A stretch of 64,000 nucleotides of DNA from assembly GCF_003449035.1 (NCBI RefSeq), contig NZ_QRGB01000001.1:620001-684000 (forward strand), in the 5' to 3' direction. The stretch's first letter is position 1. Each line of letters opens with the position of its first letter. The stretch is from Pedobacter indicus (GTDB lineage Bacteria; Bacteroidota; Bacteroidia; Sphingobacteriales; Sphingobacteriaceae). The notes under the pieces are model-generated. The model did not search any database. It saw only the letters and a list, made by a program, of their open reading frames with translations, and was not told the DNA's origin. The translations under genes were made by a program, and so were the position numbers. Positions 1-64,000 of the stretch are shown piece after piece.

Positions 1-535
1 CCCGAACTTCGGAAAGGCCGGGGTTAAAAAGCTTCTTCCCACCGTAGCTAAAAAACCAATCGGGATGTCGGCGTGTAACATGATCACGCGCTATGCTGCT
101 CCCTCCGCTAAATGTTGCACGGTAGGGGTTAAACCATGCGTGCAACTCCATACCCCTTGCATGTGCCTCCTGGATAGCAAATTCTAAAGGGTCATACTGA
201 GGGTCACCTCCTTGGGTACCGGTCAAGTACTCACTCCAAGGTTCTCTCGAATTGGCATACAATGCATCAGCCGCTGGTCTGATTTGGAAGATTATACTAT
301 TAATCCCAGCGCGTTGGTGAGCATCTAAGATTCGTACAAGTTCAGCTTTTTGCTGAGCAGCACTTAAGCCCGGTTTTGACGGCCAGTCAATGTTGACAAC
401 CGTTGCAATCCAAACTCCTCTAAATTCTCTCTTCTTTAGTATATTGTCTTGCGCTGCAAGCATATTCACAGAACACGCAAACAGCAATAATAGTGAAAAT
501 AATCGTCTAAAATTCCTTCTTAACATAAGCGACAT
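1..535 (-). CDS. GHL10-type glycoside hydrolase, N-terminal part (partial)
   Basis: This reading frame runs off the left edge, so only the first ~178 residues are visible. It begins with a signal peptide (LLRRNFRRLFSLLLLFACSVN-like hydrophobic stretch) and continues with EFRGVWIATVVNIDWPS, a downstream IIFQIRPAADALY, and HAWFNPYRA. These are hallmarks of the GHL10/DUF187 family of TIM-barrel glycoside hydrolases related to YngK. The protein is probably exported to the periplasm or outer membrane and acts on a polysaccharide or peptidoglycan-like substrate; the actual substrate is not known. Two in-frame ATGs, at 535 and 526, could be the start. Family call is confident, specificity is not. 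Confidence 0.85.
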   Translation of the reverse strand, partial: MSLMLRRNFRRLFSLLLLFACSVNMLAAQDNILKKREFRGVWIATVVNIDWPSKPGLSAAQQKAELVRILDAHQRAGINSIIFQIRPAADALYANSREPWSEYLTGTQGGDPQYDPLEFAIQEAHARGMELHAWFNPYRATFSGGSSIARDHVTRRHPDWFFSYGGKKLFNPGLSEVR

Positions 536-652
536 ATTAGCAAGCGTCAAAGATAACCAACAGCTCTAACTATCAACGAAAAAAGAGATGATTTATTTGG
601 AATAATTTTTGCTTCAGTCATTTACAATTCTTTTTATTGATGTTAAAACGTT

Positions 653-1594
653 ATGGAAATTAAGAATGGGAAATTAATATTGGAAGACGAGTCTACGCAG
701 GATGAAAAGCCTAAAAACTCGAGTAAAATATATTTCTTTATACTTGCTATTGTCGCATTGCTAGCAACTAATGCGTACTATGCCATACGTTACAAAAATC
801 TTGGCAAACAGGTAGAAGTCCTGAATTCGGAAAAAAACCAACTGGAAATCGAGATAGACCGTATCGAAGCGGAATTAAACCGAGTTACTGCTGAGAACCT
901 AGAATTGGCAACATCTTTTAAACAAGAGCATGATGCTGCTCGCGAATTAATTACTGAATTGAGGAGCCAGCTTGACGAGAACCCAAATATTAGTCAGGAC
1001 GATCTACTTAGAACTCAACAAGAAATAAGACGTTTGAGATTGTTGGTGGAACAATACAGCAATGACTTGGAAGATCTGAGAGCTGAAAACCACCAGCTTT
1101 CAATTGAAAAAGATGATCTCCAAAGCTCAGTAAACACAATCACAGAAAGAGTCGACGAGTTGGAGCAAGAAAATACAGGTTTGGAAGAAATGGTGAAATC
1201 TGCGTCAGTATTAAAGGTGTCGTCTATGAGCATTACACCTCAAAGAATAAATGATGGTGAGCAGTCAGATGCAGAAACCAGAGCAAGAAGAACCGATAAG
1301 TTTAGAATCCATTTTGCAATAGCCAACAACTCATTAGCCCCAACGGGCGAACATACGATTTACTATCGTGTCACTGAACCGAGTGGCAACCTTCTCACGA
1401 ATGGAGATCTATTTAAAGTAAACAACGAAGAAATTCAGTATACTCAAGCTACAATTATAGACTTCCAGAATGACGGTAAGCAGTATAGCATAGAATGGAT
1501 CCCAAAAGAATATAAGTTTCAGAAAGGAACCTATACAGTGATACTATATACTACCGAAAGTGTTTTAGGCAGAGCTTCGGTAATATTAAAATAA
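653..1594 (+). CDS. Membrane-anchored coiled-coil protein, function unknown
   Basis: A 313-residue protein with a charged N-terminus, one membrane segment at about residues 27-46, then a long coiled coil (about residues 50-180) rich in Glu/Leu/Asn heptads. It ends in a compact beta-rich domain (about 190-313) containing YYRVTEPSGN and GTYTVILY. The topology suggests a cytoplasmic N-terminus and a periplasmic coiled coil with a globular head. I recognise no named family. It stands alone, convergent with the histidine kinase gene that ends one base after its stop. Conserved proteins of this shape occur in Bacteroidota, but any role in the envelope is inference. Confidence 0.8.
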   Translation: MEIKNGKLILEDESTQDEKPKNSSKIYFFILAIVALLATNAYYAIRYKNLGKQVEVLNSEKNQLEIEIDRIEAELNRVTAENLELATSFKQEHDAARELITELRSQLDENPNISQDDLLRTQQEIRRLRLLVEQYSNDLEDLRAENHQLSIEKDDLQSSVNTITERVDELEQENTGLEEMVKSASVLKVSSMSITPQRINDGEQSDAETRARRTDKFRIHFAIANNSLAPTGEHTIYYRVTEPSGNLLTNGDLFKVNNEEIQYTQATIIDFQNDGKQYSIEWIPKEYKFQKGTYTVILYTTESVLGRASVILK

Positions 1595-4500
1595 CTAGCG
1601 GCTTTTTATAGGCATCGTAATAAAGAATGTCGTGCCAACTCCCTTTTTTGTTTTAAAGGTGATTGTTCCCCTCATCGTTTCTATAGCTTGCTTCACAAAA
1701 GCCAACCCTAGTCCCGTTCCGGAGCTTTTGGTAGTGAAATTCGGCTGAAATATCCTCGCCTGCACTAACTCGTCAATCCCCTTTCCAAAATCTTGTACTG
1801 TTATGCTAAGGTAGCCAGGTCTTTTTATCTCCGTGATAATTTTCATTTTACACTGTGGCTGACCGACACAAGCTTCGATCGAGTTTTTAATAAGGTTGTT
1901 GAAAGATCTGAGTAGCTGATCCTGATCACCGTGTACCAGTATTTCTCTGTTCGTCCGACTATCAAACTCTATATTGATCTGTGGATTTTCGCTATGTAAA
2001 TCAATCGCTTTTTCTATCATGTCGATTATCTTAACATCATCTAGTTTCGTATCGGGCATTTTAGCGAAATTTGAAAATTCCGAGGCGATATGATTTAAGC
2101 TCTCAATTTGTTCGATAAATGACTGAGTAAATCTTTTAAACTTTTCGTCAAAATTAGGGTCTTGCTCCTTCCATGATCTTTCTAACAATTGCACTCCTAG
2201 CCTTAATGGTGTTAATGGATTTTTTATTTCGTGTGCTACTTGTTTTGCCATCTCGCGCCACGCAGATTCACGTTCGGATCTCATAATCTGATCTGCACTA
2301 TTATCTAAAGCCACCAACATATTATTGTATTCTTTAATAAGTGAGCCAATCTCATCGTTCCGTTTCCAAAAGATAGGCTCATTCTTTTTGCCAATATTGG
2401 TTTTCGCCAAACTTTTTTGTACCAACGTTAATGGAGCCGTAATTTTGTTAGCAACGAAAACTGCGAATAGCCCTAATATAACTAAGACCAAGGCATATAC
2501 ATTAATAATTGTATTTAGAAGCAACCCAACCTGCTGATCCAAATCTTTTTGATTCGAATAATAGGGTAGTGCTAAAAATGCAATCGTTTCATTTCTATCA
2601 TTTTTCAAAGGCGTATATGCAGTTAGAAAATCCAACCCTCCAATACTCTCATGGTGGACAAACTCCTCTCGTTTATAATCATGCATGTTTAACCATGCAT
2701 TCGCATTCATATACTCCGAAATAAGACCCAAATCAAAGATTTTGCTCTGCGTGCTATAGAGAAGCTCTCCGCTAAGGTTATATAAATTTAAATCAGTAGC
2801 GTTAACTTCTGCAGTGGTACTAAATTGCTGCTCAATATTGATCGATTCAATATCTTTATTCTCTACAGACAATTTAGCCTCAACCCCGCGTGCTATTTGT
2901 GATATTTGTCGAATAATAGCGTTTTCTTGCCGCACCTTATATTGTCCGCTTAAACTAAAAAAAGAGATAAAACCTACAATAACTAGTGTCCCGACCACGG
3001 CAAGTACAACAAAGGCCTGAATTCTAGTACTGTAGAGTATTCTGTTTTGCAGAATGATGACTGACCATCTAAAGTTTCTAAAACTAAAATCATAATCATT
3101 CAAAACAGATACAATCCATTGAACTGTATAAATAAGAATTGAAAATACAAGAAATACAAGAAATAGGAATGACAAGGAAGCTAACTGCTGCCAGCCGCTT
3201 TGAGCTTTGCTACTTAGTATAAGGAGGTCATCGTCATTTGGGCTGTGAAAGATATGATTATAGCCGTTCGATGTGTATTGCATATATCTGTCTGATTCCG
3301 ATGAAGGAATCACTGCATTGACTGGGTATTGGTAGGACCCGTGTTGTGTCTTTAACTCACTTTGACTATAATAGGCATAGGAGTAGTTCTCATACTCATT
3401 AGGACTGTCTACGGTCGTACCCGAAAAAAGTAATTCTAAAGAAGAAGTATACCTGCCCAAAGATCTATTCTTCAATTCAATAAGATAGGTGCCCACCATC
3501 TCATCATCATGGCGAATAGGTAAAAGTGCAAAATAGTTGATATATCCGATAGAATGCGAAAGGCGATAAAAATTTTTAGATATTTTCCGAGAGCCACTGA
3601 TTACCTTATCTTTATAATAGGTAAACTTTGACATCGCCATTGCGCTATTGTTTGCTGAGTCTGTCGAAATCGCATATCCATGAAAGTCATACTTTGCTAA
3701 GTATCCTCCAAAATATTTGCTCCGTAATTCCTCCCTAATCAGCTTTTGTGGTGTATTCGGTTGATTTAAAAAATACTCTTCCAGTAGATGATCATTAACA
3801 ATACTTTCTTCTATTTCCATAAACAATAGAACGGCATCAGGATCTTCCGAAGATTCTAATTTTTGCAAGGCGAGTAATTGATTACTCAAGTTCTTTTTGT
3901 TTTGAAATGCACTTTGCTTCAAGGAAGCGATCCCTGCAAAAAGAAACAAGATAACTACGAATAGGGCCAGATTAAAACGCTTACTAATGTTTGCCGTCCA
4001 CCCCTTAAGGTAGACAATCGCAATCATCAGAAATGCCGATATCGACAAGCTTCTTAATTGTAGCTTAATAACAAGACACAAAACTACCACCGCGACAGAA
4101 AATAAGAAAAGATCTCTACGGCTCATGTCAAGTCGCTTAATAATAACTATGAGGGTTTCTATAAGAAGATAAAAGCAAAAGACAACGAGACATAGCAAAA
4201 AGATCCCTGACCAGCTATAAATATTTAGATTTAACAGGTTATTAACTTCAAAGCTTATACTCGAATCGACGATTAAGCTCTCAAATATATATACAGCGGC
4301 CTCGCAACATATATAAAGGAGCGCTCCTGATGTCAAAAAAACCAGTATTTGAGTAAATCGTGAGGATTTACGATCTGTCCTAAAAAAAACCAGTTCAAAT
4401 CGACATTGATAGATATAACATATCAACCAAGTTGCAGCAAACACATGGAAAGCCAACGCACCTAGTGATGGTAAGATTGAACTGGAAGCGTATATCTTCG

Positions 4501-5320
4501 GATCGAAAAAGCCTGAATAGAAGTTCTCCGCCAACCATTGCGTTTTTAAATCAAGATATCGGACTCCGAACAAATAAATAGCCAAGAGAAGAATAGATGA
4601 TTTCACCCAGCCTTTTTTAGCAATCCAAGTGCAAATAGAGGTAACCAATAAAGTTGCTGTAAAGGCAAAAAGCAACCACATGATTAATTCAAGACGAGAG
4701 TAGAATGTATTAAATACACTCGATCTCAATTTTAAAGATAGTAAGTATTCACCGTCACTGTTTCTCAGATTGTAGACAAAACGATCATCGTATGAAGCAA
4801 CATCAAGATTTGGGGTATTGATTAAGTCGCTCGAAAATTCATTTACCAGGTATCTGTTAGATAGCGAGTAATTAGCCTTTATTGGAATTAGACACACGAC
4901 AGAGAAGCCACCCGAACTCTTTTTTTGAGCCTCAAACCAACCGTTTTTCCAAGAAATCACACTGCTCCCTTCTCGTATGCCAGCATCAGATCGCGGGACA
5001 ATCTGTTCCGACCCCCAGAAGACAAGATCGTTATTAGAGTAAGTATATAAATAGATATTGCTCTTATTCCCTAAATCATTGATAACATAATCCTGTAAAG
5101 AATAATCATGTTCGATGGATCGTAACCGTGAAAATAATTCTGAATCATTAAAAAGAGACGCCACCACAGCTTCTTTCCTATGAAGATTATCTTCTACTTC
5201 CTTTCCATCAATAAGAAGGATCTCTTTTTCTTGATAAGTGAGATTTATTGTAATTGCGGTGCCTGCGAAACAAAGTGTAAGCAGCAGCAAAAGAATGCGT
5301 ATCTTTAAAATGTTATTCAC
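1595..5320 (-). CDS. Very large NtrY-like membrane sensor histidine kinase
   Basis: This 1241-residue protein starts with GTG at 5320 and an N-terminal membrane segment. It has a large extracytoplasmic region, a block of about ten hydrophobic segments in the first half, another sensor loop, a further membrane segment, and a HAMP-like linker (KITAPLTLVQ...NDEIGSL). The kinase core follows: H-box VAHEIKNPLTPLRLG at about residue 1030, N-box NNLIKNSIEA, G1 DFGKGI and G2 GTGLGLAFV near the C-terminus. The EIKNPLTP form with the WREMAKQ lead-in is characteristic of NtrY-type kinases. It should phosphorylate a response regulator in response to an envelope signal, but no regulator gene is adjacent. 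Kinase assignment is certain; the signal is unknown. Confidence 0.93.
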   Translation of the reverse strand: MNNILKIRILLLLLTLCFAGTAITINLTYQEKEILLIDGKEVEDNLHRKEAVVASLFNDSELFSRLRSIEHDYSLQDYVINDLGNKSNIYLYTYSNNDLVFWGSEQIVPRSDAGIREGSSVISWKNGWFEAQKKSSGGFSVVCLIPIKANYSLSNRYLVNEFSSDLINTPNLDVASYDDRFVYNLRNSDGEYLLSLKLRSSVFNTFYSRLELIMWLLFAFTATLLVTSICTWIAKKGWVKSSILLLAIYLFGVRYLDLKTQWLAENFYSGFFDPKIYASSSILPSLGALAFHVFAATWLICYIYQCRFELVFFRTDRKSSRFTQILVFLTSGALLYICCEAAVYIFESLIVDSSISFEVNNLLNLNIYSWSGIFLLCLVVFCFYLLIETLIVIIKRLDMSRRDLFLFSVAVVVLCLVIKLQLRSLSISAFLMIAIVYLKGWTANISKRFNLALFVVILFLFAGIASLKQSAFQNKKNLSNQLLALQKLESSEDPDAVLLFMEIEESIVNDHLLEEYFLNQPNTPQKLIREELRSKYFGGYLAKYDFHGYAISTDSANNSAMAMSKFTYYKDKVISGSRKISKNFYRLSHSIGYINYFALLPIRHDDEMVGTYLIELKNRSLGRYTSSLELLFSGTTVDSPNEYENYSYAYYSQSELKTQHGSYQYPVNAVIPSSESDRYMQYTSNGYNHIFHSPNDDDLLILSSKAQSGWQQLASLSFLFLVFLVFSILIYTVQWIVSVLNDYDFSFRNFRWSVIILQNRILYSTRIQAFVVLAVVGTLVIVGFISFFSLSGQYKVRQENAIIRQISQIARGVEAKLSVENKDIESINIEQQFSTTAEVNATDLNLYNLSGELLYSTQSKIFDLGLISEYMNANAWLNMHDYKREEFVHHESIGGLDFLTAYTPLKNDRNETIAFLALPYYSNQKDLDQQVGLLLNTIINVYALVLVILGLFAVFVANKITAPLTLVQKSLAKTNIGKKNEPIFWKRNDEIGSLIKEYNNMLVALDNSADQIMRSERESAWREMAKQVAHEIKNPLTPLRLGVQLLERSWKEQDPNFDEKFKRFTQSFIEQIESLNHIASEFSNFAKMPDTKLDDVKIIDMIEKAIDLHSENPQINIEFDSRTNREILVHGDQDQLLRSFNNLIKNSIEACVGQPQCKMKIITEIKRPGYLSITVQDFGKGIDELVQARIFQPNFTTKSSGTGLGLAFVKQAIETMRGTITFKTKKGVGTTFFITMPIKSR

Positions 5321-5348
5321 AAAATAAAATCAGTTCGCATAAAAGTAA

Positions 5349-5384
5349 TAAAAAAGCTCCACAGAACTGAAAATCTATGGAGCT
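5349..5384 (-). terminator. Rho-independent terminator downstream of fabD
   Basis: Read on the minus strand, a 7-bp stem AGCTCCA/TGGAGCT with a 16-nt loop is followed by a run of T residues. It sits between the fabD stop and the histidine kinase start and would end the fabD transcript. Confidence 0.7.
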
Positions 5385-5408
5385 ATTCACTACTTGTTTG
5401 GCCCTTCC

Positions 5409-6293
5409 TTATAACGATGCCGCTGATGTATCAGCTTTACGATCTACTTTTTTAACAAGTCCTTGCAAGACATTTCCTGGTCCTACTTCTACAAATTTTG
5501 TTGCACCATCTTCAATCATAGCAGACACAATCTGCGACCATTTCACTGGTCCGGTTAATTGTTCGATTAAATTATTTTTGATACGATCTGAATCTAAGTA
5601 GGGTTTTGCATCGATGTTTTGATATACAGGGCATATGGGAGTATTAAATGTTGTTGCTTCGATCGCTTTCTCCAGTTCAACTCTGGCTGATTCCATTAGC
5701 GGTGAGTGAAATGCTCCGCCTACGTTCAACTTAAGAACTCGCCGCGCCCCAGCTTCTATCAAAAGCTCACATGCTCGATCAATCCCGGCTATACTACCAG
5801 AAATGACCAATTGCCCAGGGCAGTTATAATTTGCAGGAACGACTACGTCACTTACTCGTTGGCATACATCTTCAACGACAAAGTCATCTAGACCAAGCAC
5901 TGCTGCCATTGTTGAAGGCTGTAATTCACAGGCTTTCTGCATCGAATTAGCGCGAGCTGCAACAAGTTTTAATCCGGATTCAAAATCAAACACACCAGCA
6001 CTCACCAATGCAGAAAATTCCCCCAATGAATGCCCGGCAACCATATTAGGCTTAAAAGAGTCTCCTAATGCCTTTGCTAAAATAACTGAATGTAAAAAGA
6101 TTGATGGTTGTGTTACGTTGGTCTGTTTTAACTCATCATCGGTACCATCAAACATAATGTCCGTAATCCGGAAGCCAAGTATTTCGTTAGCCTGTTCAAA
6201 GAGTTCCTTAGTCTGGCTGCTGTAGCCGTATAGTTCTTTTCCCATTCCGACAAACTGTGCTCCTTGTCCGGGAAATACGTATGCTGTTTTCAT
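5409..6293 (-). CDS. fabD: Malonyl-CoA:ACP transacylase
   Basis: FabD transfers the malonyl group from malonyl-CoA to acyl carrier protein, supplying the extender unit for type II fatty acid synthesis in the cytoplasm. The 294-residue length is normal. Visible motifs are the N-terminal VFPGQGAQ, the nucleophile elbow GHSLGEFSAL with the active Ser near residue 90, the conserved Arg soon after (AARANSMQKA), and the catalytic His in GGAFHSPLM. It lies 28 bp downstream of folE on the same strand, so the two may share a transcript, and it is followed by a terminator at 5349-5384. Assignment is secure. Confidence 0.97.
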   Translation of the reverse strand: MKTAYVFPGQGAQFVGMGKELYGYSSQTKELFEQANEILGFRITDIMFDGTDDELKQTNVTQPSIFLHSVILAKALGDSFKPNMVAGHSLGEFSALVSAGVFDFESGLKLVAARANSMQKACELQPSTMAAVLGLDDFVVEDVCQRVSDVVVPANYNCPGQLVISGSIAGIDRACELLIEAGARRVLKLNVGGAFHSPLMESARVELEKAIEATTFNTPICPVYQNIDAKPYLDSDRIKNNLIEQLTGPVKWSQIVSAMIEDGATKFVEVGPGNVLQGLVKKVDRKADTSAASL

Positions 6294-6321
6294 TGCTTTG
6301 ATTCTTCTTAATTGATTCTTC

Positions 6322-6963
6322 TTAATCTAAACTTGCTGTTATCAGTCTCAAAAACTCATTTCGTGTACGCTCTTTAGCGAACTCACCGGTAAAGGCAGAT
6401 GTCGTTGTCACTGAATTTTGCTTCTGTACGCCTCGCATCGACATACATAGATGACGGCATTCCATCACAACTGCTACCCCAAGAGGGTTCAGGGTTTCAT
6501 GAATACAATCTCTAATTTCATTTGTCAATCTCTCCTGAACCTGTAGTCTTCTCGCAAAAGCATCTACGATACGTGGGATTTTACTTAGCCCGACAATATG
6601 CCCGTTTGGTATATACGCAATATGAGCTTTCCCAAAAAAAGGCAGCATATGATGTTCACATAACGAGTATACTTCGACGTCCTTGACAACTACCATCTGA
6701 CTATACTCTTCAGCAAACATGGCTCCTTTTAATATTTCCGCAGGATTAATATCATAGCCGTGGGTCAAGAACTGCAGTGACTTAGCTACACGCTCAGGTG
6801 TTTTCAAAAGACCTTCTCGATTTGGATCCTCTCCTAGCGCTGCTAAAATATCCCCGTAATGCTCGGCAATTCTATTTACCGTATCAACATTATATCTGTC
6901 TATTTTGACATACCCATCAACACCTTCGCCCTCGCTTGTAATTATCTTATCTGTTTTGTTCAT
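6322..6963 (-). CDS. folE: GTP cyclohydrolase I
   Basis: FolE converts GTP to 7,8-dihydroneopterin triphosphate, the first step of folate and of the queuosine precursor pathway. The 213-residue protein has the zinc-binding and catalytic motifs [11 protein letters not shown] and [12 protein letters not shown], and the substrate loop [21 protein letters not shown] is recognisable in pieces. It is the canonical zinc-dependent IA form. It sits 25 bp downstream of queD, whose substrate is the FolE product, so a shared operon makes metabolic sense. A role in both folate and queuosine synthesis is likely. Confidence 0.97.
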
Positions 6964-6988
6964 GTTATTTTTTCAGTATGTTCCTGGC

Positions 6989-7402
6989 TTATTTACCGAA
7001 ATACTCAATGAAATTATTCTCTGTCTCACAGAGTTTAACTGAATGAAGAATTGCTCCCTCAGCTTGAATTCTAGGTGCCAATAGATTAAAGATCTCGACG
7101 GCCATCACTTCGGTTGAAGCCATTTTCCCTTGCATGAAATCTACGTCAAGATTGACATTTCTATGATCGAGTTTTTCAATCACCTCTTCTAATATAATTT
7201 GTTTCAATACTCTAAGGTCGATCAGGAATCCTGTTTCTGGGTTAATATCGCCCTTTACAGTCACAAACAGCTCGTAGTTATGACCATGCCAATTTGGGTT
7301 CGAGCACTTTCCGAATGTTTCCAAGTTCTTTTCATCCGACCAATCTGACCTATACAATTTATGGGCAGACGAAAAACGTTCTCTTCGTGTAATATGAATC
7401 AT
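6989..7402 (-). CDS. queD: 6-carboxytetrahydropterin synthase (PTPS/QueD family)
   Basis: QueD-family enzymes turn dihydroneopterin triphosphate into 6-carboxy-5,6,7,8-tetrahydropterin for queuosine synthesis, or the pyruvoyl form for pterins. The zinc ligands are visible as the His in RFSSAHKL and the pair in WHGHNYE, the catalytic Cys lies in KCSNPNWHG, and DHRNVN is the conserved tetramer-interface Asp-His. I place the start at ATG 7402 (MIHITRRERF, 137 residues). An upstream reading to 7456 would cross the promoter-like TATCTTTG at 7408-7415 and the divergent mqnB leader. Position next to folE supports the role. QueD versus another PTPS activity cannot be settled here. Confidence 0.9.
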   Translation of the reverse strand: MIHITRRERFSSAHKLYRSDWSDEKNLETFGKCSNPNWHGHNYELFVTVKGDINPETGFLIDLRVLKQIILEEVIEKLDHRNVNLDVDFMQGKMASTEVMAVEIFNLLAPRIQAEGAILHSVKLCETENNFIEYFGK

Positions 7403-7407
7403 GTGTA

Positions 7408-7415
7408 CAAAGATA
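7408..7415 (-). promoter_or_regulatory. -7 promoter element of queD-folE
   Basis: On the minus strand the sequence reads TATCTTTG, a full match to the Bacteroidota -7 consensus TAnnTTTG, 5 bases from the queD ATG. No clear -33 element is visible at the usual distance. The spacing implies a very short or absent leader. Confidence 0.5.
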
Positions 7416-7497
7416 GTATATTGAACCGAAAATAGTGCTGACATGCCGACTTTCAAGGTCGTGCTTTTATTATTGTATATTCGTAATAAAACTAACT

Positions 7498-8130
7498 ATG
7501 GAAATATTAATTGTCGCGGCGACTGAGAATGAAATATCGAAATACAGAAACCTAGCACAACAAAATTCCTATCCGGTAGATATTTTAGTTACGGGAGCAG
7601 GTATGGTCCCAACGGCTTTCATGCTTGGACAGCGTCTAGCCACGCGCCGGTACGATGCGATAATAAATATTGGCATAGCGGGAAGTTTTAGACGCGATAT
7701 CGAGCTTGGCTCTATTATCAGAATTGCAACTGACCAGTTTAGCGAACTAGGAGCACAGAATGGATCTCAGTTTTTAACTCTCGAAGAGATTGGACTTGGT
7801 CAGAGTTTTTACAAAGAAAAACCTACTGCGCAATTGCTCAAAGTACCAGCGATAAGTGAGCTGAAGACTCAAAATGCCATAACAGTTAATACCGTTCATG
7901 GTGATGAAAAAAGTATAGAAAAAATCAGAGAGAGAGTAGACCCAGATCTCGAGAGTATGGAGGGAGCCGCGGTATTCTTTGTCGCGGAGAAAGAAAATAT
8001 ACCGGTGTTACAAATTCGAAGTATTTCAAATTATGTCGAAGAGCGGAATCGTGAAGCATGGAAAATATCTACAGCAATTAACAACATAAACGATTGGCTA
8101 AGTAGGCTATCATCAGAAATATTCTCATAA
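7498..8130 (+). CDS. mqnB: Futalosine hydrolase
   Basis: MqnB removes adenine or hypoxanthine from futalosine to give dehypoxanthine futalosine in the alternative (futalosine) menaquinone pathway. The 210-residue protein has the nucleoside-phosphorylase-like fold of MTA/SAH nucleosidases: VAATENEI at the start, VTGAGMVPTAF, NIGIAGSF, and the ribose-binding MEGAAVFF. ATG 7498 (MEILIVAAT) is chosen because the upstream extension to 7435 is not family-like. The next gene is mqnD, another enzyme of the same pathway, which raises confidence over a generic nucleosidase. Confidence 0.92.
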   Translation: MEILIVAATENEISKYRNLAQQNSYPVDILVTGAGMVPTAFMLGQRLATRRYDAIINIGIAGSFRRDIELGSIIRIATDQFSELGAQNGSQFLTLEEIGLGQSFYKEKPTAQLLKVPAISELKTQNAITVNTVHGDEKSIEKIRERVDPDLESMEGAAVFFVAEKENIPVLQIRSISNYVEERNREAWKISTAINNINDWLSRLSSEIFS

Positions 8131-8183
8131 ATCACTTATGTTATTCAAAAGATTCATATTTTTATATTTTTAGAATACATTCC

Positions 8184-9026
8184 ATGAAATTTACATTGGG
8201 TTTCTCCCCATGTCCTAATGACACATTTATCTTTGACGCTCTAGTCCATAAAAAGATCGATACGGAGGGTATCGACTTCGAAGTTATCTATGAGGACGTC
8301 GAAACATTGAACCTAATGGCATTTAATAACGAACTCGACATAACGAAGTTGAGTTTTCATGCTTTCGCTTTTGCCTTAAAAAACTATGGCCTCCTTGATG
8401 CCGGAAGTGCCTTGGGGCATGGTGTAGGGCCTTTGCTTATCTCTCGAGAATCCGCAATCTCAGAAGAATATGTTAAGGAACATTCCCAGCAACTGAAAGT
8501 GGCCATTCCGGGAGTCTACACTACTGCTAATTTTTTAATGAGCTTAGCTTTCCCGTCGCTCCAGCAGAAAGAATTGTATCTCTTTTCTGAGATCGAAGAC
8601 GCGGTCAGCAGAAGCGAAATTGACCTCGGTTTAATTATCCACGAATCTCGATTCACTTACCAACAGAAAGGGCTTCACAAAATTACAGATCTGGGGAACT
8701 ATTGGGAAAAGGAAACAGGTCTACCAATCCCCTTGGGTGGTATAGTCGGGAATAGGCGTATTCCTAAAAAAGAGCTTCAAACCATAAGCAGGCTAATCCG
8801 AAAAAGCATTGAGTTCGCATTCGACGATCCACAATCGGGTTTAGGGTTTATAAAAAGTCTATCTCAGGAAATGGAAGAAGATGTCATTTTCAAACATATT
8901 AATCTCTATGTCAACAACTACTCATTGAGCTTAGGTCAGTCGGGACGAGATGCGGTAACTATTCTCTTTGATAAAGCTAGATCGCTAAATGTAGTACCCT
9001 CTTACCAAGAGGACATCTTTATCTGA
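8184..9026 (+). CDS. mqnD: 1,4-dihydroxy-6-naphthoate synthase
   Basis: MqnD converts cyclic dehypoxanthinyl futalosine into 1,4-dihydroxy-6-naphthoate, the naphthoquinone ring precursor of menaquinone. The 280-residue protein has the periplasmic-binding-protein-like fold, with LGFSPCPNDTFIF at the N-terminus, LDITKLSFHAFAF, and the catalytic-type His in LIIHESRFTY. Length is normal for the family. It follows mqnB by 53 bp on the same strand, so the pair is probably co-transcribed. mqnA, mqnC and mqnE are not in this window. Assignment is secure. Confidence 0.95.
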   Translation: MKFTLGFSPCPNDTFIFDALVHKKIDTEGIDFEVIYEDVETLNLMAFNNELDITKLSFHAFAFALKNYGLLDAGSALGHGVGPLLISRESAISEEYVKEHSQQLKVAIPGVYTTANFLMSLAFPSLQQKELYLFSEIEDAVSRSEIDLGLIIHESRFTYQQKGLHKITDLGNYWEKETGLPIPLGGIVGNRRIPKKELQTISRLIRKSIEFAFDDPQSGLGFIKSLSQEMEEDVIFKHINLYVNNYSLSLGQSGRDAVTILFDKARSLNVVPSYQEDIFI

Positions 9027-9031
9027 AACAT

Positions 9032-10252
9032 TTATGATAATTGCTCTTCACCTTTCACACTAAGGTGTGAAGAGACATAAGAGGCGATTAACGCGATAAA
9101 TAAAACCGTAAAAAACACCAACATGAAGTCGGTTGCCTTAATGGCGATCGGGAAGACGTTGGTGACCAGTTCTGCGCCGTCCATTTTTATCAATCCAAAC
9201 TTTTTTTGTAAAACGCAAAAGATCAACCCCAAGGCCATCCCAATAATACAGCCGAGGAAAGAAATAAACATCCCTTCGGTGAAAAATATCCGCTTAATAA
9301 ACGAATCATTTGCCCCTAAGCTTTTCAACACCGCTATATCTCTTTTCTTATCAATTACCAACATCGTAAGTGAACCAATAATATTGAAAATAGCGATGAT
9401 TAAAACAAAAGTAAGTATAAAGAAGATTGCCCATTTCTCGGAATTCAACACTTTGTATAGAGCTGGATTTTGTTGTGCGCGGTTTTTAACAAGAAACCGT
9501 TCCCCTAGCTGTTCTCGGAGTGCTCTTTCAAGCGACCGAAAGTCAGCATTCTCATCTAGATAGATCTCTACAGCAGACACACGATCCGGTTCGCTAAGAA
9601 CATCTCGGGCAAATGATAACGGTACAATAACCAAATTATCGAACATCGGCTGTGCCATCAGAACTCCCGATAAATAGATAGAACGCAGATTAAACTCTTC
9701 AGCAGGATTTAATACGTTCTGTGTTCCTTTTCGCGGCGAATAAATAGTCGCTTTTATCTCCTCTTTCTCTAAGTCAATCCCCAAATAGGCCTGTACAGCG
9801 GCACCTACCACGGCATAGTCTGTCGTATCTTTCTTTAATATAAAATCCCCTTGAAATAACAGGCTATCGGCAATGTTTGGAGGAATTGACCTTATTTTTT
9901 CTCCTTTCAAATTAGCTATGTATTGGTTTTGTCCGTATCTGACCAACACTTTTTCCTGTAGAACCTCAGTATAATAAGCAACACCGCGTTGACGGGATAA
10001 AAGTTCTTCCAGCTCACTGTCAAACTCAAACGATTTCCCTTGTTTGGGCTCCAATCTAAGTTCGGGAGTAAAAGAACTATACATATTCAGGATCAACAAC
10101 TCAAAGCCGTTGAACACGGATAGTATGATTACAAGGGCAGCACTTCCGATTAACACCCCTAACATGCTTATGCTTGAAATAATATTTATAGCATTTACCG
10201 ATTTTTTTGAGAATAAATACCGTTTTGCAATAAATAGGGGTGTATTCATCAT
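9032..10252 (-). CDS. LolC/LolE-type ABC transporter permease
   Basis: A 406-residue inner-membrane permease of the FtsX/MacB superfamily. It shows an N-terminal membrane segment near residues 20-50 (GVLIGSAALVIILSVFNG), a periplasmic domain of about 200 residues, and three C-terminal membrane segments with the ILTFVLIIAIFNIIGSLTMLV stretch followed by KKRDIAVLKSLGA, the cytoplasmic coupling motif. This order matches the lipoprotein-releasing LolC/E proteins. Bacteroidota commonly carry a stand-alone copy without a linked LolD ATPase, as here. A role in lipoprotein sorting is family-based inference. It may be translated with the MBL hydrolase upstream, whose stop lies one base from its start. 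Confidence 0.88.
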   Translation of the reverse strand: MMNTPLFIAKRYLFSKKSVNAINIISSISMLGVLIGSAALVIILSVFNGFELLILNMYSSFTPELRLEPKQGKSFEFDSELEELLSRQRGVAYYTEVLQEKVLVRYGQNQYIANLKGEKIRSIPPNIADSLLFQGDFILKKDTTDYAVVGAAVQAYLGIDLEKEEIKATIYSPRKGTQNVLNPAEEFNLRSIYLSGVLMAQPMFDNLVIVPLSFARDVLSEPDRVSAVEIYLDENADFRSLERALREQLGERFLVKNRAQQNPALYKVLNSEKWAIFFILTFVLIIAIFNIIGSLTMLVIDKKRDIAVLKSLGANDSFIKRIFFTEGMFISFLGCIIGMALGLIFCVLQKKFGLIKMDGAELVTNVFPIAIKATDFMLVFFTVLFIALIASYVSSHLSVKGEEQLS

Positions 10253-10253
10253 A

Positions 10254-10898
10254 TTATCCTCTTACAAAGGGGTTCGTTCTTTTCTCCTGTCCCACGGTGG
10301 TGGCGGGCCCGTGACCCGGATAGACAACGGTATCGTCAGGAAGTTGATAAATTTTATCCGAAATGCTTTGGATCAATTGACTATGGTTCCCACCTGGGAG
10401 GTCCGTTCGCCCGATGCTTCCTTTAAACAATACATCTCCACCAATTATAAAACCCTCGGATCTGCTATAAAAGCAAAGATGTCCTGGAGAGTGCCCCGGT
10501 GCAAAAATCAGCTCTAAAAGGTGATCACCAAATCGAACCGTCCCGCTTTCTGGCAAAAATGTTTCCGAAATTGGAGACACCTCGTATCTGATTCCCATTT
10601 GTGGTGCATAGTTTTGAACTTCTGCATATAATGGGATTTCCTTTTCGTGGAAAGTTGGCAATAGCCCGTAAGTATCATAGATCAGCCTATTCCCCAAAAT
10701 GTGATCAATGTGACAATGTGTATTTAAAACATATTCAAGTTTAAGGTCATGCTCATCTATAAAGCCTAAAACCTCTTTTTCTTCCGCAGGACTGTACATC
10801 CCTGGGTCAATTATGACACTTGCGCCCGATTCATCGTACAAGAGGTATGTATTTTCCTGATAGGGGTTACATACGAACGATTTGATATGAATAGTCAT
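10254..10898 (-). CDS. MBL-fold metallo-hydrolase (glyoxalase II-like)
   Basis: This 214-residue cytoplasmic protein has the metallo-beta-lactamase signature LNTHCHIDHILGN, followed by a downstream metal-binding His in FAPGHSPGHLCFY, an Asp in IGGDVLFKGSIGRTDL and the final His in VYPGHGPAT. This is the dinuclear-metal hydroxyacylglutathione hydrolase-like (YcbL) branch. A thioester hydrolase or detoxification role is plausible, but the substrate is not determined. ATG 10898 (MTIHIKSF) is preferred over the longer frame to 10913 because a TATTTTTG promoter element lies at 10903-10910. Confidence 0.9.
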   Translation of the reverse strand: MTIHIKSFVCNPYQENTYLLYDESGASVIIDPGMYSPAEEKEVLGFIDEHDLKLEYVLNTHCHIDHILGNRLIYDTYGLLPTFHEKEIPLYAEVQNYAPQMGIRYEVSPISETFLPESGTVRFGDHLLELIFAPGHSPGHLCFYSRSEGFIIGGDVLFKGSIGRTDLPGGNHSQLIQSISDKIYQLPDDTVVYPGHGPATTVGQEKRTNPFVRG

Positions 10899-10902
10899 AT
10901 CA

Positions 10903-10910
10903 CAAAAATA
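10903..10910 (-). promoter_or_regulatory. -7 promoter element of the MBL hydrolase gene
   Basis: TATTTTTG on the minus strand matches TAnnTTTG and ends 4 bases before ATG 10898, implying an almost leaderless transcript and ruling against the longer start at 10913. No obvious -33 box. Confidence 0.45.
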
Positions 10911-10943
10911 CAATAATTATGAGAGTTTAATTTATAAAGGGTA

Positions 10944-11723
10944 TTAACTAAGCCAAATCTCCCAGTTTTTTTCAGCTTGCAACTCTAACATCTCTCGTCC
11001 GTTCTTTATGGACGCGCCCTGTTCTCTACCTAACCTAAGAAACTCAGTCTCTTCAGGGTTATAAATCAAATCATAGAGTAGGTGTTGTTCATTTATCGCG
11101 TGAAAAGGTAAATCTAAACTATGATGAACATCCGGATAAGTTCCCACTGGCGTGGTATTGATGATTAAAGGGTATTTTTTTATTGTCTGATAAGATAAAT
11201 CCTTATAAGACAACTGGTAATGAGTCGCTTTTCTTGAAACTACCTTATAGTCGATATCTAATTTCTTTAATACATACATCACCGCTCTAGCTGCTCCTCC
11301 GTTCCCCAAAATTAGAGCCCGGTTATGATGTTTTTTTAATAAGGGTTTTAGCGACTCTTCAAAGCCAAATACATCTGTATTATATCCGTGAAGACGAGTT
11401 GGCTCTAATGAACATTCTCCAGAAAAGAAGTCTTCCAAAGGGTTTTTTTTGATAATCTTAATGCAATTAACGGCATTCACCATTTTAGCTTCCGGGCTAA
11501 TCCAATCAAGGTAATAAAGAACACCTATTTTATGGGGGATTGTCACATTCAGTCCGCATAACTCTGTTTCCTCTTTCAGCAAAGAAGGTAGCTCGCTCAA
11601 GGTCTGAATAGGGTATAACTCATAACGATAGTCCGTTAAAGCGAGTTCTTTGAACTTTTCAGTATAATACTGCTTGGAGAACGAGTGCCCTAAAGGAAAA
11701 CCAATCAATCCAAACTTCTTCAT
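10944..11723 (-). CDS. aroE: Shikimate dehydrogenase
   Basis: AroE reduces 3-dehydroshikimate to shikimate with NADPH in aromatic amino acid synthesis. The 259-residue protein shows the substrate-binding GHSFSKQYYTEKF, the catalytic Lys in NVTIPHK, the Asp partner in HGYNTDVFGF, the nucleotide-binding GNGGAARAV and the conserved NTTPVGTYPD. Length is slightly short of E. coli AroE but usual for the phylum. It lies 7 bp downstream of the phosphosulfolactate synthase-like gene, so the two are very probably co-transcribed. Assignment is secure. Confidence 0.95.
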   Translation of the reverse strand: MKKFGLIGFPLGHSFSKQYYTEKFKELALTDYRYELYPIQTLSELPSLLKEETELCGLNVTIPHKIGVLYYLDWISPEAKMVNAVNCIKIIKKNPLEDFFSGECSLEPTRLHGYNTDVFGFEESLKPLLKKHHNRALILGNGGAARAVMYVLKKLDIDYKVVSRKATHYQLSYKDLSYQTIKKYPLIINTTPVGTYPDVHHSLDLPFHAINEQHLLYDLIYNPEETEFLRLGREQGASIKNGREMLELQAEKNWEIWLS

Positions 11724-11730
11724 TAATACT

Positions 11731-12486
11731 TTATAAATAGTGGCTGAACGTATCGCCTCTGAGCCCTAACCGAATAGTTTCTAAAGGAATAACCTCTGCG
11801 GGCGCTATATTGCCAAGATTAACATTGGCTCCGAGTAATTTGATAAACCAGACCTGTTGCGCTTTTTGGGGAGCTTCGAAAATAATCTTTTCGTAGGGTA
11901 TCTGTGTTAAAATTTCATCGATCAATCCCTGTCTTACTTCTCCGCTTTCTCTATAAATTCCAACACTTCCACTTTCTCTAGCTTCCGCTATTAATTTCCA
12001 TGAACCGGCTTGAATCTCTGCTTCCATTAGTTCTATCCAACGATAAGGTGCAATGATCTTCTCCTCATCTTTCGATCCTACCTCCGAAATAACAGTAACT
12101 TGTTTACTTAACTGATGTATATACTCACATTTTTGCTCGTGAGGTATATCAATCGAACCATCAGATACTTCCGCATACTCTAGTTTATACCGATCAAGCA
12201 CCCTCCTGTAATCATCAAACTGATTACGGATCGCAAAAGCTTCAAATAATGTCCCGCCAAAATAGAAGGGGACATTCGCATCACGGTAAATGGCTAACTT
12301 CTCTTCTAAGTTGGGAGTCACGTAAGAAGTAGCCCAGCCCAATTTAACGATATCGGTGTGAGGTTCAGCAACGGACAAGAAATCTTCGACTTGTCTTATT
12401 GATAAACCCTTGTCCATTACCATAGTAATGCCCCTCTCTCTAGGTTTATCACTACGGTCGGGTATATTGTTAAGTTGAAAATTCAT
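11731..12486 (-). CDS. Phosphosulfolactate synthase-like protein (ComA family)
   Basis: ComA-family enzymes add sulfite to phosphoenolpyruvate to make (2R)-phosphosulfolactate. This 251-residue TIM-barrel protein shows the family's order of blocks: TMVMDKGL near the N-terminus, DIVKLGWATSYV, VPFYFGGTLFEAF, YAEVSDGSI, VISEVGSK, and IIFEAPQKAQQVWFI. ATG 12486 is chosen over an in-frame TTG at 12495. In methanogens the product feeds coenzyme M, which is not expected here. In Bacteroidota a route toward sulfonates such as sulfolactate or sulfonolipid heads is an attractive but unproven alternative. It sits just upstream of aroE and no other sulfonate gene is visible. Confidence 0.85.
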   Translation of the reverse strand: MNFQLNNIPDRSDKPRERGITMVMDKGLSIRQVEDFLSVAEPHTDIVKLGWATSYVTPNLEEKLAIYRDANVPFYFGGTLFEAFAIRNQFDDYRRVLDRYKLEYAEVSDGSIDIPHEQKCEYIHQLSKQVTVISEVGSKDEEKIIAPYRWIELMEAEIQAGSWKLIAEARESGSVGIYRESGEVRQGLIDEILTQIPYEKIIFEAPQKAQQVWFIKLLGANVNLGNIAPAEVIPLETIRLGLRGDTFSHYL

Positions 12487-12550
12487 GGAGTGCAAATGTC
12501 CAAAAAAAAATTGAATAGAAGGAATTATCAGTCAACTAATTAACACGACC

Positions 12551-13954
12551 TTACCCAGTATACTTTTTGATGATTTCGATAATTATCTTATTATCTTGTA
12601 ATTGAGGAAGATATTCAAATAAAATATGATGTTTCTCCACATCTAAGTTGAGAGCCATGTCTAAATAATTCAACGCATCATTGTATTTACCTGCGGCAAA
12701 AAGGTAAGCGACCATACGATAATATAACTCAGCAGCATCTGGATTACACTTTATCGCTTCCGAGATAATACCAATAGCCTCATCAAGCTTATGTTGTTCA
12801 TAAACAACTGATGAATAATCCAACCAGGCATCCACATCAATTGGATTCAATTCAACAACATGCTGATAGGCCAATTCTGCGTCATCCACTTGTTTAAGTT
12901 TATATTGAGCGTCAGCTATAGCAAACCAATAATCGGGATTCGCTTCATCCAAGTGCAGCGCTTTTCGATAATAGTAAAGAGCTTCAAAATAGCGTTCATC
13001 AAAATCCAGCGTGACACCAATACCAAACCAAGCATCTGCTAATTTTGAATCTAATTTGACTGCTTTCTTATAGAATGACCGTGCAAGTTGCATTTGCTCA
13101 AGCTTCTCGTAACATTCCCCTATCGCACAATAAGTGTCTGCGCTCGGCGGTTCAAACTCAAAGGTTTCTTTGTAGATATCAATAGCATCTTCAAACTTTC
13201 CAATATTGACCAAAGCATTCCCCTTGTTGAAATAGGCAGAAGCAAAATTTTCCTTGATTATAATCGCATAGTCATAAGCATCTATTGCTTTTTCGTATTG
13301 TTCAAGTTTATGATACGCATTCCCCAAGTTGTACCACGCGGCATAAGAATAAGGATCATTATCAATATATTGAAGATAAAAATTAATACTCTCTTCTTGC
13401 TTATCAAGCACATCATAACAAAAAGCCAATTCATATAAAGCATCCTGACTTTCCATATCAATTTCCAAGCTCTTTTTCAGGTGAACAATAGCTTCCTGAA
13501 AATCTCCTTTACTCTGCAGCATCATTGCTATTTGCAAATGAACTTCTACCGAATTCTCAGAAATTGACTTGGCTTTATTAAATTCATCCATTGCTTCATC
13601 ATACCGCTCTAACGTACTTAATACTCCTCCACGAATTAAGTAGATATCCACTTCAGAAGGGTCAAGCATTTCTGCTTTATGAAGTGATTCAAAAGCTAGG
13701 TCTAGCTTCGATACCAGTATATAGAGCTGAGACTGCTTAATCAAGAAAGAAACCGCATAGGGGTGTTGATTAACTGCATAGTCAACCACCTGTAATGCCT
13801 TTATTGGATCGTTCTTCTCGATGTAAAAATCAATTATTCCCTCAAAAGCTTGTGACTCAAAAAAATATTGATCTTTATTACGAATCATCTCTTCGTATCT
13901 CTCTACCGAAAATTTGGGATCTTCGGAAAAACCAAAATCATAATTTTCTTCCAT
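12551..13954 (-). CDS. Tetratricopeptide-repeat protein
   Basis: A 467-residue soluble protein made almost wholly of TPR helix pairs. At least ten 34-residue repeats are visible, for example AAWYNLGNAYHKLEQYEKAI, ASAYFNKGNALVNIGKFEDA and ADAWFGIGVTLDFDERYF. No signal peptide, membrane segment or enzymatic domain can be seen, so it is probably a cytoplasmic scaffold. Acidic residues are abundant, including the N-terminal MEENYDFGFSEDP. Homologous all-TPR proteins are widespread in Sphingobacteriaceae, but partners are unknown. It is the first gene of the minus-strand run that continues to the ComA-like gene and aroE. Confidence 0.88.
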   Translation of the reverse strand: MEENYDFGFSEDPKFSVERYEEMIRNKDQYFFESQAFEGIIDFYIEKNDPIKALQVVDYAVNQHPYAVSFLIKQSQLYILVSKLDLAFESLHKAEMLDPSEVDIYLIRGGVLSTLERYDEAMDEFNKAKSISENSVEVHLQIAMMLQSKGDFQEAIVHLKKSLEIDMESQDALYELAFCYDVLDKQEESINFYLQYIDNDPYSYAAWYNLGNAYHKLEQYEKAIDAYDYAIIIKENFASAYFNKGNALVNIGKFEDAIDIYKETFEFEPPSADTYCAIGECYEKLEQMQLARSFYKKAVKLDSKLADAWFGIGVTLDFDERYFEALYYYRKALHLDEANPDYWFAIADAQYKLKQVDDAELAYQHVVELNPIDVDAWLDYSSVVYEQHKLDEAIGIISEAIKCNPDAAELYYRMVAYLFAAGKYNDALNYLDMALNLDVEKHHILFEYLPQLQDNKIIIEIIKKYTG

Positions 13955-14147
13955 TTTACACTATTTAAGAACTTGACTATACAATATATTTGTTCAACAC
14001 ATTATAATATTATCAAATTACCTGATTTGACAATATTCAACAACTTATTTTGTTAACAAAATCCAATCCATTTGCACAAAAACCTAACTATCAACACCTT
14101 AGTTCTGACAAAATGTCTAAAACTTAATCCTTTTCTCAAAAAAATGC

Positions 14148-14173
14148 GGAGATGATAAACGGAGATGATAAAC
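14148..14173. repeat. 13-bp exact tandem duplication
   Basis: GGAGATGATAAAC occurs twice head to tail in the gap between the TPR gene and the aldehyde dehydrogenase gene. Each copy holds GGAG followed by ATG, so each resembles a short ribosome-binding and start segment. Probably a slippage duplication. Confidence 0.9.
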
Positions 14174-14244
14174 AAAGAGTTGTTAAGAGAGGCTGTAAAA
14201 TTACGAAATTTATTGTATATTTCCATATACTAAGCCCACTGGTG

Positions 14245-15789
14245 ATGACTAACGATATTAACCTTATTCTCGAACAACTTAAAATAGCTTCTAGCAACCC
14301 TTCATGGAGTACCGGACAGAGTCATGGTGCTCAACAATCGGCGGAAACGATAGCCAGTATCTCGCCAGTTGACATGCAGAAAATTGCATCCGTTGGCGTT
14401 CTGGTTAATGAAGAGTTCCAATTAGTAGTTGAGAAAGCCCAGGAGGCTTTTTTGGTATGGAGAGACATACCCGCACCGAAAAGAGGACAAGTTATTAGAG
14501 ATTTTGGCGAGAGTCTGCGTGCAAAAAAGAAGGAATTAGGCACCTTAGTTTCTTATGAAATGGGGAAGAGCGTACAAGAAGGGTATGGAGAAGTGCAAGA
14601 AATGATTGATATCTGTGATTTTGCAGTCGGTTTGAGCCGACAATTATATGGATTAACTATCCATTCTGAAAGACCAAGTCATCGAATGTATGAACAATGG
14701 CATCCACTCGGTATCGTTGGAATTATATCTGCATTCAATTTCCCTGTTGCCGTCTGGAGCTGGAACGCAGCTCTCGCAATGGTTTGTGGTAATGTTTGCA
14801 TTTGGAAACCCTCCGAGAAAGCTCCAATATCTGCGATCGCTTGTCAAAACTTGCTAACTGAAGTACTGGGGAAACATGGTTTACCTGATGGTATCAGTAG
14901 TCTTATTCACGGCGATTATAAAGTGGGGGAGATGATGACCAAGGATTCTAGAATCAGCCTAATATCGGCGACGGGAAGTACAAATATGGGCAAGGCCGTG
15001 GCCACGACCGTTGCTTCCCGATTAGGGAAAAGTATCCTGGAGCTAGGAGGAAACAATGCGATGATTATTAGTAACCATGCAGACTTGGACACGGCTCTTC
15101 CGGCAGCAGTATTCGGCGCAGTTGGGACTGCTGGCCAACGTTGTACGTCAACCAGACGCCTTATAATTCATGAGGAAGTTTATGATGATTTTAAAGAAAA
15201 GCTTGTGAACGCGTACCAACAAATCAAAATTGGCAACCCTTTAGACGAAAGGAATCATATGGGACCGCTCATCGATAAGGATGCAACAATATCCTACTTA
15301 AATACGATCGAAGAAATAAAAAAACAAGGAGGAACATTTTTGATCGAGGGAAAAGTTTTAGACGAGAAAGAATATTCTTCAGATTGTTACGTAAAGCCAT
15401 GTATTGCCGAGGTGGAGCCAACATTCGAGATAATAAAAAAAGAAACCTTCGCTCCAATTTTATATATCATGAAATACAAAACGCTAGAAGAAGCTATTCA
15501 CATCCAAAACAATGTCCCCCAAGGGCTATCCTCTTCAATCATGACAACTGACCTAAGGGAGGCAGAGATTTTTCTCTCCCATCGAGGATCTGATTGTGGA
15601 ATTGCTAATGTCAACATCGGCACATCAGGCGCAGAAATTGGGGGTGCTTTCGGCGGCGAAAAGGAGACCGGTGGTGGACGCGAATCTGGCACCGAATCCT
15701 GGAAAGCCTATATGCGACGTCAAACCAATACAATTAATTACTCGAAGGATGTCCCTTTAGCTCAAGGCATTAAGTTTGATCTCTCTTAA
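14245..15789 (+). CDS. Aldehyde dehydrogenase, ALDH7 (alpha-aminoadipate semialdehyde) type
   Basis: A 514-residue NAD(P)-dependent dehydrogenase. It shows FNFPVAVWSWNAALA, the cofactor loop WKPSEKAP, the Rossmann motif SATGSTNMGK, the general-base LELGGNNAMI and the catalytic Cys in GTAGQRCTSTRR. The GTAGQRCT form and ELGGNNA are characteristic of antiquitin/ALDH7A1, which oxidises alpha-aminoadipate semialdehyde in lysine degradation. Substrate identity is inferred from family only; no other lysine catabolic gene is nearby. ATG 14245 (MTNDINLI) is preferred; an upstream in-frame ATG at 14152 lies in a 13-bp tandem duplication and adds a non-family N-terminus. Confidence 0.9.
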   Translation: MTNDINLILEQLKIASSNPSWSTGQSHGAQQSAETIASISPVDMQKIASVGVLVNEEFQLVVEKAQEAFLVWRDIPAPKRGQVIRDFGESLRAKKKELGTLVSYEMGKSVQEGYGEVQEMIDICDFAVGLSRQLYGLTIHSERPSHRMYEQWHPLGIVGIISAFNFPVAVWSWNAALAMVCGNVCIWKPSEKAPISAIACQNLLTEVLGKHGLPDGISSLIHGDYKVGEMMTKDSRISLISATGSTNMGKAVATTVASRLGKSILELGGNNAMIISNHADLDTALPAAVFGAVGTAGQRCTSTRRLIIHEEVYDDFKEKLVNAYQQIKIGNPLDERNHMGPLIDKDATISYLNTIEEIKKQGGTFLIEGKVLDEKEYSSDCYVKPCIAEVEPTFEIIKKETFAPILYIMKYKTLEEAIHIQNNVPQGLSSSIMTTDLREAEIFLSHRGSDCGIANVNIGTSGAEIGGAFGGEKETGGGRESGTESWKAYMRRQTNTINYSKDVPLAQGIKFDLS

Positions 15790-15796
15790 CTGTGAC

Positions 15797-16495
15797 TTAT
15801 TGACTTACAATTAGTTTATAGCCTTTTCCATGAACATTCACTATTTCAACATTCGGGTCAGCCTTGAGATATTTCCGCAGTTTACTTAAAAAAACATCCA
15901 TACTGCGGCCATTAAAATAGTTATCGTCGTGCCAGATTTTTATCAGTGCTTCTTCTCTGGTTAGAACATCATTCTTTCTCAGACAAAGCATCTGCAATAA
16001 CTCTGCTTCTTTGGTCGATAATTTTTGCTGCTCACCATTCCTAGTAATAATTTGCGAAGTAAAATCAAAAGCATAGGAGCCAATTTTAAAGTTTGTGGGC
16101 ACAGGTTCCTTGGTCACGCTATCTTTGCTAGACGCCCGCTTTAATAGCGCGTTTATTCTTAACAATAGTTCTTCAACCCGAAAAGGTTTCGTTATATAAT
16201 CGTCACCTCCTAAGCCGAACGCGATTGACTTATCTTCCATCATACCTTTTGCCGTAGCAAAGATAATAGGTACTCCATCGTTTAGCTTTCTGATTTCTTT
16301 GCCCAATGTAAATCCGTCCTTTTTGGGCATCATAACATCAAGAATACAAAGATCAAAAGACTCGCGATTAAAAGCCCGTAATGCATCATCGCCATCTACA
16401 CATAACGTCACATCAAATTTTCCTTTTAGCTCAAGATATTCCTTCAGAATATCACCCAAATTCGGATCGTCTTCAGCCAGTAATATTTTTGTCAT
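15797..16495 (-). CDS. OmpR-type response regulator
   Basis: A 232-residue DNA-binding regulator. The receiver domain (about 1-120) has the acidic pair in LLAEDDPN, the phospho-acceptor Asp in LCILDVMMP near residue 53, and the conserved Lys in DDYITKPF. A winged-helix OmpR/PhoB domain follows, with LSTKEAELLQMLC and the recognition segment NGRSMDVFLSKLRKYL. It overlaps no gene but is 9 bp downstream of its cognate kinase, so the two form one operon. It resembles RprY of Bacteroides in architecture. The regulon is unknown. Confidence 0.95.
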   Translation of the reverse strand: MTKILLAEDDPNLGDILKEYLELKGKFDVTLCVDGDDALRAFNRESFDLCILDVMMPKKDGFTLGKEIRKLNDGVPIIFATAKGMMEDKSIAFGLGGDDYITKPFRVEELLLRINALLKRASSKDSVTKEPVPTNFKIGSYAFDFTSQIITRNGEQQKLSTKEAELLQMLCLRKNDVLTREEALIKIWHDDNYFNGRSMDVFLSKLRKYLKADPNVEIVNVHGKGYKLIVSQ

Positions 16496-16504
16496 AGTAC
16501 ATAA

Positions 16505-18313
16505 TTAGTTAGCTAAAGGTAAGGTTATTTCAAACTCTGTTCCTTTATTAAGCTCACTCTTTACGCGAATACTACCATCAAGCCGCTTAATAATATCTTG
16601 AACATAGGCCAGTCCTAATCCAAAACCCTTAACATTATGAATATTTCCCGTCGGTATTCTATAAAATTGATCAAATATCTTCGACAATTGATCCCTATTC
16701 ATTCCAATCCCATTATCTTTAAAGGAAATTAGAAGTTTATTCGCATGATTACGTGTTTGGATCTCAATTTGCGGTGATTTTTGCGAATATTTGATTGAAT
16801 TATCAATAAGGTTGAAGATCACATTCGAAAAGTGTAGCTCGTCCCCAAGCACAATCGAATCTTTTGCAACCAAATCTAGGTTGATGGTTACATTTTTCTT
16901 CTGAAGCTGCAGCCCCAGACTCTCAATAACCGTCGAAATCAACTCATTCATATCAATAGGTCCCGACTCTAAAGTAAGATCCCCTTTTTCGATACGCGCT
17001 ATATTTAAAACCCGTTCAATATGATTCCCTAATCTTACATTTTCATCGTAAATAATGCCAGCCAAGCGTTCTACTCTAGCTCTATCCATAGACATCTCCG
17101 GATCTTTCAACGACTCGCTAGCTATCATGATGGTCGCTACTGGTGTTTTGAATTCATGAGTCATGTTATTCATAAAGTCACTTTTCATTTCTGAAAGCTT
17201 CTTTTGTTTTATAATCGATAAGATTGTGTATGCAAAACAGCCAATCAAGACCATCAACAGCGCAACAGAAGAGGCCAACATAATTTTCATATTGCCAACT
17301 AGGAGGGATGACTTATTGGGAAAATGCACGGACAATACTGCCCCTTCGGCAGTCATGTCATTAGGGAAGAGAACAGTTTGGTAAGCGGCATTTGATTCCG
17401 CTGAAAAATCCTCACCAGCAAATTTGAATATTACCGAATCAGTTGAGTTATTATTAATTTGAAAATCAAAATCTAAATGAATATCCCGAATATCAAGCTC
17501 TCTTCGGAGCTCCTCCTGCATAAACTTTGGATCGATACGCTGGCTTATCGATTTTTTTGACCGTTCAAATTCATTTGCAAGATTTTTAAGTACAGAACCG
17601 TCTCCATTCGCGCTCGCTTTAATGGAGTCCATATATAAGCTAGCGGCACGCATCTTGGCTTCGTGTTCCACACGTCTGATTTCCAGTTCAAGTTTAGAAT
17701 CAACGCGCGGAGGCAGTGATATTACAAATTCGCCAACTACCGGGTCTACGACGAAGTAACGAACACTATCATCTTTCGCCTTCTTTATAACTTTCGCCTT
17801 TTGATTAGAGTAAATTCCCCATTCCTGCTGTTGATAAGCATTCCCTTTCTCGTCGTAACCTGTTTGAATGGTCACTTCATAGTTAACATGGTTCCGGTAA
17901 GCAGGATCTTTTATATAGGTCTCATAAAAACTGTTATCCAGTAGAACAGCGCCTGGATAGCGTCTCTTTACCTGCTGCTCCAACGCCTTGAATTCCGAAT
18001 TCAACTGTTGTCTTTTCATACGCATACGATTGGCGTACTCTAAAGACTTCTTATGCTCTGAAGACTCTCGTGCCTGACGTTCTCTCTGCCGCTTCATTCT
18101 GCTTTCGTGCATCTCTCTTTCATTCAAAAAACGAAGAGCTTCATCTTTCTCGGCTTTCAACGCTACTGTATTCAATGCTGCCATAACGGCTTCATCAAAC
18201 AACTGTGCCTTTAGATGAAAAGATTGTCTTATAAAATAGTATTGCATAGCCATTACGCCCAATAAGGCAAGACCCATCAAGCTAATAATAAGACTGATAC
18301 TCTTTTTATTCAT
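16505..18313 (-). CDS. Two-component sensor histidine kinase
   Basis: A 602-residue membrane kinase. The N-terminal membrane helix is at about residues 7-27, followed by a periplasmic region with a very basic, Arg/Glu-rich coiled stretch (about 60-115). A second membrane helix near 345-370 leads to the catalytic core: H-box NNMTHEFKTPVATI, N-box NLIDNSIKYS, G1 DNGIGM and G2 GFGLGLAYV. It matches the RprX-like kinases of Bacteroidota and is upstream of the OmpR-type regulator gene it should phosphorylate. ATG 18313 (MNKKSISL) is chosen because a TATTTTTG promoter element lies just upstream at 18318-18325, excluding the longer start at 18334. Confidence 0.93.
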   Translation of the reverse strand: MNKKSISLIISLMGLALLGVMAMQYYFIRQSFHLKAQLFDEAVMAALNTVALKAEKDEALRFLNEREMHESRMKRQRERQARESSEHKKSLEYANRMRMKRQQLNSEFKALEQQVKRRYPGAVLLDNSFYETYIKDPAYRNHVNYEVTIQTGYDEKGNAYQQQEWGIYSNQKAKVIKKAKDDSVRYFVVDPVVGEFVISLPPRVDSKLELEIRRVEHEAKMRAASLYMDSIKASANGDGSVLKNLANEFERSKKSISQRIDPKFMQEELRRELDIRDIHLDFDFQINNNSTDSVIFKFAGEDFSAESNAAYQTVLFPNDMTAEGAVLSVHFPNKSSLLVGNMKIMLASSVALLMVLIGCFAYTILSIIKQKKLSEMKSDFMNNMTHEFKTPVATIMIASESLKDPEMSMDRARVERLAGIIYDENVRLGNHIERVLNIARIEKGDLTLESGPIDMNELISTVIESLGLQLQKKNVTINLDLVAKDSIVLGDELHFSNVIFNLIDNSIKYSQKSPQIEIQTRNHANKLLISFKDNGIGMNRDQLSKIFDQFYRIPTGNIHNVKGFGLGLAYVQDIIKRLDGSIRVKSELNKGTEFEITLPLAN

Positions 18314-18317
18314 AAAA

Positions 18318-18325
18318 CAAAAATA
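18318..18325 (-). promoter_or_regulatory. -7 promoter element of the kinase-regulator operon
   Basis: TATTTTTG on the minus strand matches TAnnTTTG and ends 4 bases before ATG 18313. This implies a near-leaderless transcript and sets the start codon. Confidence 0.5.
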
Positions 18326-18402
18326 CAGAAGCAAAAAAGCTTTAACACCCTTTTAACATAATTTAACACCTTATATCTAAGTTCTTTATATTTTCCTAAC
18401 CA

Positions 18403-18431
18403 AAAACGGCCCCGTAATGCGGAGCCGTTTT
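18403..18431 (-). terminator. Rho-independent terminator after the DUF3127 gene
   Basis: On the minus strand a 12-bp stem (AAAACGGCTCCG pairing with CGGGGCCGTTTT, one G-U pair) with a 5-nt CATTA loop runs into TTTTT. It separates the DUF3127 gene from the downstream kinase operon. Confidence 0.85.
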
Positions 18432-18449
18432 CAATATATTCAAATTAGA

Positions 18450-18827
18450 TTAGAAAGGCAGATCATCTTCTCCACTGTCAGAAGAAATATCGATCGGTGG
18501 CGCCGAATCCGGCTGATTCTGATAACCTGCTGCAGAAGATGTATCAGTATTTACTTTATTTACTCTCCAAGCTACCAAAGAATTAAAATATGTTGTTACA
18601 CCTTCTTTGTTCGTCCATGGCCGCCCTCTCAAATTAAATGATACGGTTACTTCATCACCAAGATTCAGATTATCAAATAAATTCACTCTGTCTTGCGTAG
18701 CCTCAAACTTTATATATTCAACAAATTGTGGATTTTCAGCATATTGCACTACTAAATCACGCTTCTTAAATGTATCGGTAACTTGCTGCACCTGGCCAAT
18801 TTCATGTACTTTCCCAGTAATTTCCAT
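18450..18827 (-). CDS. DUF3127 protein with SSB-like acidic tip
   Basis: A 125-residue soluble protein matching the Bacteroidota DUF3127 family: a compact N-terminal beta-rich domain (MEITGKVHEIG, KKRDLVVQY, LGDEVTVSFNLRGRPW, YFNSLVAWRV) typical of an OB-like fold, then a disordered Ser/Asp/Pro tail. The last residues, SGEDDLPF, closely resemble the acidic C-terminal tip of single-stranded DNA-binding proteins (consensus DDDIPF), which recruits repair and replication proteins. This suggests a nucleic-acid-binding role with partner docking, but that is inference. It is monocistronic, with a strong terminator behind it. Confidence 0.85.
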   Translation of the reverse strand: MEITGKVHEIGQVQQVTDTFKKRDLVVQYAENPQFVEYIKFEATQDRVNLFDNLNLGDEVTVSFNLRGRPWTNKEGVTTYFNSLVAWRVNKVNTDTSSAAGYQNQPDSAPPIDISSDSGEDDLPF

Positions 18828-18900
18828 ACGATTAAATATTAATAAACCGTAAAAATAAGGAATTTAAGTTACAATAATCTGTACCTTCGCATATTAATAT

Positions 18901-20058
18901 ATGCAAGTTTTCAACAATACATCCAAAGTAATTATAACCTGTAATAAGCGTTTAGCTCCCTATTTATCACAGGAAGTTGAAGAGTTAGGGTTTGAGAATA
19001 TCCGTGTTTTCCCAACACGAGTAGAATTGAACGCAAGTCTGAATGACTGCATTAAACTTAACTTGAATTTACACTGTGCTAGTCAGATCCTCTATTCTAT
19101 AAAAAGTTTTCAAGCGCAAAACGGTGACGATCTATATCGAGAGATTGCTTCCATTGCTTGGGAAGAAATTATCGACTTTAATGGGTATGTATCTGTTAAT
19201 TCAAACGTTACGAACGAAACGATTACAACACCGTTATTTGCTAACCTGAAAGTTAAGGATGGCATCGCGGATCGAATTAAAGCGCGGAAAGGTCTACGAC
19301 CCAATAGCGGTCCCGATTTACACAAAACTGTCATCCATTTGTATTGGCAAGACACACAGGCTGAAGTATTTATCGACACCTCCGGCGAAACATTGGCAAA
19401 ACACGCCTATCGCAAACACCCAGGTAAAGCCCCCATGTTAGAGGCATTAGCTTCGGGCGTTATTTATTCTTTAAAATGGGATCGGCAAACTCCATTCATA
19501 AACCCTATGTGTGGCTCAGGAACACTTGCTATTGAAGCCGCTCTTATCGCTACAGGTCGAAAACCAGGCTTATTTCGAATGAATTATGGGTTTATGCATA
19601 TATTAGGGTACCAAGAAGAAGTTTTCTTCGAGGAACGCCGCCAGTTAAAAGCCCGTATTGATAAAACAAAAAAGATTAAGATCATTGCGAGTGATATTTC
19701 GGAAGAGGCGATTGAACTCGCACGTAAGAATGCCAAAACTGCCGGAGTCGACACCCTTATCGATTTTTTTGTTCAAGACTTCCGAAAAACCCCCATCGAA
19801 CCGAGTCCGGGCGTTATTGTATTTAACCCAGAATACGGGGATCGTTTAGGAGTACACTCCAAACTAGAATTAGTTTACAAAGCTATGGGCGATTTTATGA
19901 AGCAATCTTGTAGAGGATATATGGGTTACATTTTTACAGGGAACCCAGAACTTGCCAAAAAAATCGGACTTCGAGCGTCACGAAAAATAGAGTTTTACAA
20001 TGGTAGGCTTGATTGCAGATTGTTAGAATATGAATTGTATGAAGGCTCAAAAAGGTAG
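18901..20058 (+). CDS. THUMP-domain SAM-dependent RNA methyltransferase (RlmL/RlmK N-terminal-like)
   Basis: A 385-residue class I methyltransferase. An N-terminal THUMP RNA-binding region (about 30-155) precedes the catalytic domain with the SAM motif FINPMCGSGTLAIEAAL, an acidic motif II in IIASDIS, and the catalytic loop NPEYGDRLG. E. coli RlmL, which makes m2G2445 in 23S rRNA, has NPPYG at that place; here the second Pro is Glu, so the loop reads NPEY. Members of the phylum appear to share this form as far as I recall. The likely substrate is 23S rRNA, but a tRNA target cannot be excluded. Confidence 0.85.
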   Translation: MQVFNNTSKVIITCNKRLAPYLSQEVEELGFENIRVFPTRVELNASLNDCIKLNLNLHCASQILYSIKSFQAQNGDDLYREIASIAWEEIIDFNGYVSVNSNVTNETITTPLFANLKVKDGIADRIKARKGLRPNSGPDLHKTVIHLYWQDTQAEVFIDTSGETLAKHAYRKHPGKAPMLEALASGVIYSLKWDRQTPFINPMCGSGTLAIEAALIATGRKPGLFRMNYGFMHILGYQEEVFFEERRQLKARIDKTKKIKIIASDISEEAIELARKNAKTAGVDTLIDFFVQDFRKTPIEPSPGVIVFNPEYGDRLGVHSKLELVYKAMGDFMKQSCRGYMGYIFTGNPELAKKIGLRASRKIEFYNGRLDCRLLEYELYEGSKR

Positions 20059-20070
20059 AGAGCATTTCGT

Positions 20071-20118
20071 ATACAAATAAGAAAGCCTGATGAATTCATC
20101 AGGCTTTCTTATTTGTAT
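20071..20118. terminator. 48-bp perfect palindrome, bidirectional terminator
   Basis: A 24-bp inverted repeat with no spacer and no mismatch, centred on TGAATTCA. Each arm ends AT-rich (AAATAAGAAAGCCTG outwards), so T-rich tracts follow the stem in both directions. It lies between the convergent rlmL-like and rplS genes and should terminate both transcripts. Confidence 0.9.
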
Positions 20119-20129
20119 TTTTATAAAAG

Positions 20130-20477
20130 CTAAATTCGTTTCGATTTAATACGAGCAGCTTTACCTGTACGGCTACGTAAGTAATAAATTTTAGAACGAC
20201 GAACCTTTCCGAAGCTATTCACCACAATTTTTTCAATATTAGGGGAGTTTATCGGGAAAATACGTTCTACACCAACACCATTAGAAATCTTTCGCACAGT
20301 GAATGTTTCACTTGTTCCAATACTGTTTCGTTGTATTACAACTCCTTGATAAACCTGAACACGTTCTTTATTTCCTTCACGTATTTTATAATGAACACTA
20401 ATCGTGTCTCCTGCCTTAAATGCGGGAACTTCGTTTTTCGTTACCGCTTGTTCTTCTACAAACTTTACTAAATCCAT
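20130..20477 (-). CDS. rplS: 50S ribosomal protein L19
   Basis: L19 sits at the 30S-50S interface. The 115-residue protein has the family blocks [40 protein letters not shown] and the basic C-terminus [19 protein letters not shown]. Length is normal. It is the last gene of the rpsP-rimM-trmD-rplS order on the minus strand, though 118 bp separate it from trmD, so an additional promoter is possible. It is closed by the 48-bp palindromic terminator. Confidence 0.98.
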
Positions 20478-20595
20478 GATTTCAAGTAATTAATGACGAT
20501 TTTTAACCCGTAAAAATCGGATTGCAATATTAGTTAATTTATTTTATATTTTATATACTTATTTCAAAATAATTTGAGCATTAAAAACCATACAC

Positions 20596-21273
20596 TCAAT
20601 TATCTAATAAATCTGGTCTACGCTCCTTCGTACGTGCGACAGCTTGTTCATATCTCCAATTCTCAATAGCAGACTGATTTCCACTTAATAAAATCTCTGG
20701 CACTTTAACACCTTCCCAATTTGCTGGTCTCGTATACACTGGTGCATCAAGTAACCCTCCTTGGAAAGAATCAGACAATGCCGAAGTTTCATCTGAAAGA
20801 ACACCCGGAATAACTCTGATAATAGCATCTACCAAAATAGCCGCCGGCAATTCTCCACCGGACACAACATAATCACCAATAGATATCTCACGACTCACAT
20901 ATAAATCTCTTATTCTCTGGTCAATACCTTTATAATGTCCGCAAAGAATAATAATGTTCTCATAAATGGCCAACTCATTCACAGTATCCTGTTTAAGAGA
21001 AGAGCCATCTGGCGTCATAAAAATAACCTCGTCATAACTACGTTCTCTTTTCAATGCCCCAATGCAAGCGGCAAAAGGCTGAATCGACATTACCATCCCA
21101 CTACCGCCGCCGTAAGGATAATCATCAACACTTTTATGCTTATTATCTGAATAGTCACGTAGGTTATGCACATGAATCTCCGCCAGTCCTTTATTTTGTG
21201 CTCTTTTCAATATCGAATGAGCAAAAGGGCTTTCCAATAAGTCCGGCAAAACTGTTATAATATCAACCCTCAT
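20596..21273 (-). CDS. trmD: tRNA (guanine-N1)-methyltransferase
   Basis: TrmD methylates G37 of tRNAs carrying G36, preventing frameshifts. The 225-residue SPOUT-family protein shows MRVDIITVLPDLL, the conserved DDYPYGGGSGMVM, LCGHYKGIDQRI, the SAM-binding knot segment EISIGDYVVSGGELPAAIL and a C-terminal VPEILLSGNQSAIENWR. All are diagnostic. It lies 4 bp downstream of rimM and is almost surely co-transcribed with it. Length is near normal. Confidence 0.98.
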   Translation of the reverse strand: MRVDIITVLPDLLESPFAHSILKRAQNKGLAEIHVHNLRDYSDNKHKSVDDYPYGGGSGMVMSIQPFAACIGALKRERSYDEVIFMTPDGSSLKQDTVNELAIYENIIILCGHYKGIDQRIRDLYVSREISIGDYVVSGGELPAAILVDAIIRVIPGVLSDETSALSDSFQGGLLDAPVYTRPANWEGVKVPEILLSGNQSAIENWRYEQAVARTKERRPDLLDN

Positions 21274-21277
21274 TATT

Positions 21278-21802
21278 TTAGCTTAGATATATATCAATTA
21301 ATCCTTCAGGTAGACTTACATATAGTTCTTTTTTTTCCTCATCAACCGTTGTAATAAAATCATCGCTTAACGGAAACATGACTTGTTTGGAATTGAAGAA
21401 CACGGTTGCTATATACTGTTGAGGATATTCATCTATTGCTTCGATAATACCCAAGTTTCCATGAGTTGACTCAATAACCTCAAAGCCTTTCAGATCTTCC
21501 ATATAAAACTCATCATCATTTCTGACAGGCTTTCTGTCATCTGGCAGAAAAATGCTTTTATGAACGAGATTTTTTGCTTGGTCTATATGATCAATATCAT
21601 CTATAAAAAAATATCCCGTTTGATTTGCCTGAAGACGATAGGAACCAACGAAAAAGGGAACCAATTGTCGATCAATCTCGACGTAAATAGAATCGAGCTC
21701 AAGCAACTCTGGATCCTCAAAATCAAAAAACAGCTGTAATTCTCCCTTTAACCCGCGAGTTTTCGTGAAATAACCTATTCTAAAATAACCTTGGTGATCC
21801 AT
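21278..21802 (-). CDS. rimM: 16S rRNA processing protein RimM
   Basis: RimM binds S19 and assists maturation of the 30S head. The 174-residue protein has the two expected beta-barrel domains: an N-terminal RimM domain (FRIGYFTKTRGLKGEL...) and a C-terminal PRC-like barrel (LKGFEVIEST...YIATVFFNSKQVMFPL). It is positioned between rpsP and trmD as in most bacteria. A strong terminator-like hairpin in the gap from rpsP may lower its expression relative to S16. Confidence 0.94.
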   Translation of the reverse strand: MDHQGYFRIGYFTKTRGLKGELQLFFDFEDPELLELDSIYVEIDRQLVPFFVGSYRLQANQTGYFFIDDIDHIDQAKNLVHKSIFLPDDRKPVRNDDEFYMEDLKGFEVIESTHGNLGIIEAIDEYPQQYIATVFFNSKQVMFPLSDDFITTVDEEKKELYVSLPEGLIDIYLS

Positions 21803-21810
21803 ACTCCATC

Positions 21811-21852
21811 AAAAAAAATGTCATTCTAAAGAAGTTTCTATTAGAATGACAT
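21811..21852 (-). terminator. Terminator or attenuator between rpsP and rimM
   Basis: On the minus strand a 12-bp perfect stem (ATGTCATTCTAA/TTAGAATGACAT, 11-nt loop) is followed by TTTTTTTT directly before the rimM start. It should end a large part of the rpsP transcripts and so reduce rimM-trmD expression. Confidence 0.8.
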
Positions 21853-21874
21853 CCCGTTTTTTTGAAAATAATAT

Positions 21875-22438
21875 TTATTCCTCGGTAGAAGTTTCTTCAG
21901 ATGCCGAAGCTTCTTCAGATGTCGAATTTTCTACTTCAGTACCGGCTTCCTCTGAAACTTCTTCATTTTCGTCTGCTGGAGGGGTATTCTTAGCAACAAT
22001 AGCTGCAGCTTTAGCCTCTTTCTTTTTTGATTCAGCAGCTAAAGCAGCTTTCTTTGTTTCAGACGTAGCGTCTGCAATGTTTTTCTTTTTATTGTTAATC
22101 TGGTCCTCTTTACTTGTTAACCACTCTTGGAACCGAGCTTCAGCAGTAGCTTCGTCGAACGCCCCTTTTTTAACACCTCCCAAAAGATGTTTTTTGTACA
22201 ATACTCCTCTATAAGAAAGAATCGCACGTGCTGTATCAGTAGGTTGCGCTCCTTTGTTCAACCAATCTAACGTCTTATCAAAATCAATAGAAACTGTAGC
22301 GGGATTCGTATTAGGGTTATATGAACCTAAACGTTCTATAAATTTTCCATCTCTCGGAGCACGAGAATCAGCTACTACTACGTGGTAAAAAGGTTTTCCT
22401 TTTTTACCAAATCTTTGCAATCTTATTTTAGTTGCCAT
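21875..22438 (-). CDS. rpsP: 30S ribosomal protein S16 with long acidic tail
   Basis: S16 is an early-binding 30S assembly protein. Residues 1 to about 85 are the canonical domain: [41 protein letters not shown] and the RAILSYRG helix. The protein then continues for about 100 residues, far beyond the usual 80-90 total. The extension has an Ala/Lys-rich helix-forming part ([18 protein letters not shown]) and a Glu/Ser/Thr-rich end ([13 protein letters not shown]). Extended S16 is known in Bacteroidota; the role of the tail is unknown. It heads the rpsP-rimM-trmD operon. Confidence 0.97.
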
Positions 22439-22491
22439 TTTTAATATTTTATGTATTCAACATATTCCCGGAGCAACATGCTGCGGGGCTG

Positions 22492-22499
22492 CAAAGATA
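22492..22499 (-). promoter_or_regulatory. -7 promoter element of the rpsP operon
   Basis: TATCTTTG on the minus strand, a full TAnnTTTG match, lies about 54 bases upstream of the rpsP ATG. A leader of roughly 45-50 nt would follow. No clear -33 box. Confidence 0.5.
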
Positions 22500-22553
22500 T
22501 TAATTTTTTACATAAAAAAATGAAATTATTTTAGACTAAGCCGCTGGGCGCGA

Positions 22554-22715
22554 CTATCTAAGCCAAATCAACAAGCAAAACCAGCCAACAAGCAATGCCA
22601 CAGCGATTATCCAGCCCATCCACCCTTTCACCGTAGCGGGTATATGATGAAAGGTTTTCCTGAACAAATACAGTCCAAAAAGCGTAATAACAACGCATAC
22701 AACCAAGAATTTCAT
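22554..22715 (-). CDS. Small membrane protein, 53 residues
   Basis: An intact ATG-to-TAG frame encodes a 53-residue protein with two hydrophobic segments, about residues 3-17 (FLVVCVVITLFGLYLF) and 34-52 (GWIIAVALLVGWFCLLIWL), joined by a basic loop RKTFHHIPATVKGW. The hairpin-like two-helix layout with a positive loop looks like a genuine small inner-membrane protein rather than chance. It fills the otherwise empty gap between rpsP and otsAB. No function can be assigned. Confidence 0.6.
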   Translation of the reverse strand: MKFLVVCVVITLFGLYLFRKTFHHIPATVKGWMGWIIAVALLVGWFCLLIWLR

Positions 22716-22808
22716 GTGCAAAAATGTACATTATCAATCATAATTCATATATTATACAAAACAATTTATCATATATACTGTCATTCTATTTGATTAACAA
22801 CCAAAATC

Positions 22809-24986
22809 GTGAGCAAAACAATTATCGTATCAAATCGACTTCCCTTAAAAATAACCCATGAAGATTCTGAATTGGAATTTAGTCCCAGTGAAGGTGGATT
22901 AGCTACTGGACTCGGATCCATTTATAAAGAAAAGAACAATATTTGGATCGGGTGGCCGGGCATGGTCGTAGCAGAAGAAGAAAAAGCGTTCGTAAATGAG
23001 AAATTAAAAGATTTAAGCTTGGTACCCGTATTTTTAACCGAAGAAGACATAATTGGGTATTATGAAGGTTTCTCGAATGAGATTCTTTGGCCGGTGTTTC
23101 ACTACATATCAACGTATGCTCGTTTCGATTTAGATAAATGGGAATCCTATAAAAATGTCAACCTTAAATTTGCTGAAGTCATATCAAAATATGTAGAACC
23201 GGGTGACACTATTTGGGTTCATGACTATCAATTATTGCTTTTGCCCAATATTCTTCGTGAATCATTCCCCGAGATATCTATAGCGTTTTTTCAACATATA
23301 CCGTTCCCTTCACAAGAGCTCTTTAGAATGATTCCGTGGCGCGAAGAACTACTTTCCGGAATATTAGGCGCTGATTTAGTCGGTTTTCATACTTACGATG
23401 ATGTACGTCATTTTATTAGCGCAGCAACACAATTATTAGATTTACATGTTGATGGAAGTCTAATTAAAATGGACGAAAGAGCAATTGCCGTTGAACCATT
23501 TCCGATGGGGATCGATAGTGAAAAATTCTCAGCACTCTCTGAAACGGATTCAGTTAAGACTTTGGAAACAACGATAAAGTCCTACTATCAAGATCAAAAG
23601 ATTCTGCTCTCTATAGACCGATTAGACTATAGCAAAGGTATTATTCAACGCTTAGAAGCTTATAATCAGTTTCTTGAAGATAATCCTGAATATCACGAGA
23701 AGGTCGTTCTATTAATGATTGTGGTCCCTTCGCGCGACAATGTCCCTGAATACCAACGATTAAAAGATGAGATTGACCGCTTAGTAGGAAATATCAGCTC
23801 ACTTTATAGAAAATATAATTGGGAGCCTATAGCGTATTTTTATAATAGCTTTCCAATTGAATATCTATCTGCTCTTTACAACATAGCCGATGTCTGCTTA
23901 ATTACCTCTATGCGGGACGGCATGAACCTCGTTTGTAAAGAATATATTGCTAGCAGGAATGATAACACTGGCGTCCTTATCTTAAGTGAAATGGCTGGTG
24001 CATCGAAAGAGCTCAATGATGCGATTATTATTAACCCCAATAATATACACGAGGTCAAGGAAGCATTTATCGAAGCACTCAATATGCCAGAAGGTGAAAT
24101 GAAAGAAAGGATGGCTACAATGCGTGAGTTAGTATTTAAATACAACATAGACCATTGGGTAAAAATATATATGACACGTTTATCAGAACTAATCGAGATC
24201 AAAACGTCTATGAAAACACGTGTTGTAAAAGAATCTCTTCGGAACGAGATTCTTAGTCTTTACAAGCTTGCTACCAAACGACTTATTTTATTAGATTACG
24301 ATGGCACACTCGTTGGTTTCAAAAAGCAAATCGATTCGGCGTCTCCAGATTCAGAGCTCGATGAAATTTTAGAGAATTTCATTAAAGACAAGAAAAATAA
24401 GACAACCATTATTAGTGGAAGGAAACATCAAACATTAGAAAAATGGTTCGGAAATAAGGAATTGGTTCTCGTTGCAGAGCATGGGGCTTGGTTGAAAGAA
24501 GCCCATAGCGCGTGGAAAGAAAAGGAAGGGCTTTCCGATTTTTGGAAAGAAGAAGTGCATCAACTGATGGATGATTTTTGTGATCGGACTCCTGGGTCTT
24601 TTATTGAGGAAAAAAGCTATTCACTAGTCTGGCATTACCGTAAAGTTCAAAAAGGATTGGGATCCTTACGAGCAAATAACTTAACGGACAATCTACGATA
24701 TATTATTCCCGGCTATGGACTGCAACTTTTAAACGGAGATAAAGTCGTCGAAGTAAAACAATCAGAGGTGAATAAAGGAAAAGCAGCCTTGAGTCTACTA
24801 GAAAAAGATAACTATGATTTTATTTTAGCGATAGGAGATGACTATACCGACGAAGATATTTTTAAAGTTCTGCCAGCTGAAGCTATTACAATCAAAGTAG
24901 GAAATCAACTGTCATCCGCTCGCTTCTCTTTAAAAAGCCATATTGAAGTTCGAGCATTTTTGAAGCATTTAGTAAATATTGATTAA
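22809..24986 (+). CDS. Bifunctional trehalose-6-phosphate synthase/phosphatase
   Basis: This 725-residue fusion makes trehalose from UDP-glucose and glucose-6-phosphate. Residues 1 to about 470 are OtsA (GT20): RLPLKI at the start, EGGLATGLGS, WVHDYQLLLLP, HIPFPSQELFR, SIDRLDYSKGI and a DGMNLVCKEY donor-binding motif. Residues from about 490 are OtsB, a HAD phosphatase with LLDYDGTLVGF (nucleophile Asp), the IISGRK motif, VEVKQSEVNKG and GDDYTDEDIF. The start codon is GTG at 22809. It converges on the GH15 gene with a few bases of overlap at the stops. Trehalose as a stress solute is the expected role. Confidence 0.95.
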   Translation: MSKTIIVSNRLPLKITHEDSELEFSPSEGGLATGLGSIYKEKNNIWIGWPGMVVAEEEKAFVNEKLKDLSLVPVFLTEEDIIGYYEGFSNEILWPVFHYISTYARFDLDKWESYKNVNLKFAEVISKYVEPGDTIWVHDYQLLLLPNILRESFPEISIAFFQHIPFPSQELFRMIPWREELLSGILGADLVGFHTYDDVRHFISAATQLLDLHVDGSLIKMDERAIAVEPFPMGIDSEKFSALSETDSVKTLETTIKSYYQDQKILLSIDRLDYSKGIIQRLEAYNQFLEDNPEYHEKVVLLMIVVPSRDNVPEYQRLKDEIDRLVGNISSLYRKYNWEPIAYFYNSFPIEYLSALYNIADVCLITSMRDGMNLVCKEYIASRNDNTGVLILSEMAGASKELNDAIIINPNNIHEVKEAFIEALNMPEGEMKERMATMRELVFKYNIDHWVKIYMTRLSELIEIKTSMKTRVVKESLRNEILSLYKLATKRLILLDYDGTLVGFKKQIDSASPDSELDEILENFIKDKKNKTTIISGRKHQTLEKWFGNKELVLVAEHGAWLKEAHSAWKEKEGLSDFWKEEVHQLMDDFCDRTPGSFIEEKSYSLVWHYRKVQKGLGSLRANNLTDNLRYIIPGYGLQLLNGDKVVEVKQSEVNKGKAALSLLEKDNYDFILAIGDDYTDEDIFKVLPAEAITIKVGNQLSSARFSLKSHIEVRAFLKHLVNID

Positions 24987-26782
24987 GTCTGGTTTGATAA
25001 AAACGATGGTTTATCCAATTTTTGAGAAATACGATAAACCGCATTCATAAGCCCGACATGGCTATATGCCTGCGGAAAGTTACCCCATTGACTACCGTCA
25101 TTTTCATCTATATCCTCACTAAATAACATAAGATGGTTCCCATAACCCAGTAACCTTTCGAATGTTTCTTGCGCCTCCTCAATCCGACCAACACTTGCCA
25201 AAGCCTCTACATACCAAAAAGCACAAATTAAAAACGTCGTCTTCGGTTTTCCAAAATCATCCTCATGAATATAGCGGTAAAACAGTCCTTCCGGTGTTTT
25301 CAACTCCCGTTCTAATGCCTTCAGATGATCTCTGGCTCTCTGAGAGTTGGGATCCAAGTAATTCATCATAATTAGTTGAAGAGTACTTGCATCTAAATGT
25401 GGGCTATCCACCGCATGAGTATAAACATTTCGCTCAGGATCGTAGCAAGCTTCAATATGTTTACTCGCTCGTTTAATGAGATTTCGGGCGCGGTTCTCTA
25501 CTTTTTTATCACCAATCAGCAACGCTATTTTTAAAGCAGCGTGGCTTCCCGCCCATTGAAAAAGATTACTATAACAATGCTTATTTGCAAAATTTCTGAA
25601 TTCCCAAAGACCCGCATCTTGTTCATCGATGGTGGTTTCTATTTTGTCTAATAAGAATGAAACCCATTGACTAGAATCAGTACGTTCTTTAAATACAAAC
25701 CGATAATCAGTATATAAAGGCAGTACAGAAAGCATAGCTTGTCCGTAAACATCGTTTTGGACATGTTCGTAGGCCTGATTACCTATTCGAACAGGCTGGT
25801 TATTCAAAAACCCACTCAAATGATCCAACGTACTTTCCGTCAAATCCTTTGCTCCCGAAATACTATATAAGGGTTGGAATCGCCCTTTTTCTTCGTAAGA
25901 AATATTAGCTATATATGACGCGTATCGTTCCATCTCTTCAAAATGACCAATATGGTTCAACGCAGTCAAGATATAAAAGCTATCCCTTAACCAACAGTAT
26001 CGATAGTCCCAATTTCGCCCGCCTCCATCAAATTCTGGTAAACTTGTCGTCCCAGCGGCAATAATAGCTCCTGTGTCCTCAAACTGATGGATTTTTAGTG
26101 CCAAGGAAGATCTTATGACTACCTTTTGATAAATAGGAGCAATCGTTGAATGCTTAATCCACAACCGCCAGTAATTAATCGTCTCCCGAAGAAAACGCTC
26201 AGCTGTACTGACAATAGGCGCCTCTAGTGGGACACCATATGTAAGAAATAGATAACGTGTTTCAGTTAGAACAAACGAACGCTGTTCAAGCAGATTAGTA
26301 GCCGGAATATCCGTTGTTAAACGTATTAGTTCTGGTCCGCCGTGAAATTCAAGATGATTGCTGCCTCGGTGTGCCTTGAGTGTTAATCGCCCATAGTCAT
26401 ATTTTGGTTCACAGGTTATTTTTATTTTAGGATTTCCTTTAATAGGCTCTATTTTCCGGATTAACATCAATGGTTTAAAATATCGATCGTATTGTTTGAA
26501 GCGCGGGCAAAAATCAGTTACCCTATAGACACCATCCTCAGAAGTAATTTCAGTGCGTAAAACGTTTGTATTTTCTATATAATATTGCTCCGACTCAAAA
26601 TCACCTTCGTGGGGTTTAATAGAAAACGTACCACCCTTTTCTTCATCAAGCAGGCTACCAAACACAAAAGAACTATCAAATCGTGGCCAACACAACCAAG
26701 AGATATTCGTATCTTTATTAACGTATGCCAAAAATGCACAATTACCTATTATTCCACTTTCGTAAGTTTTTCTCATTTTCAT
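24983..26782 (-). CDS. GH15 glycoside hydrolase (glucoamylase/trehalase-like)
   Basis: A 599-residue cytoplasmic protein with no signal peptide. It has the N-terminal beta-sandwich domain of bacterial GH15 enzymes (GNCAFLAYVNKDTNISWLCWPRF, split here only for description) and the (alpha/alpha)6 barrel with GGRNWDYRYCWLRDSF, a diagnostic active-site block, plus a Glu-containing AGLWEFRN and FSEDID near the C-terminus. GH15 members hydrolyse alpha-1,4 glucans or, in some lineages, trehalose. Being convergent with and overlapping otsAB, trehalose or a trehalose-linked glucan is a reasonable substrate guess, not shown by sequence. Confidence 0.9.
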   Translation of the reverse strand: MKMRKTYESGIIGNCAFLAYVNKDTNISWLCWPRFDSSFVFGSLLDEEKGGTFSIKPHEGDFESEQYYIENTNVLRTEITSEDGVYRVTDFCPRFKQYDRYFKPLMLIRKIEPIKGNPKIKITCEPKYDYGRLTLKAHRGSNHLEFHGGPELIRLTTDIPATNLLEQRSFVLTETRYLFLTYGVPLEAPIVSTAERFLRETINYWRLWIKHSTIAPIYQKVVIRSSLALKIHQFEDTGAIIAAGTTSLPEFDGGGRNWDYRYCWLRDSFYILTALNHIGHFEEMERYASYIANISYEEKGRFQPLYSISGAKDLTESTLDHLSGFLNNQPVRIGNQAYEHVQNDVYGQAMLSVLPLYTDYRFVFKERTDSSQWVSFLLDKIETTIDEQDAGLWEFRNFANKHCYSNLFQWAGSHAALKIALLIGDKKVENRARNLIKRASKHIEACYDPERNVYTHAVDSPHLDASTLQLIMMNYLDPNSQRARDHLKALERELKTPEGLFYRYIHEDDFGKPKTTFLICAFWYVEALASVGRIEEAQETFERLLGYGNHLMLFSEDIDENDGSQWGNFPQAYSHVGLMNAVYRISQKLDKPSFLSNQT

Positions 26783-26852
26783 AACGGATCTTTAACAATA
26801 GAGCTTTATTTCAAGGTTTGTATCCAAATACCATGCCTCCAAATGAAATTCG

Positions 26853-26860
26853 TATTTTTG
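26853..26860 (+). promoter_or_regulatory. -7 promoter element of the ABC-F gene
   Basis: TATTTTTG matches TAnnTTTG about 56 bases before the GTG start of the ABC-F gene. It leaves a leader of roughly 50 nt. No -33 at standard spacing. Confidence 0.4.
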
Positions 26861-26916
26861 CAAAAAATAAGTTAGCAAAATATAGTAGAATATTCTTTTA
26901 ATTCAAAAACGATTAC

Positions 26917-28773
26917 GTGAGCATTCTTTCAACAGAAAAATTGGGACATAACTATGACGGCCGTTGGTTGTTCAGAGATATATCTTTCGGGGTGCAACCG
27001 GGAGATAGAATTGCATTGGTCGGAGCGAATGGTGCTGGAAAATCTACCTTATTGAGAATCCTAGCTGGGAGGGAAGTTGCAAGTGAAGGAAAAGTAGTAA
27101 CTGAAAAGGATATAGCTATTGGTTATTTAGAACAAAATCCTGACTTTCAGATATTTACAAATATTAATAGCTTCATATTTAACGCTGAAAACGAACAACA
27201 ACAACTTATTAGTGAGTATGAACGTTTAATCTTAAGCGATGATGTAGATGAGAAAAAGCTTACGCAGATTACAGATAAACTGAGTGCATCCAATGCCTGG
27301 GAGTACGAATTTAAGATCAAGACGATTCTTAGTCGACTAGGTATAACAAATTTAAATCAATCAATTGAAAGTTTGTCCGGAGGGCAACAAAAACGTCTCG
27401 CATTAGCCAAGCTCTTGATAAGTGACCCGGAAGTCTATATTCTTGATGAACCTACCAATCACTTGGATATAGAAACAATAGAATGGCTTGAAACGCTGTT
27501 AACGACTAGTCAAAAAACCATTATATTTGTAACACACGATCGTTACTTTCTGGATAATATTTGTACAGAAATTCGCGAGTTAGAAGACAATGTTCTTTAC
27601 AGGCATGAAGGAAAATATGAAACTTTCCTGGTCAGAAAATCAGAACGTGAAGAATCCAACGCAACCATTTTACAGAAAAATAAAAATTTATTAAGAAAAG
27701 AACTGGAATGGATGCGGCGACAACCTCAAGCACGCGGAACGAAGTCAAAATCTAGAATAGATGCATTTCACGAACTAGAATCCAAAGTCAGAACCGGACG
27801 AACCAAGGATACACTTCAATTAAGTGTAGAAATAGCACGCCAAGGAAACAGTATATTAGAGGTAAAAAATATATCAAAAGGATTTGGCACAAAACAAGTA
27901 ATTGAGAATTTTAGTTATGTATTTAAAAAAGGTGATCGGATTGGAATCGCTGGTCAAAACGGAACTGGAAAATCTACATTTTTAAATATACTGACTGGCG
28001 AATTACTTCCGGATGCGGGCAATATAATTAAAGGAGAAACCACTGTATTCGGATATTATCATCAACTGGGTCTTGAATTACCGGAAAATGTCAGAGTAAT
28101 TGATATAGTTAAAGAAGTCGCCGAGTACATAAAAATGTCAAATGGAGAATTGATCAGTGCATCTCAATTGCTAACTCAGTTTCTATTTCCGCCAGAAAAA
28201 CAATACGGTTTTGTAAGTAGTTTAAGTGGAGGGGAACAGAAGCGTTTACAACTTTTAAAGATTCTCATCAAAAATCCAAACTTTCTAATTCTCGACGAAC
28301 CATCCAATGACCTCGATATAGACACACTAAATATATTAGAAGAATTTTTAGAAGGTTATCCCGGTGTTTTGATGATTGTATCTCATGACCGATACCTGTT
28401 AGACAAGTTAACAGAACAGCTTTTTATCTTTACTGACTCAGCTTCAATTACAATTTATAATGGTAATTATAGCGACTTCAAAACAGAAAAACTAAATCAA
28501 GAAAAAGAGGAGAAAGCGAGAAATAAAAAGGTAATAGAAAAGCTTGAACCAAAAAAAGAAAAAAAGATATCTTATAAAGAAAAAAAAGAACTTGAGACAT
28601 TAGAGACTGTCATACCAGATCTTGAGTCTAAAATATTAGCTTTAACAAATCAGATGAATACTGTTACCGATCATGAAACTCTAAATGAGATAGCACATAA
28701 TATAAGATCATTGAATTCTGAACTTTCTTTAAAAGAAGACCGCTGGATAGAATTAAAAGAAAAAGAAGATTAA
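26917..28773 (+). CDS. ABC-F family ATPase (Uup-like)
   Basis: A 618-residue cytoplasmic protein with two ABC ATPase domains and no membrane segment. Domain 1 shows Walker [12 protein letters not shown], signature [15 protein letters not shown] and Walker [13 protein letters not shown]. An inter-domain linker (about 230-310) is followed by domain 2 with [23 protein letters not shown] and [12 protein letters not shown]. The C-terminal tail is a Lys/Glu-rich coiled coil, as in Uup. ABC-F proteins act on ribosomes to relieve stalling; Uup homologues also affect DNA transposon excision and 50S assembly. Start is GTG. Its stop codon overlaps the parS palindrome. Confidence 0.92.
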
Positions 28774-28791
28774 TGTTCCACGTGGAACATT
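28772..28791. other. parS-like centromere palindrome
   Basis: A 20-bp perfect palindrome, AATGTTCCACGTGGAACATT, contains the 16-bp core TGTTCCACGTGGAACA. That matches the widely conserved ParB-binding parS consensus TGTTNCACGTGNAACA. It lies between the ABC-F stop and mnmG, about 6 kb from the candidate origin. It explains why an ORF finder extends mnmG with the artificial N-terminus MFHVEH. I saw only this one full match in the window. parA and parB are not present here. Confidence 0.9.
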
Positions 28792-28805
28792 CAAAAAATA
28801 TAGAG

Positions 28806-30665
28806 ATGTTTAAAAAATATAACGTAATTATTGTAGGAGGAGGTCATGCGGGTTGCGAAGCGGCAATAGCAGCGTCGAATCTAGGTTCGAGCGTTTTACT
28901 CGTGACCATGAATATGACAACCATCGCTCAAATGAGTTGTAATCCTGCTATGGGAGGCGTGGCAAAAGGACAAATCCTTAGAGAAATAGATGCAATGGGA
29001 GGTATCTCTGGGATTGTAGCAGACAAAACTACGATCCAATTCAGAATGCTCAATAAATCAAAGGGGCCCGCCATGTGGAGCCCTCGTACCCAGAACGATC
29101 GAATGCGATTTTCTGAAGAATGGCGACTTCAACTGGAAGCACGCCCAAACATCGATTTTTGGCAAGACACCGTTAAAGAAATACTGGTAAAAAATGGACG
29201 AGCTACAGGCGTAAAGACCTCTCTAGGCCTCGAGATCGAATCGGACAGTGTAATCCTTACTAACGGAACATTCCTAAATGGATTAATCCATATCGGAGAA
29301 AAGAAAATCGGCGGGGGAAGAGCCGGAGAGAAGGCAGCTACCGGGCTTACTGAACAATTAACACAGTTAGGGTTTACATCAGGCCGTATGAAAACAGGTA
29401 CTCCTCCCCGAGTAGATGGAAGAAGCCTGAATTATAGTTTGATGGAAGAGCAATGGGGAGACGAAAAGCGAGGTAAATTTTCATTTACTGATATCGAGGT
29501 TCCAAAAAAACAACGCTGCTGTTGGATTACCTACACGAACGAAAATGTACATGATACATTGAAAGAAGGATTCGAAAAATCACCAATGTTCACAGGCCGG
29601 ATAAAGGGTTTAGGACCTCGATACTGCCCCTCAATTGAAGATAAAATTAACCGTTTCGCTGAGCGTGATCGGCATCAAATATTCGTAGAACCGGAGGGAT
29701 GGAATACCGTTGAAATATATGTCAATGGTTTTTCAACATCACTTCCGGAAGATGTCCAATATAAAGCACTAAAAAAAATACCAGGTTTCGAAAATGCGAG
29801 AATGTTCCGACCGGGTTACGCGATCGAATATGATTTTTTCCCGCCAATGCAGTTAGATGCGACATTGGAAACATTTTTAATAAAGAATTTATTCTTCGCT
29901 GGCCAAATAAATGGAACAACGGGTTACGAGGAAGCCGCAAGCCAAGGCCTTATCGCCGGTATTAATGCACATCAGCGCATTAACGATCAACATGAGTTGA
30001 TATTACGAAGATCAGAATCTTATATTGGGGTATTAATTGACGATCTCGTAACTAAGGGTACCGACGAACCATATAGAATGTTTACCTCAAGAGCAGAACA
30101 CCGTCTACTTCTACGACAAGATAACGCGGATGAACGACTTACGCCATTGGCTCATAAACTAGGTTTGGTTAGTGATGAACGTTTAACAGAAGTAAATAAT
30201 AAGATAGAAAATACCAACAAAATTATTGACTATCTTTCCAAAGTATCAATGGATAAAAATGATATTAATCCGATTCTAAAAGAGAAAAATAGCAGCCTCC
30301 TCAGTCAAAATATTAAGATGATTAATCTTCTTACCCGACCACAATTGAATATTTTTGACCTAGCAAAGGCTGACGCTTCCTTCCAACAATTACTTTCAAA
30401 CTTCAACGAGGAAACTATTGAACAAGCAGAGATAAAGGTAAAGTATAATAGCTACTTTGAAAAAGAAGTAGAGTTAGTTAATAAAATGAAAAAAATGGAA
30501 GATCAAAGTATTAATCCAAACTTTGACTATTCAACGTTGAATTCGCTGTCAAAGGAAGCAAGAGAAAAATTGAGTCGAATAAAACCGAGAACAATAGGGC
30601 AAGCATCTCGAATTTCCGGCGTTAAACCTTCAGATATCAGTGTTCTCATGGTATATTTATCATAA
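28806..30665 (+). CDS. mnmG: tRNA uridine-5-carboxymethylaminomethyl modification enzyme MnmG
   Basis: MnmG (GidA), with MnmE, installs carboxymethylaminomethyl at U34 of tRNAs using FAD, NADH and methylene-THF. The 619-residue protein has the dinucleotide motif [14 protein letters not shown], then [40 protein letters not shown] and a C-terminal helical domain ending in the MnmE-binding region ([15 protein letters not shown]). ATG 28806 (MFKKYNVI) is chosen, since residues upstream (MFHVEHSK) are the read-through of the parS palindrome. Position near a centromere and candidate origin is typical for gidA. Confidence 0.97.
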
Positions 30666-30742
30666 CAAACTAATAATCAATACTTTATATAGATATAAAT
30701 TCGAGTTATTTTTATGCGATATAACCGACTATTTTAAAAAAT

Positions 30743-32587
30743 ATGACAAATAGTACCAAAAAGAACAAAAAATCACCAGATGAGCTTAAAATAGGCTTAA
30801 ATCAGATTTGTATTTTTTTTATACATTTTATTGCCATATTATCATTCTTTCCAGGCTGTGCCAGCATTCAGCAACCAACTGGTGGCCCGAAAGACTCAAT
30901 ACCACCAAAAGTAATTAGTGAAACACCCCCTAATTTGACAAGAAATTTTTCAACGCGAGAGGTAACAATAGAATTTGATGAATACGTTAAACTCAATAAT
31001 GAATTTCAAGAATTCAGCATTTCGCCTGATGTTGATGTACCGCCTGAATATAAAATTCGAAAAAAAACACTAATTATCACACTCCCCGATACACTCGCTG
31101 AAAATACGACGTACTCCATAAACTTTGGAGAAGGGTTAGTCGATTTTAATGAATCAAATCCCTTGGTAAACTATCGCTACGTCTTTTCCACAGGCGACGA
31201 AATCGATTCACTCTCTGTCTCAGGAAACGTAATAAATGCTATCTCCCTTGAACCAGAAACGGATATAAATGTACTCCTCATACCGATATCTCAAGATTCT
31301 ATTTTTGGTAAAAAGAAAGCAAACATATTTACCAAAACCGATAGTTCCGGAAACTTTATCTTGCAAAACTTAAGTGAAACCGCCTATCGTATTTATGCTT
31401 TAAAAGAAGAGGCTGCTGATCGTATTTACAACAATCCAGGAGAAGAAATAGGCTTTTTGGGAGATAGTATTTATCTCGATAGAAATATAAGCGGTATAAA
31501 ATTAAAAACGTTTAAAGAGATTCCCGAAAATTTCAGAATCCTTGACAGGAAGATAGAAAATAGTGGCCGACTATTATTCGTTTTTAATAAGTCACTCCAA
31601 GATCCAACAATAAACATCCTGGATAACGATAATCTCAATACAAATAAAATAGTTGAATTCACGAATCTAAGAGATAGCGCGTACGTCTGGCTACCACAAT
31701 TAGAATTTGATACTATTAACGTACAAATAAATGATAATAACCAAGCTTTAGACACCGTCACCTTGCGAAGAAACAAGAATGACGAATACGACCGTTCAAT
31801 TACGATAACAGATAATTTAAGCAACCAACGCGTAGATCAAGTCAGGAATATAGTCTTCACAGGTTCTGCGCCTATTCAATCAGCTGACCTTTCAAAAATT
31901 AAACTTATAGAAGATACGACTGTTAGAACTAATTTTCAACTGTCTTTGGATAAGGAAAATAGCAGACGCGCATATCTACGCTATAGATGGCGACCCAAGA
32001 GAACATATGTACTTGAGTTACAAGAAGGCGCATTCATCGGCCAATTCGGAGAACTATCAAAGGATGGACAAAGGAAATTTACCTACGACGATTCGGGTAA
32101 TTACGGAGATATTGTTCTCGATATTCAATTACCCGATTCTAACAGCTATATCATAGAGGTGATAAAAGAAGATAAATCCCAAGTTATTCAAGCACATGTT
32201 ATCGACCGATCACAAAAAATAACCTATAAGCAATTGCCAGGACAGAATTATACGGTTCGAGTAGTATATGACGAGAACAAGAACCGAAAGTGGGATACAG
32301 GAAATTTAAAAACTAAAACCCAGCCAGAACAATTATGGTACTGGGATAAAGTAATTACTGTAAGACCAAACTGGGAACAAGAAGAAATAGTAAATGTACC
32401 AAGTATCGAAACAGTTAGAAATTTGGTGCCGGAAACACGTCCAGATACAGTGGAAACTGAAGATAATTCAACTAATCCATTGGATGAACCCTATATAAAA
32501 TCCGGAACCTTAGTTCCCGCAACAAATACAAAAACCGAGACAACAGAGGAGGAAAAGCCCAATGTAGAAGAGGGCAAAAAGCCTTAA
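30743..32587 (+). CDS. Ig-like domain lipoprotein
   Basis: A 614-residue lipoprotein. The lipobox FFPGC places the modified Cys at residue 39 after a long basic-hydrophobic N-terminus; CASIQQPTGGPKDSIPPKV is the standard start of a Bacteroidota family. Residues about 45-145 form a Big_5/SbsA-like Ig domain (EVTIEFDEYVKL, NTTYSINFGEGL). The rest is beta-rich, and the C-terminus is acidic low-complexity sequence ending in EEGKKP. It is likely at the cell surface or facing the periplasm. Function is unknown; the family is conserved in the phylum. Confidence 0.85.
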   Translation: MTNSTKKNKKSPDELKIGLNQICIFFIHFIAILSFFPGCASIQQPTGGPKDSIPPKVISETPPNLTRNFSTREVTIEFDEYVKLNNEFQEFSISPDVDVPPEYKIRKKTLIITLPDTLAENTTYSINFGEGLVDFNESNPLVNYRYVFSTGDEIDSLSVSGNVINAISLEPETDINVLLIPISQDSIFGKKKANIFTKTDSSGNFILQNLSETAYRIYALKEEAADRIYNNPGEEIGFLGDSIYLDRNISGIKLKTFKEIPENFRILDRKIENSGRLLFVFNKSLQDPTINILDNDNLNTNKIVEFTNLRDSAYVWLPQLEFDTINVQINDNNQALDTVTLRRNKNDEYDRSITITDNLSNQRVDQVRNIVFTGSAPIQSADLSKIKLIEDTTVRTNFQLSLDKENSRRAYLRYRWRPKRTYVLELQEGAFIGQFGELSKDGQRKFTYDDSGNYGDIVLDIQLPDSNSYIIEVIKEDKSQVIQAHVIDRSQKITYKQLPGQNYTVRVVYDENKNRKWDTGNLKTKTQPEQLWYWDKVITVRPNWEQEEIVNVPSIETVRNLVPETRPDTVETEDNSTNPLDEPYIKSGTLVPATNTKTETTEEEKPNVEEGKKP

Positions 32588-33103
32588 CTACTCATCTTTG
32601 AACCAAGTCGAGTACATTACATAATTGTGTGGGAGTTTATCCAACATGGATTTCTGAGAGTCCGTAATAGGTTTAATCTTTCGTGCAGGAATTCCAGCAT
32701 ATACATATCCAGACTCACAGTGCATATTTTCTAAAACTACTGCACCAGCCGCGATAATAACATATTCTTCGACAATAGCATGATCCATTACAATTGCACC
32801 CATTCCTATCAATACGTGATCCTTTATATTACAACCATGTACTAACGCTTGGTGACCGATGGAGACATAATTTCCAACATTAGTTGATGCCCCTTCATAA
32901 GTACAATGAATTATCGCGCCGTCCTGTATATTCGTATAATTCCCTATACGAATAGAATTTACATCACCCCTAATTACTGCATTAAACCAAACGGAACAAT
33001 TCTCTCCCATTATAACATCTCCCACAACCGTTGCGTTATCAGCCAAATAACAAGACGTTGGTATACTCGGGTCAAAACCCCTCACAGAACGAACTAAAGC
33101 CAT
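32588..33103 (-). CDS. Gamma-carbonic anhydrase family protein
   Basis: A 171-residue left-handed beta-helix protein of the YrdA/PaaY type. Hexapeptide repeats run throughout (VVGDVIMGENCSVWFNAVIRGDV, read in pieces), with the zinc-ligand pattern of His in IIHCTYEG, GHQALVHGCNI and the third His nearby. The conserved NAVIRGD Arg/Asp pair is present. The family includes true carbonic anhydrases and acyl-carrier or thioesterase-associated proteins, so activity is uncertain. It is 8 bp downstream of nadB and may be co-transcribed with it. Confidence 0.9.
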   Translation of the reverse strand: MALVRSVRGFDPSIPTSCYLADNATVVGDVIMGENCSVWFNAVIRGDVNSIRIGNYTNIQDGAIIHCTYEGASTNVGNYVSIGHQALVHGCNIKDHVLIGMGAIVMDHAIVEEYVIIAAGAVVLENMHCESGYVYAGIPARKIKPITDSQKSMLDKLPHNYVMYSTWFKDE

Positions 33104-33111
33104 AATATCCC

Positions 33112-34698
33112 TTAAAAAATTGTATCGTGAATGTCTTCTGCATGTTTCGGATAATCCGTCGTATAATGTAAACCCCGACTTTCCTTTCTAAGTAATGCAC
33201 TCTTAATAACAATGAACGCTACTTGAATAACATTCCTCAATTCACAAAGTTTAACGGATAACCGCGTATTTTTATAAAAACTCTCCGTTTCCTCATATAA
33301 TAAGCCCAATCTCCTCATCGCCCGGTCCAAACGAAAATCCGACCTTACAATTCCCACATAATCACTCATAATCTTCTGCGTTTCTCTCAGATTATGCATA
33401 ACTAAAATATCTTCGTTAGATAATTGCGTATTTGATTCGTCCCAATCAGGGATATCATTAGGTATTTGATATGAATCAAATTTAGCAGATGAATCCTCAT
33501 AAATACGGTGGGCAAAAACAGATGCTTCCAGCAGCGAATTCGAAGCGAGTCTGTTGGCGCCATGCAATCCGGTAGAAGCACATTCACCACAAGCATACAA
33601 TCTATTAATACTTGTTTTTCCCCACTCATCAACATAAATACCACCGCATAAATAATGAGCAGCAGGTGCAACAGGTACATAATCTTTTGTAAGATCAATT
33701 CCTATACTCAAACATTTCGCATAAATATTAGGAAAATGGGACAAAATATCCTCTTTAGAACGATGAGTGACATCTAAATAAACATAATCTTCACCTGATT
33801 TTTTCATTTCAGCATCAATCGCGCGAGCTACTATATCCCTCGGGGCTAACGATCCACGCTCGTCATATTCAAACATAAATTCATCACCATTCAGTCTTCG
33901 CAATATTCCTCCAAATCCGCGCAAAGCCTCGGAAATAAGAAAGGCTGGATATTCTCCTGGATTAAAAAGTGACGTAGGGTGAAACTGAATGAATTCCATA
34001 TTCCTTACTTTTCCTTTCGCCCTATAAACCATAGCAATCCCATCACCAGTCGCGATAACGGGATTCGTTGTACTCGAATAAATATGACCAGCTCCACCGG
34101 TAGCCAAAACGGTTACTTTACTCAAAAACTTTTCGACCTTATTGTCCTTCGTATTCAATGCATAAATACCATAACAATCGATATCATCAGACTCCCGATC
34201 CACATAATTTCCTAAGTGATGTTGTGTTATCAGATCGATAGCAAAATAATGAGTTAATACCTCTATATTATTATTCTCATGCACTTTACTTAACAAAGCT
34301 CTCTCTATTTCGAAACCGGTGATGTCTTTATAATGCAAAATCCTGTTCTCAGAATGTCCTCCTTCTTTCGCCAAATCATACTGTCCGGTACCCATCTTAT
34401 CAAAGTGAGTCCCATAATCTATAATTTCTTGCACCCTGGACGGACCTTCTTTCACAACGATTTCCACAATGTCTTTATCACACAGACCATCTCCAGCTAT
34501 CAGAGTATCAGCTATATGCTTCTCAAACGAATCAGACTTATCCACAACAGCAGCTACGCCGCCTTGCGCATACTTTGTATTGGATTCATCTTCGTTAGAC
34601 TTTGTAATGATAAGAACCTTACCGTGTTGCGCTGCCTTTAATGCATAACTCAATCCAGCTATCCCGGATCCTACAACTAAGAAATCAACATTGTACAT
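33112..34698 (-). CDS. nadB: L-aspartate oxidase
   Basis: NadB oxidises L-aspartate to iminoaspartate, the first step of de novo NAD synthesis. The 528-residue flavoprotein has the FAD motif LVVGSGIAGLSYALKAA, the substrate loop TKYAQGGVAAV, FIQFHPTSLF, the His/Arg active-site region AAHYLCGGIYVDE and GECASTGLHGANRLASNSLLE. The C-terminal helical domain with RSDFRLDRAMRRL is complete. It is divergent from nadA, the next enzyme, across a 483-bp gap that may be the replication origin. Assignment is secure. Confidence 0.97.
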   Translation of the reverse strand: MYNVDFLVVGSGIAGLSYALKAAQHGKVLIITKSNEDESNTKYAQGGVAAVVDKSDSFEKHIADTLIAGDGLCDKDIVEIVVKEGPSRVQEIIDYGTHFDKMGTGQYDLAKEGGHSENRILHYKDITGFEIERALLSKVHENNNIEVLTHYFAIDLITQHHLGNYVDRESDDIDCYGIYALNTKDNKVEKFLSKVTVLATGGAGHIYSSTTNPVIATGDGIAMVYRAKGKVRNMEFIQFHPTSLFNPGEYPAFLISEALRGFGGILRRLNGDEFMFEYDERGSLAPRDIVARAIDAEMKKSGEDYVYLDVTHRSKEDILSHFPNIYAKCLSIGIDLTKDYVPVAPAAHYLCGGIYVDEWGKTSINRLYACGECASTGLHGANRLASNSLLEASVFAHRIYEDSSAKFDSYQIPNDIPDWDESNTQLSNEDILVMHNLRETQKIMSDYVGIVRSDFRLDRAMRRLGLLYEETESFYKNTRLSVKLCELRNVIQVAFIVIKSALLRKESRGLHYTTDYPKHAEDIHDTIF

Positions 34699-35181
34699 TG
34701 AAAAAAATTATTACTTTTTATTTATTCACGACCATCGGTTAATAACCATGCGATCCATGTGTAATTTTTGTGAATTAATCGTTAACTATAGTCCTCACGG
34801 ATTAAAAATAGTTAAAAAACATAAGTATTGAACAAACAACTTATTTATTATACAGTAGAAATACCCATTTATTCACCTTCTTGAGTATAGTCTTTAATCC
34901 ACATAATAACTTTGCCAAAAAATACCCCAATTAAAATGAGCCTTAATTTTCAGCGTATTACGTATAAAACGCTGTGAATAATATGTGAACAAAAAAACAA
35001 TAAGAATAAAAGCAATTTCCAATCATCTATTTTCTTCACAATACCAACACTATAATAAGTAATAAGATTCTTTTTATATAAAATAAATTGTTCTTTGTTG
35101 TTGGTGGTGTTAGCAAGCTACCTTAAGCGGGAAGTGGGAATTCATTTACTTTATGTATTTTTGTGAAAGGGTTATAAAGAA
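34699..35181. other. Candidate replication origin (oriC) between nadB and nadA
   Basis: A 483-bp AT-rich gap with no credible ORF. DnaA-box-like 9-mers include a perfect TGTGAATAA (reverse of TTATTCACA) at 34973-34981 and TGTGAACAA at 34984-34992, 11 bp apart, plus one-mismatch copies at 34722-34730, 34769-34777, 34869-34877, 34895-34903 and 35032-35040. An imperfect palindrome lies at 34951-34974 (CAGCGT...ACGCTG) just before the best pair. Strand composition appears to change near here: minus-strand nadB (33121-33360) shows G 29 against C 63 on the plus strand, while minus-strand ald (51781-51960) shows G 49 against C 33. Hand counts of short samples only. Confidence 0.5.
35156..35163 (+). 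promoter_or_regulatory. -7 promoter element of nadA-thiL
   Basis: TATTTTTG matches TAnnTTTG about 18 bases before the nadA ATG. A leader of about 12 nt would follow. Confidence 0.4.
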
Positions 35182-36183
35182 ATGGAAACAGCGTACGATA
35201 TAGATTTGAATGAAAAAGGATTTATTGACGAACCAATCGATCCTAATTTAGACATTGTTGAAGCTATACAACAGCTCAAGAAAGAAAAGAATGCTGTTAT
35301 ACTAGCACATTATTATCAAGAATCTGAAATACAGGATATTGCAGATTATATCGGAGATAGCCTGGGGCTCTCCCAACAAGCTGCTAAAACCGAAGCAGAT
35401 GTCATAGTATTTGCTGGTGTACACTTTATGGCAGAAACCGCTAAAATATTATCACCCGAAAAAAAGGTTTTATTACCCGATTTAAAAGCAGGGTGTTCAT
35501 TATCTGATAGCTGTCCGCCACATTTGTTCGCTAAGTTCAAAGAACAATATCCTGATCATCTTGTGATAACATATGTCAATTGTACTGCAGAGCTCAAAGC
35601 TTTGAGTGATATTGTTTGTACTTCATCTAATGCAGTTCAAATTGTAGAGAGTTTACCAGCAGATCAGAAAATCATATTTGGTCCTGATAAAAACTTAGGG
35701 GATTATGTAATTAAGAAAACTGGTCGGGATAATATCGTACTTTGGAATGGAGCCTGTATGGTGCATGAAATTTTCTCACAAGAAAAAATAAATGAATTAC
35801 GGGAAGAATATCCAGCTGCTAAATTAATAGCCCATCCAGAATGTGAAAATCATATTCTGGAAAATGCAGATTATATCGGATCTACATCTGGCCTTTTAAA
35901 ATATACCAAAGAAAATGCAGCACAGGTATTTATCGTCGCTACCGAAAGTGGGATTATTTATCAAATGCAAAAAGCCAATCCTGATAAAACATTTATTCCA
36001 GCACCGCCAAATAACGCTTGTGCCTGCAACGATTGTCCACACATGAAGTTAAATACGCTTGAAAAGCTATATAATTGCATGAAATACGAGCTTCCTGAGG
36101 TAACACTGGATCAAGATCTAATAAAACGTGCACAGAAACCGATTGAGCGTATGTTGGATATTTCCGCTCGTTTAGGATTATAA
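35182..36183 (+). CDS. nadA: Quinolinate synthase
   Basis: NadA condenses iminoaspartate with dihydroxyacetone phosphate to quinolinate, using a [4Fe-4S] cluster. The 333-residue protein has [26 protein letters not shown] in pieces, the cluster Cys of KAGCSLSD, a second Cys near [20 protein letters not shown], and the C-terminal cluster motif [15 protein letters not shown]. The family is complete. The gene heads a plus-strand pair with thiL (27-bp gap) and is divergent from nadB. Secure. Confidence 0.97.
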
Positions 36184-36210
36184 AACCATCAATTCAAAAT
36201 AGAAGATTAT

Positions 36211-37257
36211 ATGTTTGATAACAAAGGAAGAACCTCTCTAGAGGAGTTGGGTGAATTTGGTTTGATTAAGCACCTCACGGATGCTGTTACAATAGAACAG
36301 GAAACGACAACAAAGGGGATAGGGGACGATGCTGCAGTTCTTGATTTTTCAACAAAGAAGACACTTATTTCAACTGATCTTTTATTAGAAGGAATTCATT
36401 TTGATTTACGTTATGTACCCTTGAAACACCTCGGATACAAGGCAGTTCAAGTTAACTTAAGTGATATTTATGCGATGAATGGTATAGCCTCGCAAATCAC
36501 TTTTTCCATAGGTCTTTCAAGTAAATTTCCTTTAGAAGCGATCGAAGAGATTTATGAAGGCGCCCTCCTCGCCTGTAAACATTATCAGGTAGATTTAATT
36601 GGCGGAGATACTTCATCTTCTGCACAAGGATTGGTAATTAGTATCACCAGTATAGGTTATGCCGAAGCGGAAAAAGTTGTTTATCGGGATGGAGCGAAAG
36701 AAGGGGATCTAATTTGCGTCTCCGGCGATTTGGGGGGTGCCTATGTAGGCTTACAAATATTAGAAAGAGAGAAAAATATATTCCTTGAAAATCCGAATAT
36801 CCAACCAGATTTGGAAGGGAAAGATTATATCATTGAAAGACAATTGAAACCTGAAGCTAGGAAGGATATTGTTGAGTTATTGGCGGAAAAAGAAATATTA
36901 CCTACCTCGATGATTGATATTTCTGATGGTCTAGCTTCGGAAATACTACATATTTGTACGCAATCTGCTAAAGGTTGTAAAATTTATGAAGAAAAAATAC
37001 CAATTGATCAGATGACTTTTGATACAGCATTTGAGTTTGGATTAGACCCTACAGTATGTGCTTTGAGCGGAGGAGAAGATTACGAATTATTGTTCACTGT
37101 TTCTCAAAACGACTATGAGAAAATAAAGAATCTGATAGATATAACTGTTATAGGTCATATAACAGAGGAAGCAGCAGGCTGTGAGCTGATTTCAAAGTCG
37201 AATAAAGTACATCCTATTAAAGCACAAGGTTGGAATTCCTTTATTAAATCTGAATAG
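36211..37257 (+). CDS. thiL: Thiamine-monophosphate kinase
   Basis: ThiL phosphorylates thiamine monophosphate to thiamine diphosphate, the active cofactor. The 348-residue protein has the AIR-synthase-like fold: GIGDDAAVLD near the N-terminus, STDLLLEGIHFDL, the dimer and metal site GGDTSSS, VSGDLGGAYVG, DISDGLASE and a C-terminal GGEDYELLF. All are diagnostic and the length is slightly above E. coli ThiL. It follows nadA by 27 bp. Secure. Confidence 0.96.
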   Translation: MFDNKGRTSLEELGEFGLIKHLTDAVTIEQETTTKGIGDDAAVLDFSTKKTLISTDLLLEGIHFDLRYVPLKHLGYKAVQVNLSDIYAMNGIASQITFSIGLSSKFPLEAIEEIYEGALLACKHYQVDLIGGDTSSSAQGLVISITSIGYAEAEKVVYRDGAKEGDLICVSGDLGGAYVGLQILEREKNIFLENPNIQPDLEGKDYIIERQLKPEARKDIVELLAEKEILPTSMIDISDGLASEILHICTQSAKGCKIYEEKIPIDQMTFDTAFEFGLDPTVCALSGGEDYELLFTVSQNDYEKIKNLIDITVIGHITEEAAGCELISKSNKVHPIKAQGWNSFIKSE

Positions 37258-37271
37258 TTCATGCTATTATT

Positions 37272-38621
37272 CTAATCGCTATCTAGTAGCGAAGAATCAA
37301 GTGTTTTTGTAGTTTTAGCACCTAATTTACGCAATTTTTCAATTTTTGAAATTATGTTACCCCGTCCGCTATCTAATTTTTTTCGAGCGTCTTCATGAGT
37401 TTTACTTAATAGGTTTATTTGCTTTTCTATTTTTTCCATATCGTCTATAAAGCCAACAAACTTATCATAAAGTAAACCCGCTTCGCGGGCAATAGCTATT
37501 ACATTTCGATTTTGTCTTTCTTGTTTCCAAAGTCCTGCAATTGTCCTAAGTGTAGCTAATAGTGTAGAAGGGCTAACTAAAACAACACGCCTCTCCCAAG
37601 CGAAATTAAATAAATCATTATCCATACTAATAGACATACTAAAGGACGATTCGATTGGTATAAATAATAAAACAAAATCAGGTGAATTTATCTGATATAG
37701 ATCACAATAATTTTTTGCAGATAGTTCGATGATATGATTTTTAACAGATTGCAAATGTTGTTTAGCGAAAAGACTTTTTTCTTCTTCGACTTCTGTATTG
37801 ATCCACCGTTCATAAGCAATCAGCGAGACTTTAGAATCGATAACAAGATTTTTCTCGTCTGGTAAATCAATAATAGCGTCAGGTTGCAGACGCTGCCCAT
37901 GATTGTTAACAAAACTTTCTTGTAACCGATATTCTTGGTTTTTAAGTAATCCAGAACGTTCTAATACACGTTCAAGGATAATTTCACCCCAATTTCCCTG
38001 TTTTTTATTGTTTCCTTTAAGGGCTTTTGATAAATTATTCGCTTCATCTTGTATCTGTTTACTCTGTTCAATCAATAGATCTACTGCGCCTTTCAACGAG
38101 TTTCTGTCTTTTGATTCCTCATTGTAAACTTGGTTCACCTTATCTTCGAATTTTCTTAAGTTTTCTTTGAATGGATTTATAATTTGAGAAAGATTCTTTT
38201 CACTGCTCTCGGAAAACCTTTCTGAATTTTCAGTTATTATACGATGTGCAATTAACTCAAAATCTTTATTCATCTGATTTTTTATCAGTTCTATTTCTTT
38301 TCTCTGTTCCGCCATTTTTTCAGACTGAGCATCAAAATAAGACTGTGTTTTTTCCAGTTTTTTTTGTGCTTGAATACTGGTTGCCCGTTCTGCTTCCAAT
38401 TCATTTTTAAGCATATTATTTTCTTGCTTTAAAAATGAAATAATTGTGTCTTTCTCCCTTTGTAAGCTTGTTATTTCATATTCTGACCGTGTTAGTCGAG
38501 TAAGTGTTTCGTCTTTTTCCCTGGTTAATCTGTCAACCCTAATTTTAAATTTCATTGACAAGCCAACGTATGTCACCGAAATAAAAAGAGCTGCTAAAAA
38601 TAAATAAATCGAATAATCCAT
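37272..38621 (-). CDS. rmuC: DNA recombination protein RmuC
   Basis: RmuC-family proteins are putative nucleases that restrain DNA inversions and rearrangements. The 449-residue protein has an N-terminal membrane segment (about residues 3-20), a long coiled coil (25-200), and the RmuC core with KGNNKKQGNWGEIILERVLE, the nuclease-like VIDSKVSLIAYERW and VVLVSPSTLLATLRT. Terminal helices follow. It is convergent with thiL and has a promoter-like element at 38642-38649. Family is clear; biochemical activity is inferred from the family. Confidence 0.93.
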   Translation of the reverse strand: MDYSIYLFLAALFISVTYVGLSMKFKIRVDRLTREKDETLTRLTRSEYEITSLQREKDTIISFLKQENNMLKNELEAERATSIQAQKKLEKTQSYFDAQSEKMAEQRKEIELIKNQMNKDFELIAHRIITENSERFSESSEKNLSQIINPFKENLRKFEDKVNQVYNEESKDRNSLKGAVDLLIEQSKQIQDEANNLSKALKGNNKKQGNWGEIILERVLERSGLLKNQEYRLQESFVNNHGQRLQPDAIIDLPDEKNLVIDSKVSLIAYERWINTEVEEEKSLFAKQHLQSVKNHIIELSAKNYCDLYQINSPDFVLLFIPIESSFSMSISMDNDLFNFAWERRVVLVSPSTLLATLRTIAGLWKQERQNRNVIAIAREAGLLYDKFVGFIDDMEKIEKQINLLSKTHEDARKKLDSGRGNIISKIEKLRKLGAKTTKTLDSSLLDSD

Positions 38622-38641
38622 TGATAAAAAAATTAGTATAA

Positions 38642-38649
38642 CAAAGCTA
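38642..38649 (-). promoter_or_regulatory. -7 promoter element of rmuC
   Basis: TAGCTTTG on the minus strand matches TAnnTTTG about 20 bases before the rmuC ATG at 38621. Confidence 0.4.
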
Positions 38650-38826
38650 ATAAATTTAGCTTACTAATAAAATCGGATATTTTGACAGTTATTCCAATGT
38701 AATTAGCAAAATATGAGAATATTATTACGAAAACTATTGTCTACTTCGTCTTTTTTGAATTATTTTTATTGCGGTACATAAATTGATAATACATTATTTA
38801 AAACACGAAACAAAAGGAAAAGTAAA

Positions 38827-39513
38827 ATGGGATTAATGTTGTTTATTATCATTGCTATCATCAGTTTTGGTGTGCAATGGAAATTCAAGAATAAATTTAA
38901 GAAATATTCAGAAACTCCGCTGATGAGCGGAATGAGCGGAAAAGATATCGCTTTGAAGATGCTCCATGATAATGGTATATACGATGTGGAAGTTTTATCG
39001 GTCCAAGGAAGATTATCAGATCATTACAATCCAGCAAACCGCACGGTAAATTTGAGTCCTGAAGTATATGAAGGAAGAAGTGTCGCTGCAGCTGCTGTTG
39101 CTGCACACGAATGTGGTCACGCTGTGCAACATGCTAAGGCATATTCATGGTTAACACTGCGCTCAGCAGTGGTACCTTTAGTTAATATCGCGTCTAATTT
39201 AACATCAGTGGTATTGATGATCGGTTTGTTTATGTTTTTTGCCTCGGGTAATATCCTTTTATTAGGTATTGGAGTAGCTGCTTTAGCGATCACAACGTTA
39301 TTTGCTTTTATCACCTTACCTGTTGAATTTGACGCTTCCAAAAGGGCTTTAGCCTGGTTAGATATGAATCCGTCAGTGATGGGCGACAGTATTGAGCATA
39401 GAGGAGCTAAAGATGCCCTGAAATGGGCCGCTATGACCTACGTTGTTGCTGCTTTATCTGCTTTGGCTACCTTGGCCTATTATGCCAGCTTTTTATTCGG
39501 TGGCAGAGATTAA
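38827..39513 (+). CDS. YugP-type zinc metallopeptidase
   Basis: A 228-residue membrane-associated peptidase. An N-terminal hydrophobic segment (residues 2-20), the zinc site AAHECGHAVQHA near residue 97, and two further hydrophobic stretches (VVLMIGLFMFFAS, LLLGIGVAALAITTLF) are visible. The downstream acidic ligand lies in LPVEFDASKRALAWL. This matches the YugP/DUF2227-like zinc peptidase family, related to HtpX. Its substrates are unknown; membrane protein quality control is an analogy. Followed by a clear terminator at 39556-39588. Confidence 0.85.
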   Translation: MGLMLFIIIAIISFGVQWKFKNKFKKYSETPLMSGMSGKDIALKMLHDNGIYDVEVLSVQGRLSDHYNPANRTVNLSPEVYEGRSVAAAAVAAHECGHAVQHAKAYSWLTLRSAVVPLVNIASNLTSVVLMIGLFMFFASGNILLLGIGVAALAITTLFAFITLPVEFDASKRALAWLDMNPSVMGDSIEHRGAKDALKWAAMTYVVAALSALATLAYYASFLFGGRD

Positions 39514-39555
39514 TATCAACTGATATTAATAATTAGTAATTTTAAATTTTCTTTA

Positions 39556-39588
39556 AAGGGAATGGTTTGAGCCGTTCCCTTTTTTTTT
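39556..39588 (+). terminator. Rho-independent terminator after the metallopeptidase gene
   Basis: A 10-bp stem AAGGGAATGG/CCGTTCCCTT (one G-U pair) with a 6-nt loop TTTGAG, followed by nine T residues. Confidence 0.9.
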
Positions 39589-39959
39589 GAACGTTTGGGT
39601 CACTTCCCAGTCGAATTTCCCTCCCTCTACCTACATAATAAAACTTAACTATAAAAAGGACAGCTGAATTATTAATGGGTTTTTAGTAATCTCAAATTCA
39701 ACTAAAATGCAAATTTTTCAAAGATAAGAATTCATACTCCGATAGATCTTGTATTACTTGTTCCCGTTATGCACCCGTAGTGCTCCCGTTGCCAACCCGT
39801 ACAAAAGGTTGTTTGATCGAGTTCACTACGATATAATAACGCGATCAATACGTGTTATAGTAAAACATGGTATATCGAATATATGGTCAATATTTTTCGT
39901 ATAAAATTGGAAATTGATAGGAATTTATGCCCGGGGAATTAGTTATGGATACGAAGAGG
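39589..39959. other. Intergenic stretch without a gene
   Basis: A 371-bp stretch between the metallopeptidase terminator and the ybeY stop. No ORF over 20 codons here looks credible. The only structure seen is the CCCGT repeat at 39757-39800. The right part is AT-rich (for example the area 39880-39910), without a clear promoter for a neighbour, both flanking genes reading toward it. Confidence 0.6.
39757..39800. repeat. Four tandem 11-bp units sharing CCCGT/ACGGG
   Basis: CCCGT occurs at 39763, 39774, 39785 and 39796, exactly 11 bp apart. On the minus strand the four units start ACGGG, and three of the four keep CA at positions 8-9. The spacing is about one helical turn, so the copies face the same side of the DNA. 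Confidence 0.85.
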
Positions 39960-40388
39960 TTATTTCCAACGTTGGGCTAGATATTCGTTTTCCTTTTCCG
40001 TCATAAGATATTTTTCTTCTTTATTTTTGTCGGAGTAACCCATCAAGTGTAAAATACCATGGATCATTACACGATGAAGTTCATCTTTGAACTCAAGAGA
40101 AAATGTACTTGCATTTTCTACGACACGGTCAATACTGATAAAAATATCACCGGATATTTCCTTGCTTTTTTCACTGTTATCAAAGGTGATGATATCTGTG
40201 AAGGTATCGTGGTTTAAATATTCTTGGTTAATTTTGAGCAAATAGGAATCAGAACAAAAAATAAAGTTCAATTCTCCGAGAAAGAAGTCTTCGTTTTCAA
40301 GTGTAGCTTGTATCCATTTTCGCAATTTCATCTTACTTTTTAAAGTAAATTCGATTTCCTCGACAAAAAAATGGATTTTCTGGCTCAT
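39960..40388 (-). CDS. ybeY: Endoribonuclease YbeY
   Basis: YbeY is a zinc-dependent ribonuclease acting in 16S rRNA 3'-end maturation and 70S quality control. The 142-residue protein carries the metal-binding motif HGILHLMGYSDKNKEE. The usual motif is HGxLHLxGYDH, so the third ligand position reads S-D-K here rather than D-H, a form common in Bacteroidota. The N-terminal region (LNFIFCSDSYLLKINQEYLNHDT) matches the family. It is convergent with the metallopeptidase gene across a non-coding gap. Confidence 0.93.
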   Translation of the reverse strand: MSQKIHFFVEEIEFTLKSKMKLRKWIQATLENEDFFLGELNFIFCSDSYLLKINQEYLNHDTFTDIITFDNSEKSKEISGDIFISIDRVVENASTFSLEFKDELHRVMIHGILHLMGYSDKNKEEKYLMTEKENEYLAQRWK

Positions 40389-40462
40389 GATATAAGATTT
40401 ATCGACGAATTTATTGTTTTTATTTCAACTTTTCATTGACATATTTTCCTTTATTTTAATAT

Positions 40463-40470
40463 TATCTTTG
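40463..40470 (+). promoter_or_regulatory. -7 promoter element of the unknown gene at 40479
   Basis: TATCTTTG matches TAnnTTTG and ends 8 bases before the ATG. A TTG at 40436 lies 24 bases upstream of it, slightly farther than the usual 19-21. A near-leaderless transcript is implied. Confidence 0.5.
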
Positions 40471-40478
40471 CAAGAGCT

Positions 40479-41465
40479 ATGGAGGCAAAATTTTATAATC
40501 CGTTTGAAGATTTTACGTTTGATACTGTCCGGTGTTTTTTAACTGGTGAGAAGTTAGAAGACCCATTATTCTTTCCAGTTTTTCCGAAGTGGATTTTAAA
40601 AGACTATGGCTTGGAAGATATGCCTTTCAAGATGCTAGATGAGAATGTAAAGCGATATAGCGATCTGACGCTTCCATGCTGTCAGCGTGTCTACGATCGA
40701 TTGGAAGCGTTGGACAAGCAAGCTGAGGAAGCTTTTAAAGGGGGGTACAAGGATGTTAGTAGGCTAGATTCTGACTTTCTGTTTCAGTGGATAGCTAAAT
40801 GGGTTTATGGGATTATTTTTAATGAAATTCAAGTAGGGATAAGACAGCAGGTTATGAGCGGAGAACCTTTGAATTTTTCCCAAACGCTGATGCAAAAATT
40901 TAGAAATTTGCACACGATGCTCCAATCGCTGATCCACGACGTTGAATTTGAAAATCAACCACCTTATAGTATTCTCATTTTCGAGGTTGATAATCCAGAA
41001 AATACGTACAATTATCGCGATGAGATCAATACATTGGTTTTTTCTCTCAGGATAAAAGATTTGGGTATTATAGCTTGTTTGCAAGACAATGAGGCAAACC
41101 TGCGTTATCATCAGGAGGCATTAGATGATGTTTGGAGTAAAAAACTGCATCCGATTCAGTTTGAGGAATTATGTGCCCGCTTTTTTTATTCTTGTTACCT
41201 ATTTAACCGTTTGCCGGATTACATGGTCACTTCTTTGGATGAAAAGATCTTCATCGAACCAATGTCGCTCTTGGGTGTAAATTCGCGACCTGTTTTTGAT
41301 CAGTGGCAGTCGAAGACCTATGGGCAGGTATTGGAGAATTTCTGGAAACCCTGGGGGTATACATTGTTTGAAATTATAAAAGACCCTGAAAACCCGATGT
41401 CATTTATCTATGATGGGGAAAAAAATGTTATGTCGACCGACCAGATAAATCTACCGAAGGGATAA
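40479..41465 (+). CDS. Conserved-looking protein of unknown function
   Basis: A 328-residue soluble protein with no signal peptide or membrane segment. I do not recognise a family. The N-terminus holds a Cys-containing element, DTVRCFLTGEKLEDPLFFPVF, and a CC pair (TLPCCQRVYDRLEAL) about 45 residues later, which could be a degenerate zinc site. Aromatic and acidic residues are abundant, and a predicted alpha/beta core follows. Its own promoter element and codon use like its neighbours suggest a native single gene. It is convergent with the rhomboid gene, separated by a weak terminator. Confidence 0.8.
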   Translation: MEAKFYNPFEDFTFDTVRCFLTGEKLEDPLFFPVFPKWILKDYGLEDMPFKMLDENVKRYSDLTLPCCQRVYDRLEALDKQAEEAFKGGYKDVSRLDSDFLFQWIAKWVYGIIFNEIQVGIRQQVMSGEPLNFSQTLMQKFRNLHTMLQSLIHDVEFENQPPYSILIFEVDNPENTYNYRDEINTLVFSLRIKDLGIIACLQDNEANLRYHQEALDDVWSKKLHPIQFEELCARFFYSCYLFNRLPDYMVTSLDEKIFIEPMSLLGVNSRPVFDQWQSKTYGQVLENFWKPWGYTLFEIIKDPENPMSFIYDGEKNVMSTDQINLPKG

Positions 41466-41520
41466 ATCTAATTTTGTTTTCTATTCAATAGATATTATTT
41501 AAATAGCCGATGAATGCGGC

Positions 41521-41547
41521 AATAGTTTACTTGATGAACTATTTTTT
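41521..41547 (+). terminator. Probable terminator of the unknown gene
   Basis: A short 7-bp stem AATAGTT/AACTATT with a 9-nt loop leads into TTTTTT. Weak, but well placed between convergent genes. Confidence 0.45.
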
Positions 41548-41548
41548 G

Positions 41549-42184
41549 TTAGAACATTTGTCCAATCTGATTTATAAAATTTCCTAAAACTGCTGGATAT
41601 AAAAGGATTGTAAGCGCCAGGCCGGTAAGTGCACCGTAGAAATGGGCATCGTGGTTGATACTGTCATTTGCCGAATTGGCTGCCCATACACAATATGCAA
41701 GATAAAGAGGCCCGAAAATAACAGCTGGAATAGGAATGGGAATAAAGAAAAGATAGATGGACATAGAAGGGTTGAACAGAATGAAGCTAAAGAGTATAGC
41801 TGAAATAGCTCCTGAAGCACCTAGGCTATGATAACCATAATTGTTTTTGTGTTTGAAAATTGTTGGTATATCACTCAAGATCAATGCAAGTACGTAAATT
41901 AATAAAAATTGGATGTGTCCCCATGAACTGATGTTGGCCAAGACGCGTTCAAGAGGAAATCCAAAGAAGAAGAAAGTAAGCATATTGAACAGCAAGTGCA
42001 TCCAATCACGGTGGATAATTCCACTAGTCAATACCGTATACAGATTTTTTCCTCTGCTCACTGTATAGGGATGGAGCATGAACTTACCAAAGAGTTGTGG
42101 ATTTGAAAATGTATAGATGCTTGTAATTAATGTAAAAACTAGGATGAAACTTGCAACGGGTGTATAGATGATGTATTCTTGCAT
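41549..42184 (-). CDS. Rhomboid-family intramembrane serine protease
   Basis: A 211-residue protein with about six membrane segments. The rhomboid signatures are visible: HLLFNMLTFFFFG (transmembrane 2), SLGASGAISAILF carrying the nucleophile Ser of GxSG, and the catalytic His region DAHFYGALTGLAL. Rhomboids cleave single-pass membrane substrates within the bilayer. The substrate is unknown. The gene is downstream of the radical SAM gene with a 67-bp gap on the same strand. Confidence 0.9.
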   Translation of the reverse strand: MQEYIIYTPVASFILVFTLITSIYTFSNPQLFGKFMLHPYTVSRGKNLYTVLTSGIIHRDWMHLLFNMLTFFFFGFPLERVLANISSWGHIQFLLIYVLALILSDIPTIFKHKNNYGYHSLGASGAISAILFSFILFNPSMSIYLFFIPIPIPAVIFGPLYLAYCVWAANSANDSINHDAHFYGALTGLALTILLYPAVLGNFINQIGQMF

Positions 42185-42251
42185 TGTATAGTCTGAGTTA
42201 CTTGTTTTAAATCTTGATTTGAAAGGTAATAAAAATACGTTAATTTGAAAT

Positions 42252-43322
42252 TTAATCTGCGAATAAATTTAATTGCCTTCCGTTCTTTGGTAAAAAGATA
42301 TCCGTTCTAAGAGGACTTAGTGTTCTGTCTTTCATGTATTTTTGCTTTGCTATTTTAAAGAGTGAATGGATGCTTTCTGCTAAATGGCCGCTTCCACGCA
42401 TTCGTCTGCTCCAGTCACTGTCGTTTAATTTTCCACCATGCGATGCCTGAACTCCATGTAAGATCTTTTCAGCCCTGTCAGGGAATGTCTTATTGACCCA
42501 ATCAGTAAAAATGTCTGAAATAGCACCATTCAGACGTACCAAAGTAAAAGAAGCGGATTGTGCACCTGCATTAGCCGCAGCTTGTATCAGTTTGGGCATT
42601 TCGTCACTATTCAGCCCGGGCACAATGGGCGCGCACATGAGCATTACCGGAATACCTTCTTGACTGAGTTTTTCTATTACTTTGAGACGACCTTTGGCTG
42701 TTACTGTCCGGGGTTCCATCTTTTGTCGCAAGTCTTCATTTAAAGAGTTAATCGTGATGGCTACATTAACCAGACTTTTTTCTGCCAGCCGTTTTAATAT
42801 GTCGATATCTCTTTGAATAAGGCTATTTTTTGTAATGATTGATACGGGATGATTATATTCATCGAAAATATTGAGAAGAGACCGCGTGATTTGTAACTTT
42901 CTTTCGATAGGTTGATAGCAATCCGTATTGCCTGAAAGCACGATTGTTTTTGCTTGGTATCCTTTTTTATTCAATTCCTTTTCCAGGAGTTCGGCGGCGT
43001 TATGCTTTACAATAATTTTTTGTTCAAAATCTAAACCTGCACTAAAACCCCAATATTCGTGTGAGTTCCTTGCATAACAGTAGATACAACCGTGTTCACA
43101 ACCTTGATATGGGTTAACGGACTGACTGAAAAATAAATCAGGACTGTTATTTAAGCTGATAATTTTTTTCGGTGTTTCTTTGAAAAATTTTGTCTGGTTA
43201 TTTTCAATGAACTTTTCGTCAAGACCCTCAATAAATTCTTGTACATATTGATTTCCTAAAAATTTATTATTGGGGTTAACTTGAGAACCTCTCCCTTTTA
43301 TAAAACCGTCGGTGATATCCAT
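42252..43322 (-). CDS. PA0069/SplB-like radical SAM protein
   Basis: A 356-residue iron-sulfur enzyme. The radical SAM cluster is CEHGCIYCYARNS (CxxxCxxC), and the following GNTDCYQPIERKLQITRSLL and FTLVRLNGAISDIF match the PA0069 (Rv2578c) family, related to spore photoproduct lyase. Function is unproven. The ATG lies at the outer edge of a long perfect hairpin (43321-43361), so its expression may be controlled by that structure. It follows the LUD gene by 39 bp on the minus strand. Family is clear. Confidence 0.88.
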   Translation of the reverse strand: MDITDGFIKGRGSQVNPNNKFLGNQYVQEFIEGLDEKFIENNQTKFFKETPKKIISLNNSPDLFFSQSVNPYQGCEHGCIYCYARNSHEYWGFSAGLDFEQKIIVKHNAAELLEKELNKKGYQAKTIVLSGNTDCYQPIERKLQITRSLLNIFDEYNHPVSIITKNSLIQRDIDILKRLAEKSLVNVAITINSLNEDLRQKMEPRTVTAKGRLKVIEKLSQEGIPVMLMCAPIVPGLNSDEMPKLIQAAANAGAQSASFTLVRLNGAISDIFTDWVNKTFPDRAEKILHGVQASHGGKLNDSDWSRRMRGSGHLAESIHSLFKIAKQKYMKDRTLSPLRTDIFLPKNGRQLNLFAD

Positions 43323-43361
43323 CTGATAAAAATACTAAATTTTTTAGTATTTTTATCAGAT
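43321..43361. repeat. 19-bp-arm inverted repeat filling the gap between two genes
   Basis: Two perfect 19-bp arms (outer bases ATCTGATAAAAATACTAAA) flank a 3-nt loop of T. It occupies the whole gap between the LUD stop and the radical SAM start, and includes two bases of that start codon. No T-run follows it in the minus direction, so it is not a classical terminator. An RNA hairpin that hides the start, or an operator, is possible. Confidence 0.8.
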
Positions 43362-44024
43362 TTATTCTTTTTTGTCTTTAACTGCAATCGAATCGTCTAA
43401 TAGAAAAACAAAGAGTTCGCGAGGGCCGTGAGCACCCAAAACGAGTGTTTTTTCAATATCAGCGGTTCTGCTCGGACCGGTAATCAGATTGATCATGGAT
43501 GGCAGCTTATAATTATATTTTGTTTTTAAGAAGTCTAAACCATCCTTAATATCTGGTAAAACTTGTGAGGTATACGCTACAACGATATGGATATGCGGAA
43601 AAATAGCTAATCTTCGTCCTATTGGGCTGCCGCTGCTGATAAGTACACTGCCGTTTCTCGCAATTAACGCTTCACAAAATGTGATACCGGCATCGGCCTT
43701 GTCAAAATCGGTATCTGTACTGTAATAAGGGAAGTCATATTTGCCCAATAGGCGTTGTAATTCTGGTTCCCAAACGTACATTTTTCGCATGGTGAACTGT
43801 TCTGCTAAAAGGAGTAAATTCTCAACCAAGTCTAGTTCATCTTCACAGAAAACAAACTTCCCTGCAACAGCTGAGAATTGTTTAGCAAATTCAATTTCCA
43901 ATGGTTCTGTAAATGGCGGATAAAGAGGAGATTCCTCCATATTGAGATATGGATTATCCCTCTTTTGCAACAAAGCAGCTCTGATTTTTTTTAAAATCCT
44001 TTCTTTGGCAGTTGCTTGCTTCAT
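43362..44024 (-). CDS. LUD-domain protein (LutC/YkgG family)
   Basis: A 220-residue cytoplasmic protein of the LutC/YkgG fold. Visible are FVFCEDELDLVENLLLLAEQ, GITFCEALIARNGSVLISSGS and LITGPSRTADIEKTLVLGAHGPRELFVFLLD, the family's C-terminal hallmark. LutC belongs to the LutABC lactate-utilisation complex; here LutA and LutB are absent. In Bacteroidota a solitary copy next to ftsH is common, and its role is uncertain. It lies 4 bp downstream of ftsH. Confidence 0.85.
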   Translation of the reverse strand: MKQATAKERILKKIRAALLQKRDNPYLNMEESPLYPPFTEPLEIEFAKQFSAVAGKFVFCEDELDLVENLLLLAEQFTMRKMYVWEPELQRLLGKYDFPYYSTDTDFDKADAGITFCEALIARNGSVLISSGSPIGRRLAIFPHIHIVVAYTSQVLPDIKDGLDFLKTKYNYKLPSMINLITGPSRTADIEKTLVLGAHGPRELFVFLLDDSIAVKDKKE

Positions 44025-44028
44025 TGAT

Positions 44029-46134
44029 CTACTCGGTCTTATTCTCGTCCTTACCTGTACTGTCGAAGGTATCTGAATTATCTCCTACGCCATCGTGAAC
44101 GAGGTTATCCGTAACAGAACGCTGATCTGGTTCGTCGTTGCCACTGTTCACAAATTCATCGTATGCAGTACGTTTATCGAACGGTCTTTTGCCCAAAAGC
44201 TCTTCGAGATCAGATTGGAATAAAATCTCCTTATCTAGTAATTTCTCGGCTAGTTTTTCTAACCCTTCTATGTTTGCCTGTAGCAATTTTTTAGTGCGTT
44301 CATAGCAATCAGCAATCAACATACGTACTTCGTCATCGATGAGTTCAGCTGTTTTTTCAGAATATGGTTTATTAAACTGATTGCTTTCCTGTACTTCATT
44401 GAATGAAACATTACCGATACGATGATTCATACCGTATACGGTTACCATGGCGTAGGCCAGTTTGGTGATACGCTCTAAGTCGTTTTGAGCACCTGTAGAA
44501 ATTTTACCGAAGGTAATGTCTTCCGCGACACGACCACCCATCGTCATACATATCGTATCTATTAATTGTTCGGTCGTGTATAAAAACTGTTCTTTGGGAA
44601 GGTATTGTGCATAACCCAAAGCTGCTACCCCTCTTGGTACGATTGATACCTTCACGAGAGGGTCAACATGTTCTAAGAACCAGCCGGCTATGGCGTGTCC
44701 AGCTTCGTGATAGGCGACGATTCTTTTTTCCTCGGGTGAAATAATTTTGTTTTTCTTCTCCAAACCTCCGATAACGCGGTCAATAGCATCTTGAAAATCT
44801 TGCATATCGACTGCCTCCTTACTTCTTCTAGCAGCGATAAGTGCAGCTTCGTTACATACGTTAGCTATTTCTGCTCCGGCAAATCCCGGGGTCTGAGCTG
44901 ATAGTTTCTTGGCGTCGACGTCTGAGGCTAATTTAATTGGCTTTAAATGCACTTTAAAAATTTGCTCACGTCCTACTAGATCTGGTTTGTCGATTGATAT
45001 TTGTCGGTCGAATCGTCCCGGACGGAGCAACGCAGCGTCCAATACATCTGGTCGGTTCGTGGCCGCCATGATGATAATACCAGAATCGGTTCCAAATCCG
45101 TCCATCTCAACCAAAAGTTGGTTGAGTGTGTTTTCCCGCTCATCATTTCCTCCCATCATGCTATTTTTTCCACGCGCCCTACCGATAGCATCAATTTCGT
45201 CAATAAAGATGATACAGGGAGCTTTTTCTTTGGCTTGTTTAAATAAATCTCGTACACGTGAAGCGCCGACACCAACGAACATTTCTACAAAGTCAGATCC
45301 TGACAATGAGAAAAACGGAACTTGTGCTTCACCAGCGACTGCTTTTGCCAACAGGGTTTTACCTGTACCTGGTGATCCCACTAACAGAGCGCCTTTTGGT
45401 ATCTTACCTCCGAGATTGGTATATTTTTTTGGATTTCTTAAGAAATCAACGATCTCCATTACCTCCTGTTTAGCTTCTTCTAAACCAGCCACGTCGTTGA
45501 ACGTAATGTTGACCTGTGATTCTTTATCAAATAGTTTAGCCTTCGACTTCCCGATATTGAAAATCTGTCCACCCGGCCCACCGCCGCCACTTCCCATGCG
45601 ACGCATAAGATATATCCAGAAAGCTATGATTAAAACAAAAGGCAATAACGTAAGCAGCCAACCGGTCCACGGACTGTTTCTTTCTTCAAGCTTTACACTG
45701 ACCCTTTCATTGGCGGGCAGGTCAGCCTGAGCTGCATTGAGTTTTCTTTCCAACGCGTCGAAAGAGCCTTCTTGGAAAACATACTGTGGGCCTTGTGCTC
45801 CACTAAGGTTTAAAGGGTTTTCCTGAGGCTGTACTTCTTTGTATTTATCGGTTGATAATTTATCCTTTTTGATAAATACCTCGACAGCGATCAATTCATT
45901 TTTCTTATAAGCAATAAGATGGTCCACATCTCCCGCTTTTAGCATATGTTCTTCAAAACGTTGATAGGTGATTTGCTTGGCTGTTTCGCCACTAAAAACA
46001 TATTGAAGCACGAAAAATCCTAGTAACAGGATCATCCATAACCACATGATATTAAACCGAGGCGGTTTAGGTGTTATCTTCTTGCTGGGTACCTTCTTAT
46101 TACCTCTTGCCTGGTTTGAAAACTTTTGTTCCAT
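44029..46134 (-). CDS. ftsH: ATP-dependent zinc metalloprotease FtsH
   Basis: FtsH is the membrane AAA+ protease that degrades unfolded membrane proteins and regulators such as LpxC. The 701-residue protein has an N-terminal membrane segment (about residues 30-48), an extracytoplasmic domain, a second segment near 160-178, Walker [14 protein letters not shown], Walker [13 protein letters not shown], the second-region SRH block [14 protein letters not shown], and the zinc site [13 protein letters not shown]. The C-terminal tail is acidic and disordered. It follows rsfS by 74 bp. Given lpxC downstream in the window, control of LpxC by this protease is possible. Confidence 0.97.
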
Positions 46135-46208
46135 TCTAAATCTTTATAGTATCACAACTTCTTGTTGTTTTTCTGTTTTATTTTTATCTAAATTAAGCTT
46201 TTCTTGTG

Positions 46209-46583
46209 CTAAGCACTCTTGTAATTTTCCATTTTTGCGTCACCCCACAGGTCCTCAATTCCATAATACGACCTTTTCTCTGTTTTGAAGATATGAACGA
46301 CGACATTTATATAATCTAAAAGCACCCATTCTCCTAATTCATAGCCTTCTTTTCTCCAGGGATCCTGTTTCAAAGAGGAGTATATTTCTTTTTCAACGCT
46401 ATCTGCTAAAGCTCGTACCTGTGTAGATGAGTCTGCATGGGATATAACGAAAAAATCTGTAACTGATGCATTGAGTTTTCTAAGATCAACACGCACGATA
46501 TCATTCCCTTTCTTTTCTTGGAGGCCATGAACAGCTATCTCCGAAATGTAGGTGGATTCATTTGACTTTTTATTTTTTGTCAT
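46209..46583 (-). CDS. rsfS: Ribosomal silencing factor RsfS
   Basis: RsfS binds L14 and blocks subunit joining in stationary phase. The 124-residue protein has KGNDIVRVDLRKLNASVTDFFVI, ADSSTQVRALADSVEKEI, and the terminal WVLLDYINVVVHIFK and YYGIEDLWGDAK. All are diagnostic. ATG 46583 (MTKNKKSNE) is chosen; an upstream TTG frame to 46604 adds an unlikely N-terminus and approaches the divergent birA. It begins the minus-strand rsfS-ftsH-LUD-radical SAM order. Confidence 0.95.
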   Translation of the reverse strand: MTKNKKSNESTYISEIAVHGLQEKKGNDIVRVDLRKLNASVTDFFVISHADSSTQVRALADSVEKEIYSSLKQDPWRKEGYELGEWVLLDYINVVVHIFKTEKRSYYGIEDLWGDAKMENYKSA

Positions 46584-46627
46584 TAAAAATATTAGTTTTG
46601 ACAATTATTAACATATTTTCAGCACTC

Positions 46628-47392
46628 TTGCAAAGTAACACTTTTTCAGCATTTTTTTCTGGTCAAAAATTAATTACACTGAATGAGATTGACTCCACAA
46701 ATGACTATTTGAAAGAAAGACTGTCAAAATCTACGCCAGTTAAGGAAGGTACTGTAATAATGGCAGTTGACCAAAAGAAAGGAAGAGGGCAAAGAGGAAA
46801 TAGTTGGGTAGGCGAAGCGGGAAAGAATCTAACCTTTAGTATCCTTTTAAACCCCTCGTTTTTAACGGTTGATGAACAGTTTGACCTGAATATTACAATT
46901 AGTTCGTCGATCATTCAAACACTAAAACCTCTATTGGGCGATCAGGTATTGGTAAAATGGCCCAATGATATCTATGTAGGTGACAAGAAACTTGGGGGAA
47001 TTCTGATTGAGAATATGATAAGCGGTTCTGAATGGAAAAATTCGATTGTTGGAATTGGTATTAATGTTAATCAGGATTATTTTGAAAATTTAACCCAAGC
47101 GTGTTCTATAAAACAATTATTACAGGAAGAGTACATTTTAACCGACTTATTATACGAACTTTGCAAGCGAATTGATACAAACTATACTGAACTTAAAACT
47201 CACGGAGTTTCACAACTTAAGGCATTTTATATCAGGCATCTTTTTGGTTTGAACCAAGTTCGAGAGTTTAGTATAGATGGAATACTCGTTCAAGGTAAAA
47301 TTGTTGGTGTTGATCACGCCGGGCAGTTGTTGGTTACCTTTGGCGAGTATACGGCAAAGTTTGGCTTTAAAGAAATAGGGTTTATATTTTAA
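46628..47392 (+). CDS. birA: Biotin-[acetyl-CoA-carboxylase] ligase
   Basis: BirA activates biotin as biotinyl-AMP and attaches it to carboxylases. The 254-residue protein lacks the DNA-binding domain (class I). Motifs are NEIDSTNDYLKE, the biotin loop KGRGQRGNSWVGEAGKNL (GRGRRGR-like), VKWPNDIYVGDKKLGGILIE and IVGIGINVNQ. No in-frame ATG fits; the likely start is TTG at 46628 (LQSNTFSAFF, translated as Met). An earlier TTG at 46562 would run into rsfS. The gene is divergent from rsfS and 6 bp ahead of the DsbD-like gene. Confidence 0.88.
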   Translation: MQSNTFSAFFSGQKLITLNEIDSTNDYLKERLSKSTPVKEGTVIMAVDQKKGRGQRGNSWVGEAGKNLTFSILLNPSFLTVDEQFDLNITISSSIIQTLKPLLGDQVLVKWPNDIYVGDKKLGGILIENMISGSEWKNSIVGIGINVNQDYFENLTQACSIKQLLQEEYILTDLLYELCKRIDTNYTELKTHGVSQLKAFYIRHLFGLNQVREFSIDGILVQGKIVGVDHAGQLLVTFGEYTAKFGFKEIGFIF

Positions 47393-47398
47393 TTTAGT

Positions 47399-49528
47399 AT
47401 GAAGAAGTTATTAGCGTTGTTGGTATTTGGATTGTTGAGTCTGAGTTCGATTGCACAGATTTATGATCCTGTCGATTGGAAATTCAGTGTAAAAGATGTT
47501 AATGGAGAGAATGCGACGCTCGTAATTACTGCAAACATAGAACCTGGCTGGCATGTTTATTCTCAGTTTATTGACGAAGGCGGCCCGATTCCGACATCGT
47601 TCAAGTTTGAACCAGATGATGGCTACTCTATCGTAGGAACGGTTAAGGAAAGTCCGGAGGCAATTTCGGCATTCGACCCGAACTTTAATATGCAGATAGC
47701 TTGGCATAAGACAAAGGTTGATTTCACACAGAAAATTAAGCTTAATGAACCGAAATTAACGGTGTCAGGAACATTAGAGTTTATGACCTGCAATGATACC
47801 AACTGCCTGCCTCCAGAAGAAGTGCCTTTTTCAGTTGTCGTCGATGCGTCAGCATCTTTCACAAAACCTAATTCGGCGCCACTGGAGACTACAAATACTG
47901 CTGAAGCTGTAGAACAAGTGGTGGCTGCCCCAACTATAAATGGTTCGGATACGTTGGAAAAGGATAGTGTGGCCGATTCTGCAGTGACTATTGTAGATAA
48001 CGCAGTGTCAATTGATAGTAATTCAGTGGATTCATTACAGTCGGTTAGTTCAAATAATCCGGATGATACGTCAGAAGAACGGGGTTTATGGGCGATATTT
48101 GTTGCCGGGCTTATAGGTGGTTTTGCGGCTTTTCTTATGCCTTGTATTTACCCAATGGTTCCTTTAACGACATCTTTTTTTACTAAACAAAGTGGTAGCC
48201 GAAGGAAAGGGATTTGGAATGCAATAATATACGGATTATCCATTATTGTGATATATGTAGCGCTTGGAATGGTGATCACCTTAATATTTGGTGCTTCGGC
48301 TTTAAATCAGGCGGCAAGTAGTGCTTGGTTTAATCTGGCGTTTTTCGTGATTATCGTGATTTTCGCAGTTTCATTTTTGGGTGCGTTCGAAATTACGCTT
48401 CCCTCTCGGTTTGTCAACAAAATCGATAGTCAGTCGAACCGAGGCGGTTTGATCGGTATTTTCTTTATGGCATTTACCTTGGCATTGGTGTCGTTTTCAT
48501 GTACGGGACCTATTATCGGTTATTTATTAGTTGAAGCAGTTTCAAAGGGGTCACTGTTAGGTCCGGCGGTTGGCATGTTCGGATTTTCGGTCGCCTTAGC
48601 AATTCCATTTATTATTTTCGCTCTATTTCCTGCTTTTCTGAAAGAAATGCCAAAATCAGGTGGCTGGCTGAATACGATTAAAGTTTCGCTGGGTTTTTTA
48701 GAATTAGCACTTGCTTTTAAATTTCTTTCAAATGTTGATTTGGCTTATCATTGGGGGATTTTAGATCGGGAGGTGTTCTTAGCGATCTGGATTGTGATCT
48801 TTGCCATTTTTGGATTCTATCTTTTGGGTAAAATTAGATTGTCTGAAGCTGATGAAATTAAAATAATTTCTTTACCACGTTTGTTTGTCGCAATGTTGAT
48901 ATTAACATTTACAGTATACATGATACCGGGTTTATGGGGAGCACCATTGAAGGGGATAAGCGCTTGGCTGCCACCGCAGCCTACACAGGATTTTGATTTA
49001 AATAAGTTGACTTACGGCGGGCTTACCAATGCTGATCCTAAGGGAACAACCGGCGCTGAGAAGAAATATTCGGATATTTTTCATGCACCGCACGGGTTAG
49101 ACGCGTATTATGATTACAATGAGGGATTGGCGTATGCGCGTTCGGTGAATAAACCAGTACTGATTGACTTTACTGGTTGGAGTTGTGTGAATTGTAGAAA
49201 GATGGAAGCTTCTGTTTGGCCGGAACCCGAAGTTTTAAGGAGATTGAAAGAAGATTATGTGTTAATTTCACTTTACGTGGACGATCGGACTGAACTCGAT
49301 GAATCGGAAAAATATGTATCTGAATTCAGCGGAAAGAAAATATCGAGGGTAGGTCAGAAATGGAGTGATATGCAGGCAGCCGTTTATGGGACAAACTCCC
49401 AACCATATTATGTTATTGTAGATCATGATGGAAATAAGTTGGTGCCTCCTCAAGCCTTTAATCTAGATGTCCGAAATTATGTTGATTTTCTAGATTCTGG
49501 CGTCGAAATGTTTAAAAAAAATAACTAA
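47399..49528 (+). CDS. DsbD-like thiol:disulfide interchange protein
   Basis: A 709-residue membrane protein that should move reducing power from cytoplasmic thioredoxin to the periplasm. It has a signal peptide (LLALLVFGLLSLSSIAQ), an N-terminal DsbD-alpha-like domain (about 25-150) with a CNDTNCLPP cysteine pair, and a Thr/Ser/Asp linker. The membrane domain (about 225-500) contains PCIYPMVPLTTSFF and SCTGPIIGYLLVE cysteines, and the C-terminal thioredoxin domain has DFTGWSCVNCRKME. The order matches DsbD. It may share a transcript with birA. Targets are unknown. Confidence 0.92.
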   Translation: MKKLLALLVFGLLSLSSIAQIYDPVDWKFSVKDVNGENATLVITANIEPGWHVYSQFIDEGGPIPTSFKFEPDDGYSIVGTVKESPEAISAFDPNFNMQIAWHKTKVDFTQKIKLNEPKLTVSGTLEFMTCNDTNCLPPEEVPFSVVVDASASFTKPNSAPLETTNTAEAVEQVVAAPTINGSDTLEKDSVADSAVTIVDNAVSIDSNSVDSLQSVSSNNPDDTSEERGLWAIFVAGLIGGFAAFLMPCIYPMVPLTTSFFTKQSGSRRKGIWNAIIYGLSIIVIYVALGMVITLIFGASALNQAASSAWFNLAFFVIIVIFAVSFLGAFEITLPSRFVNKIDSQSNRGGLIGIFFMAFTLALVSFSCTGPIIGYLLVEAVSKGSLLGPAVGMFGFSVALAIPFIIFALFPAFLKEMPKSGGWLNTIKVSLGFLELALAFKFLSNVDLAYHWGILDREVFLAIWIVIFAIFGFYLLGKIRLSEADEIKIISLPRLFVAMLILTFTVYMIPGLWGAPLKGISAWLPPQPTQDFDLNKLTYGGLTNADPKGTTGAEKKYSDIFHAPHGLDAYYDYNEGLAYARSVNKPVLIDFTGWSCVNCRKMEASVWPEPEVLRRLKEDYVLISLYVDDRTELDESEKYVSEFSGKKISRVGQKWSDMQAAVYGTNSQPYYVIVDHDGNKLVPPQAFNLDVRNYVDFLDSGVEMFKKNN

Positions 49529-49589
49529 AAAATGAGGTTTATAGGTAAGATTTCTTATTATAGTAGTCGTATTTAAATAATATCACCAA

Positions 49590-50567
49590 ATGAATAAAAT
49601 TAAAAGTATTGGCATTCTAACTTCAGGAGGAGACTCTCCGGGAATGAATGCTGCTATCCGAGCTGTAGTAAGGACAGCTCTATATTATGACCTGAAAGTT
49701 TATGGTGTAACACGTGGTTATGATGGACTGGTCAAGGGGGATATTGTTGAGATGGGCCCCAAATCGGTAGCTAATATTATTCAGCGCGGTGGAACTATAT
49801 TGAAAACTGCCAGAAGCCAGGAGTTTCTCACAGTAGAGGGGAGAACGAAGGCTCGCGAGCAACTTCAGAAATTTGGAATCGACGCCTTGGTCGCTATTGG
49901 AGGAGATGGAACATTTACAGGAGCAAAGATATTTATGGAAGAACAGGGTATTCCTATTATTGGAATTCCTGGTACGATCGATAACGATTTACAAGGTACT
50001 GACTTCACTATCGGGTATGATACGGCAATCAACACGGTTGTTGATGCGGTAGATAAAATTCGGGATACAGCTGAGTCACATGATCGGGTATTTATCGTTG
50101 AGGTTATGGGTCGGGATTCGGGTTTAATTGCTTTGCGTAGTGGGATCGGTATTGGGGCGGAAGCAATATTAATTCCCGAAGCAAAAATTGATTTCACTAA
50201 CATGCTCAATCGAATGGATAGCATTCGTAAAAATAAGTCATCTCGAATTATTATTGTGGCGGAAGGCGAAGGTGAAGGAGGCGCATTTGAGGCTGCTGAA
50301 AAGGTTAAAGAACGTTTTCCTCATTATGATGTAAGAGTTTCAATTTTAGGCCATATTCAGCGAGGAGGGAAGCCTTCGTGTATGGATAGGGTTTTAGCTA
50401 GTCGATTGGGCGTGGCTGCAGTAGAAGGGTTAATTGCGGGTAAATCTGGCGAAATGGCGGGAATCATTTGTGGCGATATCGCATTTACACCTTTTGAAAA
50501 TGCGATCAAACATATACACACAGTAAATCCTAATTTACTGAAGATTGCTGATATACTTTCCCTATAA
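49590..50567 (+). CDS. pfkA: 6-phosphofructokinase
   Basis: PfkA phosphorylates fructose-6-phosphate with ATP, the committed step of glycolysis. The 325-residue protein has GGDSPGMNAAIRAVV, the ATP-binding GGDGTFTGA, the catalytic PGTIDNDLQGTDFTIGYDTA, the substrate motif VMGRDSGLIAL and the C-terminal GHIQRGG. All active-site residues are visible. It lies alone on the plus strand, convergent with the YihY gene. Secure. Confidence 0.97.
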   Translation: MNKIKSIGILTSGGDSPGMNAAIRAVVRTALYYDLKVYGVTRGYDGLVKGDIVEMGPKSVANIIQRGGTILKTARSQEFLTVEGRTKAREQLQKFGIDALVAIGGDGTFTGAKIFMEEQGIPIIGIPGTIDNDLQGTDFTIGYDTAINTVVDAVDKIRDTAESHDRVFIVEVMGRDSGLIALRSGIGIGAEAILIPEAKIDFTNMLNRMDSIRKNKSSRIIIVAEGEGEGGAFEAAEKVKERFPHYDVRVSILGHIQRGGKPSCMDRVLASRLGVAAVEGLIAGKSGEMAGIICGDIAFTPFENAIKHIHTVNPNLLKIADILSL

Positions 50568-50602
50568 AACCTGAAGATAAATTTATGGTGTAGGACTAAA
50601 TA

Positions 50603-51550
50603 CTAATTTCGTCTTGAGGAGGATGTGGGATGGTCGATGTCCTCTTCAATTTCTTGCTGAACCACTCTCACAGCAAATTTTGATGGGAGGATTTCTCCAC
50701 ATTTCCGCTTGGTATATACTTTGGTGAATTCAGCGCCAAAATAAAGAATAGCAGCCGTATAGTAGACCCATAAAAGAATAATTATGATAGACCCTGCTGC
50801 ACCATAGGCACTTTCTGGTGCCGTATATTGCATATAGAGACTGATAAGAAATTTACCGGCGATAAAAAGCAATGCAGTAAATATTGCGCCACTCCTTACA
50901 TACTTCCATTTGACTTGGGCATCTGGAAGAAATTTAAAAATAATGGCAAATAGAGATGAAATTACGAGAAAAGTAATTCCAAAGTTTATCAAATTAAATA
51001 ATGCACCCATGATGTCAGGGAGTATTCGAACTAAATACCCGCTTAATAATTCGACGATGGTACTCACCAACAAGGATACGATTAAAAGAAAACCAAGCCC
51101 GATAATCATTGAGAAAGAAATCACACGATCAAGCAGCATCTTTTTCCAGCCTTTAGTCGCTTTGGCTTTCACACCCCAAATAGCATTAATTGAATCTTGT
51201 ATTTCGATAAAGACAGTGGTTGAACCGACGATTAAGGTTCCCACTCCGATCACAATTGCTATTCCTGATTTTTCAGATAAACTAATCTGCTTAATGATGT
51301 CTTGAATTTGTGCTGCTGCTTTAGCTCCAACTAATTCATTGATCTCCGAGAAAATTTCTCCGCTCGAAGCGTCCTCCCCATAGAAAAAGCCAACTGTCCA
51401 CATCAGAATCAAAATGAGTGGAGCTAAAGAAAAAATAGTATAATAAGCTAAAGAAGCACTTTTTTTCATCACTTTATCTTCAGAAAAACCAGCCAGGGTT
51501 TCTTTAATAAGAGAAAAGATATCTGAGAAAAACTTCTTTTTAAAAATCAT
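50603..51550 (-). CDS. YihY/BrkB family membrane protein
   Basis: A 315-residue integral membrane protein of the YihY (formerly BrkB/ribonuclease BN) family. The family hallmark SLAYYTIFSLAPLILIL and a following set of six hydrophobic segments are seen, with a conserved INAIWGVKAK and an AAGSIIIILLWVYYTAAILYFGAEFTKVY end (read in parts). The C-terminal tail is charged. Function is unknown; the old RNase BN name was in error. ATG 51550 is used, since the longer frame begins with TTG. Confidence 0.88.
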   Translation of the reverse strand: MIFKKKFFSDIFSLIKETLAGFSEDKVMKKSASLAYYTIFSLAPLILILMWTVGFFYGEDASSGEIFSEINELVGAKAAAQIQDIIKQISLSEKSGIAIVIGVGTLIVGSTTVFIEIQDSINAIWGVKAKATKGWKKMLLDRVISFSMIIGLGFLLIVSLLVSTIVELLSGYLVRILPDIMGALFNLINFGITFLVISSLFAIIFKFLPDAQVKWKYVRSGAIFTALLFIAGKFLISLYMQYTAPESAYGAAGSIIIILLWVYYTAAILYFGAEFTKVYTKRKCGEILPSKFAVRVVQQEIEEDIDHPTSSSRRN

Positions 51551-51601
51551 AAGCAGGTGCAATTTTTATAAACAAACGTTCAACTCGGCGATTAGTTTGT
51601 A

Positions 51602-52813
51602 TTATCTTTGAGAAAAAGCGATCAACTCGAGATCTTTTGGCGTCATGTTAAATCGTTCGCCTATGTCCTTATTGGTTAACGCACCTTGGTAGAGATATAC
51701 AGCATTTCGGATGCCGGGACGATTCCATATCAAATTCATGATACTTCCTCGTTCACCGATTTCAAGCAAAATTGGAGTAAAGATATTCGTTAAGGCATAG
51801 GTGGCGGTCCGTGCTACTCGGGAAGCAATGTTGGGAACACAGTAGTGAATAACATCGTGTTTCCGAAACGTGGGCTTTAGATGATTTGTAATTCGAGAGG
51901 TTTCGAAACATCCACCCTGATCGATGCTTACATCGATCAGTACCGAGTTGGGTTTCATTTTTTCAACTGTAGGTTCATCGATGATGCATGGGCAGCGACC
52001 GTTATTAGACCGTACGGCACCGATGACAACATCTGAGCTCAATACTGCTTTTCTGAGGACAATTGGTTGCATAACAGATGTAAATACTAGGCTTCCAATG
52101 TTGGTTTGAAGTCGTCGCAATCGATAAATTGAGCTGTCGAAAACTTTGACTTGCGCTCCTAAAGCCAACGCGGTTCTGGCTGCATATTCAGCAACTGTGC
52201 CGGCTCCGAGGATGACAATTTCAGTTGGAGGAACTCCGGTTATTCCTCCCAACATCAAACCCTTTCCTTCAAATACGTTGCTAAGATATTCCGCGGCAAT
52301 AAGTACGGAGGTTGCACCAACGATCTCGCTCATTGCCCGGACAACGGTTAGGATGTTTCCTTCATCCCGAAGATATTCATAGCTGATAGCCGTAATTTTT
52401 TTCCGCATCATAGCCTGAAGGTGGCTAAGACTTAACAGAGAGGGTTGTTGTGATGAAAAAAGAACTTGTCCATTTTTCATCAGGTCAATTTCTTCAATCG
52501 TAGGAGGAGCGATTTTTATGATAAAATCAGCACGATATACACTAGGTTTATCGGGTACAATCTCAGCACCCTGTTCACTGTAATGGTGATCGAGAAAGTT
52601 CGCGGATTCGCCTGCGCCGCTTTCCATGATAACTCGATGTCCGTTTTCTACGAGTAAGGCGACGGAAAGAGGTGTTAATGCAATGCGTTTTTCCTGAAAT
52701 GTCACTTCCTTTGGAATCCCTATAAATAGCTCATTTTTTTTTCTGCCCGTTTCTTGGAGCATTTCTTTTGGTTGCCTTAAGGCCTGCTTCGCTAACTTAG
52801 AAAACTCGTTCAT
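51602..52813 (-). CDS. Alanine dehydrogenase
   Basis: Converts L-alanine to pyruvate and ammonium with NAD. The 403-residue protein has GIPKEVTFQEKRIALTP, ESGAGESANF, the nucleotide-binding VILGAGTVAEYAARTALALGAQ, ADFIIKIAPP and CVPNIASRVARTATYALTN. These match alanine dehydrogenase and the related pyridine nucleotide transhydrogenase alpha chain; the single chain and porX-tsaE-ald neighbourhood, common in Bacteroidota, favour Ald. A slightly longer N-terminal stretch (residues 1-28) precedes the core. Confidence 0.9.
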   Translation of the reverse strand: MNEFSKLAKQALRQPKEMLQETGRKKNELFIGIPKEVTFQEKRIALTPLSVALLVENGHRVIMESGAGESANFLDHHYSEQGAEIVPDKPSVYRADFIIKIAPPTIEEIDLMKNGQVLFSSQQPSLLSLSHLQAMMRKKITAISYEYLRDEGNILTVVRAMSEIVGATSVLIAAEYLSNVFEGKGLMLGGITGVPPTEIVILGAGTVAEYAARTALALGAQVKVFDSSIYRLRRLQTNIGSLVFTSVMQPIVLRKAVLSSDVVIGAVRSNNGRCPCIIDEPTVEKMKPNSVLIDVSIDQGGCFETSRITNHLKPTFRKHDVIHYCVPNIASRVARTATYALTNIFTPILLEIGERGSIMNLIWNRPGIRNAVYLYQGALTNKDIGERFNMTPKDLELIAFSQR

Positions 52814-52886
52814 ACATGAAATTATTCACAAACGGGGATTAATATACGAAAATAAACCATAAAGTAACTTAAAAAGCATGAGTAAA

Positions 52887-53306
52887 CTACTTCATGAGTC
52901 GGACTATACGGGATTGCAAACCGGTTATTTCTATCTCAATAAATGCAGCGTCATCCGGAAGCAATGTGGGGATTTTTTTGGGCCACTCTACCATGCAATA
53001 GTGGCCTGAATAGAAGTACTCTTCATAGCCCAGATCATACGCTTCTTGCTCATTTTTTAGACGGTAAAAATCGAAATGATAGACAGGTCCTTCGGATCCT
53101 TGGTATTCGTTAACGATTGAAAAGGTTGGACTGCTGACGTTTTCTTTCACACCAAGACTAGCACAGATAGACTTGATTAACGTTGTTTTTCCAGCACCCA
53201 TGGGAGCATCGAAGAGAAAGACTCGCTTGTTGGAATCTGCTGACATTAATAAGTTTTCTGCCGCTTGCGGTAAAGCGTCAATACTGGGAACAATAAATTC
53301 TTTCAA
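52887..53306 (-). CDS. tsaE: tRNA threonylcarbamoyladenosine biosynthesis ATPase TsaE
   Basis: TsaE is the ATPase partner of TsaB-TsaD in making t6A37 of tRNAs. The 139-residue protein has Walker A DAPMGAGKTTLIK, the SPTFSIVNEYQG switch, YHFDFYRLKN and the VEWPKK motif. Length is typical. The start codon is TTG at 53306, one base past the stop of porX, so translation is likely coupled. It is followed by ald with a 73-bp gap. Confidence 0.94.
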   Translation of the reverse strand: MKEFIVPSIDALPQAAENLLMSADSNKRVFLFDAPMGAGKTTLIKSICASLGVKENVSSPTFSIVNEYQGSEGPVYHFDFYRLKNEQEAYDLGYEEYFYSGHYCMVEWPKKIPTLLPDDAAFIEIEITGLQSRIVRLMK

Positions 53307-53307
53307 T

Positions 53308-54861
53308 TTATTTTGAGCTATAAGTTATATAAGGGATGATAATTTCTTCCATTGAAATTCCTCCATGCTGGAAAGTTTCGTTGTAATAATTGACAAACTG
53401 ATTATAATTGTTGGGATATACAAAGTATGTATCCTCTTTAGCGAAAATAAAACTAGAACTAACATGCAGTTTCGGAAGCATCGCTTCATGTGGGTTCTTT
53501 ATATGAAACACGTCTTTTGGGATAAAGTTTAGATTTTTTCCTTGTTTGTAACGAAGGTTCGTGTTGGTGTTTCTATCGCCGATGACTTTGCTGGCATGTT
53601 TAACACGTATGGTCCCATGGTCGGTGGTTACAACAATTCTGACATTCTTTTGTGATAATTTCTTTATTGCTTCCAATAAGGGAGAATGTTCAAACCAAGA
53701 AAGTGTTAAAGATCGATAAGCAGATTCATCACTCGCTAATTCTCGAATCATAGCCATGTCAGTCCGTGCGTGCGACAGCATATCAACAAAATTATAGACA
53801 AGCACGTTTAAGTCATTGTCCATAAGGTTATAGATGTTATCTGCGATCTCGCGTCCTTGTTCTAGAGTTAAAATCTTATTATAGGAAAACTTGCTGTTTT
53901 TACGCAAGATACGCTTAATCTGATCGGCAATGAAGTCTTCTTCATGGAGATTTTTGCCACCTTCGTCTTCATCATTTTGCCACATATCAGGATAGCGTTT
54001 TTCCATATCTAATGGCATGAGTCCGCTGAATATTGCATTTCGTGCATACTGTGTGGCAGTAGGAAGAATACTGTAGTAATGATCTTCTTCGTCCAAGCGG
54101 AAATAATTACTGATAATGTTATTGATAATCCTCCATTGATCGTAGCGCAAATTATCTATCAGGAAAAAAAATGTGGGTTTATTATCTTCGAGTGAGGGGA
54201 AAAGCTTTTTTGAAAATAGCTGATGAGACATAATCGGTCCTTCTTCGGGCGACTTTATCCAATCGATATAGTTGTTTTCGATGAATTTGGAGAACTGAGC
54301 GTTTGCTTCTGCCTTTTGCAAGGTAAGTACCTCATGCATGCCGGCGTCTTCAAGCTTCTCAAGTGATAACTCCCAATAAACTAGCTTTTTATAAACTTCC
54401 GCCCATTGCTCGTGATTCAAGCGGTCATTGAGTGTCATACCTAATACCCGGAAATCTTGCTGATATGCAGTAGACGTCTTTTCGCTTACGAGTCTTTTGT
54501 TCTCAGTAAGTTTTTTAATTGTTAAGAGAATCTGTTTCGGATTTACTGGCTTTATCAGATAGTCGTCTATTTTTGAACCGATAGCATCTTCCATTAAATG
54601 CTCTTCCTCGTTTTTGGTGACTAGTACCATAGGTACAGCAGGGTTAATACTTTTTAATGCAGCTAATGTCTCAAGCCCAGTTAGACCCGGCATGTTTTCA
54701 TCTAGAAAAACCAAATCGAAATAAGCATTCTTAAATGCCTCAACAGCATCTGTCCCGTTGGTAACGGTTTTAACAAAGTACCCTTTCTCATTGAGTAGGA
54801 GTATATGGGGTTTTAATAGATCGATCTCGTCATCAGCCCACAATATATTGGTTTCTTGCAT
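53308..54861 (-). CDS. porX: PorX, response regulator with PglZ domain
   Basis: PorX controls type IX secretion gene expression with its kinase PorY and sigma factor in gliding and oral Bacteroidota. The 517-residue protein has a receiver domain (1-120: ILWADDEIDLLKPH, phospho-acceptor Asp in LVFLDENMPG, Lys in DDYLIKPV) and a C-terminal PglZ alkaline-phosphatase-like domain (about 200-517) with FFLIDNLRYDQW and VTTDHGTIRVKH. No DNA-binding domain is present, as expected. Its presence implies a T9SS elsewhere in the genome. It heads the porX-tsaE-ald order. Confidence 0.95.
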   Translation of the reverse strand: MQETNILWADDEIDLLKPHILLLNEKGYFVKTVTNGTDAVEAFKNAYFDLVFLDENMPGLTGLETLAALKSINPAVPMVLVTKNEEEHLMEDAIGSKIDDYLIKPVNPKQILLTIKKLTENKRLVSEKTSTAYQQDFRVLGMTLNDRLNHEQWAEVYKKLVYWELSLEKLEDAGMHEVLTLQKAEANAQFSKFIENNYIDWIKSPEEGPIMSHQLFSKKLFPSLEDNKPTFFFLIDNLRYDQWRIINNIISNYFRLDEEDHYYSILPTATQYARNAIFSGLMPLDMEKRYPDMWQNDEDEGGKNLHEEDFIADQIKRILRKNSKFSYNKILTLEQGREIADNIYNLMDNDLNVLVYNFVDMLSHARTDMAMIRELASDESAYRSLTLSWFEHSPLLEAIKKLSQKNVRIVVTTDHGTIRVKHASKVIGDRNTNTNLRYKQGKNLNFIPKDVFHIKNPHEAMLPKLHVSSSFIFAKEDTYFVYPNNYNQFVNYYNETFQHGGISMEEIIIPYITYSSK

Positions 54862-54987
54862 TTTCTTATTTTTTTTGTAAGTTCACGAACTTAAAAGAAT
54901 GTTTGTGGAACTCTTGTTTTTTTAACAAAGATTAACAAAAATCCTTTTTGTCTACTAGTAAATAAAAATAAGTATTTACCTAACCCT

Positions 54988-56118
54988 ATGCAAACAAACT
55001 CCAATCGACTTTTATCACTTGATGTATTTCGAGGTGCTACTGTCGCGGCGATGATCTTAGTAAACAACCCTGGGAGCTGGAGCAATATTTATTCTCCGCT
55101 TCGGCATGCTGAATGGAATGGCTGTACGCCGACAGATTTGATTTTTCCTTTCTTTTTGTTCATCGTAGGGGTATCGATTGCATATGCATACGGAACAAAG
55201 AAATTAGTTAGAGATAATCACAGCAGTTTATTGGCGAAGGCAGGTAAAAGAGCGCTGATTTTATTTGGATTAGGGTTAATGTTATCACTTTTCCCACAAG
55301 TCTTTGTGGATCCGGTAGGTGCTTTTGAGGTTGTTCGTATTCCGGGTGTATTGCAAAGAATTGCCATCGTCTTTTTTGTTTCTACATTATTATTCTTAAA
55401 GCTATCAACAAAGGGTGTTTTAAGAGTTGGAATTGTGTTCTTGGTTGTTTATTGGATTATTATGACTTTTATTCCAGTTCCTGGAGTGGGGGCTGCAAAC
55501 CTAGGCAAAGAAACCAATATGGGTGCGTGGCTTGATCGAACTTTGTTAACTGAGGCACATTTATGGAAATCTGCCAAGACTTGGGATCCTGAAGGTATCC
55601 TTAGCACGGTGCCGGCGATATCTACTTGCTTATTTGGTGTTCTGGTAGGGGTTTATCTTAAAAGGAAGGATATTGACCAGGGTACTAAAGTTGCTTGGCT
55701 TTGCTTTTATGGGTTTCTATGCTTTGTTATTGGTATGGCTTGGGGATTACAGTTCCCATTGAATAAATCGCTATGGACAAGTTCTTTCGTGCTGTATACA
55801 GGTGGGTTGGCGACGCTGGTGTTAGCCTTAACATATTGGAAAATAGATTGCAAGAAACATATTCGCTTTACGAAACCATTTTTAATATTCGGTGTAAATG
55901 CGATTACGGTATTTTTCTTTTCTGGAATAATGGCCCGATGCTTGAGTTTAATAGAAGTTGGTGGGGGACTTAGCCTTAAGGGGTGGATTTATAGTACATT
56001 TATGATTCCGTACTTTTCTCCCAATAATGCGTCGTTAATCTACGCTCTTTTTTTTACATTGATTTGGGCAGGCATTGCATTGCTAATGTTCAACAAGAAT
56101 ATCTTCATAAAAGTCTAG
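54988..56118 (+). CDS. DUF5009/HGSNAT-like membrane acyltransferase
   Basis: A 376-residue protein with about ten membrane segments. The opening SLDVFRGATVAAMILVNNPG and the following AEWNGCTPTDLIFPFFLFIVG are typical of the heparan-alpha-glucosaminide N-acetyltransferase/YeiB-like family. The conserved His/Asp-rich loops and the GVLQRIAIVFF segment are seen. Members transfer acetyl groups to sugars across a membrane, but the substrate is undetermined. Function here is therefore inferred. It is divergent from porX. Confidence 0.85.
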   Translation: MQTNSNRLLSLDVFRGATVAAMILVNNPGSWSNIYSPLRHAEWNGCTPTDLIFPFFLFIVGVSIAYAYGTKKLVRDNHSSLLAKAGKRALILFGLGLMLSLFPQVFVDPVGAFEVVRIPGVLQRIAIVFFVSTLLFLKLSTKGVLRVGIVFLVVYWIIMTFIPVPGVGAANLGKETNMGAWLDRTLLTEAHLWKSAKTWDPEGILSTVPAISTCLFGVLVGVYLKRKDIDQGTKVAWLCFYGFLCFVIGMAWGLQFPLNKSLWTSSFVLYTGGLATLVLALTYWKIDCKKHIRFTKPFLIFGVNAITVFFFSGIMARCLSLIEVGGGLSLKGWIYSTFMIPYFSPNNASLIYALFFTLIWAGIALLMFNKNIFIKV

Positions 56119-56134
56119 TCATAAAGTAACACCT

Positions 56135-57397
56135 TTGTATCAAGCATTTTCAAAATTGAAAAAGAAAAAAATAATCAACGATCCTATCTACGGTTTTATA
56201 TCGGTGCCGGAGGGATTAATTTTCGAGTTAATTGAGCATCCCTACTTTCAGCGTTTGAGGAATATCAAACAAGTAAGCTTAACGCATATGGTGTATCCAG
56301 GTGCTTTGCACACTCGGTTTCAACATGCCTTAGGAGCTATGCACCTAATGGGGCTAGCCATGGAGACGTTGAAAGGAAAAGATATCGAGATAACTTCCGA
56401 AGAAGAAGAGGCGGTTATAATCGCTATCCTTTTGCATGATATCGGGCATGGACCGTTTTCCCATTCATTGGAACACTCGATTGTGGAGGGAGTTTCCCAT
56501 GAATATATCTCGGATCGAATCATGGATGACCTAAACAAGAGTTTTGAAGGGAAGTTAACGTTGGCTATTGCTATTTTTCGAAATCAATATCCAAAATTAT
56601 TTCTCCATCAACTGGTTTCAAGTCAGTTAGATACAGATCGAATGGACTATCTAATTCGAGATAGTTTTTATACTGGTGTCACAGAGGGAGTTATTAGCTT
56701 TAATCGGATTATCAAAATGTTGACTGTTGCGAACAATGAACTTGTTGTAGAGGAAAAGGGTATTTATTCGATCGAGAAGTTTTTGATAGCGAGACGTTTG
56801 ATGTATTGGCAGGTTTATCTTCATAAAACCGTTGTGAGCGCCGAGCAGATGCTGATAAGAATATTGCACCGAGCAAAACAGCTAGGTTTGGAAGGGCAGT
56901 CTTTATTTGCAACACCTCCTTTGCAACATTTTCTGGAAAGACAAGTTACTAAGGAGTCGTTTGAAAAGTCTCCTGTTCACTTGGCGACTTTTCTTAAATT
57001 AGATGATATAGATATTTTAGCCAGTATGAAGGTTTGGGTTGGTCATCCGGATAGGACATTGTCTCTCTTATGCCGACAATTGCTAAGCCGACAACTGAAT
57101 CGGGTGGAGATTTTGAATAACGAGCCGGATGATAAATATTTAGAACGAATAAAAGCAGTCGCTATGCAGTATTTTTCTCTTTCTAAACGTGAAGTCGATT
57201 ATTTTGTTTATTCAACTGTTATATCAAATAGCGCTTATGATATTGAGAATGAAAGTATTAATATTTTAATGAAAGATGGCTCAATTAAAGATATTACTGA
57301 AGCGTCTGATTTGTCAAATCTAGAAGTACTCTCACAAACAGTAGAAAAGTATATTGTTTCTTTTCCTAAGGAACTTCATTCAAAAGCTTTAATTTAG
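56135..57397 (+). CDS. HD-domain phosphohydrolase
   Basis: A 420-residue cytoplasmic protein with a metal-dependent HD domain: TRFQHALGAMHL, LLHDIGHGPFSHSLEH and QLDTDRMDYLIRDS carry the His/Asp ligands. This is the SAMHD1/dGTPase-like branch, so a nucleotide triphosphohydrolase role is likely but not shown. The start is uncertain: TTG at 56135 or TTG at 56156 (LKKKKIINDPIYGF), the second agreeing with the family start. It precedes the lpxD cluster, a common order in Bacteroidota. Confidence 0.88.
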   Translation: MYQAFSKLKKKKIINDPIYGFISVPEGLIFELIEHPYFQRLRNIKQVSLTHMVYPGALHTRFQHALGAMHLMGLAMETLKGKDIEITSEEEEAVIIAILLHDIGHGPFSHSLEHSIVEGVSHEYISDRIMDDLNKSFEGKLTLAIAIFRNQYPKLFLHQLVSSQLDTDRMDYLIRDSFYTGVTEGVISFNRIIKMLTVANNELVVEEKGIYSIEKFLIARRLMYWQVYLHKTVVSAEQMLIRILHRAKQLGLEGQSLFATPPLQHFLERQVTKESFEKSPVHLATFLKLDDIDILASMKVWVGHPDRTLSLLCRQLLSRQLNRVEILNNEPDDKYLERIKAVAMQYFSLSKREVDYFVYSTVISNSAYDIENESINILMKDGSIKDITEASDLSNLEVLSQTVEKYIVSFPKELHSKALI

Positions 57398-57422
57398 CGC
57401 CTGGATTATTTGATTTTAATTG

Positions 57423-57453
57423 TTTGTTCATAAATTAATAACATTTAGATTTG
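57423..57453 (+). promoter_or_regulatory. Complete promoter of the lpx cluster
   Basis: TTTG at 57423-57426, a 19-bp spacer, and TAGATTTG at 57446-57453 form a full TTTG-N19-TAnnTTTG promoter. The ATG of lpxD lies at 57457, so the transcript should begin at or beside it. This is the best promoter match in the window. Confidence 0.7.
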
Positions 57454-57456
57454 CAG

Positions 57457-58485
57457 ATGCAATTTACCGCGCAACAAATTAGCGATATCGTTAACGGTAC
57501 GGTTGAAGGTGATTCTAGCCAGACGGTTTCCGAAATGTCAAAGATCGAGGAAGGTCAGGAAGGCAGTATTTCCTTTTTGGCAAATCCTAGATATGAAAAT
57601 TACTTATATACCACCCGTGCATCGATCGTAATAATAAACGAAGATCTCGTTCTTAAGCAAGCGGTTAAACCCACACTTATTCGTGTTAAAAACGCATACA
57701 CAGCTTTTTCGATTCTATTAGATGCATATAATCAACTCCGAGCCGATAAGAGTGGCGTCGAAGAGCCGTCCTTTATCCATCCAAGTGCTGTAATCGGAAA
57801 GAACGTATACATTGGTGCTTTTTCTTATATAGGAGCAAACGTTCGGATTGGTGATCATACGAAAATATATCCGAACAGTTATATTGGAGATTCAGTAATG
57901 ATTGGTTCGTTTTGCACGCTTTACGCTGGAGTTAAGGTATACTTCGATAGCGTAATTGGAGACCGGGTTATTATTCATGCGGGTGCGGTCATTGGTAGTG
58001 ACGGTTTTGGTTTTGCTCCTCAAGAAGACGGGACTTATAAAAAGGTAAGTCAAATTGGAAATGTTTTGATCGGTGATGATGTTGAAATTGGAGCTAATAC
58101 CACAATTGATCGCGCTACCTTAGGGTCGACGAAGATTCAGAGTGGGGTTAAATTAGATAATCTGATTCAGTTAGCACATAATGTTGAACTAGGTCAAAAT
58201 ACGGTAGTGGCTGCTCAAACAGGCATTTCGGGCAGTACTAAGATTGGCGAAAACGTTGTTTTAGGGGGGCAGGTGGGTGTTGCCGGACACATCAGTGTAG
58301 CAGACGGTTCACAAGTGCAAGCGCAGTCGGGAATTAACCGATCCATTACTCATCCAGGCAAAAAATGGGCAGGTACCCCAGCATTTAGTTACACTTCTCA
58401 AATGAGGATACAAGTGACTTTACAAAAGCTGCCTGGGTTGGAAAAGCGAATAGAACAATTAGAGAACTTAATATATAAGAGTTAA
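57457..58485 (+). CDS. lpxD: UDP-3-O-(3-hydroxyacyl)glucosamine N-acyltransferase
   Basis: LpxD adds the second hydroxyacyl chain to the lipid A precursor. The 342-residue protein has MQFTAQQISDIVNG at the N-terminus, a small uridine-binding domain, then a left-handed beta-helix of hexapeptide repeats. The catalytic His is expected in IQLAHNVELG, and the family block HPGKKWAGTPAFSY is near the end, followed by a C-terminal helix. ATG 57457 is chosen over a TTG at 57451. It is the first gene of lpxD-lpxC/fabZ-lpxA, with a full promoter upstream. Confidence 0.96.
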   Translation: MQFTAQQISDIVNGTVEGDSSQTVSEMSKIEEGQEGSISFLANPRYENYLYTTRASIVIINEDLVLKQAVKPTLIRVKNAYTAFSILLDAYNQLRADKSGVEEPSFIHPSAVIGKNVYIGAFSYIGANVRIGDHTKIYPNSYIGDSVMIGSFCTLYAGVKVYFDSVIGDRVIIHAGAVIGSDGFGFAPQEDGTYKKVSQIGNVLIGDDVEIGANTTIDRATLGSTKIQSGVKLDNLIQLAHNVELGQNTVVAAQTGISGSTKIGENVVLGGQVGVAGHISVADGSQVQAQSGINRSITHPGKKWAGTPAFSYTSQMRIQVTLQKLPGLEKRIEQLENLIYKS

Positions 58486-58524
58486 CTTTAATCTTAAATA
58501 GAAAATTACGCGAAGTTTGAAAGA

Positions 58525-59937
58525 ATGAATGCTAAACAGAGAACTATTAGAAATGAAGTAACTATTTCGGGTGTTGGCTTGCATACGGGGAAGCCTGCTT
58601 CATTGACGTTTAGAGCAGCACCAGAAAATCACGGTTATAAATTTAAAAGAGTCGATCTTGAGGGAACCCCAATTATCGACGCAGATGTGGATAATGTAAG
58701 TGATACCTCTAGAGGAACAACGATTTCGCAGAATGGTGCTAGTGTTAGTACAATTGAACACCTGTTAGCGGCTCTTGTTGGCATGGAAATAGACAATGTA
58801 CTGATTGAGATTGATGGTCCAGAGGTTCCAATTATGGATGGTAGTTCCTCTTTTTTTACTGATGCTATCGAAGAAGCGGGGTTTGTAACGCAGAATGTAG
58901 ATCGTGAATATTATGTTATTCCTCATAATATGCATTATTCTGAACCAGATAGAAGGGTAGAGATGGTGGCTATGCCGCTTGATGACGGCTATAGGTTGAC
59001 GTGTATGATTGATTATAACTCTCCTGTTTTAGGTAGCCAGCACGCGTCAATTTCTAATATAGATGAATTTAAGTCAGAGATAGCTTCTTCACGAACGTTT
59101 TGCTTTTTACATGAATTGGAAGCATTAGTAGAGAATAACCTAATCAAAGGGGGCGATCTTAATAACGCAATCGTCATTGTCGATAAACAGGTGAGTGAAG
59201 ATGAGTTAACAGAGCTTGCAAAACTTTTCAATAGAAAAGATATTAAAGTAGCAAAAGAAGGAATTTTAAATAATATAGAGTTAAGGCATCAAAATGAGCC
59301 AGCTAGACATAAACTGCTAGATATGGTTGGCGATTTAGCACTTATTGGGATGCCAATAAAAGGTCATATTATGGCGGCGAGACCAGGTCATGCCGCAAAT
59401 GTTGCATTTGCGAAAAAAATTAAAGCGGCTATCAAAAAAGAAAAAAACAAAAAGAGGATTCCGACCTATGATCCTTCAGCAAAACCGTTGTATGATGTCG
59501 TTCAGATCATGGACATCTTACCACATAGGCCACCGTTCCTATTTATTGACAAAATATTAGAACTCTCGAAGACGCACGTCGTTGGAGTGAAGAATGTAAC
59601 AATGAATGAAGGATTCTTCGAAGGACATTTTCCGGGGGCTCCAGTCTTCCCAGGTGTAATCCAAGTGGAGGCAATGGCTCAGACGGGGGGTATACTTGTT
59701 CTAAGTACGGTACCAGACCCTAGAAATTACTTAACTTTATTTTTGAAAATTGACAATGTAAGGTTCCGGGCACAAGTATCTCCCGGTGATACAGTTGTCT
59801 TTCGTTGCGACTTGATGGAACCAATTAGACGGGGTATTGCACAGATGAAGGGGGTTGGTACCGTTGGTGAGAAAGTAGTTGTAGAAGCAGAAATGATGGC
59901 TCAAATTGTTAGAGTAAAAGATAGCGAAACCGCATAA
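58525..59937 (+). CDS. Fused LpxC deacetylase and FabZ dehydratase
   Basis: A 470-residue bifunctional protein. Residues 1 to about 310 are LpxC, the zinc deacetylase that commits UDP-GlcNAc derivatives to lipid A: GVGLHTGKPASL, STIEHLLAALVGM with the zinc His, IMDGSSSFF, and the GHIMAARPGHAAN region. Residues from about 325 are FabZ, the hydroxyacyl-ACP dehydratase: DILPHRPPFLFIDKI and FFEGHFPGAPVFPGV with the catalytic His, ending GDTVVFRCDLMEPIRRG. The fusion is a Bacteroidota trait. It joins lipid A and fatty acid synthesis, both of which use hydroxyacyl-ACP. Confidence 0.97.
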   Translation: MNAKQRTIRNEVTISGVGLHTGKPASLTFRAAPENHGYKFKRVDLEGTPIIDADVDNVSDTSRGTTISQNGASVSTIEHLLAALVGMEIDNVLIEIDGPEVPIMDGSSSFFTDAIEEAGFVTQNVDREYYVIPHNMHYSEPDRRVEMVAMPLDDGYRLTCMIDYNSPVLGSQHASISNIDEFKSEIASSRTFCFLHELEALVENNLIKGGDLNNAIVIVDKQVSEDELTELAKLFNRKDIKVAKEGILNNIELRHQNEPARHKLLDMVGDLALIGMPIKGHIMAARPGHAANVAFAKKIKAAIKKEKNKKRIPTYDPSAKPLYDVVQIMDILPHRPPFLFIDKILELSKTHVVGVKNVTMNEGFFEGHFPGAPVFPGVIQVEAMAQTGGILVLSTVPDPRNYLTLFLKIDNVRFRAQVSPGDTVVFRCDLMEPIRRGIAQMKGVGTVGEKVVVEAEMMAQIVRVKDSETA

Positions 59938-59939
59938 AT

Positions 59940-60737
59940 ATGATTCAACCATTAGCATATATTCACCCTGAAGCAAAAATTGCTAATAATGTAGTTATTG
60001 AACCATTTGTAACTATCCATAAGAACGTTGAGATTGGACAAGGTACTTGGATCGGCTCTAACGTTACTATTATGGAGGGTGCGAGGATTGGTAAGGGATG
60101 TAAAATTTTTCCAGGTGCGGTAATTTCAGGAATACCACAAGACTTAAAGTTTGATGGTGAAGAAACCACTGCCGAAATCGGAGACAACACAACCATCCGA
60201 GAGTGTGTAACGATAAATAGAGGGACCAAAGATCGTTGGAAAACTGTTGTAGGTAATAATTGTTTGATTCAGGCTTATAGCCATATCGCGCATGACTGTA
60301 TTGTTGGGGATAATTGTATTTTCTCAAATAGTAGTACGTTGGCGGGACACATTACAGTTGGTGATTATGTAGTGCTGGCGGGAATGGTAGCAGTACACCA
60401 GTTCTGTAGTATAGGCTCTCATGCGTTCATTGCAGGCGGTACTTTGGTTAGGAAAGACGTTCCCCCATTTGTAAAGGCAGCGAGAGAGCCTATAGCTTAT
60501 GTCGGAATCAATTCGGTCGGCCTTCGTAGACGGGGATTTTCATCGGAAATGATCAATGAAATCCAAGATATTTATCGGACACTCTTTGTAAAGAACAATA
60601 ATCTGTCGAAAGCATTAGGAATTATTGAGACCGAATATAAACCTACAGAAATTCGAGATGAAATTATCGATTTTATAAGAAATTCTAACCGCGGCGTAAT
60701 GAAGGGTTTCGGACAAGGTAAGTTAGGGGTGATGTAA
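59940..60737 (+). CDS. lpxA: UDP-N-acetylglucosamine acyltransferase
   Basis: LpxA makes the first acylation of lipid A, moving a 3-hydroxyacyl group to UDP-GlcNAc. The 265-residue protein is a left-handed beta-helix of hexapeptide repeats with the catalytic His in SHIAHDCIVGDN, then AHQFCSIGSHAFIAGG-like VAVHQFCSIGSHAF, and a helical C-terminus. Its ATG begins 2 bp after the fused lpxC-fabZ stop, so coupling is likely. Secure. Confidence 0.97.
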   Translation: MIQPLAYIHPEAKIANNVVIEPFVTIHKNVEIGQGTWIGSNVTIMEGARIGKGCKIFPGAVISGIPQDLKFDGEETTAEIGDNTTIRECVTINRGTKDRWKTVVGNNCLIQAYSHIAHDCIVGDNCIFSNSSTLAGHITVGDYVVLAGMVAVHQFCSIGSHAFIAGGTLVRKDVPPFVKAAREPIAYVGINSVGLRRRGFSSEMINEIQDIYRTLFVKNNNLSKALGIIETEYKPTEIRDEIIDFIRNSNRGVMKGFGQGKLGVM

Positions 60738-60742
60738 ATAGA

Positions 60743-61360
60743 ATGGATATCATACTTGACAACGTTGGTAGACGATTTAATCAAGAGTGGATCTTCCGAA
60801 AGATTAGCTACCACTTCGCTCAAGGGGAGTCCTATGCTGTTCTTGGTCCAAATGGTTCGGGGAAGTCAACATTGCTCCAGATATTATCTGGCAACCTAAG
60901 TATTTCTGAAGGAAGCGTAAAATATACGGACGGTACCAGCCTGATTGATATAGAGTCGGTTTTCAGGTATCTATCAATAGCTACACCGTACCTTGAATTA
61001 ATTGAAGAGTTCACCCTAATAGAGTTACTATCATTTCATTTTCGTTTCAAAAATCCAGTTCAAGGATGGGATATAGATCGGATGATTGATTTCTTAGGAC
61101 TGATCGGATCGAAACAAAAAGAAATTCGATACTTTTCATCTGGTATGAAGCAGCGTGTTAAATTATTATTAGCTTGCTGTACCGAAACTCCGGTATTGCT
61201 ATTGGATGAACCCACTACGAATCTCGACAAACAAGGAGTAGATTGGTATTATAAGTTAATTGAGAGTTTTTCTATTAACCGTCTGGTCGTCGTATGTTCA
61301 AATCAGCCTGCTGAATATGCTTTTTGTAAAAAGCAATTACTTATAAGCGATTATAAATAG
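60743..61360 (+). CDS. Stand-alone ABC transporter ATP-binding protein
   Basis: A 205-residue ATPase with Walker A GPNGSGKSTLLQ, signature FSSGMKQRVKLLLA and Walker B LLLDEPTTNLD. No permease gene is next to it. It lies 5 bp after lpxA and before efp, a fixed order in Bacteroidota, which hints at an envelope-linked or essential role, but no substrate can be read from the sequence. The short size and absence of a partner suggest it pairs with a permease encoded elsewhere. Confidence 0.9.
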   Translation: MDIILDNVGRRFNQEWIFRKISYHFAQGESYAVLGPNGSGKSTLLQILSGNLSISEGSVKYTDGTSLIDIESVFRYLSIATPYLELIEEFTLIELLSFHFRFKNPVQGWDIDRMIDFLGLIGSKQKEIRYFSSGMKQRVKLLLACCTETPVLLLDEPTTNLDKQGVDWYYKLIESFSINRLVVVCSNQPAEYAFCKKQLLISDYK

Positions 61361-61400
61361 CCTACGATTGTCCAGTATACGGTTTTATCATTGAAACAAC

Positions 61401-61408
61401 TATCTTTG
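61401..61408 (+). promoter_or_regulatory. -7 promoter element of efp
   Basis: TATCTTTG, a full TAnnTTTG match, ends 32 bases before the efp ATG. A leader of roughly 25 nt is implied. Confidence 0.45.
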
Positions 61409-61440
61409 TCAGAAGAAATGTTGAATTTAAATATACTAAA

Positions 61441-62001
61441 ATGGCAAAAGCATCTGAAGTAAAGTCTGGAAATGTTTTACGGTTTAACGGTGAATTAGTC
61501 ACTGTAGAAGAGTTTATTCATCGTACTCCTGGAAACCTGCGTGCTTTTTATCAAGCCAAAATGAGAAATGTTAAAACGGGTAAGCTGGTAGAGTATCGTT
61601 TCAGGACAGACGAAGAGGTCGAAATTGCACGAGTGGAAACAAATGACTATCAATATTTATATGACGATGGGGACTTCTTCGTTGTTATGGATAATAATAC
61701 TTTTGAACAATATAATATCCCAAAACACCTGTTTGGCGACTCAGCGAAGTTTTTGAAAGAAGGGATGAATGTGATCGTTGCATTTGAAAGTGACGAGCCG
61801 ATAATGGCAAGCACCCCTGCTAATATCGAACTAGAGATTACTTATACCGAACCTGCCGTTAAAGGTGACACATCAACGAATGCTCTTAAAAATGCTACCG
61901 TTGAAACGGGGGTGGAAATTAAAGTCCCCTTGTTTATTAATCAGGGCGATCGAGTTAAGGTCGATACACGAACCGGAAGCTATATAGAGAGAGTGAAATA
62001 G
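61441..62001 (+). CDS. efp: Elongation factor P
   Basis: EF-P relieves ribosome stalling at polyproline. The 186-residue protein has the KOW-like N-terminal domain, an OB domain and the C-terminal signature TNALKNATVETGVEIKVPLF. The functional loop reads RTPGNLRAFYQ, so the position modified as Lys34 in E. coli (PGKGQ) is Asn here, with Arg two residues later. No epmA, epmB or earP is in the window. It is the last gene of the lpx run, with its own -7 element. Confidence 0.96.
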   Translation: MAKASEVKSGNVLRFNGELVTVEEFIHRTPGNLRAFYQAKMRNVKTGKLVEYRFRTDEEVEIARVETNDYQYLYDDGDFFVVMDNNTFEQYNIPKHLFGDSAKFLKEGMNVIVAFESDEPIMASTPANIELEITYTEPAVKGDTSTNALKNATVETGVEIKVPLFINQGDRVKVDTRTGSYIERVK

Positions 62002-62069
62002 CATTGAAGAACGATCGGTTTAATGGAAGCCCGTAAGTGAAAAGGAATCACAGCTGATTTTTATGAGCG

Positions 62070-62654
62070 ATGAAAGATGCAAACAAAGAGGATCTGCGTC
62101 GTATTTTTAAGCGAAAGAGAATTTCTTTAACTGTAGAAGAAGAGGAGAGTTTAAATTCCCGTTTATTCTATCAATTCAAGCAGTTTGTATGGGAGGGGTT
62201 AAACTATGTACATACATTTCTTCCAATACGAAAATTTAAAGAACCAGATACTTATCGTATGGCAGATTGGCTTCGAGAAACTTATCCGGAAATCCAGCTG
62301 GTTATATCGAAATCAGATTTAAAAAATAACCTGCTAGATCATTTTTTGTGGGAAAAGGATCAAATGCTTGAAGTAAATCCTTGGGGAATTGAAGAGCCAG
62401 TAGGAGGTAAGATTATTGTACCATCCCAACTTGATGCTATTTTGGTGCCTCTACTAACTTTCGATCGTAGTGGGAACCGGGTTGGCTACGGTAAAGGTTT
62501 CTATGATCGATTCTTGGCGTTATGTAGACCCGACTGCTTAATTGTGGGAATATCTTTCTTTGAGCCTGTCGAAAAAATATTGGATGTTGGGGAAACAGAT
62601 ATTCCCCTCGATATCTGTATTACGGCTGAAAGAATATGGTATCTTCGTAACTAG
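62070..62654 (+). CDS. 5-formyltetrahydrofolate cyclo-ligase
   Basis: This ATP-dependent enzyme converts 5-formyl-THF to 5,10-methenyl-THF, returning stored folate to use. The 194-residue protein has the basic N-terminus RRIFKRKRISLTVEE, PIRKFKEPDTY, ILVPLLTFDRSGNRVGYGKGFYDRFL (split here) and a terminal EKILDVGETDIPLD. The GYGKGFYDR motif is diagnostic. It overlaps the stop of the convergent lipoprotein gene by a few bases. Confidence 0.93.
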   Translation: MKDANKEDLRRIFKRKRISLTVEEEESLNSRLFYQFKQFVWEGLNYVHTFLPIRKFKEPDTYRMADWLRETYPEIQLVISKSDLKNNLLDHFLWEKDQMLEVNPWGIEEPVGGKIIVPSQLDAILVPLLTFDRSGNRVGYGKGFYDRFLALCRPDCLIVGISFFEPVEKILDVGETDIPLDICITAERIWYLRN

Positions 62655-63175
62655 TATACTTTCTGCGGTATGCACCTCGTCGTTTTGGTTTTGCGTAGTT
62701 GTACCGGATTATGGCTGAAGCGGTTTTCTAAATAGAGGGAGTCTGTTGTTTGTTTTACGATTTTAAACCGGGGTAAATATTGTCCAATATGATGACATCC
62801 TGAAAGCTTTTGTCTCCAATTTTCATGCGTATAGGTGGCTTGTATGATCAAACTGTCTTTACGAACAGCATACGTTCCTCTGGCGTATTCAACCCACTCA
62901 CCGCTTCCATAGCAGGAATCTAAATCCATTTTCGCTGCTGAGTGTGTCTTTATTTTAACAAAAACAGAGTCACAGTTAAATTTAAAATCAATTAGCTCGA
63001 ACCGAAGGAGTTGCTCTTGGTAAGGCACAGACTCCGCAGTCCATGAGCCTTGTAGAAAGACTTCTCCTTCACCTTGCATATCTGAGTTTTTCCGACATGA
63101 AACGAAAATCAAAACCAGCATACAGAATAAGATAATTCTGTATGCTGGTTGAATTCTGATATTGTTCTTTCTCAT
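62651..63175 (-). CDS. Small lipoprotein of unknown function
   Basis: A 174-residue protein with a hydrophobic signal (RIILFCMLVLIF) and lipobox FVSC, so it should be lipidated at about residue 27. The rest is a compact Cys/aromatic-containing domain without a recognised family (GSWTAESVPYQ, VKIKTHSAAKM, GTYAVRKDSL). It begins 2 bases after the fumC stop. A strong hairpin (63113-63150) lies within its signal-peptide coding sequence. Similar proteins occur beside fumC in this group; function is unknown. Confidence 0.8.
   Translation of the reverse strand: MRKNNIRIQPAYRIILFCMLVLIFVSCRKNSDMQGEGEVFLQGSWTAESVPYQEQLLRFELIDFKFNCDSVFVKIKTHSAAKMDLDSCYGSGEWVEYARGTYAVRKDSLIIQATYTHENWRQKLSGCHHIGQYLPRFKIVKQTTDSLYLENRFSHNPVQLRKTKTTRCIPQKVY
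63113..63150 (-). other. Perfect 16-bp hairpin in the lipoprotein signal sequence
   Basis: A 16-bp inverted repeat (arm starts AACCAGCATACAG) with a 6-nt loop lies inside codons of the signal peptide. On the minus strand it is followed by TTTTGATTTTCGTTT, so it could terminate much of the fumC transcript. Confidence 0.6.
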
Positions 63176-63176
63176 T

Positions 63177-64000
63177 TTATTTAAGGCCCCCGATCATGTC
63201 TTCCGGACGAACCCATTCATCAAACTGCTCATTAGTTAACAGTCCTAAGGCCAGCGCAGCCTCGCGCAGAGAAGTATTCTCTTTATGAGCCTTCTTAGCA
63301 ATCTTGGCTGCATTTTCATACCCAATATGTGGGTTAAGGGCAGTTACAAGCATAAGTGAATTGTCAAGATGCTTCTTTATCCCTTCATAATTTGGTTCGA
63401 TCCCCGTAGCACAATGGTCGGTGAAAGAAACGCAGGCTTCCCCAATTAAACGGGCGCTCTGTAAAAAGTTTGCTGCCATCATAGGCTTAAAAACGTTAAG
63501 CTCGTAATGGCCGTTTGAGCCTCCAACTGAGATTGCTACGTCGTTTCCTATCACTTGAGCTGCTACCATGGTTAGAGCCTCACATTGTGTTGGATTTACC
63601 TTGCCTGGCATGATCGAAGAACCGGGCTCATTTTCTGGGATGGTGATTTCTCCGATTCCTGAGCGTGGACCTGATGCGAGTAACCGCACATCGTTGGCAA
63701 TTTTCATCAATGAGACTGCTAACTGCTTTAATGCTCCGTGACTTTCTACAATAGCATCGTGTGCCGCGAGTGCCTCAAACTTGTTCTCCGCTGTTATGAA
63801 AGGTAATTGAGTGAAATCGGCAATATATTTTGCAACATTCACTGCGTAGTCTTTTGGTGTATTTATCCCTGTACCGACTGCGGTGCCCCCTAACGCAAGT
63901 TGAGAAAGATGGTCAAGGGTGTTTTTCAGTGCCTTTAAACCGAAGTTTAACTGAGCCGTATAACCAGAAAACTCTTGACCTAAAGTTAAAGGAGTGGCAT
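63177..64000 (-). CDS. fumC: Class II fumarate hydratase, C-terminal part (partial)
   Basis: FumC interconverts fumarate and malate in the TCA cycle. The gene runs off the right edge, so only about 274 C-terminal residues are visible, with an open frame past the GTG at 63842 ([20 protein letters not shown]). The signature [18 protein letters not shown] of the fumarase/aspartase superfamily is present, as is [22 protein letters not shown] near the end. The upstream [12 protein letters not shown] matches the family. Class II is inferred from these motifs. Confidence 0.95.

Follow-up and report, generated by a model that had tools for sequence, protein, structure and literature searches.

Computational prediction of the chromosomal replication origin of Pedobacter indicus in the gap between nadB and nadA

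The intergenic gap between the divergent genes nadB and nadA of Pedobacter indicus is very probably the chromosomal replication origin (oriC), a prediction with strong computational support. The window, that is the whole stretch of DNA analysed, comprised 64,000 nucleotides and corresponds to C1:620001-684000; contig C1 holds 3,468,875 bases of the 3.47 Mb genome. A sequence-only reading of the window had proposed an oriC at this place, and the proposal was supported by the position of the GC skew minimum, the enrichment of DnaA-box-like 9-mers, the conservation of the gap, the persistence of its core where the nad genes are gone and the proximity of a parS site.

The gap measures 483 bp and is the longest between open reading frames in the window (the runners-up have 446 and 370 bp). 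It is AT-rich, with 73% A+T, and both properties had been described correctly from the letters. The second-longest gap (446 bp, window 39514-39959) has no gene call and contains a single box-like 9-mer. The gap, its flanking genes and a promoter-like element are as follows.

33112..34698, minus strand: nadB, flanking gene; FAD_binding_2 and Succ_DH_flav_C domains, which fit the name given in the sequence-only reading
34699..35181, unstranded: intergenic gap predicted to carry oriC, flanked by the divergent genes nadB and nadA (size, AT content, boxes, skew, family conservation)
35156..35163, plus strand: TATTTTTG, Bacteroidota-type -7 promoter-like element ahead of nadA (enrichment of TANNTTTG in gaps)
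35182..36183, plus strand: nadA, flanking gene; PF02445, E 2.5e-129

The cumulative GC skew of the window has its minimum at 35050, and this position stays the lowest point when contig positions 530-815 kb are taken in (with three unsampled gaps of 5-10 kb). The sharp local minimum partly reflects the divergent genes, through coding-strand bias. A switch in strand composition had been suggested from hand counts; the count for pfkA (50101-50160, G 26 and C 6) was exact on recount, and the whole of nadB has G 225 and C 387 on the plus strand. On the scale of the chromosome, most samples between 2.4 Mb and, across the contig end, 0.65 Mb had negative skew; between 0.65 and 2.3 Mb most were positive. 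A single origin was fitted to 148 5-kb tiles, covering 21% of the contig, with 200 permutations. The best position was 655,000, inside the gap (contig 654,699-655,181), with 62 of the 73 tiles to its right positive and 61 of the 75 to its left negative. Its score of 0.080 exceeded all 200 permutations (maximum 0.042), and the cumulative skew maximum, at 2.31 Mb, is close to the antipode at 2.39 Mb. The contig minimum, taken from the sampled stretches, falls at the gap, where the sequence-only reading had expected it. Because the whole range of 580-675 kb scores within 95% of the best, skew alone resolves the origin no finer than this range.

Skew was rejected as a universal support across relatives, given a misfit in one genome (G017) and the lack of a sign change in two others. 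Three relatives were sampled chromosome-wide. In G041, which fits, the gap scored 0.061, a value that no permutation out of 200 reached (maximum 0.051), and it stays within 95% of the highest score (0.063, 93 kb off); the local skew minimum of this genome, at 317,604, is the start of the nadA match. In G017, a single-contig genome that also has the gap and gives a strong core match, the score was -0.013 at the gap and the best position lay 1.28 Mb off (119 tiles). Since its best score (0.030) stays below the permutation maximum (0.033), skew points clearly to no origin in G017; the misfit may stem from a rearrangement, from an error in the assembly or from another history of its skew. In G008 the score was 0.0275 at the gap versus a best of 0.0285, 694 kb off, neither exceeding the permutations, which reached 0.034. 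Six genomes were sampled partially around the gap: the summed skew flipped sign across it in G001, G002, G038 and G012, and no sign change was seen in G033 and G037. As to the local minimum of the cumulative skew, G001, G002, G037 and G038 have it inside the gap or a few bases from it, and G012 and G033 have it elsewhere.

As had been counted before, seven 9-mers in the gap match TTATNCACA with at most one mismatch, one of them (at 34973) exactly. First-order Markov shuffles of the gap gave a mean of 1.08, and none of 300 shuffles reached seven. When the whole window was scanned in 483-bp bins at 50-bp steps, all bins with at least three box-like 9-mers started at 34251-34951, making this the sole above-chance box cluster in the window; the two next-longest gaps held one and two such 9-mers. 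The boxes and other elements of the gap are listed here, with row counts referring to the family alignment described below.

34722..34730, plus strand: DnaA-box-like 9-mer TTATTCACG, one mismatch to TTATNCACA
34769..34777, minus strand: DnaA-box-like 9-mer TAATTCACA, one mismatch to TTATNCACA
34869..34877, plus strand: DnaA-box-like 9-mer TTATTCACC, one mismatch to TTATNCACA
34895..34903, plus strand: DnaA-box-like 9-mer TAATCCACA, one mismatch; aligns by eye with an ACA-ending block in many relatives
34946..35096, plus strand: conserved core of the predicted oriC, matched by profile R1 (63.1 bits, E 1.3e-18)
34951..34974, unstranded: imperfect palindrome, weak, 18 of 24 positions self-complementary
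34973..34981, minus strand: first box of the distal DnaA box pair, TTATTCACA, exact to TTATNCACA; T2, A7, C8 and A9 all kept in 26 of 41 rows
34984..34992, minus strand: second box of the distal pair, TTGTTCACA, 11 bp from the first; T2, A7, C8 and A9 kept in 39 of 41 rows
35032..35040, plus strand: proximal tandem box 1, TTCTTCACA; T2, A7, C8 and A9 kept in 28 of 41 rows
35041..35049, plus strand: proximal tandem box 2, ATACCAACA, a weak box abutting box 1; A7-C8-A9 in 41 of 41 rows
35050..35068, minus strand: conserved TAATAA...AATAAG element, with TTATT on the minus strand; 36 of 41 rows carry TTATT (500 shuffles: mean 8.9, maximum 17)
35067..35100, unstranded: AT-rich stretch (85% AT) within the conserved core, candidate duplex-unwinding element

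Conservation was studied around nadA. A protein search found NadA in 49 of 60 relatives; nadA loci were taken from 30 of these 49 genomes, and 80 further loci were added, 61 from outside the family and 19 from within it (Parapedobacter, Sphingobacterium, Olivibacter, Pseudopedobacter, Pedobacter, Mucilaginibacter and one other Sphingobacteriaceae). Divergent nadB and nadA surround the gap in all 49 family loci examined (the window, 29 and 19), at a spacing of 387-605 bp, and these loci contain 47 distinct gaps. The family is presumably Sphingobacteriaceae, judging by the close relatives among the added loci. Outside the family, none of the 61 loci gave a nadB match; in five of them the sequence upstream of nadA was shorter than 750 bp. 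The identical gaps L102 and L118 were dropped ahead of the k-mer counts, the core alignment was made without L093 (too short), and alignment A2, without the Pedobacter rows L109, L111, L112, L113 and L116, comprised 41 of the 47 distinct gaps.

In the aligned family gaps the core has two boxes on the minus strand, 11 bp from each other, followed by a spacer (39 bp in the window) and two abutting plus-strand 9-mers; after this proximal pair come a CTAATAAACAATAAG-like sequence and an AT-rich stretch. The box letters vary among rows, with TTATCCACA in some and TTATTAACA or TTACTAACA in others, and in the window proximal box 2 has three mismatches to TTATCCACA. All 41 rows keep the ACA end (A7-C8-A9) unchanged in the second box of each pair, distal and proximal. 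The sequence-only reading had pointed to the boxes at 34973 and 34984, on the same (minus) strand and 11 bp apart; since the family alignment keeps both, this pair is a conserved feature. The gap and its boxes are kept in relatives, which was one of the checks that the reading had proposed. The most conserved part is the proximal pair (35032 and 35041) with the element after it, which had not been singled out. AT-rich DNA is likewise conserved beside the proximal pair. The palindrome that had been noted next to the distal pair is present but weak, and by eye it is absent from the alignments of relatives, so it was discarded as a functional element. An IHF-like site, spotted by eye in a conserved TGAAAATCAAT block of the relatives, had no match in the window and was also set aside.

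We searched genomes with R1, a core profile trained on Sphingobacteriaceae only, using stricter filters and scoring 50 candidates per genome. The core is the best R1 match in the genome, and the next match in the window reached 11.4 bits; because the window is a training row, the match there is by construction. Of the 37 family genomes, 35 had their best match in the nadA gap; most of these are training rows, and the genomes outside the training set that fit were G008, G011, G032, G039, G044 and G045. In the remaining two, the best match fell in a gap without nad genes (G006, described below) and R1 missed (G009, 76% complete). In 12 of 23 genomes of other families the best match was either directly upstream of nadA (G020, G049, G051, G054, G058 and G056, the last tied with a second position) or no more than 16 kb from a perfect parS (G019, G021, G022, G052, G055 and G057), several of these matches being weak (E up to 0.095). 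The other 11 were G024, G025, G027, G029, G030 and G059, with the best match away from nadA and not within 16 kb of a parS, G026, without a match, and G023, G028, G050 and G053, which have no nadA and no perfect parS. The best R1 match of G025 lies between rpiB and a MORN-like gene, 85 kb from parS. In the 61 loci outside the family, 20 of 21 matches at E<=0.01 were on the expected strand and at most 600 bp upstream of nadA, with one on the other strand. At E<=1, 27 of 31 were as expected, one was on the other strand and three were elsewhere; 30 of the 61 loci gave no match.

A second profile, R2, included 21 other-family rows (alignment A3), chosen because R1 had found the core there, and was run with stricter filters on the 20 best first-look candidates per genome. 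Of 149 genomes of the class, 73 had a match at E<=0.001, from 39 families including Sphingobacteriaceae; the other 76 had none at this threshold. Among the 20 best first-look candidates per genome, 72 of the 73 matching genomes had a single match. In G024 and G030 the R2 matches fall directly upstream of nadA; G025 belongs to the R2 training set. Loci were inspected in the best 30 of the 73 matching genomes, 25 of them outside the family and 17 of these outside R2 training. Sixteen of the 17 were flanked by rpiB or nadA, and in the exception (G052) the core is 1.3 kb from parS; six of the 17 (G085, G121, G153, G166, G099 and G092) share a genus with a training row, and species overlap with training rows is possible. 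In other families rpiB often flanks the core on one side, with nadA or a MORN-like gene on the other. The arrangement with the MORN-like gene, and with no adjoining nadA, was seen in L341, L342, L354, L359, L376, L381 and L382. Other neighbours also occurred; for example, G057 has pgk next to the core and G055 has a gene for a protein of 1121 aa.

The pattern TGTTNCACGTGNAACA, which we take to be parS, matches once in the genome, at the distance of 6 kb from the gap that had been noted earlier.

28774..28789, unstranded: parS-type site TGTTCCACGTGGAACA at the start of mnmG, overlapping its first codons; sole perfect site in the genome

Perfect parS sites occur together with nadA in 24 family genomes; there are 34 such sites, all of them 4.2-7.4 kb from nadA. 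A perfect parS was missing from 12 of 37 family genomes, including G001, of the same genus, and G017. The dnaA gene is outside this locus, as the sequence-only reading had it, at 289.6-291.0 kb of the contig and 365 kb from the gap; adjacency to dnaA, a common but not universal trait of oriC, was not found here. The distance from dnaA to nadA is 365 kb to 1 Mb in five of the six family genomes with both genes on one contig. Unlike these five, G017 (L230, G017:C1:1-18000) has dnaA just 9 kb from nadA. Along domains I, III and IV, the DnaA of the source genome aligns with DnaA chains of solved structure, and its C-terminal, box-binding domain matches 1j1v (E 3.1e-16), presumably E. coli DnaA domain IV. 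In G008, also a single contig, ten extra weak DnaA-family matches were seen, several with identical score, perhaps a repeated mobile-element ATPase.

The gap could instead be only the divergent promoter or regulatory region of nadB and nadA, with the box-like 9-mers as operators or AT-rich noise. The two genes are divergent, which alone yields a local skew minimum, and TANNTTTG, presumably the Bacteroidota -7 promoter element, is found ahead of nadA here and within the final 75 bp of 20 of the 47 gaps, versus 2.3 expected; promoters probably lie within the gap as well. However, the gap is not merely a nad promoter, because the core is kept in G006 after nadA and nadB have gone. In this small-genome relative of the same family (1.7 Mb, 99% complete), nadA was absent by protein search and Pfam model, and no nadB was found above the NCBIfam cut-off. 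The sole nadB match is a 649-aa frame on another contig (207 bits vs a cut-off of 453), probably a related flavoprotein. R1, trained without G006, finds the core there with E 9.5e-11, in a gap of 454 bp with 78% AT (L340:9584-10037), 4.4 kb from its parS. This gap is bounded by orthologues of the window genes 36211-37257 and 32588-33103, the next genes out, and contains seven TTATNCACA-like 9-mers (a count without shuffle control). With the cores of several other families that sit between rpiB and a MORN-repeat gene, this makes conservation independent of the neighbouring genes. A promoter would also leave the chromosome-scale skew switch and the nearness of parS unexplained, and we consider it very improbable that the gap is nothing else.

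Alternatively, the true origin may be elsewhere within tens of kb, for example nearer parS and mnmG, with the gap acting as a DnaA-titration or timing site. Clusters of DnaA boxes away from oriC exist, and the breadth of the skew optimum leaves room for such a position. Against this, the window holds no comparable box cluster elsewhere, the next-best R1 match is far below the 63.1 bits of the core, and nearly all R2-matching genomes carry one match only. We give this explanation hardly any credence.

If the gap is the origin, DnaA, encoded 365 kb off, would bind both box pairs, the distal one (34973/34984) and the proximal tandem one (35032/35041), and from the latter it would engage the adjacent TAATAA/TTATT element. 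The AT-rich stretch at about 35050-35100 is the predicted site of melting by DnaA; the helicase would be loaded there and two forks would depart. ParB, acting at the parS site at the start of mnmG, would presumably segregate the new origins.

The TAATAA/TTATT element occupies the spot of single-strand DnaA-binding motifs in known origins, which suggests a similar role. The TTATT at 35050..35068 is a candidate single-strand DnaA motif, resembling the TTATT/TTGT motifs of E. coli; given the orientation of E. coli box R1, it would lie on the corresponding strand. In the basal unwinding system (BUS) of B. subtilis, the DnaA-trios have the polarity of a strand read 3' to 5' away from the boxes. An array was called when at least three in-register.A. 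triplets were found on the lower strand within 7 bp after box 2. The window had a run of two, no better than shuffles, and the array was missing in 20 of 21 family rows including the window, so canonical DnaA-trios in the Sphingobacteriaceae core were rejected. The array was present in 13 of 21 other-family rows; since the mean run there was 2.9 vs 2.1 in shuffles, this support is modest. The upper strand has longer trio runs, with a run of six in the window (a count without control).

Taken jointly, the data allow a tentative proposal, which we rate somewhat below an even chance. The class may keep one ancestral origin at the address rpiB - oriC - nadA or MORN-repeat gene, with a fixed inner plan (a distal pair at 11 bp, an abutting proximal pair and a TAATAR element) and with dnaA usually remote in Sphingobacteriaceae. 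In that family the trio array would have decayed, with a TTATT/TTGT-type element on the opposite strand taking its place. If true, this would be an example from nature of a change in the way DnaA holds the single strand at an origin. The difference in trios between families poses a testable question on origin opening.

Origins of Bacteroidota have so far been predicted per genome, largely via skew. That oriC may be far from dnaA is already known in Bacteroidetes, and the nadB/nadA (rpiB) address was not found published: no oriC at nadB/nadA or rpiB was found in the open-licence literature among the matches listed, and DoriC may hold automatic entries. The conserved address together with the profile could serve to place origins in draft or weak-skew genomes and in coverage-based estimates of growth rate. 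The conserved core is also a defined fragment for oriC plasmids and work on DnaA.

The position of the predicted origin agrees with what has been described for the phylum. A passage of the Prevotella intermedia OMA14 report states that oriC of Bacteroidetes is commonly far from dnaA (PMC4755523), in line with the earlier remark that such a distance is not unusual here. The wider group is not uniform: passages on other genomes place the Melioribacter origin between dnaA and dnaN (PMC3534657) and describe one Blattabacterium without dnaA or DnaA boxes (PMC2768785). For P. intermedia OMA14 (PMC4755523) and Elizabethkingia meningoseptica (PMC8994065), Ori-Finder predicted an oriC of about 480 bp and about 649 bp, respectively, each with several DnaA boxes and far from dnaA. 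The gap studied here is likewise a multi-box region of similar scale remote from dnaA; the passages on oriC in these two accounts name no neighbour genes and no conserved inner layout. The DUE of E. coli oriC is described as carrying TTATT/TTGT motifs (PMC10316083), and similarly TTATT adjoins the proximal boxes in Sphingobacteriaceae. Unlike the gap, E. coli oriC has a longer box array and an IHF-binding region. In the B. subtilis BUS, according to passages in two reports, distal boxes raise local DnaA and the proximal pair loads DnaA onto the trios (PMC6669920, PMC8287927). At least three in-register DnaA-trios are missing from the window, unlike in the BUS, but tandem boxes beside the unwinding region are present and conserved at 35032 and 35041. 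With these proximal tandem boxes and a separate distal group, the gap is built like the B. subtilis oriC described there.
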